A stretch of DNA of 64,000 nucleotides, from positions 62,001 to 126,000 of the forward strand of contig CACAWX010000001.1 of the NCBI GenBank assembly GCA_902536305.1, read 5' to 3'. The stretch comes from an uncultured Pelagibacteraceae bacterium. Lineage in GTDB: Bacteria > Pseudomonadota > Alphaproteobacteria > Pelagibacterales > Pelagibacteraceae. Within the stretch, counting starts at the first letter, position 1. The number at the start of each line of letters is the position of its first letter. Below the pieces are notes generated by a model. It searched no databases. It had not been told where the DNA came from and saw nothing but the letters and a program-made list of their open reading frames with translations. Positions 1 to 64,000 of this stretch are shown piece after piece. The position numbers were made by a program, and so were the translations under genes.

Positions 1-4
1 ATTT

Positions 5-757
5 ATGAATAATTTAAAGGCAATTAAAAGAGAGATCAGCTCTTCAGGTTCAAATAATAAGTTGAGATCTGAGGGGTTAATACCTGCTATTTTATATGGC
101 GGAAAAGAAGCTAACAAAAATATTTCAATAGAAAAAAAAGATATTAAAAATTTAATTCACTCAGAAACATTTTTATCAAAAGTTTTGGAATTAGACATTG
201 ATGGAAAAAAAGAAAGAGTAATTCCAAGAGACATAGCGTTTAATTTTGTTTCAGAGGAGCCTATTCACATAGACTTTATGAGAATAGTTTCAGGTAAAAA
301 AATTATTCTAGAAATACCAGTAAAATTTACAAATCATCCTGACTCACCGGGATTAAAAAGAGGCGGAGTGTTAAATATTGTTAGAAGAAAAGTTGAATTA
401 AGATGTCCTGCTGAAAATATACCTGACGAAATAATTATTGATTTATCTGGAACTGATATCGGCACAAGCATTAAAATTTCATCAGTCAAATTACCAGATA
501 ATATTGTCCCAACTATAACAGACCGTGATTTCGTTATAGCAACAGTTGCTTCTCCAACCGTTATGAAGGAGCCAGAGAAGCCAGCTGAAGATGAAGCAGT
601 AGCTGAAGGTGCTGAAGGTGAGGCTCCAGCAGAGGGAGCTGAAGCAGCAGCTAAAGATGGAGAGGGAGCTAAGAAAGATGATAAAGCTAAAGAAGGTGCT
701 GATAAAAAACCTGACGAAAAAAAACCTGCTGAAAAGAAACCTACTGAAAAAAAATAA
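5..757 (+). CDS. rplY: 50S ribosomal protein L25 (general stress protein Ctc type)
   Basis: This is the 5S rRNA-binding protein L25 of the large ribosomal subunit, in the long Ctc/TL5 form: an N-terminal L25 domain (about residues 1-90, with the YGG segment near residue 31) followed by a C-terminal beta domain to about residue 185. After that comes a low-complexity tail of about 65 residues rich in Ala, Glu, Lys and Pro, with a run of EKK/AEKK/TEKK units at the end. The tail is acidic first and basic last. The pth gene follows after 5 bp, so the two are probably co-transcribed. The start lies 5 bp into the window, so its RBS cannot be seen. Family assignment is secure; any role for the tail is unknown. 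Confidence 0.95.
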   Translation: MNNLKAIKREISSSGSNNKLRSEGLIPAILYGGKEANKNISIEKKDIKNLIHSETFLSKVLELDIDGKKERVIPRDIAFNFVSEEPIHIDFMRIVSGKKIILEIPVKFTNHPDSPGLKRGGVLNIVRRKVELRCPAENIPDEIIIDLSGTDIGTSIKISSVKLPDNIVPTITDRDFVIATVASPTVMKEPEKPAEDEAVAEGAEGEAPAEGAEAAAKDGEGAKKDDKAKEGADKKPDEKKPAEKKPTEKK

Positions 758-762
758 TTAAT

Positions 763-1335
763 ATGCTTTTACTTGTCGGATTGGGCAATCCTGGGTCCAA
801 CTATACTAATACTAGACACAATATTGGTTTTAAAATTATTGATGCTATAAACGCTCACTTTAAACTTTCTAAACAGAAACCAAAATTTAAGGGTTTGCTC
901 ACCACTGGGAATATTGATGAACAAAAAATCTATGCTATTAAGCCTTTAACTTTTATGAATAACTCAGGGACAGCTGTCAAAGAGCTAATAGATTACTTTA
1001 AGATTGACGCAAAAGATGTTTTTGTTTTTCATGACGATATGGATATTGATTTTGGAAAGATAAAAGCTAAATTTGGGGGCAGTAGTGCAGGTCATAATGG
1101 AATTGAGTCTATAGACAAATTTATTGGTAAAGATTACTCAAGAGTTCGTATAGGTATAGGTCAACCTAAACAAAAGAAAAAAGTAAATAATCATGTGTTG
1201 GAAGATTTTAAAGAGGATGAAGAAGAAAAAATCAACGATATTACAGGTAATATTGTTAAACAATTGCCTACCCTAATTCAAAAAAAAATAGATCTTTTTT
1301 CAAGTAAAGTAAATCAAGACCTTAATGGGATTTAA
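763..1335 (+). CDS. pth: peptidyl-tRNA hydrolase
   Basis: The enzyme cleaves the ester bond of peptidyl-tRNA released from stalled ribosomes, recycling tRNA in the cytoplasm. The N-terminus reads LLLVGLGNPG, with the catalytic His at residue 19 in TRHNIG. The FMNNSG segment and the HDDMD motif that supplies the second active-site acidic residue are also present. The length of 190 aa is normal for bacterial Pth. It sits between rplY (5 bp upstream) and ychF (11 bp overlap), the common alphaproteobacterial order rplY-pth-ychF, which suggests one translation-related operon. Nothing is unusual. Confidence 0.97.
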   Translation: MLLLVGLGNPGSNYTNTRHNIGFKIIDAINAHFKLSKQKPKFKGLLTTGNIDEQKIYAIKPLTFMNNSGTAVKELIDYFKIDAKDVFVFHDDMDIDFGKIKAKFGGSSAGHNGIESIDKFIGKDYSRVRIGIGQPKQKKKVNNHVLEDFKEDEEEKINDITGNIVKQLPTLIQKKIDLFSSKVNQDLNGI

Positions 1336-2395
1336 ATGTGGAATAGTTGGACTTCCAAATGTTGGTAAGTCTACTTTGTTTAACGCATTAACAGCCTCAA
1401 AAAATGCAGAAGCAGCAAACTTTCCCTTTTGTACTATAGATCCAAATATTGGAATTGTTGATGTGGTAGATGAAAGACTGGATCAACTAACTAAATTATC
1501 CAATTCTAAAAAGAAGATCTACACAAATATAACTTTCGTAGATATTGCAGGTTTGGTTAAAGGGGCTTCAAAAGGTGAGGGTTTAGGTAATAAATTTCTT
1601 TCCCATATAAAAGAAGTTGACGCAATCATTCACTTAGTAAGGTGCTTTGAGTCAGATAAGATTACTCATGTCAATTCAAAAATTAACCCCGTGGATGATC
1701 TTGAAACTATAAAAACAGAAATAATACTTTCAGATTTAGATATTATTCAAAAAAAACTGGAAAAGGGTAAAAAAAAATTACTCGGAGAAAAAGAAATAAA
1801 AATACTTGAGGACAAATTAAAACAATTAAATGATGGCAAAGAAGTAATCGCAAACGACAAAAATGAGGAAAAAATTCTTAATACCTTAGGTTTATTAAGT
1901 ATCAAACCAAAAATTATAGTTTGCAACGTTGATGAAGAAAGCCTAGCAAAAGGGAACACTTTTACCAAAAGTGTAAAAAAAAATTACCCAGAAGAAAAAG
2001 TAGTTACAATTTGTGCAGACATCGAAGATCAAATAATGAGTCTAGATAAAAATGAAAGAGAGACTTTCATGAAGGAAATAGGTCTTAACAAAACTGGTCT
2101 AAACCAACTAATCAAAGAGGGATATGAACTTTTAAACCTAGATACTTTTTTTACCTCTGGCCCTGAAGAAAGCAGAGCATGGACAGTGGAAAAAAATACA
2201 CCTGCGCCCAAGGCCGCGAGTGTCATACACACTGACTTTGAAAAGAATTTTATTAGGGCTGAAACAGTAACTTGTGAAGATTTTATTAAGTATGGAAGTG
2301 CTGAGAAATGTAAAGAGAACGGTAAATTAAGAATAGAGGGTAAAGACTATATTGTAAAAGATGGTGACGTTTTATACTTCCGTGTCAACCCTTGA
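1325..2395 (+). CDS. ychF: ribosome-binding ATPase/GTPase YchF (OLA1/Obg family)
   Basis: A translation-factor-related P-loop NTPase. The P-loop GLPNVGKST is at residues 9-17 and the G3 motif is in DIAGLVKGA. The G4 position reads NVDE rather than NKxD, which is the YchF hallmark associated with ATP preference. A C-terminal TGS domain ends in [10 protein letters not shown]. At 356 aa it is close to the usual 360-365. The start overlaps the end of pth by 11 bp, implying translational coupling. Its 3' end overlaps the convergent petC by 24 bp, so the two transcripts must be antisense to each other there. Confidence 0.96.
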
Positions 2396-3154
2396 CCAAA
2401 TCTTCTTCATGCTCAAATATACCAGAGTGGTTAACAGTACTAAGTAAATAATTACTTTAACCCCTGTTCTATGTCTTTCCTCTAGTTCAGGTTCGGCTGC
2501 CCATGCTAAAAATGTTGTTACATCTTTTGCCATTTGGTCAACGGTAGAAACTGTACCGTCTGCATATTCTATCAATCCATCTTCAAGGTTGTTTGGCATT
2601 TTGATTTTATTTCCTATCATATACTTATTATAATACACTCCTTGATCTAAAGTTACTCCTGGCGGCGGGTCTTCGTAACCTACTAAAACAGAGTAAATAT
2701 AATTTGCCCCTCCTTTTCTTGCTTTAACTAGAACAGACATATCTGGAGGATATGCGCCTCCATTTGCTGCTGCTGCTGCCTCCTTATTGGGATGAGGACT
2801 TACAAACATATCAGATGGTCTGCCAGGTCTAGTAAACATTTCACCCTGACTGTCTGGTCCGTCAGTAACCTCGAAACTTGCTGCGATAGCTTTTACTTCT
2901 GCCTCTGTAAATTCAGGACCACCAGACTCTCCGAGATTTCTGTAACTAAGATATTGCATAGAATGACACGAAGAGCAAACTTCTTTATAAACTTGAAAAC
3001 CTCTCTGCAATGATGCTCTATCGAAAGTTCCTGTTAAACCCTTAAAACTCCAATCCACCTTTATTGGATCGGTCATTTCAGCGCTGTGTAAAGGTTTAAT
3101 TGTGAGGAAAAGTAGTATGATTATTTTGTTTAAACTTATATTAAACTTTTTCAT
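2372..3154 (-). CDS. petC: ubiquinol-cytochrome c reductase, cytochrome c1
   Basis: Haem-c subunit of the bc1 complex (complex III), passing electrons from the Rieske protein to soluble cytochrome c on the periplasmic side. An N-terminal signal peptide (hydrophobic core about residues 9-24, ending near HSAEM) is followed by the covalent haem site CSSCH at residues 60-64. The axial Met lies in KIKMPNN, and one C-terminal anchor helix (about residues 233-252) holds it in the membrane. It is the third gene of petA-petB-petC and overlaps petB by 14 bp. Its 3' end overlaps ychF on the other strand. The size of 260 aa is normal for an alphaproteobacterium. Confidence 0.97.
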
Positions 3155-4400
3155 TTAATTTCCGTGCTAGAGACGGTTCTGCTCCTCCAGTCATAACTGG
3201 CTCAGATATACTCATAGGGATAGGATCAGTTTTCTCAAGTAAACCTACTACTGGTAAAATAACTATAAAGTGTAAGAAGTAATAAATAGTTCCTACTCTT
3301 GCCAAAACTAAATAAACTCCTTCAGCTGGCATAGCACCAACATAACCTAACATTAAAACGTCTATAACTAAGATCCAAAAGAATTGTCTATAAAGAGGTC
3401 TAAATACAGCAGACCTAACTTTTGAAGTATCTAACCAAGGCAATACAAATAAAATAAATATTGCGCTGAACATTAAAATTACTCCACCTAGCTTATCAGG
3501 AACTGATCTTAAAATTGCATAAAAAGGTAATAGATACCACTCAGGTACTATGTGAGCTGGAGTTACTAGTGGATTTGCTGGAATGTAGTTATCTGAATGA
3601 CCTAAAACATTTGGTGTAAAAAATACAAATCCAGCGAATATAATCATGAACACTAATAATGCAAAAGCGTCTTTAATAGTTATATATGGATGGAATGGTA
3701 CAGTATCTTTTGAAGGTTTCTTTATATCTATACCAACTGGATTGTTATTACCTGGAATATGCAAAGCCCAGATATGCAAAACAACTAATCCTAAAATTAA
3801 AAAAGGAAATAAATAGTGTAAGCTAAAAAATCTATTCAATGTAGGGTTGTCGACTGAATACGCACCCCATAACCATGTAGTAATACTCTCTCCAACTAGT
3901 GGTATAGCGCTAAATAAATTAGTTATTACTGTTGCCCCCCAAAAACTCATTTGTCCCCATGGCAAGACATAACCTAGAAAAGCAGCTGCCATCATGAGTA
4001 AGTAGATCATTAGTCCTAATATCCATATTATTTCTCTTGGTGACTTATATGAACCATAGAATAGAGATCTAAATATATGTATGTAGACTGCAAGGAAAAA
4101 CATAGATGCTCCATTACTATGGATATATCTAATTAACCATCCATAATTAACGTTTCTCATAATATGTTCAACACTTCCGAATGCTAAATCTGCATGTGCA
4201 ACATAATGCATTGCAAGAACTATTCCTGTAACAATCTGTGTTATTAAACAAAAAGTCAGAATACCACCGAAAGTCCACCAATAATTTAAATTTTTTGGAG
4301 TTGGGTAATCAGTTAAATGGGCGCCTAAAGTTAATAAAGGTAGACGATCGTTAAACCATTTTGCAGCTTTTGATTTAGGTATGTATTCCTGATCACTCAT
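3141..4400 (-). CDS. petB: ubiquinol-cytochrome c reductase, cytochrome b
   Basis: Membrane core of complex III, carrying the two b haems and both quinone sites. Characteristic segments are present: the first haem-binding helix ([12 protein letters not shown]), the [17 protein letters not shown] stretch lining the Qo site, and [14 protein letters not shown]. The latter is the cytochrome b PEWY motif, essential at the Qo site. About eight hydrophobic helices are visible. At 419 aa it is a full-length, mitochondrial-type cytochrome b rather than a split b6/subunit IV. It lies 12 bp downstream of petA and overlaps petC by 14 bp, giving a single operon. Confidence 0.98.
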
Positions 4401-4412
4401 AATTATTTCTAT

Positions 4413-4934
4413 TTATCCAATTTTAATAGTGTTGTTATCTAAAAACTCAAATTTAGGTATTTCCATGTTAGTCGGAGCAGGACCTTTTCTAACCCTACCG
4501 GATACATCGTAATGAGAACCGTGGCACGGGCAGAACCATCCGTTGTAATCACCTTTATCTTTTAAAGGGACACATCCTAGATGAGTACAAACACCTAACA
4601 TAACTAACCATTCATCTTTACCCTCTTTTACTCTCTCTTCATCATTTTGAGGATCGGGCAAATCGTCCAGGTTTACTGCTCTAGCCTCTTGTATTTCTCC
4701 AGGTGTTCTTCTTTTTACAAAAATTGGTTTTCCTCTCCACAAAACAGTAATTGATTTTCCAGGTTCCACTTGGCTAATATCAACTTCTGTGGTTGCTAAC
4801 GCTTGTTGTGCTTTGTCTGGATTCATTTGGTCAATCATTGGCCAAATAACTGCTCCCACACCAACGGCTCCGATGGTGTAGCTAGCTGTAAATAAAAAAT
4901 CTCTTCTGTTTACTTTTTTTTCTTCTTTGCTCAT
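4413..4934 (-). CDS. petA: ubiquinol-cytochrome c reductase, Rieske iron-sulfur subunit
   Basis: 2Fe-2S subunit of complex III. The cluster-binding boxes are CTHLGC (residues 116-121) and CPCHGSH (135-141). The expected ligands are C116, H118, C135 and H138, with C121 and C137 forming the usual disulfide. The N-terminus carries a twin-arginine motif (NRRDFLFTAS, Arg10-Arg11) before an uncleaved anchor helix (about 16-33), as expected for a Tat-exported Rieske protein. It is the first gene of petABC. The 89-bp gap to divergent trmL must hold the operon promoter, although no convincing -35/-10 pair stands out. Confidence 0.97.
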   Translation of the reverse strand: MSKEEKKVNRRDFLFTASYTIGAVGVGAVIWPMIDQMNPDKAQQALATTEVDISQVEPGKSITVLWRGKPIFVKRRTPGEIQEARAVNLDDLPDPQNDEERVKEGKDEWLVMLGVCTHLGCVPLKDKGDYNGWFCPCHGSHYDVSGRVRKGPAPTNMEIPKFEFLDNNTIKIG

Positions 4935-5023
4935 TTATTTAAGTGCTTATAATGTAATTATCAAATAAGACTAAATAATTCTATTTTCTAGGGTCAGAAT
5001 GACACATAAATTAAGGAATATTA

Positions 5024-5473
5024 ATGCACATAGCTCTTTATAAGCCTGATATTCCTCAAAATACTGCAGCTATAATTAGGTTGGGAGCCTGCCTAAGTCT
5101 AAAGATTCACATAATCGAACCTTGTGGTTTTAACTTACACGACTCAAGATTTAAAAGGGTAGTGATGGACTATATTGGGCTAAGTAAAATATTTAGATAC
5201 CAAGATTATGATGATTTTATAAATAAAAACAAAAAAAAAAGAATAATTCTTATGACAACTAAAGCAAAAAAATATTATCATAAGTTTAAATTTAAAAAAG
5301 ATGATATATTATTATTTGGCAGAGAAAGCGCAGGTGTACCAAACAATTTGCATAAAACTATAAAAGATAAAATAAAAATACCAATGAATAAAAATACTAG
5401 ATCTCTAAATGTTGCTATGAGCGTAGCAATAATCTCTGCTGAGGCTTTAAGGCAAAATAATTTATTGAAATAA
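5024..5473 (+). CDS. trmL: tRNA (cytidine(34)-2'-O)-methyltransferase, TrmL/SPOUT family
   Basis: Methylates the 2'-OH of wobble nucleotide 34 in certain leucine tRNAs, using S-adenosylmethionine. The opening HIALYKPDIPQNTAAIIRLGA is a family signature. The C-terminal knot segments FGRESAGVP and PMNKNTRSLNVAMSVAIISAE are the SAM-binding trefoil-knot motifs of SPOUT enzymes. The length of 149 aa is typical. The stop codon overlaps the hemF start in TAATG, so the two are translationally coupled. The gene is divergent from petA. Confidence 0.93.
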   Translation: MHIALYKPDIPQNTAAIIRLGACLSLKIHIIEPCGFNLHDSRFKRVVMDYIGLSKIFRYQDYDDFINKNKKKRIILMTTKAKKYYHKFKFKKDDILLFGRESAGVPNNLHKTIKDKIKIPMNKNTRSLNVAMSVAIISAEALRQNNLLK

Positions 5474-6297
5474 TGATCAATTCAGAATTTAGAAAAAAGA
5501 TGGCAGATAGTTGGTTTTCATATTTACAAGTACAAATATGTAAATCATTTGAAAACTTAGAAGGTAATAAATTAAAATTTTCCAAAAGAGATTGGTACAA
5601 AAAAAATATTAAAGAAGGTGGAGGAACATCTTATCTTTTAACTAAAGGTAAAATTTTTGATAAAGTAGGAGTAAATAAATCAACTGTATCTGGAACGTTT
5701 CCCAAACAATTTAGATCAAAAATTTTTGGAGCAGAAAGAGATGGTAAATATTGGGCATCAGGAATTTCTATAGTTGCTCATATGAAAAATCCAAAAATAC
5801 CCGCAATTCATTTTAATACAAGATTTATTGTGACATCTAAAGAATGGTTTGGTGGAGGTATGGACGCAACTCCTAGTCATACGGATTTTAAAGAAAGTAA
5901 AATTATTCATAACGAATTAAAAAAAATTTGTTTACAAAATAAAAAAAATTATAAAAAATATCAAAAATGGTGTGATGAATATTTTTACTTGCCTCATAGA
6001 AAAGAAGCTAGAGGAATTGGTGGAATTTTTTTCGATTATGAAACAAAAGATTGGATTAAAAACTTCAAGTTTGTACGAGAACTTGGTTTTGTGTTTATTG
6101 ATATTTCGAATAAAATAATTAATAGAAAAAAAAATTTTAAATATTCAAAAAAAGATAAAGAAAAACAATTGTTTAAACGTGGTAGATATGTGGAGTTTAA
6201 TCTTTTGTATGATAGAGGTACTAAGTTTGGTTTAAATTCTGGAGGTAATATCGACTCTATTTTGATGTCTTTACCGCCAGAAGCTAAGTGGAAATAA
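5473..6297 (+). CDS. hemF: oxygen-dependent coproporphyrinogen III oxidase
   Basis: Catalyses O2-dependent oxidative decarboxylation of coproporphyrinogen III to protoporphyrinogen IX in haem synthesis. Diagnostic segments are FGGGMDATPSH, WCDEYFYLPHRKEARGIGGIFFDY and the C-terminal EFNLLYDRGTKFGL...GGNIDSILMSLPPEAKW. Its 274 aa are slightly shorter than E. coli HemF (299), with a reduced N-terminus. It is coupled to trmL by TAATG, and greA starts 3 bp after its stop. Use of HemF fits an obligately aerobic cell; no hemN is present in this window. Confidence 0.96.
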   Translation: MINSEFRKKMADSWFSYLQVQICKSFENLEGNKLKFSKRDWYKKNIKEGGGTSYLLTKGKIFDKVGVNKSTVSGTFPKQFRSKIFGAERDGKYWASGISIVAHMKNPKIPAIHFNTRFIVTSKEWFGGGMDATPSHTDFKESKIIHNELKKICLQNKKNYKKYQKWCDEYFYLPHRKEARGIGGIFFDYETKDWIKNFKFVRELGFVFIDISNKIINRKKNFKYSKKDKEKQLFKRGRYVEFNLLYDRGTKFGLNSGGNIDSILMSLPPEAKWK

Positions 6298-6299
6298 TT

Positions 6300-6776
6300 A
6301 TGGATAAAGAACCTATAACAGTGAACGGTCTTCAAAAACTAAAGTTAGAGTTAGAGGATTTAAAAAATGTTCAAAGACCAAAAGTTGTTGAGGCTATTGC
6401 TGAAGCAAGATCCCATGGAGATCTGAAAGAAAATGCTGAATATCATGCAGCAAAAGAACAGCAAGGTTTAATTGAAGGACGAGTTCTTGCTATTAACGAT
6501 TTAATAGCTCGTGCAAATGTAATTGATGTGACCAAAATTGAAAATAACGGAAAAGTAATCTTTGGTTCAACAATAAAACTAAAAGATTTAGAAACAGAAA
6601 AAGAAATTAGCTATAAATTAGTCGGTCAAGATGAAGCTAATATAAAAGAAAATTTAATTTTTTTTAAGAGTCCAATTGGAAAAGCTTTAATCGGTAAAGA
6701 AAAAAGTGAAATAGTGGCCGTAAATACTCCATCTGGTGAAAAAAACTTTGAAATATTGAACGTAGAGTATGTTTAA
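6300..6776 (+). CDS. greA: transcription elongation factor GreA
   Basis: Rescues backtracked RNA polymerase by stimulating cleavage of the nascent transcript. The N-terminal coiled coil contains EARSHGDLKENAEYHAAKEQQ, which carries the tip acidic residues. The C-terminal FKBP-like domain ends in SPSGEKNFEILNVEYV-like sequence. The ORF track starts at a GTG at 6288, inside hemF. The ATG at 6300 (MDKEPITVNG) is preferred because it gives the family-typical 158 aa and follows the hemF stop directly. The 3' end overlaps the convergent CCA-adding enzyme gene by 4 bp. Confidence 0.95.
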   Translation: MDKEPITVNGLQKLKLELEDLKNVQRPKVVEAIAEARSHGDLKENAEYHAAKEQQGLIEGRVLAINDLIARANVIDVTKIENNGKVIFGSTIKLKDLETEKEISYKLVGQDEANIKENLIFFKSPIGKALIGKEKSEIVAVNTPSGEKNFEILNVEYV

Positions 6777-8035
6777 TTAGAGTTTAATCGAATTATTTCT
6801 TTCATCTGATCCTCTGAAATTTTAAAATTATTTTTAATCCATTCTTCCTCTATTTTCTTCAATACTCTGCCAATTTGGCTACCTTGTTTCATTCCATTAT
6901 CAATCAAATATTTTCCATCAACTGGAAGCTTTTGTTTTTTTGATTGAAGTATTTTTTTTAAAGTCTCGGAGAAATCTTTAAACTTTAATTTTTCATTAAT
7001 AACAAAATTTAAAATATTTAAATTTATTAAGTGATTTTTGCCATTAAGATAAATATTTTTTTTTAAGTCTTTGTTAAAAAAATATTTATTTCCTTTAATT
7101 AGTATTATATTTTTTGCAGAAATATGTAAATTCTCTTTAATATTATTCGAAACGTTATATTTATGTACGAAATATTCATGATTATTTTTTTCATCTATAA
7201 GAAGCACTGCTAATAAAAGCTCTCTGTTTACTTGAGTATAATCGCAAATCTTTGCTAGACGTTCTAAGCGCTTTAGATTTTCAAATTCTGGAAATATCAA
7301 AGAAAAAATTTCTTTTAAATGTGTGCTTTCATTTAAATTTATAAAATTTTCTAAATCTAATATCTTATATAATTCAATTAAAATTCTCTCTTTTGAGATT
7401 TTTTTTATTCCGTCTAAATTTTGTTTGATTGCATCAATTGTTGATAGTTCGACTTTGCTGTCATACATTATTTTAAATCTTAAAAATCTTATGATACGCA
7501 AATAATCTTCCTCTATTCTTTTTCGAGGATCTCCAATAAACTTTACATTATTATTTTTTAAATCAACGGTTCCCATTTGAGGGTCAAATATCTTTCCATT
7601 AATATCAAGATAAATTGCATTCATAGTAAAATCTCTTCTTTCTGAGTCTAATTGCCAATCATCAATATACTCAACCTCGGCATGTCGACCGTCAGTTTCG
7701 ACATCTTTTCTGAGAGTTGTTATTTCTAGATTAAATTTATCAGTAACAAGAGTAACCGTTCCATGTTTTATACCAGTTTCAACTATGTTAAATTTTGTAT
7801 TTAAAAATTTTTCCTTTATCTCTTCTACGCTCAATGTTGTTGCGATATCAATATCGTCAATTTTATCATTGGATAAATATTTTCTAACACAACCACCTAC
7901 AAATCGAGCGGTTACGGTATCAGCTGAAGAACCCTCTTGAATTTTGTTAAAAACAAATTTTAAGTCTTTATCTTTATAGAATGGAAATAAGTTTCGTTTA
8001 ATTTTATTTATGAAGTTGAAACTTAAATTAAGCAT
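6773..8035 (-). CDS. cca: CCA tRNA nucleotidyltransferase / poly(A) polymerase family
   Basis: Class II nucleotidyltransferase of the type alphaproteobacteria use to add or repair the 3' CCA of tRNAs. The N-terminal palm has GGCVRKYL (about residue 47) and the catalytic DxD in DDIDIATT. It also has RRDFTMNAIYLD and EEDYLRIIRFLRF, the standard poly(A) polymerase/CCA enzyme motifs. Its 420 aa fit the alphaproteobacterial form. It lies just downstream of a tRNA-Gln gene on the same strand. That tRNA already encodes CCA, so repair is a plausible role there. Discrimination from a true poly(A) polymerase is not certain from sequence alone. Confidence 0.88.
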   Translation of the reverse strand: MLNLSFNFINKIKRNLFPFYKDKDLKFVFNKIQEGSSADTVTARFVGGCVRKYLSNDKIDDIDIATTLSVEEIKEKFLNTKFNIVETGIKHGTVTLVTDKFNLEITTLRKDVETDGRHAEVEYIDDWQLDSERRDFTMNAIYLDINGKIFDPQMGTVDLKNNNVKFIGDPRKRIEEDYLRIIRFLRFKIMYDSKVELSTIDAIKQNLDGIKKISKERILIELYKILDLENFINLNESTHLKEIFSLIFPEFENLKRLERLAKICDYTQVNRELLLAVLLIDEKNNHEYFVHKYNVSNNIKENLHISAKNIILIKGNKYFFNKDLKKNIYLNGKNHLINLNILNFVINEKLKFKDFSETLKKILQSKKQKLPVDGKYLIDNGMKQGSQIGRVLKKIEEEWIKNNFKISEDQMKEIIRLNSN

Positions 8036-8042
8036 ATATCTG

Positions 8043-8116
8043 TGGCTGGGGCACTAGGATTCGAACCTAGGATGGCGGTATCAAAAACCGCTGCCTTACC
8101 GCTTGGCTATGCCCCA
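8043..8116 (-). tRNA. tRNA-Gln (TTG anticodon)
   Basis: Read on the minus strand, the gene folds as a full cloverleaf. The acceptor stem TGGGGCA pairs with TGCCCCA, followed by discriminator G and an encoded CCA. The anticodon stem GCGGT/ACCGC encloses the loop TTTTGAT, giving anticodon TTG. The T arm is CCTAG-GTTCGAA-CTAGG-like with the TTCGA core. It is 74 nt long including CCA. It lies between ispE and cca, all on the minus strand. Confidence 0.96.
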
Positions 8117-8152
8117 ATGTTAAGAAATCTGATATATCATAAATCACCAAAA

Positions 8153-8986
8153 TTAAACAGTTTTCGCAAATGAAAACCAAAAACTTGGGAACTTGATTTT
8201 TAATTTATTTAAGGCTTTTTTTGCAGTTATTTGATCCTTGAATAAGCCGTAACAAACTGACCCAGATCCGGTCATTCTTGAAAAACAACACCCCTTTTCA
8301 TTTCTAATTGCTATTAATAATTTTTTTATAATGGGATATTTTTTTTCAACAATTGATTGTAAATCGTTATTTTCTTGAGAAATTACATTAATGAATTTAT
8401 TTTTAGTATTTATTTTACTATGAGATAATAGTTTCTTTTTGGAATACTTTCGTACCTTTGAATAAATCTCTTTTGTCGAGCATCTTATATTTGGCTTAAC
8501 CAGTATGAAAAATAATTTTTTTTTTTGGAAATAAGTAATATTTTTTAAATTGCTCAAAAAACCTTGTTTGCATAAAAAAAGTCTTAAATCTGTTCCAATT
8601 ATACTTTCTGCTTTATTTAATAAGCTTTTCGATATTTTACCTTTCAAGAGAACTTTTAAGATAGATGCTGCATTTCCAGTTCCCCCTCCTAAACCTCCAA
8701 AAACAGGAATATTTTTATTAATACTAACAGAATAATAATTTGAAATTATTTTAAGTTTTCTAAGAAATTTAAAAAGATTAATTATTGAATTGTTGTTTTT
8801 ATTTACCAATTTTGAAAAAGGGCCTTTAAAAAAAATTTTATCTTTTTTTTCTTTAATCTTTTTTAAATTAATTTTATCTGATAAATTTATTAAGCAGAAA
8901 TAAGATTGAATTTCATGAAGGCCGTCTTTACGCTTTGAATTAATTCTTAAAGATAAATTAATTTTAGCGTACGAACTTAAAACCAT
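8153..8986 (-). CDS. ispE: 4-diphosphocytidyl-2-C-methyl-D-erythritol kinase
   Basis: GHMP-family kinase of the MEP isoprenoid pathway, phosphorylating CDP-methylerythritol. The ATP-binding glycine loop PVFGGLGGGTGNAAS (about residues 89-104) is the GHMP motif 2. The N-terminal SYAKINLSLRI with Lys is the usual opening, and a C-terminal MTGSGSVCYGLF segment is motif 3. The length is 277 aa. It sits 3 bp after the TPR-protein gene on the same strand. Together with ispH elsewhere in the window it shows the cell makes isoprenoids by the MEP route, feeding ubiquinone and carotenoid synthesis. Confidence 0.94.
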   Translation of the reverse strand: MVLSSYAKINLSLRINSKRKDGLHEIQSYFCLINLSDKINLKKIKEKKDKIFFKGPFSKLVNKNNNSIINLFKFLRKLKIISNYYSVSINKNIPVFGGLGGGTGNAASILKVLLKGKISKSLLNKAESIIGTDLRLFLCKQGFLSNLKNITYFQKKKLFFILVKPNIRCSTKEIYSKVRKYSKKKLLSHSKINTKNKFINVISQENNDLQSIVEKKYPIIKKLLIAIRNEKGCCFSRMTGSGSVCYGLFKDQITAKKALNKLKIKFPSFWFSFAKTV

Positions 8987-8989
8987 AAT

Positions 8990-10684
8990 TTATAGACCTT
9001 TAATTAATTTTTTTTCAATAGTTTGCTTAAGTTCATCTTCTGCTTTTTCAAGATTTAAAACATAATTCCAATAATATCTTGCCTGAATTTGATTACCATT
9101 CTTCCAAAGCACATCTCCATAGTGATCATTAACTATAGGATCTCCAGGCATCAATCTAACAGCTTGCTGAAGGAAATTTTTAGACTCTTTATATTTTTCA
9201 AGTTTAAACAAAGCCCAACCTAAGGAGTCTATTATATAAGGATCATTAGATCTTAATTTATTTGCTTTTTCTAACATCTTTAAAGATTTTTCAATTTTCA
9301 CACCTTGTTCTATCCATGAGTAAGCTAAATAGTTTATTACGTAAGCTTGATCAGGATTGGCTTCCAATGAAGCTAGTAAATCTTTTTCAGCTTTATCCCA
9401 CTCTCCTATTCGCTCATAAGATATTCCTCGCCCGTCTGTTGCCTCTGCGTATAAAGGATTTTCTATTTCGACTTCATCAATAATTTTACTATAAAATATA
9501 ATTGAGTCTTTAAACCTTTCATTATTTTTTAAAAACTCTGCGTAATCGAAAGTTTCGTAAATATCTTTTATATCTAAACTATTATAGGTATCACTGACAA
9601 GTTTCAGTGCTTTATCTTTTTTTTCCTCTTCTAAAAAAATTTTAGCAAGTTGTTTGGCAGAATACCATGAAAATGCTTTGCCTCGTTTACTTAAATTATT
9701 ATAAATTTTTTTTGCTTTTGTATAATTATCAATTTTGTAAAAGTTTTCTGCAAGTAAAGTATCGTAAGAGTGAAAGTCATTGTTTAAAAATTTTGCTAAA
9801 TTAAGATAAAAATTTGATAAAGGGTAAATTGACTGAGAAGATAAAGCGTTGGCAGTGATATATAGAATCTCTGAAATAACATGTGCCACTTTTTTACAAT
9901 CGAATACGGAAATATTTTTGTTTTTATCTAGGTCAAGCTTATACTGATTAAGCAATAAGTTTCTGGGATAAAGTTTTATTGCGGATTTAACAATTTTTTT
10001 CGCTTCATCTATTTTTTCAGAATTAGCAACGTAAGAGGCATAAAAATACTTGTATCTAGAAAAATCAGTTTTTTCATCTGATGTTAATTTTATAAATAAA
10101 TTTTCTGTGTTTGGGCTATTAAAAAAACAATTTAAAAAAACATTTTGTATGCTTTTTAAATTTTGAAATCTTTCATCTATTTTATTTAATTCTGATGTTG
10201 CTTGATTTAAATTTAAATTATTTAAATTTGACCAATTATGAAGAGAATTTGATACATAATTATTTAAAATAAATCTTGATCTCTTATTTTTAGCTTTAAG
10301 AAAATACTTTTGAGCTAAATCAGTATTTGAGTTTTTTAGGTGAAAAATTCCTGTTATTAAATGACTTTCAAAAATATCTAATTTTTTTTTCTCTAGCTTT
10401 CTAGAATAATTAAAGGCTTCTCTAATATTTCCGGAATTTACCAACGAATACAAATATTTTACTGAATAATTTATATGACTATTTTCAAGCCCATTTAATT
10501 TTTTAAAAAAATTAAATGATTGTTCGTATTGATTGTTATTCAATAATAAAATGCCTGAAAAATAGTCTGATACACTATCAGCCTTATTAAACTTATCCAA
10601 AGATTTAGCAGGAGTTGTGGACAAAAAAATAATGACAAACAAAATCTGTCCTATAGTCTTTAAATTAAACTTAAATATTTTCAT
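8990..10684 (-). CDS. exported TPR-repeat protein
   Basis: A 564-aa protein with an N-terminal signal peptide (hydrophobic core about residues 11-22, then TPAKSLDKF). At least five tetratricopeptide repeats are visible. The clearest are in the C-terminal third: GRGISYERIGEWDKAEKDLLASL, YVINYLAYSWIEQG and SLGWALFKLEKYKESKNFLQQAVRL. The pattern resembles the alphaproteobacterial periplasmic or outer-membrane TPR proteins often found next to ispE. A function cannot be assigned; TPRs suggest protein-protein binding in the periplasm. The start codon lies only 8 bp from the divergent uracil-DNA glycosylase start, leaving no room for a conventional intergenic promoter. Confidence 0.85.
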   Translation of the reverse strand: MKIFKFNLKTIGQILFVIIFLSTTPAKSLDKFNKADSVSDYFSGILLLNNNQYEQSFNFFKKLNGLENSHINYSVKYLYSLVNSGNIREAFNYSRKLEKKKLDIFESHLITGIFHLKNSNTDLAQKYFLKAKNKRSRFILNNYVSNSLHNWSNLNNLNLNQATSELNKIDERFQNLKSIQNVFLNCFFNSPNTENLFIKLTSDEKTDFSRYKYFYASYVANSEKIDEAKKIVKSAIKLYPRNLLLNQYKLDLDKNKNISVFDCKKVAHVISEILYITANALSSQSIYPLSNFYLNLAKFLNNDFHSYDTLLAENFYKIDNYTKAKKIYNNLSKRGKAFSWYSAKQLAKIFLEEEKKDKALKLVSDTYNSLDIKDIYETFDYAEFLKNNERFKDSIIFYSKIIDEVEIENPLYAEATDGRGISYERIGEWDKAEKDLLASLEANPDQAYVINYLAYSWIEQGVKIEKSLKMLEKANKLRSNDPYIIDSLGWALFKLEKYKESKNFLQQAVRLMPGDPIVNDHYGDVLWKNGNQIQARYYWNYVLNLEKAEDELKQTIEKKLIKGL

Positions 10685-10692
10685 AATAACTG

Positions 10693-11394
10693 ATGATAAA
10701 AAAAATCAATTCTTCCTCTATTAAATTAATTAAATATTACAAACTTATTAATCACAATTTAATTTACAATAACAAGGCAATCAATAGGTATAAAAATAAT
10801 AATTTTGAAATTTCTGCTGATAAAGCAGAAAATTTAGAAAGACTTAAAAAATCAATCAGTGCTATCAAAAATTGTAGTCTAAAAAGTAGCGCAACAAATA
10901 TGGTATTCGGTGATGGCAATCCTAAATCAAAGATTATGCTTGTTGGAGAGGCCCCTGGTTCCAATGAAGACCAGGAAGGTCTACCTTTTGTTGGTCGTGC
11001 AGGGGCTTTACTTGATAAAATGTTAGCCTCAATTAATTTAAATAGAAAGAATGTTTATATATCAAATATTATAAATTACCGGCCTCCAGAAAATAGGAGA
11101 CCTACCGATGAGGAAGTAAATCGGTATATGCCATTTATCAAAAGACACATTGAAATAATTAATCCTAAAATTTTAATTTTATTGGGTAGTACAGCAATGA
11201 ATGCTTTAATAGGTAACGATATTGTCATATCTAAAGCTAGGGGAAAATGGATTGATAAACAATTTGGAAACTGTAAGACCTCTGTAATTATAACCTTTCA
11301 CCCTGCCTTTTTGATGAGGCAACCAGCTCAAAAAAAAATGGCCTGGATAGATCTAAAAATGGTCAGAGATAAAAAAGCTAAAATTAAAATATAA
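10693..11394 (+). CDS. uracil-DNA glycosylase, family 4-like (alphaproteobacterial type)
   Basis: Removes uracil from DNA for base-excision repair. The catalytic loop is GEAPGSNEDQEGLPFVGRAG (residues 85-104) and the second loop is HPAFLMRQPAQKKMAW (from residue 203), typical of the family 4 / UDG superfamily. Family 4 enzymes classically carry a 4Fe-4S cluster held by four Cys. Here only the first is kept (C61); the other three aligned positions are Lys64 (CSLK), Tyr129 (NYRPPENR) and Tyr145 (NRYMPF), so a cluster is unlikely. From memory, many alphaproteobacterial relatives also lack some of these ligands. The start is only 8 bp from the divergent TPR gene; rnhB follows after 8 bp. Confidence 0.88.
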   Translation: MIKKINSSSIKLIKYYKLINHNLIYNNKAINRYKNNNFEISADKAENLERLKKSISAIKNCSLKSSATNMVFGDGNPKSKIMLVGEAPGSNEDQEGLPFVGRAGALLDKMLASINLNRKNVYISNIINYRPPENRRPTDEEVNRYMPFIKRHIEIINPKILILLGSTAMNALIGNDIVISKARGKWIDKQFGNCKTSVIITFHPAFLMRQPAQKKMAWIDLKMVRDKKAKIKI

Positions 11395-11402
11395 ATAAAT
11401 TA

Positions 11403-11963
11403 ATGATAACCGCGGGTGTAGATGAAGTTGGTAGAGGATGTTTAGCAGGACCCGTAGTTTCAGCGGCTGTAATTTTAAAAAACTCGATAGATCTTAAACT
11501 GTTAAAAGACTCAAAAAAAATCACTTTCAAAAAAAGAATTGAAATTGCGAAACATATTAAGCTTAATTCAACTTATGCTGTGGGAATATCTTCAGTTGAA
11601 GAAATATTAAACTTAAATATCTTGCAAGCGACCTTACTCTCAATGAAAAGAGCAATAGATAAATTAATAATTAAACCAGAATTAATCCTAATTGATGGAA
11701 ATTTTGCACCAAAGGGCTTGAAAAATTTTAAAACTGTAATTAACGGAGATGAAAAAATTAAATCAATAAGCGCCGCTTCAATTATAGCTAAAGTTTTTAG
11801 AGATCAACTAATGATAAAATTATCCGAGGAGTTTAATAATTATGCTTGGGAGAGAAATTTTGGCTACGGTACTAAGGCTCATATGAACGCTTTAAAAAAA
11901 TTTGGAATAACTTCACATCACAGAAAAGGTTTTAAACCCATACACAAGATGTTGTCGAGTTAA
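11403..11963 (+). CDS. rnhB: ribonuclease HII
   Basis: Cleaves RNA in RNA-DNA hybrids and removes single misincorporated ribonucleotides. The active-site opening GVDEVGRGCLAGPVVSAAV supplies the D-E pair. LILIDGNF gives the third acidic residue, and SAASIIAKVFRDQ plus FGYGTKAH are the other conserved boxes. The length is 186 aa. It lies 8 bp after the uracil-DNA glycosylase gene, so the two repair genes are likely co-transcribed. An RNase HI (rnhA) is also present at 27.3 kb. Confidence 0.96.
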   Translation: MITAGVDEVGRGCLAGPVVSAAVILKNSIDLKLLKDSKKITFKKRIEIAKHIKLNSTYAVGISSVEEILNLNILQATLLSMKRAIDKLIIKPELILIDGNFAPKGLKNFKTVINGDEKIKSISAASIIAKVFRDQLMIKLSEEFNNYAWERNFGYGTKAHMNALKKFGITSHHRKGFKPIHKMLSS

Positions 11964-12040
11964 GACTCCCTAACACTAAAAGACTCTTTTTTTTACTAAA
12001 ATGGTTTGACCGTGGATTCAATTTAAGGTTGAATCTTTAT
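11964..12040 (+). promoter_or_regulatory. ccrM leader with four GANTC sites and an inverted repeat
   Basis: This 77-bp gap between rnhB and ccrM holds four GANTC sequences: GACTC at 11964-11968 and 11982-11986, GATTC at 12015-12019 and GAATC at 12031-12035. At about 30% GC, one site per roughly 360 bp is expected. The last two are the arms of a perfect 7-bp inverted repeat, GATTCAA-TTTAAGG-TTGAATC (12015-12035). Its loop contains an AAGG that could serve as the RBS for the ATG at 12041. GANTC is the methylation target of CcrM, and methylation-sensitive ccrM transcription is established in Caulobacter. Feedback control here is inferred. Confidence 0.65.
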
Positions 12041-13114
12041 ATGTCACAAATTATCAATCAGATTGTAAATGGAAACTCCCTAAAGGAAATAAAAAAAATT
12101 CCAGATAAATCTTTTGATTTAGTTTTCGCAGATCCACCATACAACATGCAAATAGGTGAAACTTTAACAAGGCCTGATGCTTCCAAAGTTAATGGAGTTA
12201 ATGACAAATGGGATCAGTTTAATAGTTTTAGAGAATACGATGAATTTTGTAAATCGTGGTTAAAAGAATGTAAAAGAATTTTAAAAGATAATGGAAGTAT
12301 TTGGGTTATAGGTTCTTATCATAATATTTTTCGATTAGGCTATCACTTGCAAAATTTAAATTATTGGCTTCTTAATGACGTCATATGGAGAAAAAACAAT
12401 CCAATGCCAAATTTTAGAGGGACAAGATTTACTAATGCGCATGAAACGTTGATTTGGGCTTCGAAGACAAAAAAATCGAAATACACTTTTAATTATCAAT
12501 CGCTAAAATGTTTTAATGATGATTTGCAGATGAGATCTGATTGGACTTTGCCAATTTGTAATGGAAAAGAAAGATTAAAAAAGAACGGAAAAAAAATTCA
12601 TTCAACACAAAAACCAGAGGCTCTTTTGCACAGGATTATTCTAGCTACAACTAATAAGGGCGACAATGTGTTTGATCCATTTTTAGGAACTGGAACAACA
12701 GCTGTTGTAGCAAAAAAATTAGGAAGAAATTTTTATGGAATTGAAAATGATGTTAAATATTTTAAAGCCGCCCAAGAAAGATTAAATAATACTAAAAAAA
12801 TTGAGGATGACTATTTAGATATAGTTGAAAACAATAAGTCTAAGCCAAGAATACCTTTTGGCTCTTTAGTGGAACTTGGGATATTAAAACCAGGAACTAC
12901 ATTATTTGACCCAAAAAAGAAAATTAATGCTAAAATTATGGTTGACGGCAGTATCAAATGTAAGCTGTCAGAGGGGTCTATTCATAAAGTTGCAGCTAAA
13001 ATAATGGGTGCTGCAAGTTATAACGGATGGACTTATTGGCATTGTGATATAAATGGATCAACAGTAGTTATTGATAGTTTGAGGCAAAAATTTATTTCGG
13101 AGACAAAAGCTTAG
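12041..13114 (+). CDS. ccrM: cell-cycle-type DNA adenine methyltransferase, GANTC (CcrM family)
   Basis: A beta-class N6-adenine methyltransferase: DPPYNM (about residues 31-36) comes before the SAM-binding FDPFLGTGTTAVVAKKLGR. The C-terminal extension of about 80 residues (PFGSLVELGILKPGTTLFD to the end) is the RAMA-like domain characteristic of CcrM, which in the Caulobacter enzyme takes part in DNA recognition. The track begins at TTG 12029, inside the leader inverted repeat; ATG 12041 (MSQIINQIV) is preferred and gives 357 aa, close to Caulobacter CcrM. It overlaps the convergent FAD-monooxygenase gene by 4 bp. No partner endonuclease is nearby, which fits an orphan regulatory methylase. 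Confidence 0.93.
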   Translation: MSQIINQIVNGNSLKEIKKIPDKSFDLVFADPPYNMQIGETLTRPDASKVNGVNDKWDQFNSFREYDEFCKSWLKECKRILKDNGSIWVIGSYHNIFRLGYHLQNLNYWLLNDVIWRKNNPMPNFRGTRFTNAHETLIWASKTKKSKYTFNYQSLKCFNDDLQMRSDWTLPICNGKERLKKNGKKIHSTQKPEALLHRIILATTNKGDNVFDPFLGTGTTAVVAKKLGRNFYGIENDVKYFKAAQERLNNTKKIEDDYLDIVENNKSKPRIPFGSLVELGILKPGTTLFDPKKKINAKIMVDGSIKCKLSEGSIHKVAAKIMGAASYNGWTYWHCDINGSTVVIDSLRQKFISETKA

Positions 13115-14241
13115 TTTTTATAAACTTTACCTAAATAGCTCTCAATAAATTTTTTACGTTTTACTAAAAATTTTAAAATCATATTTCTAATATTTTGCAT
13201 CAATGAATTAGAAAAATGAAATGCAAAGAAATTTAAGTTCGATCTTTTTCTAATAATTTTTGCTCTTTTCGATCTTAATTTAAAATAAGTATCCGTATCT
13301 AATTTATTTTCCTTTAATAAATTAAATATTTCATAGGCGCTCTCTATCGACTGCCCAGCACCTTGTGCTAAAGTTGGTAAAAATCCATTAAAAGCATCGC
13401 CAATATAGAAAACTTTTTTATTTGATGACGAGAGAATTTTTGGAGTGAAATAAAGTGGCCAAGATTTTATCTCATTATTAAAAATATTTTTTAATTTAGA
13501 GTTTTGTTTTAAAACTAAATCTGTAATTAATTGTTTTGTGTTGTCAGGATCAAATTTTTTACATCTCATAATGCAAACCAAATTTAACTCCCTTTTTTTA
13601 TTAATGGGATAAAGAACAATATGACTTTTACTCCCTAACATTAAACTTATATTTTCATCATTAATATTAAGCTCAGATTTTGATTTTAAAATAAATCTTG
13701 CCGCTATTGCCTTCTTAAATTTAGGCTCATTTTTTTTCTTTTCAAAAAATGATCTTGTATTAGAAAATATCCCATCTGCTGCAAAAACAAAATCTACAAG
13801 GTCATTAGTATTGTCATCAAACTTTATTAAGATTTTATCTTTTAATTCTGAAACTTCTTTTATTTTTTTTCCAAATCTTAAATGTTGAGTATAAATATCT
13901 TCTTTTAAAAATTCTATTAAAGTTGATCTTTGTAAAGTAGTATATTTTGTTTCCTCGTTATTGAATTTAGATAAATCTAAATCACATATTTTTTCATTTT
14001 TTATATTATAAAAATCTAATGTTTTCGGGTTAAATATTTTCTCATTATTAATTTTTTTAAAGTTTATCTCATTTAAAATTTTAATACTGTTTGTAGCCAG
14101 TTGAATTCCATAACCTTCTTCGAGAGATAAACTTTCTTCTCTTTCATAAACCATAAATTCATGATCAGTAAATTTTTTTAAGAAATTTGCTAGGGTAAGT
14201 CCTGCAATTCCAGCTCCGATGATTGCTAATTTTTTTTTCAT
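13111..14241 (-). CDS. FAD-dependent monooxygenase (salicylate hydroxylase/UbiH-like)
   Basis: A group A flavoprotein hydroxylase. The N-terminal dinucleotide fold is KLAIIGAGIAGLTLANFL, a DG-type motif appears as VFAADGIFSNTR, and the flavin GD motif is YIGDAFNGFLPTLAQGAGQSIESA (about residue 282). In most relatives the GD motif carries a His (GDAAH); here it is Asn. The length of 376 aa is normal. The substrate cannot be told: aromatic hydroxylation or a ubiquinone-ring hydroxylation are both possible. Its stop overlaps the convergent ccrM by 4 bp and its start overlaps the mutY stop by 1 bp, so it is coupled to mutY. Confidence 0.8.
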   Translation of the reverse strand: MKKKLAIIGAGIAGLTLANFLKKFTDHEFMVYEREESLSLEEGYGIQLATNSIKILNEINFKKINNEKIFNPKTLDFYNIKNEKICDLDLSKFNNEETKYTTLQRSTLIEFLKEDIYTQHLRFGKKIKEVSELKDKILIKFDDNTNDLVDFVFAADGIFSNTRSFFEKKKNEPKFKKAIAARFILKSKSELNINDENISLMLGSKSHIVLYPINKKRELNLVCIMRCKKFDPDNTKQLITDLVLKQNSKLKNIFNNEIKSWPLYFTPKILSSSNKKVFYIGDAFNGFLPTLAQGAGQSIESAYEIFNLLKENKLDTDTYFKLRSKRAKIIRKRSNLNFFAFHFSNSLMQNIRNMILKFLVKRKKFIESYLGKVYKN

Positions 14242-15242
14242 TAAAATAATACTGAAACTTGTTGAAAGATTTTTTTTGTAAAACTTGGAATAAATTCTTT
14301 ATTATTATTTAATGGATACCATTTATGAGATAGTGGAATTTTATTCGAAAACTTATAATATAAATTAATATTTAGTTTTTGATTAGATATAGAATTTTTA
14401 TAATTTTTTAAAAATTTCCATTTTTTGTTTCTTTTGATGTTTTTCATTTTTTTAATAGATGGAAGATTAAAATTCTTTAAAAAACTAATTTTATTTTCTT
14501 TAGTTAAAGCAATTTGTTTACTTTTATTTAAATAGCAAAAAATATCATAGTACATTATTTTAATTTGTTTTCTTTTATTAGTTTTAATTTTATTTGAAGA
14601 TTTAAAATACCTGCAGCTTTTATTCAAACAACAATCACCACATTTTGGGTCTTTTGGTTTGCACACTAAGGCCCCAAATTCCATTAAAGCCTCAACAAAG
14701 TCTGAATTTCTATTTGTACTAAATAGTTTTTTTTTATTAACAGAAATAAGTTTTTCAAATTTGATGTCTATCTCTTTTTTATTTAAAAATCTTGCAAATA
14801 TTCTTTTAACGTTTCCATCTATTGCAATAGTTGGTTTGTCATGAACTAATCCTAACAATGCATTTGCCGTATATTCGCCAACACCTGGTAGTTTTTTTAA
14901 TTCTTTTAGATTGTCAGGCAACTTTGAATTATATTTTTTTACTAATAATTTTGCAGAAGCTAATAAATTTCTTGCTCGCCTATAGTACCCTAGCCCTTCC
15001 CATAATTTTAGAATTTGATTTTCATTTGCTTCGGAGAGAGACTTAAGAGTCTTATAGTTATTGGTAAATTTTTTAAAATAAGGAATAACTGTTTTTACCT
15101 GAGTTTGTTGCAACATAAATTCACTTAAAAGTCTGTAATAAAGCTTTTTTGGCGACTTTTTGCTAACACGCCAAGGTAAAATACGTTTGCTATTATCATA
15201 CCAAGCAAGAATTTTTTTTGATAAAGTTGCGTTTAAATGCAT
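14241..15242 (-). CDS. mutY: A/G-specific adenine DNA glycosylase MutY
   Basis: Removes adenine mispaired with 8-oxoguanine. The catalytic Glu is in SEFMLQQTQV, the helix-hairpin-helix is LKKLPGVGEYTANALL, and the catalytic Asp is in AIDGNVKRI. The 4Fe-4S ligands follow the canonical spacing C-x6-C-x2-C-x5-C (CKPKDPKCGDCCLNKSC). A divergent NUDIX-like C-terminal domain follows. The track start is a TTG at 15278; the ATG at 15242 (MHLNATLSKK) is preferred and gives 333 aa. That ATG is the reverse half of the ATGCAT palindrome whose forward half starts the DUF721 gene. The stop overlaps the FAD-monooxygenase start. Confidence 0.94.
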   Translation of the reverse strand: MHLNATLSKKILAWYDNSKRILPWRVSKKSPKKLYYRLLSEFMLQQTQVKTVIPYFKKFTNNYKTLKSLSEANENQILKLWEGLGYYRRARNLLASAKLLVKKYNSKLPDNLKELKKLPGVGEYTANALLGLVHDKPTIAIDGNVKRIFARFLNKKEIDIKFEKLISVNKKKLFSTNRNSDFVEALMEFGALVCKPKDPKCGDCCLNKSCRYFKSSNKIKTNKRKQIKIMYYDIFCYLNKSKQIALTKENKISFLKNFNLPSIKKMKNIKRNKKWKFLKNYKNSISNQKLNINLYYKFSNKIPLSHKWYPLNNNKEFIPSFTKKIFQQVSVLF

Positions 15243-15731
15243 AGTAAAAATAATAATAAAACCCAAACGTTCATACAAGGACTAAGACCTTTTTCAAGTT
15301 CAATTCCAAAAACATTAAAAAAACATCTTAGAAAAGGTGGTTATAATTATTCCAACATCGTAGATAATTGGACAAATATGGTAAGTAAAAAAATTTCTGA
15401 TGCTTGTTATCCTGCGACAGTAAAAATGGGAAAAGAAATGAGAGATGGTATACTGGTTTTAAATGTTATCCACGGGAAAGAAATGGAAGTTGAATATGAA
15501 AAAAAAGAGATAATTGATAAAATTAATAGTTTTTTTGGCTACAATTGTATTGGTAATATTAAATTAAAAATTACGCAGGATAAAATGAAACTTAATGAAA
15601 AGATATTTCCGAAAATAAAAAATTTATCTAAAATCGAGGAAAAAATGAGTAAAGTAAAAGATAGTAGTTTAAAAAGTTCTCTTAACAATTTTTTGAAAGC
15701 ATTTAATGGGCGAAATAAGAAAAATTTTTAA
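15237..15731 (+). CDS. DUF721 (DciA-like) domain protein
   Basis: A 164-aa protein whose first 100 residues fit DUF721 (FIQGLRPFSSSIPKTLKKHL...IVDNWTNMVSKKISDACYPATVKM...LVLNVIHGKEMEVEYEKKEIIDKIN). Some members (DciA) act with the replicative helicase DnaB; whether this one does is not known. The C-terminal 60 residues are Lys-rich and low in complexity. No later Met keeps the domain intact, which supports ATG 15237. It is divergent from mutY with overlapping start codons. It overlaps the dsbA-like gene by 26 bp, a common alphaproteobacterial neighbourhood (mutY-DUF721-dsbA-smc). Confidence 0.82.
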   Translation: MHSKNNNKTQTFIQGLRPFSSSIPKTLKKHLRKGGYNYSNIVDNWTNMVSKKISDACYPATVKMGKEMRDGILVLNVIHGKEMEVEYEKKEIIDKINSFFGYNCIGNIKLKITQDKMKLNEKIFPKIKNLSKIEEKMSKVKDSSLKSSLNNFLKAFNGRNKKNF

Positions 15732-16296
15732 AACAGTATTTATATTAATATTTATTTTTTCTGCTCAAGCAGAAAGTAAAATATTAAGCATTGGAAATCC
15801 TGATGCTAAAGTTATAGTAAAAGTTTTTTCATCTCTAACTTGTCCTCATTGCGCAACTTTTCATACTTCAGTTTTTAATAAATTAAAAAAGGAGTATATT
15901 GATGAAGGTTTAGTAAGATTTGAACATCATGCTTTTCCATTAGACTTGGCTGCGCTTAACGCGGAGGTAGTCGTACGGTGCCAAACTAATAATGAAACAA
16001 AATTTAAATTATTAGGAGAAATTTATAATAAACAAACCTTCTGGGCCGTAGGTTCTGATATAAACAAAATAAATGATTTAATAAAGGAAGTCGGTTTAGA
16101 TTTCAATTTAACTGAAGAAAAAATGAATGCATGTTTAGAAAATAGTCACGTTCAAGATGAAATACTTAATGAAAGGATTGAAGCTCAAAAAAAATATAAA
16201 ATTGAGTCTACACCTACTATATTTGTAAACGAAAAAAAATATTCTGGTAAAGTAGATTATAAAAAATTTAAAAAGATTATTGAAAAAAATTTGTAA
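15706..16296 (+). CDS. DsbA-family thiol:disulfide oxidoreductase, exported
   Basis: A thioredoxin-fold protein with a signal peptide (about residues 9-22, ending SAQAES) and the redox motif CPHC at residues 46-49 (SSLTCPHCATFH). The cis-Pro loop is STPTIFVNEKKYSG. It has 196 aa. It probably introduces or isomerises disulfides in periplasmic proteins; DsbA versus DsbG/C-like direction cannot be settled from sequence. It starts 26 bp inside the DUF721 gene, and its stop codon abuts the smc start codon exactly, so the three genes form one transcription unit. Confidence 0.9.
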   Translation: MGEIRKIFKTVFILIFIFSAQAESKILSIGNPDAKVIVKVFSSLTCPHCATFHTSVFNKLKKEYIDEGLVRFEHHAFPLDLAALNAEVVVRCQTNNETKFKLLGEIYNKQTFWAVGSDINKINDLIKEVGLDFNLTEEKMNACLENSHVQDEILNERIEAQKKYKIESTPTIFVNEKKYSGKVDYKKFKKIIEKNL

Positions 16297-18741
16297 ATGA
16301 AATTTAAACAACTAGATATAACTGGCTTTAAATCATTTTCTGAAAAAACAACGTTTTTAATTGAGGAAGGTTTGACTGGGATTGTCGGTCCAAATGGTTG
16401 CGGTAAATCTAATATTGTTGAGTCTTTACGTTGGTGTATGGGAGAAAATTCTGCGAAAAGTATGAGAGGTTCAGGAATGGAGGATGTCATTTTTTCTGGA
16501 ACTTCAAATAGACCTTCAAAAAATATTTCAGAAGTTGCATTATTACTTGATAATCAAAATAAAGAAGGTCCTTCACATTACAAAGAGTTTGATGAAATTT
16601 CCGTAAGAAGGAAAATCGAAAAAGATAAAGGATCCAAGTATTATATTAATGACAAAGAAGTAAGAGCGAGAGATGTTCAAACTTTATTTGCTGATTTATC
16701 GACTGGAGCACACTCTCCTTCGCTTATAAGCCAAGGAAAAATTGGTCAACTAGTTACGGCTAAACCAATTGAAAGAAAATCTATACTTGAAGAAGCTGCT
16801 GGTATTTCTGGGATACATGCAAGAAGACAAGAAGCCGAGACAAGATTAAATGCAGCTGAAAACAATTTAAAGAGAGCCGATGAACTTAAAAGACAACAAG
16901 AAAAACAACTAGATAATTTAAAGAAACAAGCGGAAGAGGCCACAAGATATAAAGAAATTTCACGAGAGATAAAAAAAATTGAAGCAGGCTTATATTATTT
17001 AAAGATAAGAGAAATAGAAGACGATAAGAAAAAAATTGTTGAAAAACTAAGTGAACAAGATGATGAAATAAGTGCAGTAAACATAGATTTTAATCATAAT
17101 AATACCCTTTTAGAAGAAGAGAATAAAAAACTTGCTCCTCTTAGAGACAAAAAAATGGAAAGTGCCGCAAGATTACAAAAGCTTAATTTAGAAATGTCCA
17201 ATCTTGCTGAAGAAGAAGAGAGAGTTAAATCTTTGCAGGGAAAACTTGAAAAATCAATCAAGACTATTGGGTCAGATCTTGAACGGGAAAAAAGTATCTC
17301 TTTAGATGCAGATTTGAATGAAAAAAGAATATCAAAAGAAAAAGAAGAGCTTTTAAAAACAGAAAATGAACTTCTTGAGGTAGAAACAAATTCATCTAAA
17401 GAATTAAAAGAGTCTAAAAATCAATTAGATAATTTACAGTCAAAATTAGATGCTATGTTAGATCAGATTGAAAAAGATATTGATGAAGATAAAAAGCTCT
17501 CAAAAGAAACATTTAGTGATTTGAGACAACTTGTTAAAAGTATTACATCATCTCAAGAAGTATATGCTGAAAAATTTGGAAAAGACAAATCTATACAGAG
17601 TGACTCCATTAAAAGGAAGGAGAGAATAAAAAATATTGATGTAGAATTAGAAAATTGGATAAACCTAAGATCAAATTCTGAAAAAATGACTGCTGAATTA
17701 TCAGATCGAAAAAATAAATTGCTTTTAGAGTTAAATGAAAATCAAAAAAATCCTGAACGTATAGCAACATCTAAGGGACAGAATTTACAGAATTTAGATA
17801 ATACTAAAAAAAGGAATGAAGAAATAGAAAACGAACTAATCAACTCTGAAAAAAAATATAATTTAATCAATCAAAATTTAAAAGAAATTCAATTAAAACT
17901 ATCAGACCTAAAAGAAAACAAAGCAAGAAATGAAGCAACTGTAGAAGGAATTGAAAATAGAAAAAAAGATTTATTATATTCAGTAAAAAGTGAATTAAAT
18001 ATTGAAGGTGAGGAGTCTATTTTATCCCAATCAGATTTAAATGAAATTTCACCTGAAAAATTGCCCTCATTAGAGGATCAATCTCAAAAAGCAGAAAAAA
18101 TTAAAAAACAAAGAGAGTCGCTTGGATCTGTTAATTTAAGAGCTGACGAAGAAACTAAAAAGTATGAGACAGAAATAAAAAAGATGGAGGATGATAGGGC
18201 TGATCTATATTCTGCAATAGTCAAATTAAAAACAAGTATTGATGAACTAAATCAAAAGGGAAGAGAAAGATTACTTGAGGCGTTTACTAAAGTAAATAGA
18301 AAATTTAATGAAGTCTACACAAAATTATTTAATGGAGGGTCTGCAAAAATAGAGCTTGTTGATTCAGAGGATCCGCTTGAAGCTGGGTTAGAAATGTTTG
18401 CGTCTCCTCCAGGAAAAAGATTGCAATCAATTACATTGTTATCTGGAGGTGAACAAGCTTTAACAGCATTGTCATTAATTTTTGCAGTTTTTTTAGTTAA
18501 TCCATCACCTATTTGCGTTTTAGATGAGGTTGACGCCCCATTAGACGACGCCAATGTTACCAGGTTCTGCGGTTTGTTAGACGAACTTACAAAAATAACA
18601 AAAACCAAGTTTATAATTATTACTCACCACGCTTTAACGATGTCAAGAATGCATAGACTGTATGGTGTTACGATGGCAGAGCAAGGTGTGAGCCAACTAG
18701 TTTCTGTAGACTTACAAAAAGCTGAAGAGTTAGTTGCTTAA
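16297..18741 (+). CDS. smc: chromosome segregation protein SMC, shortened and apparently hinge-less
   Basis: Structural-maintenance-of-chromosomes ATPase. The N-terminal head has Walker A GPNGCGKSN (about residues 31-39). The C-terminal head has the signature LLSGGEQALTALSLIFA (about 712) and Walker B plus D-loop CVLDEVDAPLDDANV (about 739). The protein is only 814 aa, against roughly 1150 for typical bacterial SMC. Two coiled-coil arms (about 165-395 and 437-620) are joined by a short charged linker of about 40 residues. No globular hinge domain is visible there, and no CxxC zinc hook. The ORF is continuous and in frame, so this is not a broken gene. It starts directly after the dsbA-like stop. 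Confidence 0.92.
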   Translation: MKFKQLDITGFKSFSEKTTFLIEEGLTGIVGPNGCGKSNIVESLRWCMGENSAKSMRGSGMEDVIFSGTSNRPSKNISEVALLLDNQNKEGPSHYKEFDEISVRRKIEKDKGSKYYINDKEVRARDVQTLFADLSTGAHSPSLISQGKIGQLVTAKPIERKSILEEAAGISGIHARRQEAETRLNAAENNLKRADELKRQQEKQLDNLKKQAEEATRYKEISREIKKIEAGLYYLKIREIEDDKKKIVEKLSEQDDEISAVNIDFNHNNTLLEEENKKLAPLRDKKMESAARLQKLNLEMSNLAEEEERVKSLQGKLEKSIKTIGSDLEREKSISLDADLNEKRISKEKEELLKTENELLEVETNSSKELKESKNQLDNLQSKLDAMLDQIEKDIDEDKKLSKETFSDLRQLVKSITSSQEVYAEKFGKDKSIQSDSIKRKERIKNIDVELENWINLRSNSEKMTAELSDRKNKLLLELNENQKNPERIATSKGQNLQNLDNTKKRNEEIENELINSEKKYNLINQNLKEIQLKLSDLKENKARNEATVEGIENRKKDLLYSVKSELNIEGEESILSQSDLNEISPEKLPSLEDQSQKAEKIKKQRESLGSVNLRADEETKKYETEIKKMEDDRADLYSAIVKLKTSIDELNQKGRERLLEAFTKVNRKFNEVYTKLFNGGSAKIELVDSEDPLEAGLEMFASPPGKRLQSITLLSGGEQALTALSLIFAVFLVNPSPICVLDEVDAPLDDANVTRFCGLLDELTKITKTKFIIITHHALTMSRMHRLYGVTMAEQGVSQLVSVDLQKAEELVA

Positions 18742-18746
18742 AAAAA

Positions 18747-19031
18747 ATGACAATTCCTGAAGATTTTAAAACTCGCCTTAAAATTGCAAAGTCAAAAATA
18801 GAAAAACAAGTGCAATCTGACAAAGAAAAAAGAGGCACGTTTATGGGTAGTGCTTTCAAATTAGGCACAGAACTAGTAGCAGCAGTTGCTGTTGGGACAA
18901 TATTTGGGTTTATTTTAGATAGTTGGTTTGGTACTAAACCATGGTTGATAATAATTTTCTTTTTTTTGGGTGCGGCTGCAGGCATGTTAAACGTAATTCG
19001 AACTGCCAACCGAATGCAAAAAGAGGATTAA
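18747..19031 (+). CDS. atpI: ATP synthase protein I
   Basis: A 94-aa membrane protein that assists F0 (c-ring) assembly. It has a charged N-terminal region of about 35 residues, then two transmembrane helices (ELVAAVAVGTIFGFILDSW and WLIIIFFFLGAAAGMLNVIR) joined by a short loop with FGTKP. This layout matches alphaproteobacterial AtpI. It is the first gene of the F0 cluster, 5 bp after smc and 13 bp before atpB. As usual in alphaproteobacteria, F0 genes are separate from F1 genes, none of which are present here. Confidence 0.88.
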   Translation: MTIPEDFKTRLKIAKSKIEKQVQSDKEKRGTFMGSAFKLGTELVAAVAVGTIFGFILDSWFGTKPWLIIIFFFLGAAAGMLNVIRTANRMQKED

Positions 19032-19044
19032 TTCAAAGGAATTT

Positions 19045-19779
19045 ATGGCAAGCAATCCGATGCAGCAATTTAGCGTTTATAAAATTGGACCACAGATTAA
19101 AATTGCTGGAGTAGATTTATCATTTACGAATGCAAGCTTATTTATGGTTATAAGCGCCTCTATTATATTATTATTTCTGTTTGTGGGTACTAAAGAAAAG
19201 AAAATTATACCTGACAAAATCCAACTTATAGCAGAGATGTTTTATAGCTTTGTTGCAAAGATGATAAGTGATACTGCAGGTTCAAAAGCTAAACCTTACT
19301 TCCCTTTTATTTTTAGTTTATTTATGTTTGTTCTTTTCTGCAATATGGTTGGGATGCTTCCCTACTCTTTCACAGTCACAAGTCACATTATAGTAACTTT
19401 GATAATGGCTTTATTTATTTTTATTGCGGTCACCATTATAGGATTTGCCAAACACGGCTTTAAATATTTAAGTATATTTGTTCCAAATGGTGTTCCTGCA
19501 GTGCTATTACCTTTGATTACAGTAATTGAGATTATCTCATATTTAAGTAGACCAGTTAGTTTATCAGTCAGATTATTTGCAAACATGATGGCAGGACATA
19601 CTATGTTAAAAGTTTTTGGTGGATTTGTCATAAGTTTGGGATTACTTGGTGGGTGGTTACCGCTTAGTTTTTCAGTAGCACTAACAGGTTTGGAGATTCT
19701 TGTAGCTTTTCTTCAAGCTTATGTTTTTGCAATATTAACCTGCATCTACTTGAATGATGCATTAAATTTACATCATTAA
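19045..19779 (+). CDS. atpB: ATP synthase F0 subunit a
   Basis: Stator channel subunit of the proton-driven ATP synthase. Five to six transmembrane helices are visible. The essential Arg lies in SRPVSLSVRLFANMMAGH (about residues 170-187), the family signature, and the C-terminal helix GLEILVAFLQAYVFAILTCIYLNDAL is also characteristic. The length of 244 aa is normal. It follows atpI by 13 bp and precedes atpE by 17 bp. Confidence 0.97.
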   Translation: MASNPMQQFSVYKIGPQIKIAGVDLSFTNASLFMVISASIILLFLFVGTKEKKIIPDKIQLIAEMFYSFVAKMISDTAGSKAKPYFPFIFSLFMFVLFCNMVGMLPYSFTVTSHIIVTLIMALFIFIAVTIIGFAKHGFKYLSIFVPNGVPAVLLPLITVIEIISYLSRPVSLSVRLFANMMAGHTMLKVFGGFVISLGLLGGWLPLSFSVALTGLEILVAFLQAYVFAILTCIYLNDALNLHH

Positions 19780-19784
19780 TTAAT

Positions 19785-19792
19785 AAAGGAGG
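19785..19792 (+). promoter_or_regulatory. strong Shine-Dalgarno before atpE
   Basis: AAAGGAGG stands 4 bp before the atpE ATG, an essentially perfect anti-SD match. Many genes in this AT-rich window have no such site. It probably raises translation of the c subunit, which is needed in many copies per F0 complex while subunit a is needed once. Confidence 0.75.
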
Positions 19793-19796
19793 AAAA

Positions 19797-20024
19797 ATGG
19801 AGTTAGAAGCGGCAAAAATGATTGGAGCAGGTCTCGCTGCAATCGCATTAGCTGGAGCTGGTGTAGGTATTGGAATTATTTTCGGTAACTACCTCTCTGG
19901 AGCAATGAGAAATCCGTCTGCTGCCCAAAAACAATTCCCTAATTTACTTTTAGGATTTGCTTTAGCAGAAGCAACTGGATTATTCGGCTTAGTAGTAGCT
20001 TTAATTATTTTATTTGCATTTTAA
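19797..20024 (+). CDS. atpE: ATP synthase F0 subunit c
   Basis: Proteolipid that forms the rotating c-ring. Two helices are present: GAGLAAIALAGAGVGIGIIFGNYL with the glycine-rich packing motif, and FPNLLLGFALAEATGLFGLVVALIILFAF with the proton-carrying Glu in LAEATGL (about residue 58). The polar loop holds RNPSAAQKQ. The length of 75 aa is typical for alphaproteobacteria. The Glu environment gives no clear sodium-binding signature, so a proton-driven enzyme is expected. Confidence 0.98.
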   Translation: MELEAAKMIGAGLAAIALAGAGVGIGIIFGNYLSGAMRNPSAAQKQFPNLLLGFALAEATGLFGLVVALIILFAF

Positions 20025-20034
20025 TCAAATAAAT

Positions 20035-20610
20035 ATGAGGAGTTACTTTAGTTTAGTAATAGCTACTTTAGTTATTAACACTGATTTGTTTGCAGCTGAG
20101 GCTGGTATGCCTCAGCTGGATCCGAAGTATTGGGCGTCTCAAGCTTTTTGGTTAATTTTAATTTTTACAATTTTGTATATTTCGATAGCAAAATTTTACC
20201 TGCCAAAAATAAAAAATAATTTAGATGATCGTGAAAACAAAATTAAAGATGATGTTGACGATGCAAATAAATTTAAAGAGTTGTCTGAGTCCAAATTTAA
20301 AGAATATGAAAAAATTTTAGCAGATGCTAAAAAGGAAGTTATTAAAATTCAAATGGACTCTAAAAACATACTAGATAAAGATATTCAATCTAAAAAAGAG
20401 GCTATGGAAAAAGAGATTGAAAACGAAATATCGAAAGCACAAAAAGAAATTAATGAATTAAAAAGAAATTCTCTTATTGATATACAAAATATTTCAGAAA
20501 ACATCACTTCAAGTATTATTGAAAATATTTCAGGAGATAAACTCAAAGAGAGTAGTATTAAGGCCGCAGTTGAAGATGTATCAAAAAAAAAAATAGGTGA
20601 ATATTTATGA
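20035..20610 (+). CDS. atpG: ATP synthase F0 subunit b' (second b-type stator)
   Basis: One of the two different b-type peripheral-stalk subunits found in alphaproteobacteria and phototrophs. A short exported N-terminal segment (ending near FAAEAGMPQLD) precedes one membrane helix (WASQAFWLILIFTILYISIAKFYLPKI) and a long charged coiled coil. The track starts at a TTG inside atpE; the ATG at 20035 (MRSYFSLVIA) is preferred, giving 191 aa and a gap of 10 bp. It overlaps the next b gene in ATGA. The gene symbol follows the alphaproteobacterial b' naming (also called atpX or atpF2). Confidence 0.88.
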   Translation: MRSYFSLVIATLVINTDLFAAEAGMPQLDPKYWASQAFWLILIFTILYISIAKFYLPKIKNNLDDRENKIKDDVDDANKFKELSESKFKEYEKILADAKKEVIKIQMDSKNILDKDIQSKKEAMEKEIENEISKAQKEINELKRNSLIDIQNISENITSSIIENISGDKLKESSIKAAVEDVSKKKIGEYL

Positions 20611-21104
20611 CTATAGATGCAACTTTCTGGGTAATGATATCCTTCTTAATTTTTATAGGGTTGCTCATTTACTTTAAAATCCCTCAAAAAATTAAAACAA
20701 CGTTAGATGAAAATATCAGTAATATTAAAAATCAAATCGATGAGGCAGATAAGCTAAAAGAGGACGCTAAGAATATTTTAACAGAGCACGAAAAAAAAAT
20801 TAGCAATTCCAAGGCTGAGGTAAAATTAATGGTTGATAAAGCTAATGAAGATGCTGAGAAGAATGTGATAAAAACTAACCAGGATTTTCACAATTTAATG
20901 GAGAACAGAAAGAAAAACGCTGAGGAAAGAATCAAACAACTTAAAAACCAAGCTTTAAAGGATATTAAAAATACTTCTGTCAAAATAGCAATAAAGTCAG
21001 TGGAAAAACTTCTTAAAAATTCATTAGATAAAAGCAAATTAGATAAAATTTACGCCTCTAGTGTTGAGGAAACAAAATTAGCACTTAAGAAAAAATCTAG
21101 TTAG
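20607..21104 (+). CDS. atpF: ATP synthase F0 subunit b
   Basis: Peripheral-stalk subunit linking F0 to F1. A single N-terminal membrane helix (ATFWVMISFLIFIGLLIYFKIP) is followed by a long Lys/Glu-rich coiled coil. That coil includes the dimerisation-type region and ends in EETKLALKKKSS. The length of 165 aa is usual. Its ATG overlaps the b' stop in ATGA, implying coupled translation. It is the last atp gene here; crtI follows after only 18 bp on the same strand. Confidence 0.93.
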   Translation: MTIDATFWVMISFLIFIGLLIYFKIPQKIKTTLDENISNIKNQIDEADKLKEDAKNILTEHEKKISNSKAEVKLMVDKANEDAEKNVIKTNQDFHNLMENRKKNAEERIKQLKNQALKDIKNTSVKIAIKSVEKLLKNSLDKSKLDKIYASSVEETKLALKKKSS

Positions 21105-21122
21105 AATAGGCCATAAATATCA

Positions 21123-22589
21123 ATGGCAAAAAAAATAATTGTAATAGGATCAGGTTTTGGTGGTTTAGCTGCTTCCCTAAGATTAAAAGCAAAAGGATAT
21201 AAAGTTACTTTATTAGAAAAACATCCTGATCTTGGTGGTCGAGCTAGAGTTTTCAAAAAAGGTGATTTTATATATGACGGTGGGCCAACAGTCATAACTG
21301 CTCCATATCTTTTCGAAGAATTGTTTTCAATGTTTAATAAAAAAATTTCAGATTATGTAAAAATTGTACCTTTAGATTTATGGTACCGTTTTGTGTTCAG
21401 CGACGGAGATACTTTTGATTATAATGGGAACGATAAATCAATGGAAGAACAAGTCAAAAGATTTAACTCTGATGATTATAATGGATACAAAAAACTAGTA
21501 AATTTCACTGAGAAAATTTTTGATAAAGGATTTACAGATTTATCTGACAGACCATTCAATAATTTGGTTTTTATGATGAAACAAATACCTTCTCTTTTAA
21601 AGTTAAAAAGTTATAAATCTGTTTATAGTTTAGTTTCAAATTATATCACAGATGAAAAATTAAGAAGGGTGTTTAGCATGCATCCTCTTTTAGTAGGTGG
21701 TAATCCCTTCAGTACTACTTCTATTTATACTTTAATTCTTTTTTTGGAAAAAAAGTGGGGCATCCATTACTCAATGGGGGGAACCGGAAGCGTTGTCAGT
21801 GCATTAGAAAAATTGATGATAGAGGAAAATATTAAAATTATTAAAAACGCTGAAGTAACAGAAATACTCGTAGAGAGAAAAAAAGTAAAGGGTGTAAAAG
21901 TAAATAATTCCAAAATAATAAATTGCGATTATATTATTTGTAATTCAGATCCCCCGAATGTTTATAATAAATTAATTAAGTCTAAAGAGGATTATAATTT
22001 TTTATTTAAACAAAAAATGAGAAGAATGGATTATTCAATGGGATTGTTTGTTTACTACTTTGGATCTAAGAAAAAGTATAGCAATGTTGCGCATCATACG
22101 ATTTATTTTGGAAAATCTTACGAGAAACATTTAAACAAAATATTTGAAAAAAAAACTCTTTCAGAGGACATAAGTTATTATTTACACCGACCATCTGCGA
22201 CTGATCCAAACATGGCGCCAAAAGATCAAGATGCTTTTTATGTTTTAGTACCAGTGCCTAATAATCAATCAAATATAAATTGGATTGAAGAGGGAGATAA
22301 ATTTAAAAATCTGGTTCTAGATAAAATGGATAAAACTATTTTGCCAGGAATAAAAGAAAATGTAGTAAGTGATTTTTATCTAACTCCTGATTACTTTGAG
22401 ATAGACTTAGCTACTCTACATGGATCTGGTTTTTCTATTCAGCCAAAATTTTCACAATCGGCGTATTTTAGATTTCATAACCAGTCAGAAATTTATAAAA
22501 ATTTATATTTTGTAGGTGCAGGTACACATCCTGGTGCTGGTATGCCAGGAGTTCTTTCTTCTGCTAAAGTATTAGATAGATTATTTTAA
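21123..22589 (+). CDS. crtI: phytoene desaturase
   Basis: FAD-dependent desaturase that converts phytoene to lycopene in several steps. The N-terminal dinucleotide fold is KIIVIGSGFGGLAASLRLKAKGYKVTLLEKHPDLGGRARVF. The C-terminal FAD-binding signature is FVGAGTHPGAGMPGVLSSAKV. The length of 488 aa is typical for bacterial CrtI. It is followed by crtB in TAATG overlap. The cluster crtI-crtB-crtY-blh makes beta-carotene and then retinal; no GGPP synthase gene (crtE) is in the window. Confidence 0.96.
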   Translation: MAKKIIVIGSGFGGLAASLRLKAKGYKVTLLEKHPDLGGRARVFKKGDFIYDGGPTVITAPYLFEELFSMFNKKISDYVKIVPLDLWYRFVFSDGDTFDYNGNDKSMEEQVKRFNSDDYNGYKKLVNFTEKIFDKGFTDLSDRPFNNLVFMMKQIPSLLKLKSYKSVYSLVSNYITDEKLRRVFSMHPLLVGGNPFSTTSIYTLILFLEKKWGIHYSMGGTGSVVSALEKLMIEENIKIIKNAEVTEILVERKKVKGVKVNNSKIINCDYIICNSDPPNVYNKLIKSKEDYNFLFKQKMRRMDYSMGLFVYYFGSKKKYSNVAHHTIYFGKSYEKHLNKIFEKKTLSEDISYYLHRPSATDPNMAPKDQDAFYVLVPVPNNQSNINWIEEGDKFKNLVLDKMDKTILPGIKENVVSDFYLTPDYFEIDLATLHGSGFSIQPKFSQSAYFRFHNQSEIYKNLYFVGAGTHPGAGMPGVLSSAKVLDRLF

Positions 22590-23438
22590 TGAGTACTAAT
22601 TTATTAGAAAAACATGCAAAATCTTTTTACTGGGCTAGTTTTTTTCTATCCAAAGAAACATTTAAGAAATGTTCATCGCTTTATAATTTTTGTAGAACAT
22701 TAGATGACATAGTTGATGATCACAAAGAACTAGAGGATAAAAGAGAAAATTTCTTTAATTTCAAAAAAGAATTTATTAACAAAGATTTTAGGAGTTCAAT
22801 CATAAAAGAAATGTGGTCAACAATTAATACTGAAAATATTTCTACAAAAATTGTATTTGATTTATTTGACGGTGTAGAAACAGATTTAAAAGATAGGGTC
22901 GAGATAAATAAAAAAAAGGATTTATTTATATATTCTTACAGAGTTGCAGGTACAGTTGGTTTAATGATGTCAAAAATACTTAAAGTTAAAAACAAAGAGG
23001 CTTTAAAAGGTGCAATTGATCTTGGTATTGCAATGCAACTTACAAATATTGCTAGGGATGTTTGTGAAGACAAAGAACGTAATAGACAATACATCAACCC
23101 TGATTTTTCTTCTATTCAAGATTTGATTAGTGAGTCTCAAACATTTTATGAAAAATCCTTTAAATCTTTAAGTAGTATACCTCTGAGGTCAAGATTTTCA
23201 GTTGTCGTAGCAAGGCGTGTTTATAGAAAAATTGGTGATTATATTCTTAAGCAAAAAAAACATTGATAATTATAACAAGGCAGGAAAAATTTATGTTCCA
23301 GTATTAGGAAAAATATTTCAAACTTTTTTATCTATATTTGATTTTACAAAGTTATTATTTGTGAAAGAGTTAAATTACGATAATCATATTAATCACGATA
23401 TTCTAAAAGAAGAAATAAATTTTAATGAAAGAATTTGA
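22589..23438 (+). pseudogene. crtB: phytoene synthase, reading frame interrupted at an A8 run
   Basis: Condenses two GGPP into phytoene. Both aspartate-rich motifs are present: RTLDDIVDDH (about residues 37-46) and NIARDVCEDKERNRQYI (about 153-169). The frame then ends at 23266 (225 aa), with ILKQKKH and a stop just after eight consecutive A at 23253-23260. Dropping one A continues the frame as ILKQKNIDNYNKAGKIYVPVLGKIF to 23438, giving 282 aa, the family's normal length. The restored stop overlaps crtY by 14 bp. Neither half looks decayed. So this may be a sequencing error, a recent mutation, or a gene read through by slippage on the A-run rather than a dead gene. Confidence 0.85.
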
Positions 23439-24489
23439 TTATGTAATTATAGGTGGGGGTTGTGCGGGATTATCTTTAGCTTATGAACTTGAGATTAGTA
23501 ATAAATTAAAAGATAAAACTTTAGCTATAATTGAACGGCGTGAAGAGTATAAACGAGATAAAACATGGTCTTTCTGGAAAGTTTTTGATCATAGCTTTGA
23601 AGATTGTGTAATTAAAAGTTGGAATAATTTTACAATAAATACCTCAGAGGGTTCTCAAGAATTAAAGAATGATAAATATCCTTACCAAAGCATTAATAGC
23701 GGAAAATTTTATGAGAAAATTAATTTGAAACTTTCTAGTAACTCTAACGTCAATTTTTTTAAAAATTTGGATGAAATTAAATCTGAAAATTCTTTAATTT
23801 TTAATAGTGTGATAAAAGATGAGCTAGATAAATCTAAGCTATGGCAACATTTTCAGGGCTTAGAAATTGAAACACCAAAAGATGTTTTCGATGATGAAAT
23901 TTTAAATCTTATGGATTTCAATTGTGATCAAAGAAATGATGTACATTTTTTTTACACACTTCCATTTAATAAAAATAGAGCTTTAGTTGAAACAACTTGG
24001 TTATCAAATTTAGAGGATCAAAATCTTATGGATTATGATTTACAATTAGAGAACTATATTAGAAATAATTTGGGAATTAAAAATTATAAAATTAATTTTT
24101 TAGAAAAAGGTGCCATTCCTCTATTTTACCCTTTTTTAAAAAATGAAAATCAAATTAATATTGGTTCTGCCGGTGGTATGACTAGGTTGAGTACAGGATA
24201 TACTTTTTTAAATATACAAGAGCATAGTAGATATATTGTTAAAAATTTAGATAAAATTGAAAAAGTAAAAACATTTAACTTAGGAAAAAAATACCAATTC
24301 TTAGATAAAGTATTTCTAAGAGTTTTGGAAAAGTATCCAGAAAAAATGCCGAAGATTTTCTTTGAAATGTTTAAAGCTCCCTCGGATACTGTCATAAAAT
24401 TTTTATCTAATAAAAGTAATATTTTTGAAGATATTAATATTATAAGTAAAATGCCTAAATTTATTTTTATAAAAGCGCTATTTAATTAA
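23425..24489 (+). CDS. crtY: lycopene beta-cyclase
   Basis: Cyclises both ends of lycopene to give beta-carotene. The N-terminal flavin/NAD fold is FDYVIIGGGCAGLSLAYEL, then RREEYKRDKTWSFW. Further family segments are the ALVETTWLS box and EKGAIPLFYPF...INIGSAGGMTRLSTGYTFLNIQEHSRYI. Its 354 aa are slightly shorter than CrtY of Erwinia. It starts within the restored end of crtB and its stop overlaps the blh start in TAATG. Coupling along the operon is therefore tight, so the crtB frameshift could lower crtY translation as well. Confidence 0.93.
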   Translation: MKEFDYVIIGGGCAGLSLAYELEISNKLKDKTLAIIERREEYKRDKTWSFWKVFDHSFEDCVIKSWNNFTINTSEGSQELKNDKYPYQSINSGKFYEKINLKLSSNSNVNFFKNLDEIKSENSLIFNSVIKDELDKSKLWQHFQGLEIETPKDVFDDEILNLMDFNCDQRNDVHFFYTLPFNKNRALVETTWLSNLEDQNLMDYDLQLENYIRNNLGIKNYKINFLEKGAIPLFYPFLKNENQINIGSAGGMTRLSTGYTFLNIQEHSRYIVKNLDKIEKVKTFNLGKKYQFLDKVFLRVLEKYPEKMPKIFFEMFKAPSDTVIKFLSNKSNIFEDINIISKMPKFIFIKALFN

Positions 24490-25394
24490 TGGAAAGAATA
24501 AGCTTCAAACACTCGGTTATATTTTTCAATTTTTGTATTTTGATTAGTCCATTTTATTTCATAGTAAATTTTGAACCAATTTTATTTTGTTTATTCTTAA
24601 TATTAATTCTTGGAATTTCTCATGGAGCGTTGGATAATATTAAAGGGGAAAAACTTTTTAAAATATTTGGTTATAAATCTAGTATTTATTTTTATCTTAC
24701 GTATATATTAATCTCTATTTTAATTGTAGCTAGCTGGTTGCGTTTTCCAAATACTGTCTTATTTATATTTCTAGTTGTTGCGTCTTATCATTTTGGAAAA
24801 GAAGATACGGTGTTTTCTTTTAAAAGAAAGTTTTTGATATCTGAATTTTTATTTTTTTTAAAAGGTTCGTCAGTTATCTTAATGCCTCTATTATTAAAAA
24901 AAGCTGAAACGATTGAAATATTTAGAATTTTGAATTTTAATGTATTTGAATCATCAATTTTCACAGTTCAATTTTTGATAATAATGTTATTTTTAAGCTT
25001 TTTATCGTCTTTATATATTTCACAAAAAAAGAATGCTAACCTTATTGGAATTATGGTTATGGATTTTTTTTCGTTATTTATACTAAATTTTTTCTTAACG
25101 CCTGTATTAGCTTTCACACTTTATTTTTGCTTTCTACATTCTATAAGACATTCTATAAAATTGATTTTGGAATTAGATAAATCTATTAAAAGTGGACTTA
25201 GAAAATTTATTAGTAGGGCAATTCCTTTAACACTGATCACTGGTGTAATATTTTTATTAGCGATATTTTTTTTAAATAATTTTTATAAGTTCGATGAGGC
25301 TATTTATAAGGTAATTTTTATTGGTTTGGCGTCTCTTACTTTTCCGCATATATTACTTGAATACCTGTTAGAAAAGAATGAAAAAAGAACTTAA
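24489..25394 (+). CDS. blh: beta-carotene 15,15'-dioxygenase, Brp/Blh family
   Basis: Integral membrane enzyme that cleaves beta-carotene into two retinals, the chromophore of microbial rhodopsins. The sequence is highly hydrophobic with about eight helices. It shows the family motifs GISHGALDNIKGEKLF, ASYHFGKEDTVF, LHSIRHS and a terminal FPHILLEYL, which contain the conserved iron-binding His residues. The length is 301 aa. It overlaps crtY by 1 bp and ispH by 17 bp. Retinal production implies a rhodopsin gene elsewhere in the genome. Confidence 0.93.
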   Translation: MERISFKHSVIFFNFCILISPFYFIVNFEPILFCLFLILILGISHGALDNIKGEKLFKIFGYKSSIYFYLTYILISILIVASWLRFPNTVLFIFLVVASYHFGKEDTVFSFKRKFLISEFLFFLKGSSVILMPLLLKKAETIEIFRILNFNVFESSIFTVQFLIIMLFLSFLSSLYISQKKNANLIGIMVMDFFSLFILNFFLTPVLAFTLYFCFLHSIRHSIKLILELDKSIKSGLRKFISRAIPLTLITGVIFLLAIFFLNNFYKFDEAIYKVIFIGLASLTFPHILLEYLLEKNEKRT

Positions 25395-26322
25395 AATTTA
25401 TTTAGCATCTCCCAGAGGATTCTGTGCCGGAGTTAAAAGAGCAATTGAGATTGTAGAGAAAGCTATAGATAAATTTGGAACTCCAGTTTATGTAAGACAT
25501 GAAATTGTGCACAACAAACAAGTTGTTGATGAATTAAAAGAAAAAGGTGCAATATTCGTGGATGAGCTCTCGGACATTAAGGACTCAAGTAGACCAGTTA
25601 TTTTTTCCGCGCATGGTGTTCCTAAATCAGTTCCTGAGGAAGCAAAATTTAAAAATTTATCTTATGTGGATGCTACTTGTCCGTTAGTTTCTAAAGTGCA
25701 TAGAGAGTCTGAACAACTAAATAAAAATGGTTTTGACATATTATTAATTGGTCACAAAGATCACCCGGAGGTTATTGGTACCATGGGACAGCTTCCAAAA
25801 GGTTCGATTAAGTTAATTGAAACTAAAAATGATACCGATAATCTCAATGCAGATAACTTCAATAAACCCTTGGCATATATAACTCAAACCACTTTATCTG
25901 TTGATGATACCGCTGAAATAATTGATGCCCTTAAAAAGAAGTTTCCAAAAATTAAAGGTCCTATTAAAGAGGATATTTGTTATGCAACAACTAATCGACA
26001 ATCTGCTGTAAAAGAAATAGCCTCTAAATGTGATATATTTTTTGTTGTAGGTAGTCGGAATTCATCTAATTCAGTAAGACTTGTAGAGGTAGCAAAAAAG
26101 GCAGGATGTAATAATTCTCATTTAATGCACTCAGAAAAGGAGATTCCTTATAACGATATAGAAGACTCTAACACTATTGGAATATCCTCGGGTGCTTCGG
26201 CTCCAGAAAAATTGGTTCAAGGATTACTTAATAATTTAAAAAAAGATCGTAAAGTTTCTATAGAAGAAGTAGTAGTTGCAGAAGAAAAAGTTATTTTTAA
26301 ATTACCAAAAGAACTTAACTAA
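25378..26322 (+). CDS. ispH: 4-hydroxy-3-methylbut-2-enyl diphosphate reductase
   Basis: Last enzyme of the MEP pathway, an iron-sulfur protein that reduces HMBPP to IPP and DMAPP. The three cluster Cys are in GFCAGVKRAI (about residue 16), DATCPLVSKVH and EDICYATTNRQ; the substrate-binding His residues appear in VRHEIVHN and SAHGVP. The length is 314 aa. It starts 17 bp inside blh and overlaps thrB by 1 bp. Its place directly after the carotenoid genes puts isoprenoid precursor supply in the same transcription unit. Confidence 0.97.
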   Translation: MKKELKIYLASPRGFCAGVKRAIEIVEKAIDKFGTPVYVRHEIVHNKQVVDELKEKGAIFVDELSDIKDSSRPVIFSAHGVPKSVPEEAKFKNLSYVDATCPLVSKVHRESEQLNKNGFDILLIGHKDHPEVIGTMGQLPKGSIKLIETKNDTDNLNADNFNKPLAYITQTTLSVDDTAEIIDALKKKFPKIKGPIKEDICYATTNRQSAVKEIASKCDIFFVVGSRNSSNSVRLVEVAKKAGCNNSHLMHSEKEIPYNDIEDSNTIGISSGASAPEKLVQGLLNNLKKDRKVSIEEVVVAEEKVIFKLPKELN

Positions 26323-27290
26323 TGGCAGTCTACACAAAATTAAATCAAAATAAAATTGAGGAAATTTTATTAAGTTACGACTTAGGAAAGTTAGACTTTT
26401 TCGAAGGTATTGAAGAAGGAATAGAAAACACAAATTATTTTTTATCAATTAACAAAAAAAAATTTATACTAACTATTTATGAAAAAAGAGTTAGATCTGC
26501 TGATCTTCCTTTTTTTTCAGATTTAATGTCATCATTAAATAAAGCTAGCTTTAAATGCCCCGCCCCTATTTCAAATAATAATAATGAAACTATTACAAAT
26601 TTTGAGGGAAAAAAACTAATGATTGTCACGTTTCTTGAAGGAAGAGCAAAACAAAATCTTTCACCTGCCAACTGTAAAACAATAGGGTCTGAGGTAGCTA
26701 AAATGCATGAGCTCACAAAGAGTCTTAAACTAAATCGACAAAATGATCTCTCAGTCAATTCATGGAGAAAGTTGTTTAATTCAGTTAAAGATAAGTGTGA
26801 AAATATACATAAAGATTTGCCAAGATTAATTGAGGAAAATCTTAATGATGTTGAAAAAAATTGGCCAAAAAATCTGCCAAGAGGAATAATCCATGCAGAT
26901 TTATTTCACGACAATATTTTTTTTATTCAAGATAAATTTAGCGGTGTAATTGACTTTTATTTCTCATGTGAAGATTTTTTTGCTTTTGAAATTGCTATTT
27001 GCTTTAACGCTTTGTGTTTTGACGGTCTAAAAAGCAATTTAAGTTTTAACGTTACTAAAGCAAAGAATTTTATAGATGGATATACATCTGTAAGAAAATT
27101 GTCTGACGAAGAATTGAATAATATTAAGGTTTTATCTCAAGGCGCTGCTTTAAGATTTTTGCTAACCCGAGTATTCGATGCGTTAAATAAGGTAGAAGGA
27201 GCAATAGTTAAAATTAAAGATCCGATGGAGTATTTAAAAAGATTAGAATTTCACAAAAATGCAAAAAATCATGAGGATTATTTTTTTTAA
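26322..27290 (+). CDS. thrB: homoserine kinase, ThrB2 (APH-like) family
   Basis: Phosphorylates homoserine in threonine synthesis. This is the alphaproteobacterial ThrB type built on the aminoglycoside phosphotransferase fold, not the GHMP type. Evidence is the YDLGKLDFFEGIEEGIENTNYF opening, the catalytic loop GIIHADLFHDNIFF, and the metal-binding GVIDFYFSCEDFFAFEIAI. The length is 322 aa. It is coupled by 1-bp overlaps to ispH upstream and rnhA downstream. Threonine synthase (thrC) lies 0.9 kb away on the other strand. Confidence 0.93.
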   Translation: MAVYTKLNQNKIEEILLSYDLGKLDFFEGIEEGIENTNYFLSINKKKFILTIYEKRVRSADLPFFSDLMSSLNKASFKCPAPISNNNNETITNFEGKKLMIVTFLEGRAKQNLSPANCKTIGSEVAKMHELTKSLKLNRQNDLSVNSWRKLFNSVKDKCENIHKDLPRLIEENLNDVEKNWPKNLPRGIIHADLFHDNIFFIQDKFSGVIDFYFSCEDFFAFEIAICFNALCFDGLKSNLSFNVTKAKNFIDGYTSVRKLSDEELNNIKVLSQGAALRFLLTRVFDALNKVEGAIVKIKDPMEYLKRLEFHKNAKNHEDYFF

Positions 27291-27712
27291 TGAAATTAAA
27301 AATTTATACAGATGGTGCTTGCTCAGGTAACCCTGGGAAAGGAGGTTGGGCAGCGATCATATTAGATGATACTAACCAATCAAGTATTTCCGGAGGCGAA
27401 AAAAATACGACTAATAATAGGATGGAATTAATGGCTCCAATTATGGCATTAAAAAAAATAAAAAAGAAATCAGAAATTACGATTTTTACTGACTCAAAAT
27501 ACGTGAAAGACGGAATTACTGATTGGATTAAAAAATGGAAACAAAATAATTGGAAAAGTGCAAATAAGAAACCAGTTAAAAATAAAGATTTATGGGTGAA
27601 ATTGGACAGCGCTTGTCTAAAACATAAAATTACTTGGAAATGGGTTAAAGCTCACGCTGGCAACAAATATAATAATCTTGTTGATGAGTTAGCAGTTTCA
27701 GAGACTAAATAG
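27290..27712 (+). CDS. rnhA: ribonuclease HI
   Basis: Degrades RNA in RNA-DNA hybrids. The opening IYTDGACSGNPGKGGWAAII carries the first catalytic Asp, NNRMELMAPIMAL the Glu, TDSKYVKDGI the second Asp, and WVKAHAGNKYNNLVDELA the His/Asp end. Its 140 aa are slightly shorter than E. coli RNase HI (155). It is coupled to thrB in a 1-bp overlap, and its 3' end overlaps the convergent peroxiredoxin gene by 8 bp. Confidence 0.97.
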   Translation: MKLKIYTDGACSGNPGKGGWAAIILDDTNQSSISGGEKNTTNNRMELMAPIMALKKIKKKSEITIFTDSKYVKDGITDWIKKWKQNNWKSANKKPVKNKDLWVKLDSACLKHKITWKWVKAHAGNKYNNLVDELAVSETK

Positions 27713-28190
27713 ATTTTAAAAAATTCTCAGCAGCAGATAGTTCGCAAGTAGCTGTTTCTTTTTCTTCCTCTACTTTTTTAACTTCACCATTCTCCACAAG
27801 CATAGTGTATCTATTTGATCTAATTCCTAATCCTTTTTCTGACTTATCTACTTCTGCTCCTATCGCTTTGGTAAATTTAAGAAATGGATCTCCAGCCATG
27901 AAAATTTTACCTCCAGCATTTTGATTTTCTCCCCAAGCCTTCATAACATTTGGATCATTTACAGCGATACATATAATTTTTGAAATTCCTTTTTTAGTAG
28001 CCATCTCGTAATTTTTTACGTACCCAGGAAGATGACGAGCTGAACAAGTTTTAGTAAAAGCTCCAGGCATACCTAAAATAATAATCTTACCTGTACAAAG
28101 ATCTAAGAGATCAATTTTTTTTACATCATTATTTTGGTCAAGATAAAATAATTCCGAGTTAGGTAGTTTGTCTCCTATTTTTATTCTCAT
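27705..28190 (-). CDS. peroxiredoxin (Prx5-like, redoxin family)
   Basis: A thiol peroxidase that reduces peroxides. The peroxidatic Cys is in PGAFTKTCSARHLPGYV (about residue 49), the PxxxT/SxxC motif, and the conserved Arg is in LGIRSNRYTMLV. The opening IKIGDKLPNSELFYLD is typical. At 161 aa it matches the PRX5/AhpE-type group often paired with glutaredoxin or glutathione. A further Cys in EKETATCELSAAENFL may be resolving. It is the last gene of the minus-strand run after thrC, with which it overlaps by 4 bp. Confidence 0.92.
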   Translation of the reverse strand: MRIKIGDKLPNSELFYLDQNNDVKKIDLLDLCTGKIIILGMPGAFTKTCSARHLPGYVKNYEMATKKGISKIICIAVNDPNVMKAWGENQNAGGKIFMAGDPFLKFTKAIGAEVDKSEKGLGIRSNRYTMLVENGEVKKVEEEKETATCELSAAENFLKSI

Positions 28191-29563
28191 TGTATTTTAC
28201 CCAAAATATAATTTTTTACTTCTGAATTTGAATTCCCAATAATATCAAATGTTTCCTTTTTATCTATATTCAATTTTAGATGTTCAGGTGAGTCTAAATT
28301 TTTACCTATAGCTTTTTTTATTGTATCATTAAACTTATAAGGATGAGCTGTACCAAGAACAACTATATCTCCCAAATTTTTAAAACTTTTTGCTGCGCCT
28401 ACGCCAGTAGCAGTATGGGGATCAATTATAAATTTATGCTCTTTATATATCTCATCGATTATAGATACTGTCTGTTCATCTGTAACTTTTACTGCTTCAA
28501 AATCTTTTTTTATTCTATCGATTTCTTTTTTTTCTAAATTGAATAAACTTTTAGATGACAGATCATTCATTAATGACCCTACCTTACTATCGCTTTCATC
28601 TAATATATAGTAAAGTAGCCTCTCAAAATTGCTGGCAACTTGGATATCCATGCTTGGCGTGATGGTTGCTTTCACTGTATCAGGTTTATATTCACCTGTA
28701 TTAATAACTCTTTGTAAAATATCATTTTTATTTGTAGCAACTATAAGTTTATTAATTGGTAAACCCATTTTTTTTGCCACATATCCAGCATAGATATCTC
28801 CAAAATTACCAGTTGGTACAGAAAAGCTAATATTGTTTTTTTTTAATTTAAAAAAAGAATAAAAATAATAAACAATTTGACAAACAATTCTTGCCCAATT
28901 GATAGAATTTACGCCAGACATGTTTATTTTTGATCTAAAACTATCTTCATTAAAGAGCTGTTTTACAATTTTTTGACAATCATCAAATGAACCCTCAATA
29001 GCAATATTATAAATATTAGCACCACCAATTGTTGTCATTATTTTTCTTTGAATATTAGAAATTTTATTATGAGGATGCAGAACAAAAAGATTTATATTTT
29101 TTCTATTACTTAATGCTGCAATAGCCGCTGAACCAGTATCTCCTGATGTAGCTACTACGACATTTACAATTTTATCTTTAGCGACTTCTAAGTAATCATA
29201 CAGATTGCCAATTACCTGCATTGCAATATCTTTAAAAGCTAAAGTGGGCCCGCGATAAAGCTCAAGAAGATCGATCTCTCCAATCTTTTTTAAATTTACT
29301 ACTTCTTTATCTTTAAACCCACTATAAGATTTTTGTATCAGTGAGCTAAGTTCTTCCTTTTCAATTTCACCTGAACAGAAATTAAAGATAATTTCTGTAG
29401 CAAGTTCGTTATAGTTAAGTTGACTTAAATTATTTAGTTCCTCTTGATTATACTTCTTAATTTTAGCAGGTAAAAATAACCCTCCGCCTGGTGCAAGTCC
29501 TCTTAAGAAAATATCTTTAAAACTAAATTTTAAAGATTTATCTCTAGTGCTAAAATAATTCAT
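28187..29563 (-). CDS. thrC: threonine synthase
   Basis: PLP enzyme converting O-phosphohomoserine to threonine. The N-terminal FSTRDKSLKFSFKDIFLRGLAPGGGLFLP is the long (class I) form. The PLP Lys lies in GPTLAFKDIAMQ, and VATSGDTGSAAIAAL and FSVPTGNFGDIYAGY bind the phosphate and cofactor. The length is 458 aa. It overlaps the surf1 gene upstream and the peroxiredoxin gene downstream by 4 bp each, so this amino-acid gene rides in the cytochrome oxidase run. Confidence 0.97.
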   Translation of the reverse strand: MNYFSTRDKSLKFSFKDIFLRGLAPGGGLFLPAKIKKYNQEELNNLSQLNYNELATEIIFNFCSGEIEKEELSSLIQKSYSGFKDKEVVNLKKIGEIDLLELYRGPTLAFKDIAMQVIGNLYDYLEVAKDKIVNVVVATSGDTGSAAIAALSNRKNINLFVLHPHNKISNIQRKIMTTIGGANIYNIAIEGSFDDCQKIVKQLFNEDSFRSKINMSGVNSINWARIVCQIVYYFYSFFKLKKNNISFSVPTGNFGDIYAGYVAKKMGLPINKLIVATNKNDILQRVINTGEYKPDTVKATITPSMDIQVASNFERLLYYILDESDSKVGSLMNDLSSKSLFNLEKKEIDRIKKDFEAVKVTDEQTVSIIDEIYKEHKFIIDPHTATGVGAAKSFKNLGDIVVLGTAHPYKFNDTIKKAIGKNLDSPEHLKLNIDKKETFDIIGNSNSEVKNYILGKIQ

Positions 29564-30258
29564 TTTTTTCTTCTAAAATATAAATAATAAAAAATTATAG
29601 AAATTGATATTGCATACCACGTTATAGCATATTTGAGGTGATTGTTTGGCACATCAATGGTGATCTTTTTAGGAATTGGTGACTTAACTTGGTTATCTTC
29701 CAAAAAAATTACAAACTCGTTAAATTGTTCTCCTGTAGCCTCTTTCAGATCTTCTAAATTTATTGAAAACCAAATATTATTTTTTATATCATTATCTGGT
29801 TTAAACATATTTGGTTCATATATTTCTCTCAGAAGACCGATAATTTTTTGCTCGGCTGATGTATTAAGATTTATCTTAGCGTTACCTTTAAGTTCTTTAT
29901 TTATCCACCCTCTATTAACTAGGACATTTTCATTTTTATTTGTTCTAAATGGAGTCACTACATCGTATCCTGGTTTTCCTTTTTCATTCAAACTATAAAG
30001 GTAAATTTGTTTATCAAAATCAAATTTTCCTTTAGCGTTAATTCTTTGATAGTTTTTTTTAATAGAACTTGAGTATTCTACTGGTTGAGAGTCTAATCCA
30101 AAAGTTATTTCGCTAATTAATTCTAGTTTCCACTGAAGTCTGTAAAGTTGCCAAGTGCCTAGTGCACAAAATAATGTTATGAAGAAAATAACAAATAATT
30201 GAAATAATAACGCTTTTTTCAATTTGAGTTTAACTTCCCCAAATATAGATTGCAGCAA
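29560..30258 (-). CDS. SURF1-family cytochrome oxidase biogenesis protein
   Basis: Helps insert haem a into cytochrome c oxidase subunit I. An N-terminal helix (LFQLFVIFFITLFCALGTWQLYRLQWKLELI) and a C-terminal helix (YAITWYAISISIIFYYLYFRRKK) flank a periplasmic domain with the family segments RINAKGKFD, GYDVVTPFR and VLVNRGWI. The length is 232 aa. It overlaps coxC by 29 bp and thrC by 4 bp. Its place directly after coxC is the usual alphaproteobacterial order. Confidence 0.92.
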   Translation of the reverse strand: MLQSIFGEVKLKLKKALLFQLFVIFFITLFCALGTWQLYRLQWKLELISEITFGLDSQPVEYSSSIKKNYQRINAKGKFDFDKQIYLYSLNEKGKPGYDVVTPFRTNKNENVLVNRGWINKELKGNAKINLNTSAEQKIIGLLREIYEPNMFKPDNDIKNNIWFSINLEDLKEATGEQFNEFVIFLEDNQVKSPIPKKITIDVPNNHLKYAITWYAISISIIFYYLYFRRKK

Positions 30259-31021
30259 AAAGGAATAACCAAACTACATCGACAAAGTGCCAATACCAGG
30301 CAGCTGCTTCAAAACCAAAATGATGAGTTGGTGTTGAATGACCTTTCATTGATCTAAACAAACATACTGCTAAGAAGATTGTTCCAACGATTACGTGAAA
30401 TCCGTGGAAACCTGTTGCCATATAAAAAGTTGAGCCATAAATATTTCCATCAATAGTAAATGTAGCATGATGATACTCGTAAGCTTGGAAACATGAAAAT
30501 ATAAAACCTAAAAAAACAGTTGCAATCAGTCCATTAACTAAACCTTTTCTATCATTTTCAAGCATCGCATGGTGCGCCCAAGTTACTGTTGTTCCTGATA
30601 ACAATAAAATTAAAGTGTTGATTAAAGGTATGTCCCAAGGATCAAACGTTTTTATATCAGGTGGTGGCCAAGTCCCCCCTATTGTCTCTGTTGGAAATAA
30701 ACTCGCGTTAAAATATGCCCAAAACCAAGCTACAAAAAACATGACTTCTGAAGCAATAAAAAGTGTCATCCCATATCGATGACCAATTTGTACTATTTCG
30801 GTATGATGGCCCTGATGTTCTGCCTCTTCGATTACATCTCTCCACCACATAAATGCTCCGTAAATAACTAAAGCAAAACCAACTAACAAAAGCCAAAGTG
30901 CTTTTGAATGAAAATAATAAACTGCACCAACAGCTAAAACTAAAGTTGCAAACGAAACATAAATAGGCCAAGGACTAGGATCTACTAAATGAAAATCGTG
31001 TTTTTTTTTATCTGTCGACAT
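30230..31021 (-). CDS. coxC: cytochrome c oxidase subunit III
   Basis: Third core subunit of the aa3-type terminal oxidase, binding lipids and keeping subunit I stable in turnover. Seven transmembrane helices are visible. Characteristic stretches are HDFHLVDPSPWPIY, RYGMTLFIASEVMFFVAWFWAYFNASL and GFHGFHVIVGTIFL, then YWHFVDVVWLFLF at the C-terminal helix. Its 263 aa match mitochondrial subunit III. It is separated from ctaG by 2 bp. Confidence 0.97.
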   Translation of the reverse strand: MSTDKKKHDFHLVDPSPWPIYVSFATLVLAVGAVYYFHSKALWLLLVGFALVIYGAFMWWRDVIEEAEHQGHHTEIVQIGHRYGMTLFIASEVMFFVAWFWAYFNASLFPTETIGGTWPPPDIKTFDPWDIPLINTLILLLSGTTVTWAHHAMLENDRKGLVNGLIATVFLGFIFSCFQAYEYHHATFTIDGNIYGSTFYMATGFHGFHVIVGTIFLAVCLFRSMKGHSTPTHHFGFEAAAWYWHFVDVVWLFLFAAIYIWGS

Positions 31022-31023
31022 AT

Positions 31024-31575
31024 TTAAATTTTACCCTTTTCGTAAAATTCCGTTGCAAAGAAAGTAAAAGATAGAGTTACATCAGAAATATTCTTCGTTT
31101 TATTATCATCAACTACTTTCGGATCCAAGAAAAATGTTAAAGCAAATTCTTGGCTCTCATTAGGTTTTAATGTTTGTTTTTCAAAACAAAAACAGCCAAT
31201 CTTATTTAAATATTTTCCAAATGAAGAGGGAGATACATTGAAAGATGCCGAGCCAGAAGATATCTGATTGCTTGGGTTTTCAACATTGAATTTAACTGTG
31301 TGTACCTCTCCAGGTTTTAGATCTATTGTATTTTTCTCTGGAAAAAAGTTCCAATCTGATGTGCTATGTACATTTGTATCAAATCTCATTTTATAATCTT
31401 GATTAACTATTATTTTTGGTATTTCTTTTTCCGATGCATTTTGAGTTGTACCACCAAAACCTGTTACCCTACAAAATAAGTCGTACAAAGGAACTGCAGC
31501 AAATGATAAACCCAACATCAATAAGAAAATGGAAACTAAGGCTATTGGTGTTAAATTTCTTTTATTAATTGTCAT
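31024..31575 (-). CDS. ctaG: cytochrome c oxidase assembly protein CtaG/Cox11
   Basis: Membrane-anchored copper chaperone delivering copper to the CuB site of subunit I. One N-terminal helix (LTPIALVSIFLLMLGLSFAAVPLYDLFCRVTGFGG) precedes a periplasmic beta domain. The copper-binding CFC pair is in NKIGCFCFEKQTL (about residues 133-135). FCRVTGFGGTT is the family signature after the helix. The length is 183 aa. The start codon overlaps the stop of the 36-aa CoxF-like gene in TAATG. Confidence 0.95.
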   Translation of the reverse strand: MTINKRNLTPIALVSIFLLMLGLSFAAVPLYDLFCRVTGFGGTTQNASEKEIPKIIVNQDYKMRFDTNVHSTSDWNFFPEKNTIDLKPGEVHTVKFNVENPSNQISSGSASFNVSPSSFGKYLNKIGCFCFEKQTLKPNESQEFALTFFLDPKVVDDNKTKNISDVTLSFTFFATEFYEKGKI

Positions 31576-31685
31576 TAAAGCTCTCTATTATAAATTCCAA
31601 TATTATAAAATGTAAGAGCAAATAAAAAAATCATAAAAAGTATTAATAATATTGCTGTTATTATATTTTTCTTTTTTTTGCTCAT
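31575..31685 (-). CDS. coxF: CoxF-like small membrane protein (36 aa)
   Basis: A short ORF below the track's cut-off. It has a basic N-terminus (SKKKKN), one hydrophobic helix (IITAILLILFMIFLFALTFYNIG, about residues 8-30) and the tail YNREL. Its ATG overlaps the ctaB stop in ATGA and its TAA overlaps the ctaG start in TAATG, so it is translationally locked between them. Alphaproteobacterial oxidase operons carry a small one-helix protein called CoxF at exactly this place, with a similar aromatic/Gly/Arg-x-Leu end. The name is given on position and pattern; its function is not established. Confidence 0.75.
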   Translation of the reverse strand: MSKKKKNIITAILLILFMIFLFALTFYNIGIYNREL

Positions 31686-32605
31686 AATAAAAAATCTTTG
31701 GCATTATCGATTAGTAAAACTAAATAAATAAAAAATAAATAAAAAATCGAATAAACAAATACTTTTCTTGCAATCTTATTTGACGTTTTTATTATTTTTG
31801 ATTTAAATAATTCAAAGCATAAATAGTTGTAATAAAGGGTCGTTATTAAAGCTATTGTTAAGTAAAATAAACCAGCAAAATTAAAAAAATATGGGGCTAT
31901 AATAATTGGTAACATTGCAAATGAATACAATAGTATATTTGTTTTTGTTGTTTTTGTTCCAGCTATAACTGGTAGCATAGGTATCTTGGCTTTTTTATAA
32001 TCACCTGACTTATACAAACTTAATGCCCAAAAATGAGAAGGCGTCCAAAGAAAAATAATTAAAAAAAGTATTATTGGTTCGATTGAAATTGTGCCTGTAG
32101 CAATCGTCCATCCAATGACTGGAGGCAACGCTCCTGCGGCACCTCCAATAACAATATTTTGAGGAGTCTTTCTTTTAAGCCAAATAGTATAAATAAAAAA
32201 ATAAAATCCGATTGTTGAGGCTAACAAAACTGCTGATACTAAATTAGCAGAATAGTAAAGAGTTAAAATTGAAATAACTGAAAGGATAACTCCAAAATAC
32301 AATGCCTGATTTCTTTTTACTTTTCCTGTTGGTATTGGTCTAAGACAAGTCCTGCTCATTAAAGCATCAAGATCAGACTCGTACCACATATTTAACGCTC
32401 CTGCTGCACCAGAACCAATTGCGACTGCTAACAATGAAATTAAAGAAGTTTTTAAATCAACATTATGTGGAGCAATTAATAGTCCGACCATACAAGTAAA
32501 TAAAACAAGAGACATTACTCTTGGCTTCATTAAATTAAAAAATGAATTTAGATCAAAAACTAAACTTACTTTAGAGTTCTTTATCTTTGAAAGTGCTTGG
32601 TTCAA
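31682..32605 (-). CDS. ctaB: protohaem IX farnesyltransferase (haem o synthase)
   Basis: UbiA-superfamily prenyltransferase that makes haem o, the precursor of the haem a used by the neighbouring oxidase. The first Asp-rich motif is NMWYESDLDALMSRTCLRPIPTG (about residues 72-94). PSHFWALSLYKSGDYKKAKIPMLP is the second conserved loop. Eight to nine helices are visible in 307 aa. It lies 1 bp after coxA and overlaps the CoxF-like gene by 4 bp. Confidence 0.96.
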   Translation of the reverse strand: MNQALSKIKNSKVSLVFDLNSFFNLMKPRVMSLVLFTCMVGLLIAPHNVDLKTSLISLLAVAIGSGAAGALNMWYESDLDALMSRTCLRPIPTGKVKRNQALYFGVILSVISILTLYYSANLVSAVLLASTIGFYFFIYTIWLKRKTPQNIVIGGAAGALPPVIGWTIATGTISIEPIILFLIIFLWTPSHFWALSLYKSGDYKKAKIPMLPVIAGTKTTKTNILLYSFAMLPIIIAPYFFNFAGLFYLTIALITTLYYNYLCFELFKSKIIKTSNKIARKVFVYSIFYLFFIYLVLLIDNAKDFLL

Positions 32606-32606
32606 T

Positions 32607-35035
<2,429 letters not shown>

Positions 35036-35086
35036 AAGTTTTTATACAGCTTTTAAACAATTTAACAATTTCAATTAATGCGACAA

Positions 35087-35797
35087 TTAATAAGAGTTTT
35101 TGATAAAATTAACTAATGAAATAGCGCTAATTACAGCAGTATCTGACCTTAGAATGTTTCTAGATATTGTGAACGACGTTACGTTTGAATTTCCCAGGAT
35201 AGAGTCCCTTTCAGATGGAGAAAAGTCCCCTTCCGGGCCAATTAAAACTGAAATTGGATTACCTTGCTTTAATGTTTCAGCATTTAAATTTTTTGTTGAA
35301 TTCACGTCAGCAAATAATAATTTTGAAGTTCCATCGAGGTTATCTAAAAAATCTTTTAGTTTTGTCACTTCGAATATTTTCGGAGGACTTAGTTGATTAG
35401 ATTGTTCTGTGGCTTCAATTACAATTTTATTAGCTCTATCATAATTTAATTCTTTTACTTCAGTTCTCTCAGATATAATTGGAGTTATTTTTCTTACTCC
35501 AAGTTCTGTAGCTTTTTGCAGTATAATCTCCATTGGATTTTTTTTAACTAAGCAGATCGCTAGTTCAATATTAGATAATCCCTTTGGTTGTTTTATTTTT
35601 TCTATTATCTTAACTTCAACTCTATCTTTATCTAAAAAAACAATTTCACTTTTCCATTCACCCTCTGAGTTAAAAAAATTAATATTTGAACCTCGTTTTA
35701 ATCTCATTACATTGACTACATAATGAGTATGCTCTTTTGATAATAAGTTTGTAGAATTTTCCTCTATACTGTCAGGATTATATAATCTAATATTCAT
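35087..35797 (-). CDS. rsmE: 16S rRNA (uracil(1498)-N3)-methyltransferase
   Basis: SPOUT-class methyltransferase that modifies U1498 of 16S rRNA. The knot motif is SVLIGPEGDFSPSERD, followed by SRNILRSDTAVISAISLVN, and the N-terminal PUA-like part has HYVNVMRLKRG. The mid-region KKNPMEIILQKATELGV is also typical. The length is 236 aa. It lies 51 bp upstream of coxB on the same strand, so it may head the oxidase transcript. Confidence 0.95.
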   Translation of the reverse strand: MNIRLYNPDSIEENSTNLLSKEHTHYVVNVMRLKRGSNINFFNSEGEWKSEIVFLDKDRVEVKIIEKIKQPKGLSNIELAICLVKKNPMEIILQKATELGVRKITPIISERTEVKELNYDRANKIVIEATEQSNQLSPPKIFEVTKLKDFLDNLDGTSKLLFADVNSTKNLNAETLKQGNPISVLIGPEGDFSPSERDSILGNSNVTSFTISRNILRSDTAVISAISLVNFIKNSY

Positions 35798-35805
35798 TTG
35801 ATATT

Positions 35806-35836
35806 ATTATACTATAAGTAAAATTTAATTAATCAA
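35806..35836 (-). promoter_or_regulatory. possible promoter for rsmE, near-leaderless
   Basis: On the minus strand a consensus -10 TATAAT (35806-35811) lies 8 nt before the rsmE ATG. A TTGATT that could be a -35 (35831-35836) is 19 nt upstream of it. The spacing is long and the region is AT-rich, so this is tentative. If real, the rsmE transcript would have a leader of only a few nucleotides. Confidence 0.35.
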
Positions 35837-35848
35837 AGGAGCTTAATT

Positions 35849-36088
35849 ATGTCAGAAAGTCAAAGAGCTGGTGATGCACCGATTGGGGTAAATGTGGTGG
35901 AGGGAAAATCATATTATTGGTGTACTTGCGGAAAAAGTTCTAAACAACCATTTTGCGATGGTTCTCATAAAGGATCAGACTTCGCTCCATTACAATACAA
36001 AGCAGATCAATCCAAAAAAGTTTTTTTCTGTACTTGTAAACTTACTAAAGATCAGCCTCTATGTGATGGATCACATAATGCAAAATAA
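35849..36088 (+). CDS. CDGSH iron-sulfur domain protein (tandem)
   Basis: A 79-aa protein made of two CDGSH zinc-finger-like 2Fe-2S motifs: CTCGKSSKQPFCDGSHK (about residues 29-45) and CTCKLTKDQPLCDGSHN (about 62-78). Each has the C-x-C...C-D-G-S-H ligand set of the mitoNEET family. The tandem soluble arrangement resembles the MiNT/CISD3 type. Its role is probably Fe-S or electron transfer; the partner is unknown. A good RBS (AAAGGAG, 35835-35841) precedes the ATG. The HAD gene follows after 3 bp. Confidence 0.93.
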   Translation: MSESQRAGDAPIGVNVVEGKSYYWCTCGKSSKQPFCDGSHKGSDFAPLQYKADQSKKVFFCTCKLTKDQPLCDGSHNAK

Positions 36089-36091
36089 ATC

Positions 36092-36751
36092 ATGAATACA
36101 AAAGCTATAGTTTTTGATGCTTACGGAACTTTGTTTGACGTAAATTCCGCGGCAGAAAAATGCAAAGATAAAATTGGAGATAAATGGGAAGGATTTGCAA
36201 ACTTTTGGAGAACAACTCAACTTGAATATACTTGGCTCAGAAGCTTAATGAAAAGACATAAGGATTTTTGGAAAGTCACAGAAGAAAGTTTAGATAAATC
36301 AATGAAAGTTTTTAATATCGACATGAGTATGAAAAAGGATTTATTAAATCTTTATAAAGTATTATCTCCCTACCCTGAAGTTAAAGAGATACTTGGAAAA
36401 TTGAAAGAGAAAAGTTTCAAATTAGCTATACTATCAAATGGAACTCCGGAACTTTTGAGTGAATTAGTAAAAAGTAATAAATTAGACAATTTATTTGATG
36501 ATCTTTTCTCAATCGAATCTGTTGGGATTTATAAACCAGACTCAAAAGTTTACGACATGCCTGTAAAAAAATATAAAATAAATTCCTCTGAAATTACTTT
36601 TTTAAGTGCCAATACCTGGGATGTTTCTGGAGGTGGAAATTATGGTTACAACTCTATATGGGTTAATAGAAATAAAGCTATTTTTGATAATCTTGATTTT
36701 AAACCAAAAGATGAAATCAGCGATTTAACGCAGTTACTTAAAATAATATAA
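36092..36751 (+). CDS. haloacid dehalogenase, type II (HAD superfamily)
   Basis: Hydrolase of the L-2-haloacid dehalogenase group. The nucleophile Asp is in VFDAYGTLFDVNSA (residues 8-21). Motif II is ILSNGTPELL, the Lys is in YKPDSKVYDMPV, and the acidic end motif is LSANTWDVSGGGNYGYNSIWVNR. Together these match type II haloacid dehalogenases closely, rather than generic phosphatases. At 219 aa it is full length. The true substrate in the ocean cannot be read from sequence. It begins a run of small metabolic genes that continues to qor and a DUF1289 gene. Confidence 0.88.
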   Translation: MNTKAIVFDAYGTLFDVNSAAEKCKDKIGDKWEGFANFWRTTQLEYTWLRSLMKRHKDFWKVTEESLDKSMKVFNIDMSMKKDLLNLYKVLSPYPEVKEILGKLKEKSFKLAILSNGTPELLSELVKSNKLDNLFDDLFSIESVGIYKPDSKVYDMPVKKYKINSSEITFLSANTWDVSGGGNYGYNSIWVNRNKAIFDNLDFKPKDEISDLTQLLKII

Positions 36752-36771
36752 TCATATATAGTCATTATCTC

Positions 36772-37614
36772 ATGATTAAAATTGAAGTTAAAAAAATTGT
36801 AAAAGCCTTAAATGCTTCAGATGGTGCTGGGGTAAAATTAAAAAGAAGTATTGGGACTCCAGAAGCAGATTATATTGATCCTTTTTTAATGCTTGATGAG
36901 TTTGGATCAGAAAACAAAGATGATTATATAGCCGGCTTTCCTCCTCATCCTCACAGAGGAATAGAGACTGTTACTTACATGTTAAATGGTGAGTTTGAGC
37001 ATAAAGATAGCACTGGAGCTAAAGGAGTTATGGCCTCTGGTGATGTTCAATGGATGAAAACAGGTAGAGGAATTATTCATTCAGAAATGCCAGCTATGAA
37101 AGAAGGTAAATTATTAGGTTTTCAATTATGGATCAACATGCCAGCTGAGTTAAAAAAAAATAAACCCGAGTATCTTTATATTAAAGGTAATGAGCTTGGA
37201 ACTCATAAAGATAATGACAAAATTGTTAAAGTAATTTCTGGAAAATATAAAAATGCCAAGGGACCTGAAAAAAATCATAATGTTGAACCAATATATTTTC
37301 ATGTGGTTTTAAATGAAGGAAAAGAATTTAATTTTGATGCTCCTGAAGGACATAATAGTTTTATATATTTGCTTAAAGGTGAATTAAAAATAGGTGCTAA
37401 AGATCATGGTAAAACCTCTGCCTCAAATTTAATTTTACTTAATAGAGGTAATAAACTTACTGTAAGAGCCACTAAAAAATCAGAATTTTTATTCATTGCT
37501 GGAAAACCAATTGGTGAACCAATAGCAAGAGGGGGGCCTTTTGTCATGAATACAAAAGCTGAAATACTTGAGGCTATTCAAGATTATAACAACGGAACAT
37601 TTGCTAAATATTAA
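36772..37614 (+). CDS. pirin-family cupin protein
   Basis: A bicupin of 280 aa. The N-terminal cupin has the metal-binding motif FPPHPHRGIETVTYMLNGEFEHKDSTG with its His residues and the later Glu in HSEMPAM. The C-terminal region YFHVVLNEGKEFNFDAPEGHNSFIYLLKGEL is the second cupin. Bacterial pirins have been linked to quercetin dioxygenase activity and redox regulation, but its role here is unknown. It lies 20 bp after the HAD gene and 21 bp before qor. Confidence 0.9.
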   Translation: MIKIEVKKIVKALNASDGAGVKLKRSIGTPEADYIDPFLMLDEFGSENKDDYIAGFPPHPHRGIETVTYMLNGEFEHKDSTGAKGVMASGDVQWMKTGRGIIHSEMPAMKEGKLLGFQLWINMPAELKKNKPEYLYIKGNELGTHKDNDKIVKVISGKYKNAKGPEKNHNVEPIYFHVVLNEGKEFNFDAPEGHNSFIYLLKGELKIGAKDHGKTSASNLILLNRGNKLTVRATKKSEFLFIAGKPIGEPIARGGPFVMNTKAEILEAIQDYNNGTFAKY

Positions 37615-37635
37615 AAGTTCAAGTACGTTTCTTAA

Positions 37636-38610
37636 ATGCCAAAATCAATAATAATTAAAAGAAACGGTGGACCTGAGGTTTTAGAACTTCAAGAGGTTAA
37701 TATTGGCTCTCCTGGACCTGATGAAATTAAGGTTACTAATCATGCGATTGGACTAAATTATATTGATACATATCACAGATCAGGTCTTTATCCCCTTAAA
37801 CTACCAAGTGGAATTGGTTTAGAAGCTGCAGGTAAAGTAGAAGAAATTGGATCTAATGTTAAAGAATTTAATTTAGGTGATAATATCGCTTATGCCTCTG
37901 TTCCGCTTGGTGCATATTCACAACAAAGAATTATTCCATCTAAAATAGCTGTAAAAGTACCAGATGGAATTTCGCATAAATTAGCTGCTACTTTAATGAC
38001 TAAAGGACTAACAACAAATTATTTAATTTGTAAAACTTATATTCTTAAAGCAGGTGAAACAGTTTTATTCCACGCAGCTGCGGGAGGTGTTGGTCAAATT
38101 TTTGCGCAATGGGCAAACAGTATTGGAGCAAAAGTTATTGGAACAGTAGGGTCAGATGAAAAAATAAAAATTGCAGAAGAAAATGGTTACGTGCACGTTA
38201 TAAATTATTCAAAAGATGATTTTGCTAAAAAGGTTATGGAAATTACAAATAATGAAGGTGTCCCAGCAGTATTCGATGGGGTTGGGAAAAATACATTTAA
38301 AGGTTCATTAACTTGTCTTAAAACAAGAGGGATGATGGTAAGTTTTGGAAATGCCTCTGGTCCTTTAGATCCAGTAAATGTTCCAAAAGATATACAGCCA
38401 AAAGGTCTTTATTTAACTAGACCATCAATTGGTCAATATTTTACAAACAGGAAAGAACTTCAAGCTGGTGCAGATGCAATTTTTGAAAAAGTTAAATTTG
38501 GAAAAATTAAAATTAAGATTGCTAAGGAATATAATCTGATGGATGCAAATCAAGCTCACAAAGACTTAGAGGCTAGAAAATTAACTGGCCCAGCGATATT
38601 AGTGCCGTAA
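37636..38610 (+). CDS. qor: NADPH:quinone oxidoreductase (zeta-crystallin-like)
   Basis: Medium-chain dehydrogenase/reductase without catalytic zinc. The N-terminal groES-like domain has GLNYIDTYHRSGLYPLKLPSGIGLEAAGKVEEIG, typical of QOR. The NADPH Rossmann fold has VLFHAAAGGVGQIFAQWANSIGAKVIGTVGSDEK. The length of 324 aa matches E. coli Qor. It reduces quinones or enones with NADPH. The stop overlaps the start of the DUF1289 gene in TAATG. Confidence 0.9.
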   Translation: MPKSIIIKRNGGPEVLELQEVNIGSPGPDEIKVTNHAIGLNYIDTYHRSGLYPLKLPSGIGLEAAGKVEEIGSNVKEFNLGDNIAYASVPLGAYSQQRIIPSKIAVKVPDGISHKLAATLMTKGLTTNYLICKTYILKAGETVLFHAAAGGVGQIFAQWANSIGAKVIGTVGSDEKIKIAEENGYVHVINYSKDDFAKKVMEITNNEGVPAVFDGVGKNTFKGSLTCLKTRGMMVSFGNASGPLDPVNVPKDIQPKGLYLTRPSIGQYFTNRKELQAGADAIFEKVKFGKIKIKIAKEYNLMDANQAHKDLEARKLTGPAILVP

Positions 38611-38879
38611 TGGATAAGAAAGTAGTATCTCCTTGTATAAGTATATGTAGAACTGATCCTGTTACGGGTTATTGTTATGGTTGTGCCAGAAATAATGAAG
38701 AAAAAAAAATTTGGAAAGAAGAAAATACTACAAATGAATGGAAAGAAAAAAATTTGAAAATAATCACAACTAGAATGCAAGGTTGGCAATTAGATACTTT
38801 TAAAGAATCATACAATCATAAAAAAAATAGTGGGATATCTTTATTTAAAAAAAGTATTCTTGAAAAGAATAAATTATAA
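38610..38879 (+). CDS. DUF1289 domain protein
   Basis: An 89-aa protein whose N-terminal 45 residues fit DUF1289: SPCISICRTDPVTGYCYGCARNNEEKKIW, with four Cys in a C-x3-C...C-x2-C layout that probably binds metal. The rest is Lys-rich and unlike anything I recognise. The function of DUF1289 is unknown. It is coupled to qor by TAATG, and its 3' end overlaps the convergent DUF2721 gene by 6 bp. Confidence 0.85.
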   Translation: MDKKVVSPCISICRTDPVTGYCYGCARNNEEKKIWKEENTTNEWKEKNLKIITTRMQGWQLDTFKESYNHKKNSGISLFKKSILEKNKL

Positions 38880-39284
38880 ATCTTTTTTCATCGAGTCCAT
38901 ATCGCTTAAATGATATTTAAGAGCCTGATTAGAAAGTCTTATCTCCTGCATAAATAAGAAAATTGAAATTATCATACAAATACAGCAGCCCGCAAAAATT
39001 AATCTCGCTGTTTGTAGGAGACCCAAATAAAGCATTAAAACTGTGCCCATATTAAATAAAAATCCAAAAGCTGCAAATCCCATAACGTATTTGAGATAGT
39101 TGGTCCTTTTATTCAAAACGTGTAATTGGTTTTCCCATTCTGGAGGAATTTTTTTTTCAAAAGTATATTGGTCGTGTATTTTTCTAATTAAAGCGCTCAG
39201 TGTATGAAATCTATTGCTATACATAGTCATCATTAATGGGATAGCCGGAAACATTAAAGCTGCTACTGTGTAATCTATATTCAT
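38874..39284 (-). CDS. DUF2721 membrane protein
   Basis: A 136-aa protein with a hydrophobic N-terminal segment (YTVAALMFPAIPLMMTMYSNRFHTLSALIRKI) and two C-terminal helices (YLKYVMGFAAFGFLFNMGTVLMLYLGL and ARLIFAGCCICMIISIFLFMQEIRLS). The overall plan matches DUF2721, whose function is unknown. It overlaps the convergent DUF1289 gene by 6 bp and is divergent from ubiA, with a 53-bp gap that should hold both promoters. Confidence 0.78.
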   Translation of the reverse strand: MNIDYTVAALMFPAIPLMMTMYSNRFHTLSALIRKIHDQYTFEKKIPPEWENQLHVLNKRTNYLKYVMGFAAFGFLFNMGTVLMLYLGLLQTARLIFAGCCICMIISIFLFMQEIRLSNQALKYHLSDMDSMKKDL

Positions 39285-39337
39285 TTCGAATCGAATTGAT
39301 TATGAAGTTAGTGTTTGATATTTACAAGTAATATTTC

Positions 39338-40198
39338 ATGCACCATTTAAAGATATTTATAGAGTTAACAAGACTAAACAAACCAATTGGTTTTATGCTT
39401 CTATTTTGGCCTTGTTCTTGGGGTTTAGCTTATGCTTATTCTTTTCATCTGGACCTAAATTTATTTCTTTACTACTTAATATTATTTTTTCTAGGTTCAG
39501 TTTTGATGAGAAGCGCAGGATGTATTTTTAATGATATAGTAGATAAAGATTTTGATAAAAAAGTCAGAAGAACAAAAGACCGCCCAATAGCTGCTGGAAA
39601 AATTACTCTTAAGCGCTCTTTCACTTATGTTTTAATTCTTTGTATAATTGCGTTTTTAATTTTATTGCAGTTCAACTTATTTACAATTATTTTGGGAATG
39701 AGTTCGATGCTTCTAGCATTTTCTTATCCTTTCATGAAAAGAATTACTTATTGGCCGCAATTATTTTTAGGCATTACTTTTAATTGGGGGATTATAATGG
39801 CTTGGGCGGCTACAAATAGTAACATAACTCATGAAATTGTAATCTTATATATATCAGCCATATTTTGGACATTGGGTTATGACACCATTTATGGAACTCA
39901 AGATATGTCAGACGATGAATTAATTGGTTTAAAATCTACATCTATTAAATTTAAAAAAAATATTAAGTATTTTGTTTCAAGCTCATATTTAATATCATTC
40001 TTATTAATAGCTTATTTGTTTAAAACTAAAATTGGTTTAAATATATTTTCTTTAATTCTGTTAATTTTTTTAATAAGCCTAGTATATCAACTGTTACAAT
40101 TTGAAAAAAATAATCCAAAAAAATGTTTAAAAATGTTTAAACTTAATAATTTTACAGGTTTAACTTTGTTTTTTGGAATTTTATCGATCAATTTTTAA
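39338..40198 (+). CDS. ubiA: 4-hydroxybenzoate polyprenyltransferase
   Basis: Attaches the polyprenyl tail to 4-hydroxybenzoate in ubiquinone synthesis. The first Asp-rich motif is SAGCIFNDIVDKDFDKKVRRTKDRPIAAG (about residues 61-89). The second is in WTLGYDTIYGTQDMSDDELIGLKSTSI. Eight to nine helices are visible in 286 aa. The product feeds the quinone pool used by the bc1 complex encoded at 2-5 kb. msbA starts 2 bp after its stop. Confidence 0.96.
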   Translation: MHHLKIFIELTRLNKPIGFMLLFWPCSWGLAYAYSFHLDLNLFLYYLILFFLGSVLMRSAGCIFNDIVDKDFDKKVRRTKDRPIAAGKITLKRSFTYVLILCIIAFLILLQFNLFTIILGMSSMLLAFSYPFMKRITYWPQLFLGITFNWGIIMAWAATNSNITHEIVILYISAIFWTLGYDTIYGTQDMSDDELIGLKSTSIKFKKNIKYFVSSSYLISFLLIAYLFKTKIGLNIFSLILLIFLISLVYQLLQFEKNNPKKCLKMFKLNNFTGLTLFFGILSINF

Positions 40199-40199
40199 C

Positions 40200-41942
40200 A
40201 TGAAGTTCAATGATATAAAATTAATACTTATTAGACTTTATAAAGAATATGTAAAAAAACATATCAAGAGAATTATTGTAGCGCTTGTTTTATCAATATT
40301 AGTAGCTGGAAGTACTTCTGGGATTGCCTGGCTACTTGATCCAGCAGTAAAAAAAATATTTATTGAAAAAGATAGAACTTTGGCGTGGTTGATACCTCTA
40401 TTGATTATAGTTTCTTTTTCAACAAAAGGGCTTTCACTATATTTTGCAAGAATGAACATAATTAGAGTTGGACAAGAAGTTGCTGGAGAGATTCAAAAGA
40501 AAATAGCAAATAATATATTATTTTCAGATATTCAAACTTTAGATAACAGGCATTCAGGAAAATACATTTCTAACATAATGTTTGACGCTCATCAAATCCA
40601 AAACTTGGTTAGTAATGGTGTGCTAAATATCATGAAAGATAGTTTTTCTGTCATAGCTTTAGTTTCGCTAATGTTTTATCAAAATTGGAAGCTTGCTTTA
40701 TTTGCAATCTTAATGATGCCTTTGGCCGCAGGTTTTGCAAAAAGTTTAGGTAAAAGAATTGGAAAAGCTGTTGGTGAGGCTGGAGAAATTTCTGGAAAAC
40801 TGACTTCATTTTTATCTGATATTTTTAAGGGTTCAAAAATGATTAGAATTTATCAAAAAGAAAAAGAGGAAAATAAAAATGCTAATAAAATAATTACAGA
40901 TTTAGTTGAAAAAAATATAAAAATTAACAGTGTTTTGGTAAGAGCTACACCTATTATGGAAACTTTAACTGGTTTCATGATTGCAGGATTTATTTTTTTT
41001 TCAGGGAAACTAATTGCTGCCGGTGAGTTAGAGGTAAATAGTTTCTTTTCATTTTTAGCAGCAATGATGTTGGCTTATCAACCTATTAGATCATTAGCGA
41101 CTATAAATATGGCTGCTTATCAAGGGGCAACTGCCTTTAAGAGAATTTCTGATATTATTGATAAAAATATTGAAATTAAAAATGATGAAAGTTTGCCTGA
41201 TATAGAGATTACGAATACTAACATAATTTTTAATAATGTTTCATTCAAATATCAAATGACTAATGAAAAAGCCGTTAGCAATATTAATATTTCCATAAAA
41301 GGAGGATCTATGTCTGCTTTTGTTGGCCACAGTGGTGCTGGTAAGAGTACAATAATAAATTTACTCCCTAGATTTTATGACCCTCAAGAAGGAACAATAA
41401 AAATCGATAATCAAGATATAAAAAAAGTATCTCTAATTTCTCTAAGAAAAAATATTTCATTAGTAAGTCAAGACGTGATTTTATTTGATGATAGTATTAG
41501 AAATAATATTGCTTATGCTAATACAAACTCAACCATGTCAGAAATACAAGAAGCTTGTAAGTTTGCTGCTGCAAGTGATTTTATAGAAAAATTACCAAAA
41601 GGCTATGAGACAGTAATCGGAGAAAATGGGGTAAAATTGTCTGGTGGTCAAAAACAAAGAATATCAATAGCTAGAGCTGTGCTAAAAAAATCTCCAATTA
41701 TCCTACTAGATGAAGCTACATCTTCTCTAGACGCAGACTCAGAAGAAACTGTTCAAAATGCAATAAATAATCTAACTAAAAATAAAACTACGTTAGTAAT
41801 AGCTCATAGACTATCAACTATACATAACTCTAACAATATTTTTGTTATAAAAGAAGGAAACATTATTAATTCTGGTAATCATGAATTTTTAATAAATAAT
41901 TGTAGTGAATATAAATCACTTTATAAAAAACAATTAAAATAA
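40200..41942 (+). CDS. msbA: lipid A export ABC transporter, MsbA-like
   Basis: Half-size ABC exporter: six helices in the first 320 residues, then the nucleotide-binding domain. Walker A is GHSGAGKSTI, the signature is LSGGQKQRISIARA, and Walker B is PIILLDEATSSLD, followed by the switch His in VIAHRLSTI. The track start (40173) lies inside ubiA; the ATG at 40200 (MKFNDIKLIL) is preferred, giving 580 aa. The msbA-waaA-lpxK-lpxL context supports a role in flipping lipid A-core across the inner membrane rather than drug export. Confidence 0.93.
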   Translation: MKFNDIKLILIRLYKEYVKKHIKRIIVALVLSILVAGSTSGIAWLLDPAVKKIFIEKDRTLAWLIPLLIIVSFSTKGLSLYFARMNIIRVGQEVAGEIQKKIANNILFSDIQTLDNRHSGKYISNIMFDAHQIQNLVSNGVLNIMKDSFSVIALVSLMFYQNWKLALFAILMMPLAAGFAKSLGKRIGKAVGEAGEISGKLTSFLSDIFKGSKMIRIYQKEKEENKNANKIITDLVEKNIKINSVLVRATPIMETLTGFMIAGFIFFSGKLIAAGELEVNSFFSFLAAMMLAYQPIRSLATINMAAYQGATAFKRISDIIDKNIEIKNDESLPDIEITNTNIIFNNVSFKYQMTNEKAVSNINISIKGGSMSAFVGHSGAGKSTIINLLPRFYDPQEGTIKIDNQDIKKVSLISLRKNISLVSQDVILFDDSIRNNIAYANTNSTMSEIQEACKFAAASDFIEKLPKGYETVIGENGVKLSGGQKQRISIARAVLKKSPIILLDEATSSLDADSEETVQNAINNLTKNKTTLVIAHRLSTIHNSNNIFVIKEGNIINSGNHEFLINNCSEYKSLYKKQLK

Positions 41943-41943
41943 A

Positions 41944-43224
41944 ATGATACTTTTATATAAAGTATTAAGTATAATTTTATATCCTATTTTTGTTATTTTA
42001 ATTTACTTAAGAAAATTAAATGGTAAAGAAGATTCGCATAGATTTAGGGAAAAAATTTATTCATCTTATTTTAATATTAAAGAAAAAAAAGCTAAATTAA
42101 TTTGGTTTCACGCCGCAAGTATCGGTGAATTTAAAAGTATACTTCCGATCATTGGACAGCTAAATATTAATAATGAAAATTTAGAGTTTTTGATTACTAC
42201 CACTACATTGAGCTCTGGAAATCTTGCAAAAAAAGATTTAAAACAATTCAGAAATGTTGAGCACAGATTCTGTCCTATAGATGTTCCATTTTTGATGGAA
42301 AAATTTATATATCTATGGAAACCTGACAAAATTTTCTTAGTAGACTCTGAGATTTGGCCTAATTTAATATTAAAAGCTAAAAAATATAAAATTCCAATAG
42401 CCTTAGTAAATGCTAGATTGACATCTAAGTCTTTTAAAAAATGGATGATATTTCCTAAAGTTGCTGAAAAAATTTTTCAAATATTTGATCTATTCATATG
42501 TGCTAATGCTCGAACAAAAAATTATTTAGAAAAATTAAATGCTAAAAATATTTATTTTAAAGGTAACATAAAATTAATAAATGCTATTGAAGAAAAAGAT
42601 ATTAAAAATTCAAATATAAATATTTTACATGACAAAAGATTTTGGCTTGCGGCAAGCACTCATAAAGAGGAAGATATTTTTTGTATCAAAACTCATCTTA
42701 AGCTTAAAGAAAAGTTTAAGGATATTATCACAATTATTGCACCTAGACATATTGAGAGGTCAGAAAAAATTCTATTATTGGCCAAAAAGTTTAATCTAAA
42801 TGTACAAATATTGGACAAAAATGAAAATATTTTACAAAAAAAGGAAATCATTATTGTTAACTACTTTGGCGCTTTAACAAGTTTTTTTAAATACGCTAAA
42901 AGTGTGTATATGGGAAAATCAATGATTCTAAGATTAAAAGATCAAGGAGGACAAAACCCTATTGAAGCTGCGCAATTAGGGTGTAAAATCTATAATGGTC
43001 CATATATTTCTAATTTTGAAGATATATATAAAGTATTAGAGGAAAATCATTTTTCAAAGAAAGTAGAGAATTATTTAGAGCTAAGTGATAATTTAGTCCA
43101 AGATTTAGAGGATTCCAAAAAAGATACTAATCAAAGTAAACATTTGATTAATAAATTAGCACATAAAACCTTAACTGATACAATGATACTTATTAATAAT
43201 TTTTTAGATGATAAAAATAAATAA
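41944..43224 (+). CDS. waaA: 3-deoxy-D-manno-octulosonic acid (Kdo) transferase
   Basis: Glycosyltransferase that adds Kdo to lipid A precursor. An N-terminal anchor helix (SIILYPIFVILIYLRKL) is followed by the GT-B domain. Family segments are LIWFHAASIGEFKSILPII, VDSEIWPNLILKAKKYKIPIALVNARLT, IIAPRHIERSEKIL and the sugar-nucleotide region GGQNPIEAAQLGCKIYNGPYISNF. The length of 426 aa is normal. It sits 1 bp after msbA and overlaps lpxK by 17 bp. Confidence 0.95.
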   Translation: MILLYKVLSIILYPIFVILIYLRKLNGKEDSHRFREKIYSSYFNIKEKKAKLIWFHAASIGEFKSILPIIGQLNINNENLEFLITTTTLSSGNLAKKDLKQFRNVEHRFCPIDVPFLMEKFIYLWKPDKIFLVDSEIWPNLILKAKKYKIPIALVNARLTSKSFKKWMIFPKVAEKIFQIFDLFICANARTKNYLEKLNAKNIYFKGNIKLINAIEEKDIKNSNINILHDKRFWLAASTHKEEDIFCIKTHLKLKEKFKDIITIIAPRHIERSEKILLLAKKFNLNVQILDKNENILQKKEIIIVNYFGALTSFFKYAKSVYMGKSMILRLKDQGGQNPIEAAQLGCKIYNGPYISNFEDIYKVLEENHFSKKVENYLELSDNLVQDLEDSKKDTNQSKHLINKLAHKTLTDTMILINNFLDDKNK

Positions 43225-44143
43225 ACCTAAATTTTGGGACAGGAAAATTGGTTTAATTTCAATTTTATTTTTTCCATTAACGTTAATTGTTATTTTTTTT
43301 ACTTTCTTAAAAAAAAAAATTACTAAAACTCGAGACTTTAAAATACCTGTTATATGTGTTGGCAATATATATTTAGGTGGCACTGGCAAAACACCTACTT
43401 CTATTCTTCTAGCCAATGAGCTTTCTAAATTAGGAAAAAAACCTCTGATTCTTAGAAAATATTATAAGAATCATAATGATGAGTATAGTCTTATCAAAAA
43501 TTATTTTAAAAATTTAATTATTAGCAAGAATAGAATTGAAGGCTTAAAAGAGGCTGAAAAATCTAACTTTGATATAGTTATCTTAGATGATGGTCTTCAA
43601 GATTATAAAATAAAAAAAAATTTGAGCATTGTCTGTTTTAACAACAACCAATTAATTGGGAATGGAATGGTTTTACCTTCTGGTCCTTTGAGAGAAAATT
43701 TATCAATTTTGAAAAATGTAGAGATAGTTATAATCAATGGAAGCAAAAATATTAATTTTGAAAATAAAATTTTAAATATTAATAAAAAGTTAGAAATATT
43801 TTATTCGTTCTATAAGCCGATTAACTTAGACCAATTCAAAAATAAGAAATTATTAGCATTAGCTGCTATTGGTAACCCAGAAAATTTTTTTCAATTAGTT
43901 GAGAAAAATAATCTTAAAATTTTTAAAAAAAAAATCTTTCCTGATCATTATCAATTTTCCAAAGCAGAAATGCAAAATATTTTAAGAGAAGCTGAAATGG
44001 AAAATTATCAAGTTATAATGACAGAAAAAGATTATTATAAAATAAATCACTATAAACTAAAAAAAATAAATTATCTTAAAGTATCTCTAGAAATTTATAA
44101 TAAAGAAAAGCTTTTTAAAAAAATCAATTCCTTATATGTTTAG
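43208..44143 (+). CDS. lpxK: tetraacyldisaccharide 4'-kinase
   Basis: Phosphorylates the lipid A disaccharide at the 4' position. An N-terminal membrane helix (IGLISILFFPLTLIVIFFTFLKKK) precedes the P-loop VGNIYLGGTGKTPTSILLA (about residues 50-68). The catalytic region is FDIVILDDGLQDYKIKKNLSIVCF, and FPDHYQFSKAE and VIMTEKDYYKI follow. The length is 311 aa. It overlaps waaA by 17 bp and the acyltransferase gene by 8 bp. Confidence 0.95.
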   Translation: MIKINKPKFWDRKIGLISILFFPLTLIVIFFTFLKKKITKTRDFKIPVICVGNIYLGGTGKTPTSILLANELSKLGKKPLILRKYYKNHNDEYSLIKNYFKNLIISKNRIEGLKEAEKSNFDIVILDDGLQDYKIKKNLSIVCFNNNQLIGNGMVLPSGPLRENLSILKNVEIVIINGSKNINFENKILNINKKLEIFYSFYKPINLDQFKNKKLLALAAIGNPENFFQLVEKNNLKIFKKKIFPDHYQFSKAEMQNILREAEMENYQVIMTEKDYYKINHYKLKKINYLKVSLEIYNKEKLFKKINSLYV

Positions 44144-44993
44144 AACACTCAATTATTTCTTACAGTCATTATTCGTGTACTTATTTTTTTTTATAGGACG
44201 TATTTTGGGAATAAAACTCAGTAGAAAATTTTTTTCAGGGGTGTTTATTTTAATTGGCCCATTTTTTAGATCAAATAAAATAATAAATAAAAACCTTAAA
44301 ATTTTTTCTAGTACAATTTCTTTGAAGGATAAAAGTAGGATAGTGAAGGATATGTGGAGCAATTATGGAAAAACATTCATTGAATATATTTTTTTAAATC
44401 GTTTTAGAAGAGAAAATAAATTTGTAATTTTAGATGGAGAAGAAAACTTACTACAAATAGCTAAAGAAAATAAACCCGTAATTTTTATATCAGGACACTT
44501 TGCAAATTTTGAATTGATGTCTATGGAAATTACAAAAAGGAATATTTCATTAGCTACTATTTATAGACCTTTAAATAATATTTTTATAAATCCATTTATG
44601 GAGTTTCTTAGAAGGAAATATGTGTGTAAAAATCAAATTAAAAAAGGGATAAATGGAGTGAGAGAAACGATAGGATTTATTAAAAAAAATCATTGTATTG
44701 CTTTAATGATTGATCAAAGAATAAGTGAAGGTGAAAAAATTAATTTGTTTAATCAACCAGCTCTTACAACAACCTTGCCCTCTCAACTTTCAATTAAATT
44801 TAATCTAGAAATAGTACCAGTTTACATCGAAAGAATTAAAGATAATAAATTTAAAATTGAGTTTCAAAAAAGAATAAATCCAAAAAATTTTAGAGATAAA
44901 TTAGAACTTAGTCTTGAATTGAATAAAGTTTTAGAAAAAATGATATTAAGAAATCCCGGTCAGTGGATCTGGACTCACAATAGATGGAAATAG
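44136..44993 (+). CDS. lpxL: lipid A biosynthesis lauroyl-type acyltransferase
   Basis: Adds a secondary acyl chain to Kdo2-lipid A. One N-terminal helix (SLFVYLFFFIGRILGIKLS) is followed by the acyltransferase HxxxxE-type motif in VIFISGHFANFELMSMEI. Further segments are IYRPLNNIFINPFMEFLRRKY and GQWIWTHNRWK at the very end, a hallmark of LpxL/HtrB. The length is 285 aa. It closes the LPS block and lies only 2 bp from the end of the convergent DUF2093 gene. LpxL versus LpxM specificity cannot be told. Confidence 0.92.
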   Translation: MFRTLNYFLQSLFVYLFFFIGRILGIKLSRKFFSGVFILIGPFFRSNKIINKNLKIFSSTISLKDKSRIVKDMWSNYGKTFIEYIFLNRFRRENKFVILDGEENLLQIAKENKPVIFISGHFANFELMSMEITKRNISLATIYRPLNNIFINPFMEFLRRKYVCKNQIKKGINGVRETIGFIKKNHCIALMIDQRISEGEKINLFNQPALTTTLPSQLSIKFNLEIVPVYIERIKDNKFKIEFQKRINPKNFRDKLELSLELNKVLEKMILRNPGQWIWTHNRWK

Positions 44994-44995
44994 GA

Positions 44996-45190
44996 TTATT
45001 TTTTTTGTAATTTAAATCTCTCATTAGCTTCTATTGATGAAAAATAGGCCTCTTGCAAATCTACATTCCAGTAGCTAAGATTTTTTAGTTGTATTTCTTT
45101 TCCGGATATCGCACATAAAACATAGTCTCCCTCTTCAACAATTTCAAAATAATTGTGCTTAAAAATAAGTTTAGCTTTTTTTTTACTCAT
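44996..45190 (-). CDS. DUF2093 domain protein
   Basis: A 64-aa protein matching alphaproteobacterial DUF2093: KLIFKHNYFEIVEEGDYVLCAISGKEIQLKNLSYWNVDLQEAYFSSIEAN, with the characteristic GDYVLCA and YWNVDLQEAY segments. The track begins 26 residues earlier, in sequence overlapping the purD leader; the ATG at 45190 (MSKKKAKLIF) is preferred. Function unknown. It is divergent from purD with 28 bp between the start codons. Confidence 0.85.
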   Translation of the reverse strand: MSKKKAKLIFKHNYFEIVEEGDYVLCAISGKEIQLKNLSYWNVDLQEAYFSSIEANERFKLQKK

Positions 45191-45218
45191 CAATAAATTA
45201 TACAATATAAAATCTATA

Positions 45219-46496
45219 ATGAATATTGGATTAATAGGAAGCGGCGGACGAGAGCATGCTTTATGCAAAAAAATATCTGAGTCTCGCTTGGTAAAAAAAA
45301 TATTTTGTTTTCCTGGTAACGCTGGTACATCTGAATTAGCTACAAATGTTGCAGTTAATATCTTAGCTTTTAAAGACGTTTTAAAATTAATTAAGTTTCA
45401 CAAAATTGACCTAGTAATAGTTGGTCCGGAAGAGCCATTAGTACTAGGATTAGTTAATTTATTAAAAAAGAATAAAGTAAAGGTTTTTGGTCCAAATAAA
45501 TATGCAGCAAAATTGGAGGGATCAAAAGCATTTATGAAAAAGATCTGTGCTCAAAATAATGTGCCAACTGCTAACTTCAAAATATGTAATAAATTACATC
45601 AAGTGAAAAAATTTTTACAAATAAGTATTCTTCCTCTTGTAGTTAAGGCTGATGGATTAGCGGCGGGGAAAGGTGTTACGATTTGTAAATCAAAAAAACA
45701 AGTTATTAAAACAGCTTCTGAAATATTTAAAGGAAAATTTAAATCATCAAGAAAAGTTATACTTGAAGAATTTTTAGAAGGAGAAGAAGCTAGTTACTTT
45801 ATAATAGTAGATAATAATAGTTTTAAATTTTTTGGTACAGCTCAAGATCATAAACGTGTTTACGAAAATGACAAAGGTCCTAATACTGGTGGCATGGGTG
45901 CATACTCTCCAGCTCCAATTGTCACAAAAAAATTAGAAAAAAAGATTATATCAAAAATAATAACACCTACTTTGAAAGCCCTTAAAAGAAAAAAAAATCC
46001 TTATAGTGGATTTTTATATGTTGGGTTAATGATTAAAAATAACGAACCGTTCTTAATAGAATACAACGTTAGAATGGGGGATCCCGAATGCCAAGTTATA
46101 TTGCCCAGATTAAAAACTGACATTGTGAAAATTTTTAAAAATGCAGCATCTAACAACTTGAGAAAAACGAAGATAAGTTGGAAAAAACAAAAAAGTATGA
46201 CAATTGTATTATGTGCGAAAGGTTATCCAAAAAAATATAAAAAAAATTTACGTATTAATAATATTAAAAAAGTCAAGCTATCAAATACAGATTTTATATT
46301 TCATGCAGGGACTAAATATTTTAATAAAGAGATCAGGTCAAATGGGGGAAGAATATTAAATATATCTTCAACTGGAGATAGTTTTAATAATATTAGAAAA
46401 AAAATAATATTAAACATTAAAAAGTTAAATATTAAACATAGTTTTTACCGAAAAGATATTGGATGGAAAGTAATTGATAAAAATGAGAATTATTAG
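45219..46496 (+). CDS. purD: phosphoribosylamine-glycine ligase (GAR synthetase)
   Basis: ATP-grasp enzyme of purine synthesis, joining glycine to phosphoribosylamine. The N-terminal domain opens MNIGLIGSGGREHALCKKI. The ATP-grasp motifs are VVKADGLAAGKGVTIC and LEEFLEGEEASYFIIVDNN, then GTAQDHKRVYENDKGPNTGGMGAYSPAP and LIEYNVRMGDPECQVILPRL. The track start at 45153 adds 22 unrelated residues; ATG 45219 is preferred, giving 425 aa, the family norm. It overlaps rsmD by 14 bp. Confidence 0.97.
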   Translation: MNIGLIGSGGREHALCKKISESRLVKKIFCFPGNAGTSELATNVAVNILAFKDVLKLIKFHKIDLVIVGPEEPLVLGLVNLLKKNKVKVFGPNKYAAKLEGSKAFMKKICAQNNVPTANFKICNKLHQVKKFLQISILPLVVKADGLAAGKGVTICKSKKQVIKTASEIFKGKFKSSRKVILEEFLEGEEASYFIIVDNNSFKFFGTAQDHKRVYENDKGPNTGGMGAYSPAPIVTKKLEKKIISKIITPTLKALKRKKNPYSGFLYVGLMIKNNEPFLIEYNVRMGDPECQVILPRLKTDIVKIFKNAASNNLRKTKISWKKQKSMTIVLCAKGYPKKYKKNLRINNIKKVKLSNTDFIFHAGTKYFNKEIRSNGGRILNISSTGDSFNNIRKKIILNIKKLNIKHSFYRKDIGWKVIDKNENY

Positions 46497-47043
46497 CGGG
46501 ACATTAAAAGGTAGATCTTTAAATTTTTTAAAAAACTCTTATACAAGACCACTTAAAGATAATGTTAAGGAGAACATCTTTAATATTTTAAAACATTCAA
46601 ATTTAATCAACGTACGAACCGAAGACTCAAATATTTTAGATTTATATTCTGGTATTGGATCCTTCGGAATTGAGTGTATTTCTAGGGGAGCAAAGAAAGT
46701 TACATTTATTGAGAAAGATATCAATGCCTCAAATATTTTGAAGGAAAATTTAATTAGATTTTCACTAATAAATAAGTCTAAAATTTATACTGATAGAATA
46801 GAAGCAGTTTTGAATAAAGGTTTTAACGAAAAATTTAATATTTTCTTTTTAGACCCTCCTTTTTCAGATAATAATTTTTTAAAAAATTTAGAACTTATTA
46901 AAAAAAAAAAAATTTTTAATAAGAATCATATTGTAATTACTCACAGAGAAGATAACTGTGAAGATGAATTCAAAAGTTTTTTAAAGATAGTTGAAATAAA
47001 AAAATACGGCCGATCTAAAATTATATTTGGGATATTTAAGTAA
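46483..47043 (+). CDS. rsmD: 16S rRNA (guanine(966)-N2)-methyltransferase
   Basis: Rossmann-fold methyltransferase acting on the 30S subunit. The opening MRIISGTLKGRSLNFL is typical, the SAM motif is NILDLYSGIGSFGIECISRGAKKVTFIEKD, and the catalytic motif is FFLDPPFSD. The track begins at TTG 46474; ATG 46483 is preferred, giving 186 aa. It overlaps purD by 14 bp and the convergent pgi gene by 8 bp. Confidence 0.94.
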   Translation: MRIISGTLKGRSLNFLKNSYTRPLKDNVKENIFNILKHSNLINVRTEDSNILDLYSGIGSFGIECISRGAKKVTFIEKDINASNILKENLIRFSLINKSKIYTDRIEAVLNKGFNEKFNIFFLDPPFSDNNFLKNLELIKKKKIFNKNHIVITHREDNCEDEFKSFLKIVEIKKYGRSKIIFGIFK

Positions 47044-48247
47044 GAAATTTTTTTGTATAAACCTTTACTTGCTCGACAGCTGGTTGGTCATATGGGTTTA
47101 AATTAAGAAGCTTTCCTAATATTACTGTTTCAATAATAAAAAAAGAAAACAATTCACCTAGTGCTTCTTCATTGGCATTTTTAATTCTAAATTCTCGAAA
47201 TGGAATTTTTTTTATTTTAAAAGATTTGATTACAGCTTTTTTTTGAGCATTTTTAACATAACTTAGTCTTTTTTTGTTCAAGAAATTGTTAATTTTCAAA
47301 TTTTTGAGATTTATCTTTTCTTTTGCTTCTTTTTCAAAACTTATAATATTAAAAAATTTATCTTTAGGTCCATCTAAATATAATTGTAATAAGCTGTGGT
47401 GATCTTTTGGAGCATTAGAAATTAACGGAAGGAAACCTTTATTATTTTTTCCTAAACTTTCGGCAATTAGTTGTTGAGACCAGTATAAAAATTTTTCTAA
47501 TTCAGGAAAATAATTTAAAAAAATTAAATTATTTATTTTTTTTGATTTCATTAAGATTGCAAGATTGATTATACTTTTTTTGAGTAAATTTTTTCCCTTT
47601 CCTGCTAGACATCCGAGTAAATTTAATCTTAATTTGTTTATATTAACTCCCATTAGATAAGAGGGAATGATACCAACTTCCGAAAGAACCGAGTACCTGC
47701 CGCCTATATAATTTTTATGTTCGATATAAAATAAGTCAAATTTATTTGCTAATGAAAATAATAAATTATTTTTTTTTTCAGAAATTATAATAATGTTTTT
47801 TGCATTTTTTTTTATTATATTTAGTGCGAATGTATTTGATAACGTCTCAATCGTACTCCCTGATTTTGAAGTGATTATAAACAAGATTTTTGATAAATTT
47901 TTTTTTTTTAAAGTAGCTATTTGACTTTCGTCTATATTATTTAAAAAGAAAATTTTTTTTTTTATTCTAGTTCTAAAAAAAGTATAAATAGCTTCAGTAC
48001 CTAAAATAGAACCACCAATTCCAATAAATACAATTGATTTAAATTTTTTGAAATTTTTAAGGTCTTTAACATTAAAATTAAATTTAAAATTTTTATCTAA
48101 GACGTGAAGTGTTTTGTTCGTATTTTTAATATCTGATTTTATTTCTAAAAAAATTTTATCAAATTTTTTAGAAAAATTATTTGATAAGCCATTTTTATAA
48201 TCTTTAATCCAAATATTATTTTTAAAAGTTAGATTTATATTGTTCAC
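47036..48247 (-). CDS. pgi: glucose-6-phosphate isomerase (short form)
   Basis: Interconverts glucose-6-phosphate and fructose-6-phosphate. Conserved segments are SIVFIGIGGSILGTEAIYTFF, FIITSKSGSTIETLSNTFALN (phosphate-binding SIS region), YIGGRYSVLSEVGIIPSYLMG and NPYDQPAVEQVKVYTKKFL at the C-terminus. At 403 aa it is much shorter than E. coli Pgi (549), but the PGI signature regions remain. It overlaps the lipoprotein gene by 4 bp and convergent rsmD by 8 bp. Short bacterial PGIs exist, so this is probably not a truncation. Confidence 0.93.
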   Translation of the reverse strand: MNNINLTFKNNIWIKDYKNGLSNNFSKKFDKIFLEIKSDIKNTNKTLHVLDKNFKFNFNVKDLKNFKKFKSIVFIGIGGSILGTEAIYTFFRTRIKKKIFFLNNIDESQIATLKKKNLSKILFIITSKSGSTIETLSNTFALNIIKKNAKNIIIISEKKNNLLFSLANKFDLFYIEHKNYIGGRYSVLSEVGIIPSYLMGVNINKLRLNLLGCLAGKGKNLLKKSIINLAILMKSKKINNLIFLNYFPELEKFLYWSQQLIAESLGKNNKGFLPLISNAPKDHHSLLQLYLDGPKDKFFNIISFEKEAKEKINLKNLKINNFLNKKRLSYVKNAQKKAVIKSFKIKKIPFREFRIKNANEEALGELFSFFIIETVILGKLLNLNPYDQPAVEQVKVYTKKFLT

Positions 48248-48552
48248 TTACGTATTCTTTTTAATATTGAATTTTCAACTGAAGAAGATTTACTTGTAGA
48301 ATTATTTTCATTTTTAGGGGCGTTTAAAATTCTTTTTATCTTTTCTTCTTCATTTATTATTTTTTTCGGTTGAGAACCTGGTATTGGGACCTCTTCGAAA
48401 TCAGGTGGTATCACCAGTGGATTTCTTTTTTTTACTAAAAATTCATCAGTTGTTGTTACTTTTTCATTTTTGAGAACTTTTTTTGCATCACTCAAACTAC
48501 TGCAAGATATTAAAAGGATAAATAATATTAATAGAAAATTCGATTTTTTCAT
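48244..48552 (-). CDS. small lipoprotein, DUF3035-like
   Basis: A 102-aa protein with a lipoprotein signal: a hydrophobic core then the lipobox LISC, with the lipidated Cys near residue 17. The mature part has DEFLVKKRNPLVIPPDFEEVPIPGSQPKK. This matches alphaproteobacterial DUF3035 proteins, which are often encoded next to lspA. The rest is low-complexity. It probably sits in the outer membrane; its function is unknown. It lies 2 bp after lspA, whose product would process it. Confidence 0.75.
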   Translation of the reverse strand: MKKSNFLLILFILLISCSSLSDAKKVLKNEKVTTTDEFLVKKRNPLVIPPDFEEVPIPGSQPKKIINEEEKIKRILNAPKNENNSTSKSSSVENSILKRIRK

Positions 48553-48554
48553 TT

Positions 48555-49058
48555 TTACAATTTTTTATAAATAAACTCTTTAATAATAAATATAAATATT
48601 CCTATTGTAATGAATATATCTGCAACATTAAAGGTAAACCAGTGAAAGTTGTCATAATGAAGATCAATAAAATCTGGCACAGCATTATAAACTAATCGAT
48701 CATAGAAATTCCCAAGTGCGCCTCCAATAATAATAGAATATACAAGTTTATCTAATTTTTCAGATTTAACAGAGATATAAACTAAAATTGTTATCACTAT
48801 TCCAATTATAATTGTAATTAAGTTATAAAAAACATTTGAGTCTGTGCTTAGTAAACCAAAACCTATCCCGATGTTCCAAATTAAGTCAAAATTAATAAAA
48901 TTGTTAATATAATGAGACTTTTCATCAAAATTCTTCAATACGGTATTTTTTGAATATCTATCTAAAAAAAAAATTATAGAAATAATTAATAAGTAAAAGA
49001 TATTTTGTCGTTTAAAAAATAATTCTTTTTTTACTTTTAGGTTGGTCAATAAGGTCAT
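48555..49058 (-). CDS. lspA: lipoprotein signal peptidase (signal peptidase II)
   Basis: Aspartyl protease that cleaves signal peptides from prolipoproteins. Four membrane helices are visible. The conserved motifs are IIGGALGNFYDRLVYNAVPDFIDLHY and WFTFNVADIFITIGIFIF, each with a catalytic Asp. Its 167 aa are typical. It is 4 bp after ileS, the very common ileS-lspA pair, and precedes a lipoprotein gene that is a plausible substrate. Confidence 0.95.
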   Translation of the reverse strand: MTLLTNLKVKKELFFKRQNIFYLLIISIIFFLDRYSKNTVLKNFDEKSHYINNFINFDLIWNIGIGFGLLSTDSNVFYNLITIIIGIVITILVYISVKSEKLDKLVYSIIIGGALGNFYDRLVYNAVPDFIDLHYDNFHWFTFNVADIFITIGIFIFIIKEFIYKKL

Positions 49059-49062
49059 TATT

Positions 49063-51789
49063 TTACAAAATAGGGCATTCCGCTCTACTGCATTTTTTTT
49101 CTAAAATTTTCCAACACCTCTCACATTTCTTTCCAGTTGCTTTGTTTACTTCAATCTTTATTTCATTACTTTCTGATAATATTGACTCTGCTTTAGAGGT
49201 AATAAAATATTCCGCTAAATTTAAATTTTTCAATAGTTCAAAACTTTTTTTATTTACAACTAATTTAATTTCTGCCTCTAAACTTGATCCTATTTCTTTG
49301 CTAGATCTCTTTGCTTCTATTGCAACATTGGCTTCTTGCTTAATTTTAAATAATTTTTCCCATTTTTCACTTAATTTATTATTTTCCCATTTTTTTGGTA
49401 TTTCTACAAAAGTATACTCGTGAATACTCTTACTTTCTTTATTAATAAGGCTGAAAATTTCATCAGTAGTAAAAACTAGTATAGGGGCAAACCATTTAAC
49501 TAAGCTCTCCAGAATTATGTTCAAAACTATTACACAATTTTTTCTTTTTTTTGAATTAAAGTTATCACAATAAAGAACATCTTTTCTTATATCGAAATAA
49601 AAGGACGAGAGATCTAAAGTACAAAAATTTAACAATTCCTTATATAGTTTATGAAAATTATAATTTTTTAAATTAATTTCTACAGATTTGCTGATATGAT
49701 AAATTTTATGTAAGATATATTGCTCTAATTCATCAAAGTCGTTTAGTTGCAATTTTTTAAAATTTTGTTCTTCAAATTTATCTTTTATATTTCCAAGCAT
49801 AAATCTAAAAGTATTTCTAATTTTTCTATAGGACTCAGCGTGTTGAGTTAAAATACTCTTGTCAACTCTAAGATCTTCAGAGTAATCTGAAGCTGCGACC
49901 CATACTCTCAGAATATCTGCTCCATAATTTTTCAAAATATCCTCTGGAGATATGACATTTCCCATTGATTTTGACATTTTCATACCTTTGCCATCAACGA
50001 CAAAACCGTGTGAAAGAATACTTTCGAATGGAGCTTTACCTCTTGTTCCGCAGGATTCTAATAAAGAAGAGTGAAACCAGCCCCTATGCTGGTCGGAACC
50101 TTCAAGGTACATGTCAGCAGGCCATTTTAAATCTTTTCTTTTTTCCAAAACAAAACTATGCGTTGATCCGCTATCAAACCAAACTTCAACAATGTCTTTA
50201 AGTTTCTCATAATCATCAGGATTATGATCGTCTCCCAGAAACACTTTTGGATCATCTGTAAACCAACAATCAGACCCTTGTTTTTCGTAAATATTAGCTA
50301 TTCTATCTATTACCTTTTGATCTCTAAGAGGTTCTTTTGTTTTTTTATTTATAAAAATTGGTAATGGAACGCCCCAAACTCTTTGTCTTGAAACACACCA
50401 ATCCGGTCTACCCTCGACCATAGATAATAATCTTTCTTTTCCTTTATTAGGAAAAAAATTAGTATTATTAATTGCTTTAATTGCTTTTTTTCTAAGATCA
50501 TTTTTTTTCATAGAAATAAACCATTGCGGTGTTGCTCTATAAATTAAAGGGGCTTTAGATCTCCACGAATGAGGATAACTATGATTAAGTTTATCATTTT
50601 TCAGTAATTTTTTTTGTTCTTTTAATTTTTCTATAACGATTGGATCTGCTTTAAATATGTGAGTATTAGTAAAGTAAGGTATTTCTTTAGTATAAAGACC
50701 AGCGTTATCAACTGTATAAAGAGATGGTATATTATTTTTTAAACATAAATTAAAATCATCTGGACCATGGCTTGGGGCGCAATGAACGATTCCTGTTCCC
50801 TGTTCTAAATTTACAAACTGTGCATCTAACATTGGAACGTCGTAGTCAAAATTTATTTTAGCAAATGGGTGGCTACAAATAGTGTCTTTAAGCTCTGATC
50901 CTTTAAAAGATTTTAATTCTTTAAATTTTTTAATTTCACATTCTTTGGTAATAGTATCTATTAAGTTTTTAGCTACAATAATTTTTTTATCTTTAAAATT
51001 CTCAAGGTCATCAATTTCTAAAACTGAGTATTCGATGCTACTGTTAAAGGCTAGAGCTTTGTTGGCTGGTATAGTCCATGGTGTAGTAGTCCAAATAATT
51101 ACACTTGTGTCTTTTAAAAAATCCTTTTTAGTTTCCTTTACTTTAAATGCTACGTAGATTGTATTTGAAGTATGATTCATATACTCAACTTCCGCATCTG
51201 CCAGAGCAGTTTTTTCAACCGTAGACCACAGGACTGGTTTGAAGCCTTGATATAAGCTTCCATCTATAAGAAATTTACCTAACTCTCTCACAATTTGAGC
51301 CTCAGCTTCATAACTCATTGTTGAGTAATAATTTTCAAAATCACCGATAACCCCCAATCGTTTGAACTCTTTTATGTGAACTTCAATCCAACTTTTTGCA
51401 AATTCTCTACACTCTTGCCTAAAATTTTTTATTGGAACTTCGTCTTTATTTTTTTTCTTTTTTTTATATTGTTCTTCAATTTTCCATTCGATTGGCAGTC
51501 CATGACAATCCCAACCTGGTACATAAACTGAGTCCTTGCCATTCATTTGATGAAATCGAGTAATAATGTCTTTTAGAATTTTATTTAGTGCTGTACCCAT
51601 ATGAATATGCCCGTTCGCATAGGGTGGTCCATCATGTAATACAAATTTTTCTTTACCCTTTGAACTTTTTCTTAGTTTTTCAAAAATTTTATTTTTTTCC
51701 CATTTTTTTAAAATTTCTGGTTCCTTGGTGGGTAGACTTGCTTTCATAGAAAAAGCTGTTTTAGGAAGTTGAAGAGTATCTTTAGACAT
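49063..51789 (-). CDS. ileS: isoleucyl-tRNA synthetase
   Basis: Class I synthetase charging tRNA-Ile. The HIGH box is in DGPPYANGHIHMGTALNKILKD, the KMSKS box is in DGKGMKMSKSMGNVISPEDI, and WDCHGLPIEWKIE and the editing-domain TTPWTIPANKALAFN are present. The C-terminus ends in a zinc-finger CERCWKILEKKCSRAECPIL. At 908 aa it is full length. Its start overlaps the ribF stop by 1 bp and lspA follows 4 bp later. Confidence 0.98.
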   Translation of the reverse strand: MSKDTLQLPKTAFSMKASLPTKEPEILKKWEKNKIFEKLRKSSKGKEKFVLHDGPPYANGHIHMGTALNKILKDIITRFHQMNGKDSVYVPGWDCHGLPIEWKIEEQYKKKKKNKDEVPIKNFRQECREFAKSWIEVHIKEFKRLGVIGDFENYYSTMSYEAEAQIVRELGKFLIDGSLYQGFKPVLWSTVEKTALADAEVEYMNHTSNTIYVAFKVKETKKDFLKDTSVIIWTTTPWTIPANKALAFNSSIEYSVLEIDDLENFKDKKIIVAKNLIDTITKECEIKKFKELKSFKGSELKDTICSHPFAKINFDYDVPMLDAQFVNLEQGTGIVHCAPSHGPDDFNLCLKNNIPSLYTVDNAGLYTKEIPYFTNTHIFKADPIVIEKLKEQKKLLKNDKLNHSYPHSWRSKAPLIYRATPQWFISMKKNDLRKKAIKAINNTNFFPNKGKERLLSMVEGRPDWCVSRQRVWGVPLPIFINKKTKEPLRDQKVIDRIANIYEKQGSDCWFTDDPKVFLGDDHNPDDYEKLKDIVEVWFDSGSTHSFVLEKRKDLKWPADMYLEGSDQHRGWFHSSLLESCGTRGKAPFESILSHGFVVDGKGMKMSKSMGNVISPEDILKNYGADILRVWVAASDYSEDLRVDKSILTQHAESYRKIRNTFRFMLGNIKDKFEEQNFKKLQLNDFDELEQYILHKIYHISKSVEINLKNYNFHKLYKELLNFCTLDLSSFYFDIRKDVLYCDNFNSKKRKNCVIVLNIILESLVKWFAPILVFTTDEIFSLINKESKSIHEYTFVEIPKKWENNKLSEKWEKLFKIKQEANVAIEAKRSSKEIGSSLEAEIKLVVNKKSFELLKNLNLAEYFITSKAESILSESNEIKIEVNKATGKKCERCWKILEKKCSRAECPIL

Positions 51790-52697
51790 TATTTTTTAGC
51801 TTGTTTGATATCAATTTTTATTTGTTTTTTTAAATACTCAAAGCTTTTAAATTTTTTCTCTGCCCTTAAAAATTTTTTAAAACTAACAGTAATTACTTTA
51901 TTATATAAATTTTTGTTAATTCCAAATATATTTGTCTCTAATAACAAACTCTGACCATTAAAGGTTGGTCTATATCCTATATTTGCTATGCCATTATTAC
52001 TAACATTATTAGTTTTAACTTTTACAGCATAAACACCTAGCCGTGGTATTACATAACTATTTAGTCTAAGATTGCATGTTGGAAAGCCAATTTTACGACC
52101 TCTTTTTTGGCCTTTAATAACTTTACCTTTAATGCACCAGTTACGATTTAATAATTTATTAACTTCTTCAATATGACCTTTTCTTATTTTTTTTCTTATA
52201 AATGTTGAAGAGATAATTTTTTTTTTCGCTTTAAAGGGCTTTACGATTACATTTTTAAAATTATATTGGTTTTCGTATTTCTTTAAGGTTTCAATATTTC
52301 CTTTACGCTTAAAACCGAATCTAAAATTTTTACTTACATATAAAAATCTACAACTAGTTTTTTTATGAATAATCTTTTTAATAAATTCTCTAGGCGATAA
52401 AAACGAAAAGTTTTTATTAAACTTTATAACAATTAAGAAATCTAATTTCAATTTTTTTAGTTGATCTTTTTTTTGTTCTAAAGAGTTTATTCTGTGATTT
52501 TTTATTTTTTTATTAAAAAACATTACTGGCACCGGTTCAAAGGTCATTAAGCCAAAAGGTAATCTATTTTTCTTAGCCTTCCTTCTTGCGTCATTAATTA
52601 CTTTTTGATGACCCAAATGTATTCCATCAAAATTACCTATTGCTATTACGCCTCTACGATGCTTTGAATTTAAATTTAGGTTATTATAAGTTTTCAT
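51789..52697 (-). CDS. ribF: bifunctional riboflavin kinase / FAD synthetase
   Basis: Makes FMN and FAD from riboflavin. The N-terminal nucleotidyltransferase domain has AIGNFDGIHLGHQKVI and the ISSTFIRKKIRKGH box. The C-terminal kinase domain has KGQKRGRKIGFPTCNLRL, then YAVKV and ANIGYRPTFNGQ. The length of 302 aa is normal. It is followed by ileS with a 1-bp overlap, the common order ribF-ileS-lspA. Confidence 0.95.
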   Translation of the reverse strand: MKTYNNLNLNSKHRRGVIAIGNFDGIHLGHQKVINDARRKAKKNRLPFGLMTFEPVPVMFFNKKIKNHRINSLEQKKDQLKKLKLDFLIVIKFNKNFSFLSPREFIKKIIHKKTSCRFLYVSKNFRFGFKRKGNIETLKKYENQYNFKNVIVKPFKAKKKIISSTFIRKKIRKGHIEEVNKLLNRNWCIKGKVIKGQKRGRKIGFPTCNLRLNSYVIPRLGVYAVKVKTNNVSNNGIANIGYRPTFNGQSLLLETNIFGINKNLYNKVITVSFKKFLRAEKKFKSFEYLKKQIKIDIKQAKK

Positions 52698-52698
52698 T

Positions 52699-53505
52699 TT
52701 ACCAAGTTAATTCTTTCTGGAAGAAATTAGTCTTTACTTTATATTTCGTTAAAAGAGTATCAAGTTTTGTTGAGTCACCAATCTCTTGCCGATGAACACC
52801 GTCAGTGATAAATATTGAGTCTATATTTAAATTATTAGCTCCTTTAATATCTGTTCTTAAATTATCTCCTATAGCTAAAACTTTTTCACTCTCATGAAAA
52901 CACTGGCTGTAAACCTCTTTGTGTGGTTTTCCATAATAAATAACTTTTCCACCAAGCTTCTCAAATACTTTGGCTACGGAACCTGCACAAAGCTCCTCGA
53001 TATCTCCTCTGTGTACTGTTAAATCAGGATTAGTGCAAACTAGTTTTTTAGAAATTTGTTTTTGTAAAAATTTTTTATAATAATTTATATCTTCATCTTG
53101 ATCGTCAAATAAACCTGTGCATAAAATAAAATCACACTTTGAAATTTCTGTTTTATTTTCTTTCTGTTTTTCAAAAAGAGAGCTATCCCTAGGTGGGCCA
53201 AGGTGAAAAAAAGTTTTTCCGAATTTATTTTGATTAATTGCGTGCATTGCAGCCTCTCCTGATGTTATAACTTTAGAAAGATATTTTTCATCCATATTCA
53301 TTTTCAATAAAAAATTAATAACTTTAGAACTAGGTCTCGGTGCATTAGATAAAAAAACTATTTTTTTTGAATCTTTATAAAGGAAATCAACAGCCTCTAT
53401 AGCTTTAGACTTTAATGTTATGCCATTATGCACTACTCCCCACAAATCTATTACAAATGTGTCGTAGTGTTTGTATATTTCCGATAAGTGTTTAAGTTCC
53501 TTCAA
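52699..53505 (-). CDS. HAD-superfamily hydrolase, class IIA
   Basis: A 268-aa phosphatase-like protein of the NagD/HAD-IIA group. The nucleophile motif is FVIDLWGVVHNGITLKSKAIEAV (Asp near residue 20). VFLSNAPRPSSKVINFL is motif II, and AKVFEKLGGKVIYYGKPHKEVY plus VLAIGDNLRTDIKGANNLNIDSIFIT carry the Lys and acidic end motifs. This matches the alphaproteobacterial subgroup often found beside ribF. The substrate is unknown. It lies 1 bp from ribF, with groES divergent 140 bp away. Confidence 0.88.
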   Translation of the reverse strand: MKELKHLSEIYKHYDTFVIDLWGVVHNGITLKSKAIEAVDFLYKDSKKIVFLSNAPRPSSKVINFLLKMNMDEKYLSKVITSGEAAMHAINQNKFGKTFFHLGPPRDSSLFEKQKENKTEISKCDFILCTGLFDDQDEDINYYKKFLQKQISKKLVCTNPDLTVHRGDIEELCAGSVAKVFEKLGGKVIYYGKPHKEVYSQCFHESEKVLAIGDNLRTDIKGANNLNIDSIFITDGVHRQEIGDSTKLDTLLTKYKVKTNFFQKELTW

Positions 53506-53582
53506 TGTATTAATTTGCTCCCTATATCTTTTTTACCCTCATAAAATACAGTATTTATTGGTTTTTTTAATGATTTTTGCCT

Positions 53583-53611
53583 CTTGAATTCTAATCAAAA
53601 CATACCATATC
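53583..53611 (+). promoter_or_regulatory. possible heat-shock (sigma-32-like) promoter of groESL
   Basis: In the 140-bp gap before groES, CTTGAA at 53583-53588 and CCATAT at 53605-53610 resemble the -35 and -10 parts of a sigma-32 promoter, separated by 16 bp. The -10 part is a weak match. No CIRCE repeat (TTAGCACTC...GAGTGCTAA) is present, so HrcA control looks unlikely. The leader would be about 30 nt and contains an AGGAG RBS at 53632-53636. Confidence 0.4.
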
Positions 53612-53645
53612 AACACTACATCAAAATTTATAGGAGAAAATACAT

Positions 53646-53942
53646 ATGAAATTTAGACCCCTGCACGATCGTGTGCTTATTAAAGTTCTAGACTCTGAAG
53701 AAAAAACTTCAGGTGGAATTATCATCCCTGATACAGCCAAAGAAAAACCCCAGGAAGGCGAAGTAGTAGCCGTGGGACCTGGTGCTATGAATGATACGGG
53801 AAAACTTGCTCCAATGGATGTAAAAGTTGGAGATATAGTTTTATTCGGAAAATGGTCTGGGACTGAAGTTAAAATTGACGGTAAAGAATATAGCATTATG
53901 AAAGAATCAGACATAATGGGTATTTCAAAAATTAAAAGATAA
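53646..53942 (+). CDS. groES: co-chaperonin GroES
   Basis: Lid of the GroEL folding chamber. The sequence [45 protein letters not shown] includes the roof and mobile loop (SGGIIIP) that binds GroEL. The end [11 protein letters not shown] is typical. The length of 98 aa is normal. It precedes groEL by 18 bp with a clear RBS for each gene. Confidence 0.98.
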
Positions 53943-53948
53943 CCTTAA

Positions 53949-55610
<1,662 letters not shown>

Positions 55611-55636
55611 ACTTAAAAACCCTACTCAAAAATTAA

Positions 55637-55677
55637 AAATCCTCAAGAAAATAAACACTTCTTGAGGATTTTTTTTT
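55637..55677 (+). terminator. intrinsic terminator of groESL
   Basis: A perfect 11-bp stem ATCCTCAAGAA / TTCTTGAGGAT (55639-55649 and 55659-55669) with a 9-nt loop is followed directly by eight T. A run of A before the stem lengthens it. It is the clearest rho-independent terminator in the window and ends the groESL transcript. Confidence 0.92.
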
Positions 55678-55832
55678 ATCTCAGTTACAATCAAGTAACA
55701 ATGTTAATTCAATGTAGTAATTTTCTCTGTTTTCGTCTAGGTTTACAGAAGATGATACACGTTAAATTTAGTTACTATTCTGCTTTTATTTATATTTATT
55801 ATCATAATTAAAAATTAATATTAAGATCTCAA
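55678..55832. other. AT-rich gap before the methyltransferase gene
   Basis: About 155 bp without a supported gene, unusually long for this genome. It contains only a weak 5-bp hairpin (GTTAC-AATCAA-GTAAC, near 55684-55699) and AT-rich sequence that could include a promoter for the following gene. No repeat, tRNA or attachment site is seen. Confidence 0.5.
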
Positions 55833-56837
55833 ATGCTATTAGATAACTTAATTAAAGACGAAAAAAAAGTTAATAGATTACTTTACTCCTCTGGACCATA
55901 TTGGGATTACAAAAATAGTAGAGCAATACTTGAGATTAAAAAAAAAGGTTTAAGTGATTTTAGAGGTTCCAGTGCTGGAATTGGAACATCCTTTGGTGAT
56001 AATATACCTTCAGATATACGAAATGAATTTAATATTAAAGGTAGAATAATTAGCAAAATATTTTCTTTGCCAATTTTAAATAAAGTTTTTAATGGTCAAT
56101 TAAATCTTACTCAAGATTACATAAATTATTTTATTAAAAACCAAGCAATTGTGTATCAAAATAATAAAAATGTTGAAAATTTAATAAATAAATATCATTT
56201 TAAAAATACTACAGAATTTGGATGTATTCAAATATTTGAAAAATTAGGAGTAAAATATTCTACAATATATTTACAAATGGCATATAGAATAGAGGAATTA
56301 TCAAAATCATTTAATTTTAAAAATATAAATAGTTTTTTTGAAATTGGAGGTGGTTTTGGAACAAATGTACACTTTTTAATTACAAATTTTTCAAATATAA
56401 AAAAGATTCTTTATTTAGATGCTGTTCCAAACATATATGTAGGTACAAAATATTTAGAACATCACTTTGGAAAAAAAGTTAAAAATTACCTGGATTTAAA
56501 AAATTTAGATAAAATAAATTTTCAAAATAATGATGAATTAGAAATTTTATGTATACCGCCTTGGTTAATAGAAAAAGTAGATGTAGAAATAGATCATTTT
56601 CACAATGCCGCTAGTTTTGTTGAAATGCCTAAAATAGTTATAGATAATTATGTTAAATTTATAAAAAAATTTAAAACTAGAGAAATATCTTTAATTTCAT
56701 ATGATGGATATGATCTTAAAACAACTTTCAATCCAGAAGAACTCAATCTATTTTTTGAAAATAAACTAAAAATTTCTTGGAAAAATAATTTGATCGAAGA
56801 ATATAATCGTAAATTAATATATTTAACTTCTAATTAG
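55833..56837 (+). CDS. putative sugar O-methyltransferase (SAM-dependent)
   Basis: A 334-aa protein with a SAM-binding glycine motif FFEIGGGFGTNVHFLI (about residue 168) followed by ILYLDAVPNIYVGTKYLEHHFG. A helical N-terminal region comes before it. The overall pattern recalls the putative sugar O-methyltransferases found in surface-polysaccharide clusters; the substrate cannot be known. It is very AT-rich and sits alone, with 222 and 241 bp of non-coding DNA on either side. Both features are unlike the tightly packed core genes, which suggests an accessory gene acquired between groEL and the his operon. Confidence 0.65.
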   Translation: MLLDNLIKDEKKVNRLLYSSGPYWDYKNSRAILEIKKKGLSDFRGSSAGIGTSFGDNIPSDIRNEFNIKGRIISKIFSLPILNKVFNGQLNLTQDYINYFIKNQAIVYQNNKNVENLINKYHFKNTTEFGCIQIFEKLGVKYSTIYLQMAYRIEELSKSFNFKNINSFFEIGGGFGTNVHFLITNFSNIKKILYLDAVPNIYVGTKYLEHHFGKKVKNYLDLKNLDKINFQNNDELEILCIPPWLIEKVDVEIDHFHNAASFVEMPKIVIDNYVKFIKKFKTREISLISYDGYDLKTTFNPEELNLFFENKLKISWKNNLIEEYNRKLIYLTSN

Positions 56838-57078
56838 TTATTTAATGTATTAATCTTCTGAAAGTTGGACGAGTTTGAGGTCAGATTTCTCTTACTTAAA
56901 ATGTAGTAAGTAAATTAGTGTTGTTTTTATTATATTTTGGATTGAGATAAGCGAATGTAATTTCACCTACCCAAAGATTTAAAAAAGGCTGCAATTTTGC
57001 ATCCTTTTTTTTTACAACAAAATCAAAAGCAATAAGAATGATGAAAGTTTTAGTATTTAATTTATGATATAATTATGG
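56838..57078. other. 241-bp non-coding gap with hairpins
   Basis: No supported gene. It contains a perfect 6-bp hairpin CTTACT-TAAAATGT-AGTAAG near 56891-56910 and the terminator-like hairpin listed separately at 56981-57013. A short minus-strand reading frame is present but has no recognisable features. In this genome such a gap is unusual and may mark the junction of an insertion or a deleted gene. Confidence 0.5.
56981..57013 (+). terminator. terminator-like hairpin, possibly bidirectional
   Basis: AAAAAAGGCTGCA-ATTT-TGCATCCTTTTTTTTT: a 7-position stem with one mismatch, flanked by an A-run and followed by nine T. The A/T runs on both sides would let it work on either strand. It lies about 150 bp after the methyltransferase gene and may end that transcript. 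Confidence 0.6.
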
Positions 57079-57843
57079 ATGGGATTAAGAAGGCTATTAA
57101 AAAATTATTTTTATAAGAAAAAGTTCGATATCACTTCAAAAAAAAATATTGGTAAAAGAATTGAAAGACAAAGTATTTTAATTACTGGTGCTAATTCAGG
57201 AATAGGCTACGAATTAACTAAAAAGTTTTTAAGTTTAAATAATTTTGTTTTAGCGACTTATAATAAAGACTGCGAAAATTTGAATAAATTGTCAAACAAC
57301 AATCTACAAATTTGTCAGTGTGATCAAAGTAAAATTGAAAATATCGATGTTATTATCAATCTCGTAAAGGATAAACCAATAAATATTATTATTAATAATG
57401 CGGGGGTTTGGGGAGGTAAAAATCAAAATTTTAACCAAATCGATTACGATAACTTTGTTTCTGCCTCAAATATTAATGCAATTTCAATTTTGAAATTTGC
57501 GGAAGTAGTTTTAAAATATTCCAAGAGACATAGCCTTAAATCAATACTAAATATTAGCAGCCAATATGGTAGTACCGAACACAATACATCAGGGAGAGAC
57601 TATGTTTATAAAGGAACTAAAAGTATGATGAATTCATTTTCAAAAAATTTATCAATTGATCTAAAGAGAGATTATGGTGTTAACGTTATTTCTATTTGCC
57701 CAGGAAAAGTAAGAACAAAAATTAATCCTGGTGGAATTTTAGATCCACAAAATGTAGCCTTAAATATAATTGATATCCTGGATAATGCTGAAACATTAAA
57801 TGGTAAATTTATCAATCTAAATAAAAATATTTTAACTTGGTAA
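57079..57843 (+). CDS. short-chain dehydrogenase/reductase (SDR)
   Basis: A classical SDR of 254 aa. The cofactor motif ILITGANSGIGYELTKKFL (TGxxxGxG, about residues 34-52) follows a basic N-terminal extension of about 30 residues. NIIINNAGVWGG is the NNAG motif. Ser in LNISSQYGS and YKGTK supply the catalytic Ser, Tyr and Lys, and ISICPGKVRTKI completes the fold. The substrate is unknown. Like the methyltransferase before it, it appears to be an accessory gene between groEL and hisG. It is convergent with hisG, with an 11-bp gap. Confidence 0.85.
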   Translation: MGLRRLLKNYFYKKKFDITSKKNIGKRIERQSILITGANSGIGYELTKKFLSLNNFVLATYNKDCENLNKLSNNNLQICQCDQSKIENIDVIINLVKDKPINIIINNAGVWGGKNQNFNQIDYDNFVSASNINAISILKFAEVVLKYSKRHSLKSILNISSQYGSTEHNTSGRDYVYKGTKSMMNSFSKNLSIDLKRDYGVNVISICPGKVRTKINPGGILDPQNVALNIIDILDNAETLNGKFINLNKNILTW

Positions 57844-57854
57844 ATAAAAACTAA

Positions 57855-58535
57855 TCAACTAATCAAACCACTTAAAAAATTATTCAACTTTAAAGTTTTT
57901 TTTTTTGTAGTAAATAAACAGGCAGAAGAATTCAATATCAACCCATCTTTCAATACTCTTAAATTGTTATCAGCTAAAGTTTTACCGGTGGAAGTTATGT
58001 CTATGATAATTTCTGAGGAACCTATAAATGGATAAGTTTCAGTGGCACCTAGACTGGGTATCAATTTATATTGAGTTACTCCTTTGGAAATTAAAAAATA
58101 ATTTGTTAGATTTGGATACTTAGTTGCTACTCTTAATCTAGTATTTCTTTTTGATCTTATATCAAATGATATTTCTTCAAGATCAGCAATTGTCTGCACA
58201 TCTATCCAGTCATCTGGTACTGCAATCACTAGGTTTGCATTTCCAAAATCAAGTTTTTTTTGGATATTTATTTTACTTTGTAAATTTTTGCCTGACTCTT
58301 TTAAAAGATCTAGACCAGATACACCAATATCTAGTGTTCCATCTCCTAATCTTTGAATAATTTCTTTAGCATGTAGAAATATAATTTTAATATTAGGTTT
58401 ATTCTCGATTGTTCCAAAGTAATTTCTTTCTTTTTCACTTTGTAAAATTTTCAACCCATTGTCATTAAAAAATGATATTGATTTTTCTTTTAATCGCCCT
58501 TTACTTGGCAAACCTATTGTAATCAAATCTTTCAT
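57855..58535 (-). CDS. hisG: ATP phosphoribosyltransferase, short form (HisG-S)
   Basis: First step of histidine synthesis: ATP plus PRPP to phosphoribosyl-ATP. The opening ITIGLPSKGRLKEKSISFF, the DIGVSGLDLLKESG segment and the PRPP loop IIDITSTGKTLADNNL are present. At 226 aa it lacks the C-terminal regulatory domain of long HisG, so it needs HisZ as a regulatory partner, and hisZ is directly upstream with a 4-bp overlap. It is the last gene of the tRNA-His-hisS-hisZ-hisG run. Confidence 0.96.
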   Translation of the reverse strand: MKDLITIGLPSKGRLKEKSISFFNDNGLKILQSEKERNYFGTIENKPNIKIIFLHAKEIIQRLGDGTLDIGVSGLDLLKESGKNLQSKINIQKKLDFGNANLVIAVPDDWIDVQTIADLEEISFDIRSKRNTRLRVATKYPNLTNYFLISKGVTQYKLIPSLGATETYPFIGSSEIIIDITSTGKTLADNNLRVLKDGLILNSSACLFTTKKKTLKLNNFLSGLIS

Positions 58536-59569
58536 ATATTTTTTAAGTTTATTGCTGCACCAACAGCAGGAATACTCCTTTTGGCTCCTAAACTTTTAAG
58601 TAAATCATCATAACGACCACCTGAAGCAATTTCTTTAGTACCCGAGAATACTTCGAACACAATTCCAGTATAATATTCAACGTCTCTACCAAAATTTGTA
58701 ACAAAATTAATATCTTGATTAAGTTTTTTCAAATTTTGGATAGATTTAAAATTTTTAAATATGTTTACTTTAAGGTTATTTTTGTTTGCAAAATTTAGTA
58801 ACTCATTATCTAGTTTTGAGAGTTCACAATTAATTTTTAAAAAGGTTTTGATAATTTTTACAATTTTTTTTCCATCTACAAATGATCTTGGATCTTTAAT
58901 TTTTTTATCAAATCTTTTTAAAATTTCTGATATTGACCTTCCGGCAATCACTTTATCTTGATCAAATTTTTTCATTTCATAAAATCTTTTTTTATCTGCA
59001 TCAAAAGTTACTGCATCAATATCTGTATTTTTTTCTAATCTCTTTAAAAGTTCTTCAAAATATCTTGGTCTCCAAAAGTGTCTTATTAATCTTAGCCTCC
59101 ATCTTTCTGGCATCTCAAGAGCATTGACCAAGCTCTTAAATAAACTTATATCACCTACTTTAATTTTAATTTTTTTCATTTTAATTTTTTTTGCTGAACT
59201 TAAGATTGTGCTAACTACTTTAAAATCATCTTTAATGAGATTTTTTGAACCTAGAATTTCGATGCCTAATTGATCATTAATGAAGTTTGCGCCTTTGACT
59301 CCTGATCTTCGATAAGCTTGACCAGAGTAATAAATTTTTGAGGATGACTTGTTTTGTAAGAAACTTATACATGATGCAACTGTTAAATCTGGTCTTAGGC
59401 ACATCGTTTTCCCATCTTCTCTATCAAAAGTAAACATTGAACTTCTAAATTTTTCACCTGACCTTTCAATAATATAATCTGAGTCTAAAAGAACATCGGG
59501 TTCTGATAAAACAAAACCATTACTTTTAAAAGTTTTAATTATTGTCTCAGACAATTTTTTTGATTTCAT
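58532..59569 (-). CDS. hisZ: ATP phosphoribosyltransferase regulatory subunit HisZ
   Basis: A histidyl-tRNA synthetase paralogue that does not charge tRNA but activates and regulates short HisG. The class II core is visible as TMCLRPDLTVASCISFLQ, YYSGQAYRRSGVKGANFINDQLGIEILG, VEYYTGIVFEVF and IASGGRYDDLLKSLG, without the C-terminal anticodon-binding domain. The length is 345 aa. It overlaps hisG by 4 bp and the end of hisS by 23 bp, so true synthetase and paralogue are adjacent. Confidence 0.93.
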   Translation of the reverse strand: MKSKKLSETIIKTFKSNGFVLSEPDVLLDSDYIIERSGEKFRSSMFTFDREDGKTMCLRPDLTVASCISFLQNKSSSKIYYSGQAYRRSGVKGANFINDQLGIEILGSKNLIKDDFKVVSTILSSAKKIKMKKIKIKVGDISLFKSLVNALEMPERWRLRLIRHFWRPRYFEELLKRLEKNTDIDAVTFDADKKRFYEMKKFDQDKVIAGRSISEILKRFDKKIKDPRSFVDGKKIVKIIKTFLKINCELSKLDNELLNFANKNNLKVNIFKNFKSIQNLKKLNQDINFVTNFGRDVEYYTGIVFEVFSGTKEIASGGRYDDLLKSLGAKRSIPAVGAAINLKNI

Positions 59570-60881
59570 TAACTAATTCTTTTATTTCAATTAATTTTTC
59601 TTCTCCTGAACTTAAGTTCCTTAATGTCAGCTTACCGGACTTAATTTCATTCTCGCCATATAAAATAACTGCAGGAGATTTTATTTTATTCGCATACTCC
59701 ATTTGTTTTTTTAGCTTACTTTCTCCAGGATAAATTTCGGCACTTATACCAGCTTTTCTTAATATTGTTTGAACATTTATATAATCTTTCATTGAATTTT
59801 TATCGAAAACACAAATCACGACTGGTTTAGATTGCTTTACATTAAATTCTTTTTTTTGCATCAAAGCATATACTAAACGATCTAGGCCAATAGATATTCC
59901 CGTAGCAGGAGCATCATAATTTCCAAAATTATTTACCAAATTATCGTATCTTCCCCCGCCTCCAATAGATCCAAATTGAATTATTTGCCCTTTATTGTTT
60001 GTTACATCAAAATTTAAATTCACCTCAAAAATTGCTCCTGTATAGTATTCTAGACCTCGAATAACTGATGCATCGAATTCAAAATTTTTAAAATTGTAAT
60101 CTTTAAAAATTTTCAATATCTCAACTAAATCTTTTGTTTCAGGTAAATTCTTCTTAAGAGTTTCTTCTATCTTTTTAATATCTTCTGGCTTTAAATTTGC
60201 ACCTTTTGTGAAATCACCAGACTTATCTTTTCTTCCCTCACCTAATAATTCTTTTACTCCACTCCAACCAATTCTATCAATTTTATCTAAGGCTCTAAGA
60301 GTGGTGAGTTTTTGTTCATTATCTTTTATATTTATTTTTTTAAACAATTCTTCAGCGATTTTCCTAGATGAAATCTTGATTATATATTCTGATTTTGAGA
60401 GACCACATTTTTCAAGAATTTCTGAAATCATAACACATAACTCAGCATCTGCCTGTAAGCTTTTTGTTCCTACAAAATCTGCATCGAATTGTAAAAATTC
60501 TCTAAATCTTCCAGGCCCTGGTTTTTCATTTCTCCATACGGTTCCTAATTGATATCTTTTAAATGGTTTAGGAATTTCTAAATAATTTTTTGCCACATAT
60601 CTTGCCAGTGGAGCTGTAAGATCATATCTTAAAGACATCCACTTGGTTTCATCCTTAAATGAAAATACACCTTCATCAGGTCTTTCTTTATCAGGTAAAA
60701 ATTTTCCAATACTATCTGAATATTCAAAACTTGGGGTTTCGAGATATTGAAAACCGTACTTGATCATAATTTCTTTAATATTAGAAATTATAAAATCACG
60801 TACGAGTAATTCTTTTTCTTGTCTGTCTACAAACCCTGATGGAAGTTCTTTAGATGGTTTGTTATTTTTTTCTTTTGTCAT
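59547..60881 (-). CDS. hisS: histidyl-tRNA synthetase (alphaproteobacterial divergent type)
   Basis: Class II synthetase for histidine. Segments include ELPSGFVDRQEKEL, WMSLRYDLTAPLARYVAKN, motif 2 RYQLGTVWRNEKPGPGRFREFLQFDADFVG, the HisA box RGLEYYTGAIFEV and motif 3 SIGGGGRYDNLV. Motif 2 is of the alphaproteobacterial type rather than the E. coli type (RHERPQKGRYRQF). The track start extends through the tRNA-His gene; the ATG at 60881 (MTKEKNNKPS) is preferred, giving 444 aa. That ATG is 4 nt after the CCA end of tRNA-His, so no separate leader exists after tRNA processing. Confidence 0.94.
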   Translation of the reverse strand: MTKEKNNKPSKELPSGFVDRQEKELLVRDFIISNIKEIMIKYGFQYLETPSFEYSDSIGKFLPDKERPDEGVFSFKDETKWMSLRYDLTAPLARYVAKNYLEIPKPFKRYQLGTVWRNEKPGPGRFREFLQFDADFVGTKSLQADAELCVMISEILEKCGLSKSEYIIKISSRKIAEELFKKINIKDNEQKLTTLRALDKIDRIGWSGVKELLGEGRKDKSGDFTKGANLKPEDIKKIEETLKKNLPETKDLVEILKIFKDYNFKNFEFDASVIRGLEYYTGAIFEVNLNFDVTNNKGQIIQFGSIGGGGRYDNLVNNFGNYDAPATGISIGLDRLVYALMQKKEFNVKQSKPVVICVFDKNSMKDYINVQTILRKAGISAEIYPGESKLKKQMEYANKIKSPAVILYGENEIKSGKLTLRNLSSGEEKLIEIKELVNEIKKIV

Positions 60882-60885
60882 TGTT

Positions 60886-60962
60886 TGGTACAGCAGGGTG
60901 GATTCGAACCACCGACCCCTAGTTCCACAAACTAGTGCTCTAACCAACTGAGCTACTGCTGC
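60886..60962 (-). tRNA. tRNA-His (GTG anticodon), G1:U72 and A73 type
   Basis: On the minus strand, acceptor GCAGCAG pairs with CTGCTGT (first pair G1:U72). The D arm is GCTC...GAGC, the anticodon stem CTAGT/ACTAG encloses TTGTGGA (anticodon GTG), and the T arm is GGTGG-TTCGAAT-CCACC. The discriminator is A73 and CCA is encoded; total 77 nt. The base before G1 is T, so there is no encoded G-1, and C73 is absent. This is the non-canonical tRNA-His described for alphaproteobacteria that use a divergent HisRS. hisS begins 4 nt downstream. Confidence 0.96.
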
Positions 60963-61202
60963 ATCCTAGTTATATTTATCTTAATTTTTGTTAAATTTAT
61001 ATATTTTTGATTATAAGCTAAGCAATAGCCTAGCGTGCATTCTTTGAGAATGTGTTCTAAGTGTAGATAATTTATTTTTTATAAACATTGTTAGCTATTT
61101 AAGAAATAAATGTGTCTTTTTCAAGAAGGAATTAGCGGGACAATAAAAAAGCTTTAGGCTTATCTTAAAGTCCCGTTAACCAGTGATTTTTGGAAATTTA
61201 GA
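60963..61202. other. 240-bp gap between tRNA-His and cspA with hairpins
   Basis: No protein gene is supported. The part nearest the tRNA (60963-61020) must hold the tRNA-His-hisS promoter; on the minus strand TATAAC lies about 5 nt before the tRNA, with a TTAACA upstream at a short spacing, a weak candidate only. A perfect 6-bp hairpin CATTCT-TTG-AGAATG is at 61038-61052. A larger imperfect hairpin at 61136-61175 is listed separately. Confidence 0.5.
61136..61175 (-). terminator. structured element downstream of the cold-shock gene
   Basis: On the minus strand, CGGGAC...GTCCCG close a 40-nt element with a second inner stem AAGC-CTAAA-GCTT followed by TTTTTT. Pairing between the stems is better on the minus strand (a G:U replaces an A:C), which points to the cspA transcript, whose stop is 27 bp upstream. 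The inner AAGC/GCTT plus U6 could be a weak terminator. The GC-rich outer stem is conspicuous in such AT-rich DNA and might instead belong to a small RNA. Confidence 0.45.
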
Positions 61203-61415
61203 TTAAGATGTTTTCTGCAGTTTAACTGCTGAAGGACCTTTTTCCGTGCTCTCCACTTCAAACGTTAACTCATCACCTTCATTTAAATATTTTAAACCTG
61301 CGTCTCTAACAGCTGAAGAATGAACGAACACGTCTTTTTCTTTGTCTTCTCTTTCAATGAAACCATATCCTTTAGTACCATTGAACCACTTTACTTTACC
61401 TTTTAGTGTACTCAT
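61203..61415 (-). CDS. cspA: cold-shock domain protein
   Basis: A 70-aa OB-fold nucleic-acid-binding protein. It has [32 protein letters not shown] with the RNP1 (KGYGFI) and RNP2 (DVFVH) motifs, and ends [11 protein letters not shown]. It is probably an RNA chaperone. It stands as a single gene between accA (133 bp upstream) and the tRNA-His region. An 8-bp hairpin in its leader may affect its expression. Which csp paralogue it is cannot be told. Confidence 0.95.
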
Positions 61416-61447
61416 ATTGTTTTTTGTTCCTTATATTTATTAACTTT

Positions 61448-61466
61448 AACTAATCAAAGATTAGTT
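61448..61466 (-). promoter_or_regulatory. hairpin in the cspA leader
   Basis: AACTAATC-AAA-GATTAGTT is a perfect 8-bp inverted repeat with a 3-nt loop, about 33 bp before the cspA start. It could be a leader RNA hairpin or an operator. Csp genes often carry structured leaders that respond to temperature, but nothing here proves that role. Confidence 0.45.
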
Positions 61467-61548
61467 ATTTGAACCTTAAATAGATTTGGTTAGTGAAAGT
61501 CAATAGAAGAAAATATTATTTAAATCGATTGTTTTTTTGCAACAATGG

Positions 61549-62655
61549 CTAAAATAAAAGAGCAATTAAGCTAGTTATCGCTAATAGGCCTATTCCACCG
61601 TAAATGAGTTTGTTTTTGCTTATATGAGATACTAATTTTTGGATATTCGACTCATTGTAACTTAAACCACCTCCCTCAAGATTTGTAGATTTACTAAAGC
61701 CTTGATCTCTTCCAATTTGTAAGAATTTTGCCTTTCTATGATCGTAAATTTCTTCTTTGCTAAAGTTTTCAAAACTTTTAAGATTTTTCATAATTGCATG
61801 CTTAATATCTGCAGCAATACTTTCAGGATCCCTGTGAGCTCCACCGAGGGGTTCAGAAACTATCTCATCGATAACTCCTAGTTTTAATAAATCTTTTGCT
61901 GTAAGCTTCATAGCTTCAGCTGCTTGTAAGGACTTGCTTGGATCGCGCCATAATATAGATGCACATCCCTCAGGAGAAATTACCGAGTAAATAGAATTTT
62001 CCAACATGATAACTTTATTTGATGAAGCTAAAGCAATTGCACCTCCTGATCCACCTTCACCAATGATGATTGAGATATTTGGAACAGTTAATGACATGCT
62101 ACATTCTATTGAATTCGCAATAGCAGATGCTTGCCCTCTTTGTTCAGCTCCTAAACCAGGATAGGCACCAGGCGTATCTATAAAACTTACTACAGGAATT
62201 TGAAAACGATCAGCTAACTTCATTAATCTTATACATTTTCTATAACCTTCCGGTCTCATCATTCCAAAATTTCTTTCAATTCTACTATTTAGATCTTCAC
62301 CTTTTTCTTGACCAATAATTAAAACAGATTTTTTATCAATTAATCCAAACCCTGCGATAACAGATTTATCATCACCAAAATAACGATCACCAGATAATAA
62401 TGTAAATTGAGAAAAAATTTTTTTAATATAAAAATTTGCTTTAGGTCTATCTTCGTGCCTTGCAACTTGAGTTCGTTGCCAACTATTTAGATTAGCGTAT
62501 GTCTCTTTAAGTTTTTCATTGATTTCGTTTTGGGTATTTTTTATTTTTTGCGTATCTACTTCTGAAATTCCTTCAGAGCCAAAAGGGCTTTTTAAACCAT
62601 CTACTTCTTGCTCAAGAGCCTTTACTTCTTTCTCAAAATCTAAATAATTTTTCAT
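61549..62655 (-). CDS. accA: acetyl-CoA carboxylase carboxyltransferase alpha subunit with C-terminal membrane tail
   Basis: Transfers carboxyl from biotin to acetyl-CoA, making malonyl-CoA, together with AccD. The N-terminal helix KNYLDFEKEVKALEQEVDGL, RHEDRPKANFYI, FIDTPGAYPGLGAEQRGQASAIA and IGEGGSGGAIALASSNKVIMLENSIYSVISPEGCASILWRD are all standard. Normal AccA ends near residue 320, here at FLQIGRDQGF. An extra tail of about 46 residues follows, ending in the hydrophobic segment LIYGGIGLLAITSLIALLF (about 350-368), which looks like a C-terminal membrane anchor. The malate synthase gene is divergent, 58 bp away. Confidence 0.94.
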   Translation of the reverse strand: MKNYLDFEKEVKALEQEVDGLKSPFGSEGISEVDTQKIKNTQNEINEKLKETYANLNSWQRTQVARHEDRPKANFYIKKIFSQFTLLSGDRYFGDDKSVIAGFGLIDKKSVLIIGQEKGEDLNSRIERNFGMMRPEGYRKCIRLMKLADRFQIPVVSFIDTPGAYPGLGAEQRGQASAIANSIECSMSLTVPNISIIIGEGGSGGAIALASSNKVIMLENSIYSVISPEGCASILWRDPSKSLQAAEAMKLTAKDLLKLGVIDEIVSEPLGGAHRDPESIAADIKHAIMKNLKSFENFSKEEIYDHRKAKFLQIGRDQGFSKSTNLEGGGLSYNESNIQKLVSHISKNKLIYGGIGLLAITSLIALLF

Positions 62656-62713
62656 AATGAGTTAATAATGCTACTATTAATGTATTATAATAAAATGTAA
62701 AGAACGGCAGATT

Positions 62714-64000
62714 ATGAGTTATATTGAGAAAAAAGGCCTTAAAATTAGTTCCATATTATTTGATTTCGTCAATAAAGAAATCATGCCTGGGACAGATATT
62801 CAAACTGACAAATTTTGGGATGGTTTCGAAAAAACCGTTCATGAACTTGCCCCTATAAATAAAAGATTGATTGAAAAAAGAGAAACTATTCAAAAACAGA
62901 TTGATAATTGGCATAAACAAAATAAAGGTAAAGAGCTAAACAAGAAAGAATACACTGAATTTTTAAAATCAATTTCTTACATTGTTGAAGAAAAAGAAGA
63001 TTTTAATATTGAAACTACTAACGTTGATAGTGAGATTGCTTCAATTGCAGGTCCACAACTTGTTGTGCCGGTAGATAATGCAAGGTACGCTTTGAACGCT
63101 GCTAATGCACGATGGGGTAGTCTTTATGATGCTTTGTACGGAACCGACGTAATCCCTGGAGATAAAGGGAAAGAATTTAACAAGGAAAAAGCAAAAAATG
63201 TAATCACTTATGTTAAAAAATTTTTGGATGAAAGTGTGCCTATTGATGGCTTAAATTGGAGTGAGATATCTGAAATTAAAATTAAAAATAAAGATTTAAT
63301 ATTTTTAAACGATAAAGATGAAAAAAATCTAAAAAATAAAAATCAATTTGTAGCTTTTAATGAAAAAAATGGAAAACTTAGTTCAATCTTAATTCAAAAT
63401 AATAACCTTCATATTGAAATTTCAATGGATCCAAATCATATGGTAGGAAAATTAGATAAAGCTTCAATTTCAGATGTTGTAGTTGAATCAGCAATTTCAA
63501 CTATCGTTGATAATGAAGATTCAGTTGCAGCTGTTGACGCAGAGGATAAAGTTAAATGTTATCGTAATTGGCTCGGTTTGATGAAGGGAGATCTCACGGC
63601 TAATGTGGAAAAAAATGAAAAAAAATTTGTAAGAAAATTAAATTCTGATCGAAATTATACTTCTCGAGATGGAGAAAAAATTTCTCTTCACGGAAGAGCA
63701 CTTTTATTAAATAGGAACGTAGGTCATTTAATGACCAATCCAGCTATTCTGTTAAAAGATGGTTCAGAAATACCTGAAGGAATAATGGACGCTTTTTTTT
63801 CCACAATATGTGCTCTACATGATTTTAAAAATAAAAAGAATTCCCGGACTGGTTCTGTTTATATTGTAAAACCAAAAATGCACGGGCCAGAGGAAGTATC
63901 TTTCACAAATACTCTTTTTGAAAAAGTTGAAGAAGTTTTAGGTATAAAAAAGTTTTCAATTAAGGTTGGAATTATGGATGAAGAAAGAAGAACTACGGTT
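62714..64000 (+). CDS. glcB: malate synthase G, 5' part (runs off the window)
   Basis: Condenses glyoxylate and acetyl-CoA to malate (glyoxylate assimilation). The first 429 codons are present without a stop, out of about 720 expected. The track omitted it because it has no stop codon. The segments EIMPGTDIQTDKFWDGFEKTVHEL, AGPQLVVPVDNARYALNAANARWGSLYDALYGTD and NRNVGHLMTNPAILL are typical of the G form. It starts at ATG 62714 (MSYIEKKGLK) with only 58 bp between it and accA. Some SAR11 members have a glycine riboswitch before this gene; none fits in this gap. Confidence 0.95.
   Translation, partial: MSYIEKKGLKISSILFDFVNKEIMPGTDIQTDKFWDGFEKTVHELAPINKRLIEKRETIQKQIDNWHKQNKGKELNKKEYTEFLKSISYIVEEKEDFNIETTNVDSEIASIAGPQLVVPVDNARYALNAANARWGSLYDALYGTDVIPGDKGKEFNKEKAKNVITYVKKFLDESVPIDGLNWSEISEIKIKNKDLIFLNDKDEKNLKNKNQFVAFNEKNGKLSSILIQNNNLHIEISMDPNHMVGKLDKASISDVVVESAISTIVDNEDSVAAVDAEDKVKCYRNWLGLMKGDLTANVEKNEKKFVRKLNSDRNYTSRDGEKISLHGRALLLNRNVGHLMTNPAILLKDGSEIPEGIMDAFFSTICALHDFKNKKNSRTGSVYIVKPKMHGPEEVSFTNTLFEKVEEVLGIKKFSIKVGIMDEERRTTV

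What the first reader, a model, noticed from the sequence alone, without database searches (positions are those of the whole stretch)
11964..12040. Four GANTC sites in the 77-bp leader of the GANTC methyltransferase gene
GANTC is expected about once per 360 bp at this composition, yet four occur in 77 bp directly before ccrM. Two come as GACTC and two as the GATTC/GAATC pair. This strongly suggests that CcrM methylation feeds back on its own promoter, as known in Caulobacter, and that the circuit survived genome streamlining.
Basis: partly seen in the sequence, partly recalled or inferred. Interest (0 to 1): 0.66.

Follow-up and report, generated by a model that had tools for sequence, protein, structure and literature searches.

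The report
GANTC sites inside ccrM's own promoter
In this SAR11 ocean bacterium the gene for the DNA-methylating enzyme CcrM has that enzyme's own target sites built into its promoter, a layout kept across SAR11 and much of the Alphaproteobacteria, which suggests the enzyme's marks help set its own production.

Summary
Four GANTC sites fill the 77 bp between rnhB and ccrM, although GANTC is about two-fold depleted in this window. In 240 kb of the same contig this gap holds 4 of 18 intergenic GANTCs. In up to 20 relatives, ccrM averages 2.9 GANTC in its upstream 80 bp; 22 other genes average about 0, two explained exceptions aside.

The gap is probably a core promoter rather than a transcribed leader: an AT-rich UP-like stretch, an invariant TTGACC, a 17-bp spacer, TTGAAT, then ATG six bases later, so the mRNA is probably leaderless. 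Sites 3 and 4 are the outer edges of an element invariant in 94 distinct genus leaders. Sites 1 and 2 are only patchily conserved.

Most SAR11 and many other alphaproteobacterial ccrM promoters have TTGAC-GANTC-GANTC, usually with the second GANTC abutting the -10 at a fixed offset; the window's genus has a rearranged variant. SAR11 keeps GcrA, the methyl-GANTC reader; Pelagibacter reportedly lacks CtrA. Methylation-dependent self-regulation through GcrA is the best explanation; its sign is inferred. A GcrA-ccrM link was already predicted class-wide. New, as far as I found: the fixed geometry, the SAR11 variant, and its retention when ftsB lost its GANTC promoter.

The parts
11403..11963 (+). 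rnhB (ribonuclease HII); its stop codon abuts GANTC site 1
   Evidence: ORF, Pfam RNase_HII E=1.2e-40
11964..11968 (.). GANTC site 1 (GACTC), directly after the rnhB stop
   Evidence: present in 62 of 94 distinct genus leaders
11982..11986 (.). GANTC site 2 (GACTC), upstream edge of the T tract
   Evidence: present in 55 of 94
11987..12001 (+). UP-element-like stretch: T tract 11987-11994 and A tract 11998-12001 upstream of the -35
   Evidence: central T-tract columns 90-94 of 94 and A-tract columns 86-94 of 94; the UP-element comparison is from general knowledge
12006..12011 (+). -35 hexamer TTGACC
   Evidence: TTGAC 94/94, last C 93/94 in the genus; TTGAC also in other SAR11 and alphaproteobacterial ccrM leaders
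12015..12019 (.). GANTC site 3 (GATTC) in the -35/-10 spacer, left edge of the dyad
   Evidence: GANTC kept in 86/94
12016..12034 (.). Imperfect dyad core ATTCAATTT-NNN-GTTGAAT spanning spacer and -10
   Evidence: 15 of 16 fixed columns are 94/94 and one is 93/94
12029..12034 (+). Probable -10 hexamer TTGAAT, 17 bp after the -35; poor match to TATAAT
   Evidence: spacing and invariance; 17-bp spacing also in the sister lineages
12031..12035 (.). GANTC site 4 (GAATC), overlapping the probable -10
   Evidence: GANTC kept in 86/94
12041..13114 (+). ccrM, 357 aa, GANTC adenine methyltransferase; predicted transcription start at about the A of ATG
   Evidence: best PDB match 6PBD C. crescentus CcrM, E=4.1e-134; Pfam N6_N4_Mtase and RAMA

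Best explanation
The 77 bp is the sigma70 promoter of ccrM, with CcrM's own methylation sites built into its core. Site 3 lies between the -35 and -10 and site 4 overlaps the -10, and the mRNA is probably leaderless. GcrA, the sigma70 partner that reads methylated GANTC, most likely helps RNA polymerase open this weak-looking -10 when the sites are methylated. The amount of CcrM would then depend on the methylation state of its own promoter, which each replication fork turns from full to half methylated. [quoted passage not shown] Inferred: GcrA binding, the direction of the effect (activation somewhat more likely than repression), the -10 and the transcription start.
For: Sites 3 and 4 are kept in 86/94 leaders each, both in 80/94, within an element that is otherwise essentially invariant. 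The genus-specific element with its -35 occurs once per genome, at ccrM, in the 18 genomes where the pattern was found. The GANTC density upstream of ccrM is unmatched by 22 neighbouring genes. GANTC inside the -35/-10 region recurs in SAR11 family f2 and genus g6 and in many other alphaproteobacterial ccrM promoters. At least 35 of 103 listed non-SAR11 ccrM genes have TTGAC-GANTC-GANTC, 31 of 35 with the same total length of 24 bp. GcrA is found in the own genome and in 50 of 61 genomes searched, and the own copy has both the DNA-binding and the sigma-binding domain. Published: GcrA binds methylated promoters (PMC3667746) and speeds open-complex formation (PMC7403470); Caulobacter cell-cycle promoters with GANTC between -35 and -10 form one timed group (PMC4287350); ccrM is a predicted core GcrA target across the class (PMC7987155).
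Against: No expression, binding or methylation data for these sites were available. By inspection, none of the four sites matches the extended Caulobacter GcrA motif YGAKTCG, and PMC7987155 reported few confident GcrA targets in Pelagibacter. Two leaders have lost both promoter GANTCs yet keep the rest of the element, and some SAR11 genera (g5, part of g8) have no GANTC in the ccrM core promoter but still have GcrA. The dyad core is more conserved than the GANTC-defining bases, so another protein may bind there.
Confidence: 0.6

Rival explanations
1. The invariant dyad ATTCAATTT-N3-GTTGAAT is the operator of an unknown dimeric regulator of ccrM. The GANTCs at its edges are incidental or only modulate that protein's binding.
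For: The core is invariant in essentially all 94 leaders, while the outer G and C that make GANTC are 86/94 each. Dyads of the same form (TTCWAY-N5-GTTGAA) without GANTC lie just before ATG in genera g5, g8 and g11. Two leaders lack both GANTCs.
Against: 92 of 94 leaders keep at least one of the two GANTCs, although G and C are only 12% and 16% of the upstream bases, and the flanking non-core bases drift. Other lineages keep GANTC in the same promoter without this dyad. No regulator is known for it.
Confidence: 0.25
2. Negative, replication-coupled loop: full methylation silences the promoter, and half methylation after fork passage turns it on, as proposed for Caulobacter ctrA P1. This shares the promoter anatomy of the best explanation and differs in sign.
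For: The m6A positions of site 4 fall inside the probable -10. The earlier ctrA P1 model has half methylation as the permissive state and full re-methylation as silencing (PMC3667746). In SAR11 strain NP1 nearly all GANTCs are fully methylated (PMC9516812).
Against: GcrA binds fully methylated sites better (PMC3667746). An Agrobacterium promoter tested in Caulobacter needed a methylatable GANTC for activity (PMC11514494). Sequence alone cannot set the sign.
Confidence: 0.25
3. The cluster is a chance or compositional feature without function.
For: In a single window the cluster is only moderately unlikely (P about 0.01 to 0.05). Sites 1 and 2 are not better conserved than their flanks.
Against: Conservation of sites 3 and 4, uniqueness among neighbouring genes, and the same arrangement in distant Alphaproteobacteria.
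Confidence: 0.03

Closest known systems
GcrA/CcrM-regulated promoters of Caulobacter crescentus (mipZ, podJ, ctrA P1)
   Same: GANTC within a sigma70 promoter, often between -35 and -10; CcrM and GcrA both present
   Different: Here the target is ccrM itself, site 4 overlaps the probable -10, the mRNA is probably leaderless, and the flanks do not match YGAKTCG
ccrM promoter of Caulobacter crescentus
   Same: Same gene; methylation of GANTC suggested to affect it (PMC3973325)
   Different: Activated by CtrA there; ctrA is reported absent from Pelagibacter (PMC2877005)
Class-wide prediction of ccrM as a core GcrA target (PMC7987155)
   Same: Predicts GcrA control of ccrM across alphaproteobacterial orders
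   Different: Scored an extended Caulobacter-type motif anywhere in a 300-bp region and found little in Pelagibacter; here the position relative to -35/-10 is fixed and SAR11 is included

Membership tests
CcrM GANTC methyltransferase | Full-length similarity to C. crescentus CcrM including the C-terminal DNA-binding domain | tested here: met
   6PBD, residues 7-349, E=4.1e-134; RAMA domain
CcrM GANTC methyltransferase | DPPY motif and base-reading residues (R44, P45, Y93, H94, M122, R129, H134, R179, K187, T191, K193) | tested here: met
   All kept in the alignment; residues named in PMC6787082
CcrM GANTC methyltransferase | Curated NCBIfam equivalog cut-off for CcrM (NF050803, 830 bits) | tested here: not met
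   560 bits, E=1.2e-168; this bars the strict equivalog label of that model, not membership of the wider family
CcrM GANTC methyltransferase | Methylates GANTC in the cell | not testable with these tools
   Shown for other SAR11 (strain NP1, 3477 of 3482 sites fully methylated, PMC9516812), not for this genome
GcrA/CcrM-regulated promoter | GANTC within the -35/-10 region of a sigma70 promoter | tested here: met
   Sites 3 and 4; the -10 assignment is inferred
GcrA/CcrM-regulated promoter | GcrA encoded in the same genome | tested here: met
   G000:C1:134848-135282, E=6.4e-40; matches C. crescentus GcrA structures 7YE1, 5YIU, 5YIX
GcrA/CcrM-regulated promoter | Extended motif YGAKTCG of active Caulobacter targets | tested here: not met
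   By inspection none of the four sites in the window fits (sequence)
GcrA/CcrM-regulated promoter | GcrA occupancy and methylation-dependent expression | not testable with these tools
   No ChIP, reporter or transcription-start data available
CtrA-activated ccrM promoter (Caulobacter type) | CtrA present | not tested
   Literature only: no ctrA ortholog in Pelagibacter (PMC2877005)

The most novel reading that the evidence does not exclude
In the streamlined SAR11 family, the CcrM-GcrA pair has shrunk to a minimal self-targeting epigenetic loop without CtrA. The ccrM promoter is one of very few conserved methyl-GANTC promoters left, and in the window's genus it was rebuilt so that a methylation site lies in the -10 of a leaderless gene.
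Probability: 0.3. Interest if true: 0.7.

Novelty: new variant of a known kind. Interest (0 to 1): 0.5.

Why it matters
SAR11 bacteria are among the most abundant cells on Earth and have very few regulators. A conserved promoter in which a DNA methyltransferase's sites sit at its own -35/-10 would be a simple, testable epigenetic feedback loop, and would show which part of the alphaproteobacterial cell-cycle network survives extreme genome reduction. The fixed spacing across the class gives a concrete definition of a methylation-read promoter.

Tried and rejected
RNA structure or riboswitch: no Rfam match above noise. Intrinsic terminator of rnhB: none found. The consensus promoter scan missed this promoter because its -10 lacks A at position 2. 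A wider regulon for the dyad: in 41 genus genomes the dyad pattern matches mostly ccrM, with scattered other hits whose variable bases differ. Overall intergenic enrichment of GANTC: not seen on this contig (18 observed, 17.3 expected); instead coding sequence is depleted (338 against 632). Two apparently conserved upstream GANTCs at neighbouring genes were a tRNA T-loop and the coding end of a preceding gene. Sites 1 and 2 as selected elements: not separable from flanking conservation.

Full report
OBSERVATION. The four GANTC sites are exactly where reported, in the 77 bp between rnhB (ends 11963) and ccrM (ATG 12041). By scan statistics over all sequence it is only moderately unlikely (P 0.013 for the window, 0.045 for the 240-kb contig). 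Within intergenic sequence it is much less likely: 4 of 18 intergenic GANTCs in 77 of 9,561 bp. In up to 20 relatives the 80 bp before ccrM carry 2.90 GANTC on average, at least two in 90%. Of 22 other genes in the same region all but two average 0 to about 0.2; the two exceptions are a tRNA T-loop and the coding end of a preceding gene.

ANATOMY. In 94 distinct leaders of the same genus the region reads: T tract, A tract, TTGACC, three free bases, gATTCAATTT, three variable bases, GTTGAATc, then the ATG. TTGAC is invariant. Seventeen bases after TTGACC comes TTGAAT, and the ATG follows six bases later in the window, which fits a -35, a -10 and a start of transcription at or near the ATG. In SAR11 family f2 the same TTGACC is followed after 17 bp by CATATT and by an ATG at nearly the same distance. 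I therefore call the stretch a core promoter of a probably leaderless gene; this is inference from spacing and conservation, not a mapped start. The -10 is a poor one (TTGAAT), which would suit an activator-dependent promoter.

WHICH SITES MATTER. Sites 3 and 4 are GANTC in 86 of 94 leaders each, both in 80, neither in 2. Sites 1 and 2 are present in 62 and 55 of 94, no better conserved than their flanks. The dyad core is more conserved than the outer bases that complete GANTC, so the element has a function beyond methylation: at least as the -10, possibly as a protein site.

BEYOND THE GENUS. In SAR11 genus g6 the promoter is TTGACC, a GANTC 2-3 bp after the hexamer, and a second GANTC whose TC starts the -10 (TCTAAT or TCTACT), in all 14 leaders read. 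In family f2 there is a GATTC or GAATC in the spacer (absent in genus g3) and a GAATC whose C starts the -10 CATATT. Genera g5, g7, g8 and g11 keep one or none in the core promoter. Outside SAR11, at least 35 of 103 listed ccrM genes have TTGAC-GANTC-GANTC just upstream, 31 of them with total length 24 bp, placing the second GANTC at one fixed offset from the -35 and abutting a -10 that is mostly of the form CANNAT. The hit list was truncated, so 35 is a lower bound. Genus g10 has TTGACT, 17 bp, TCTAAT and then a dyad like the window's (L102). The window's genus looks as if about 17 bp were lost, bringing the dyad into the spacer and making its right half the new -10. This history is a reading of few sequences.

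READERS AND WRITERS. CcrM matches C. crescentus CcrM along its length and keeps the residues that read GANTC (PMC6787082). It falls below NCBIfam's strict equivalog cut-off. GcrA is encoded about 9 kb beyond the window's end and is found in 50 of 61 genomes searched, 14 of the 16 most complete ones. It aligns with the DNA-binding and sigma-binding domains of C. crescentus GcrA. Pelagibacter is reported to lack ctrA (PMC2877005).

MECHANISM. GcrA binds methylated GANTC promoters (PMC3667746) and speeds open-complex formation (PMC7403470). In Caulobacter, cell-cycle promoters with GANTC between -35 and -10 form one timed group (PMC4287350). The simplest reading is that CcrM methylates its own promoter and GcrA reads the mark. 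Activation is somewhat more likely than repression, but sequence cannot decide. Against it: the flanks do not fit YGAKTCG, and some SAR11 genera with GcrA lack GANTC in this promoter.

NOVELTY. That methylation affects ccrM was suggested for Caulobacter (PMC3973325), and GcrA control of ccrM was predicted across the class (PMC7987155). I found no prior report, in the open-access papers searched, of the fixed -35/-10 geometry, the SAR11 variant or the leaderless arrangement; subscription papers could not be checked.

STREAMLINING. The septum gene ftsB has a double-GANTC promoter in 8 of 9 non-SAR11 regions fetched (those regions were chosen by the pattern, so this is not a frequency). In SAR11 family f2 two of three ftsB leaders still carry two GANTCs near the start and the third one. 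In the f1 genomes examined ftsB follows the preceding gene with only a few bases between, so that promoter is gone. ccrM kept its sites while ftsB did not.

Noticed in passing
L224-L230, L232 (non-SAR11 Alphaproteobacteria); L238, L244, L245 (SAR11 f2): A second recurrent double-GANTC promoter, TTGAC-GAATC-GTGATTC, often a GAATCAC-N3-GTGATTC dyad, lies directly before the roughly 105-aa FtsB/DivIC-like septum gene; lost in SAR11 family f1, where ftsB abuts the preceding gene.
   Followed up: partly
window 1-64000; contig G000:C1: GANTC is about two-fold depleted in coding sequence (338 observed, 632 expected) but not in intergenic sequence (18 against 17.3).
   Followed up: yes
G000:C1 220389-222563, minus strand (outside the window): katG (catalase/peroxidase) has a GAATC between a TTGACT and an AT-rich -10-like stretch, the only other core-promoter-like GANTC seen on the contig.
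   Followed up: no
L104-L108, L111, L113 (SAR11 genera g5, g8, g11): A dyad TTCTAC/G-N5-GTTGAA without GANTC lies just before the ccrM ATG; binding partner unknown.
   Followed up: partly
G063:C1:661830 and 672644; G086:C1:243804: An identical TTGACTAAGATTCTTTAATTTGATTC occurs twice in one SAR11 genome and once in another, away from ccrM.
   Followed up: no
L114/L115 (G162): ccrM of this complete genome is split into two overlapping frames, apparently a frameshift near its C-terminal domain.
   Followed up: no
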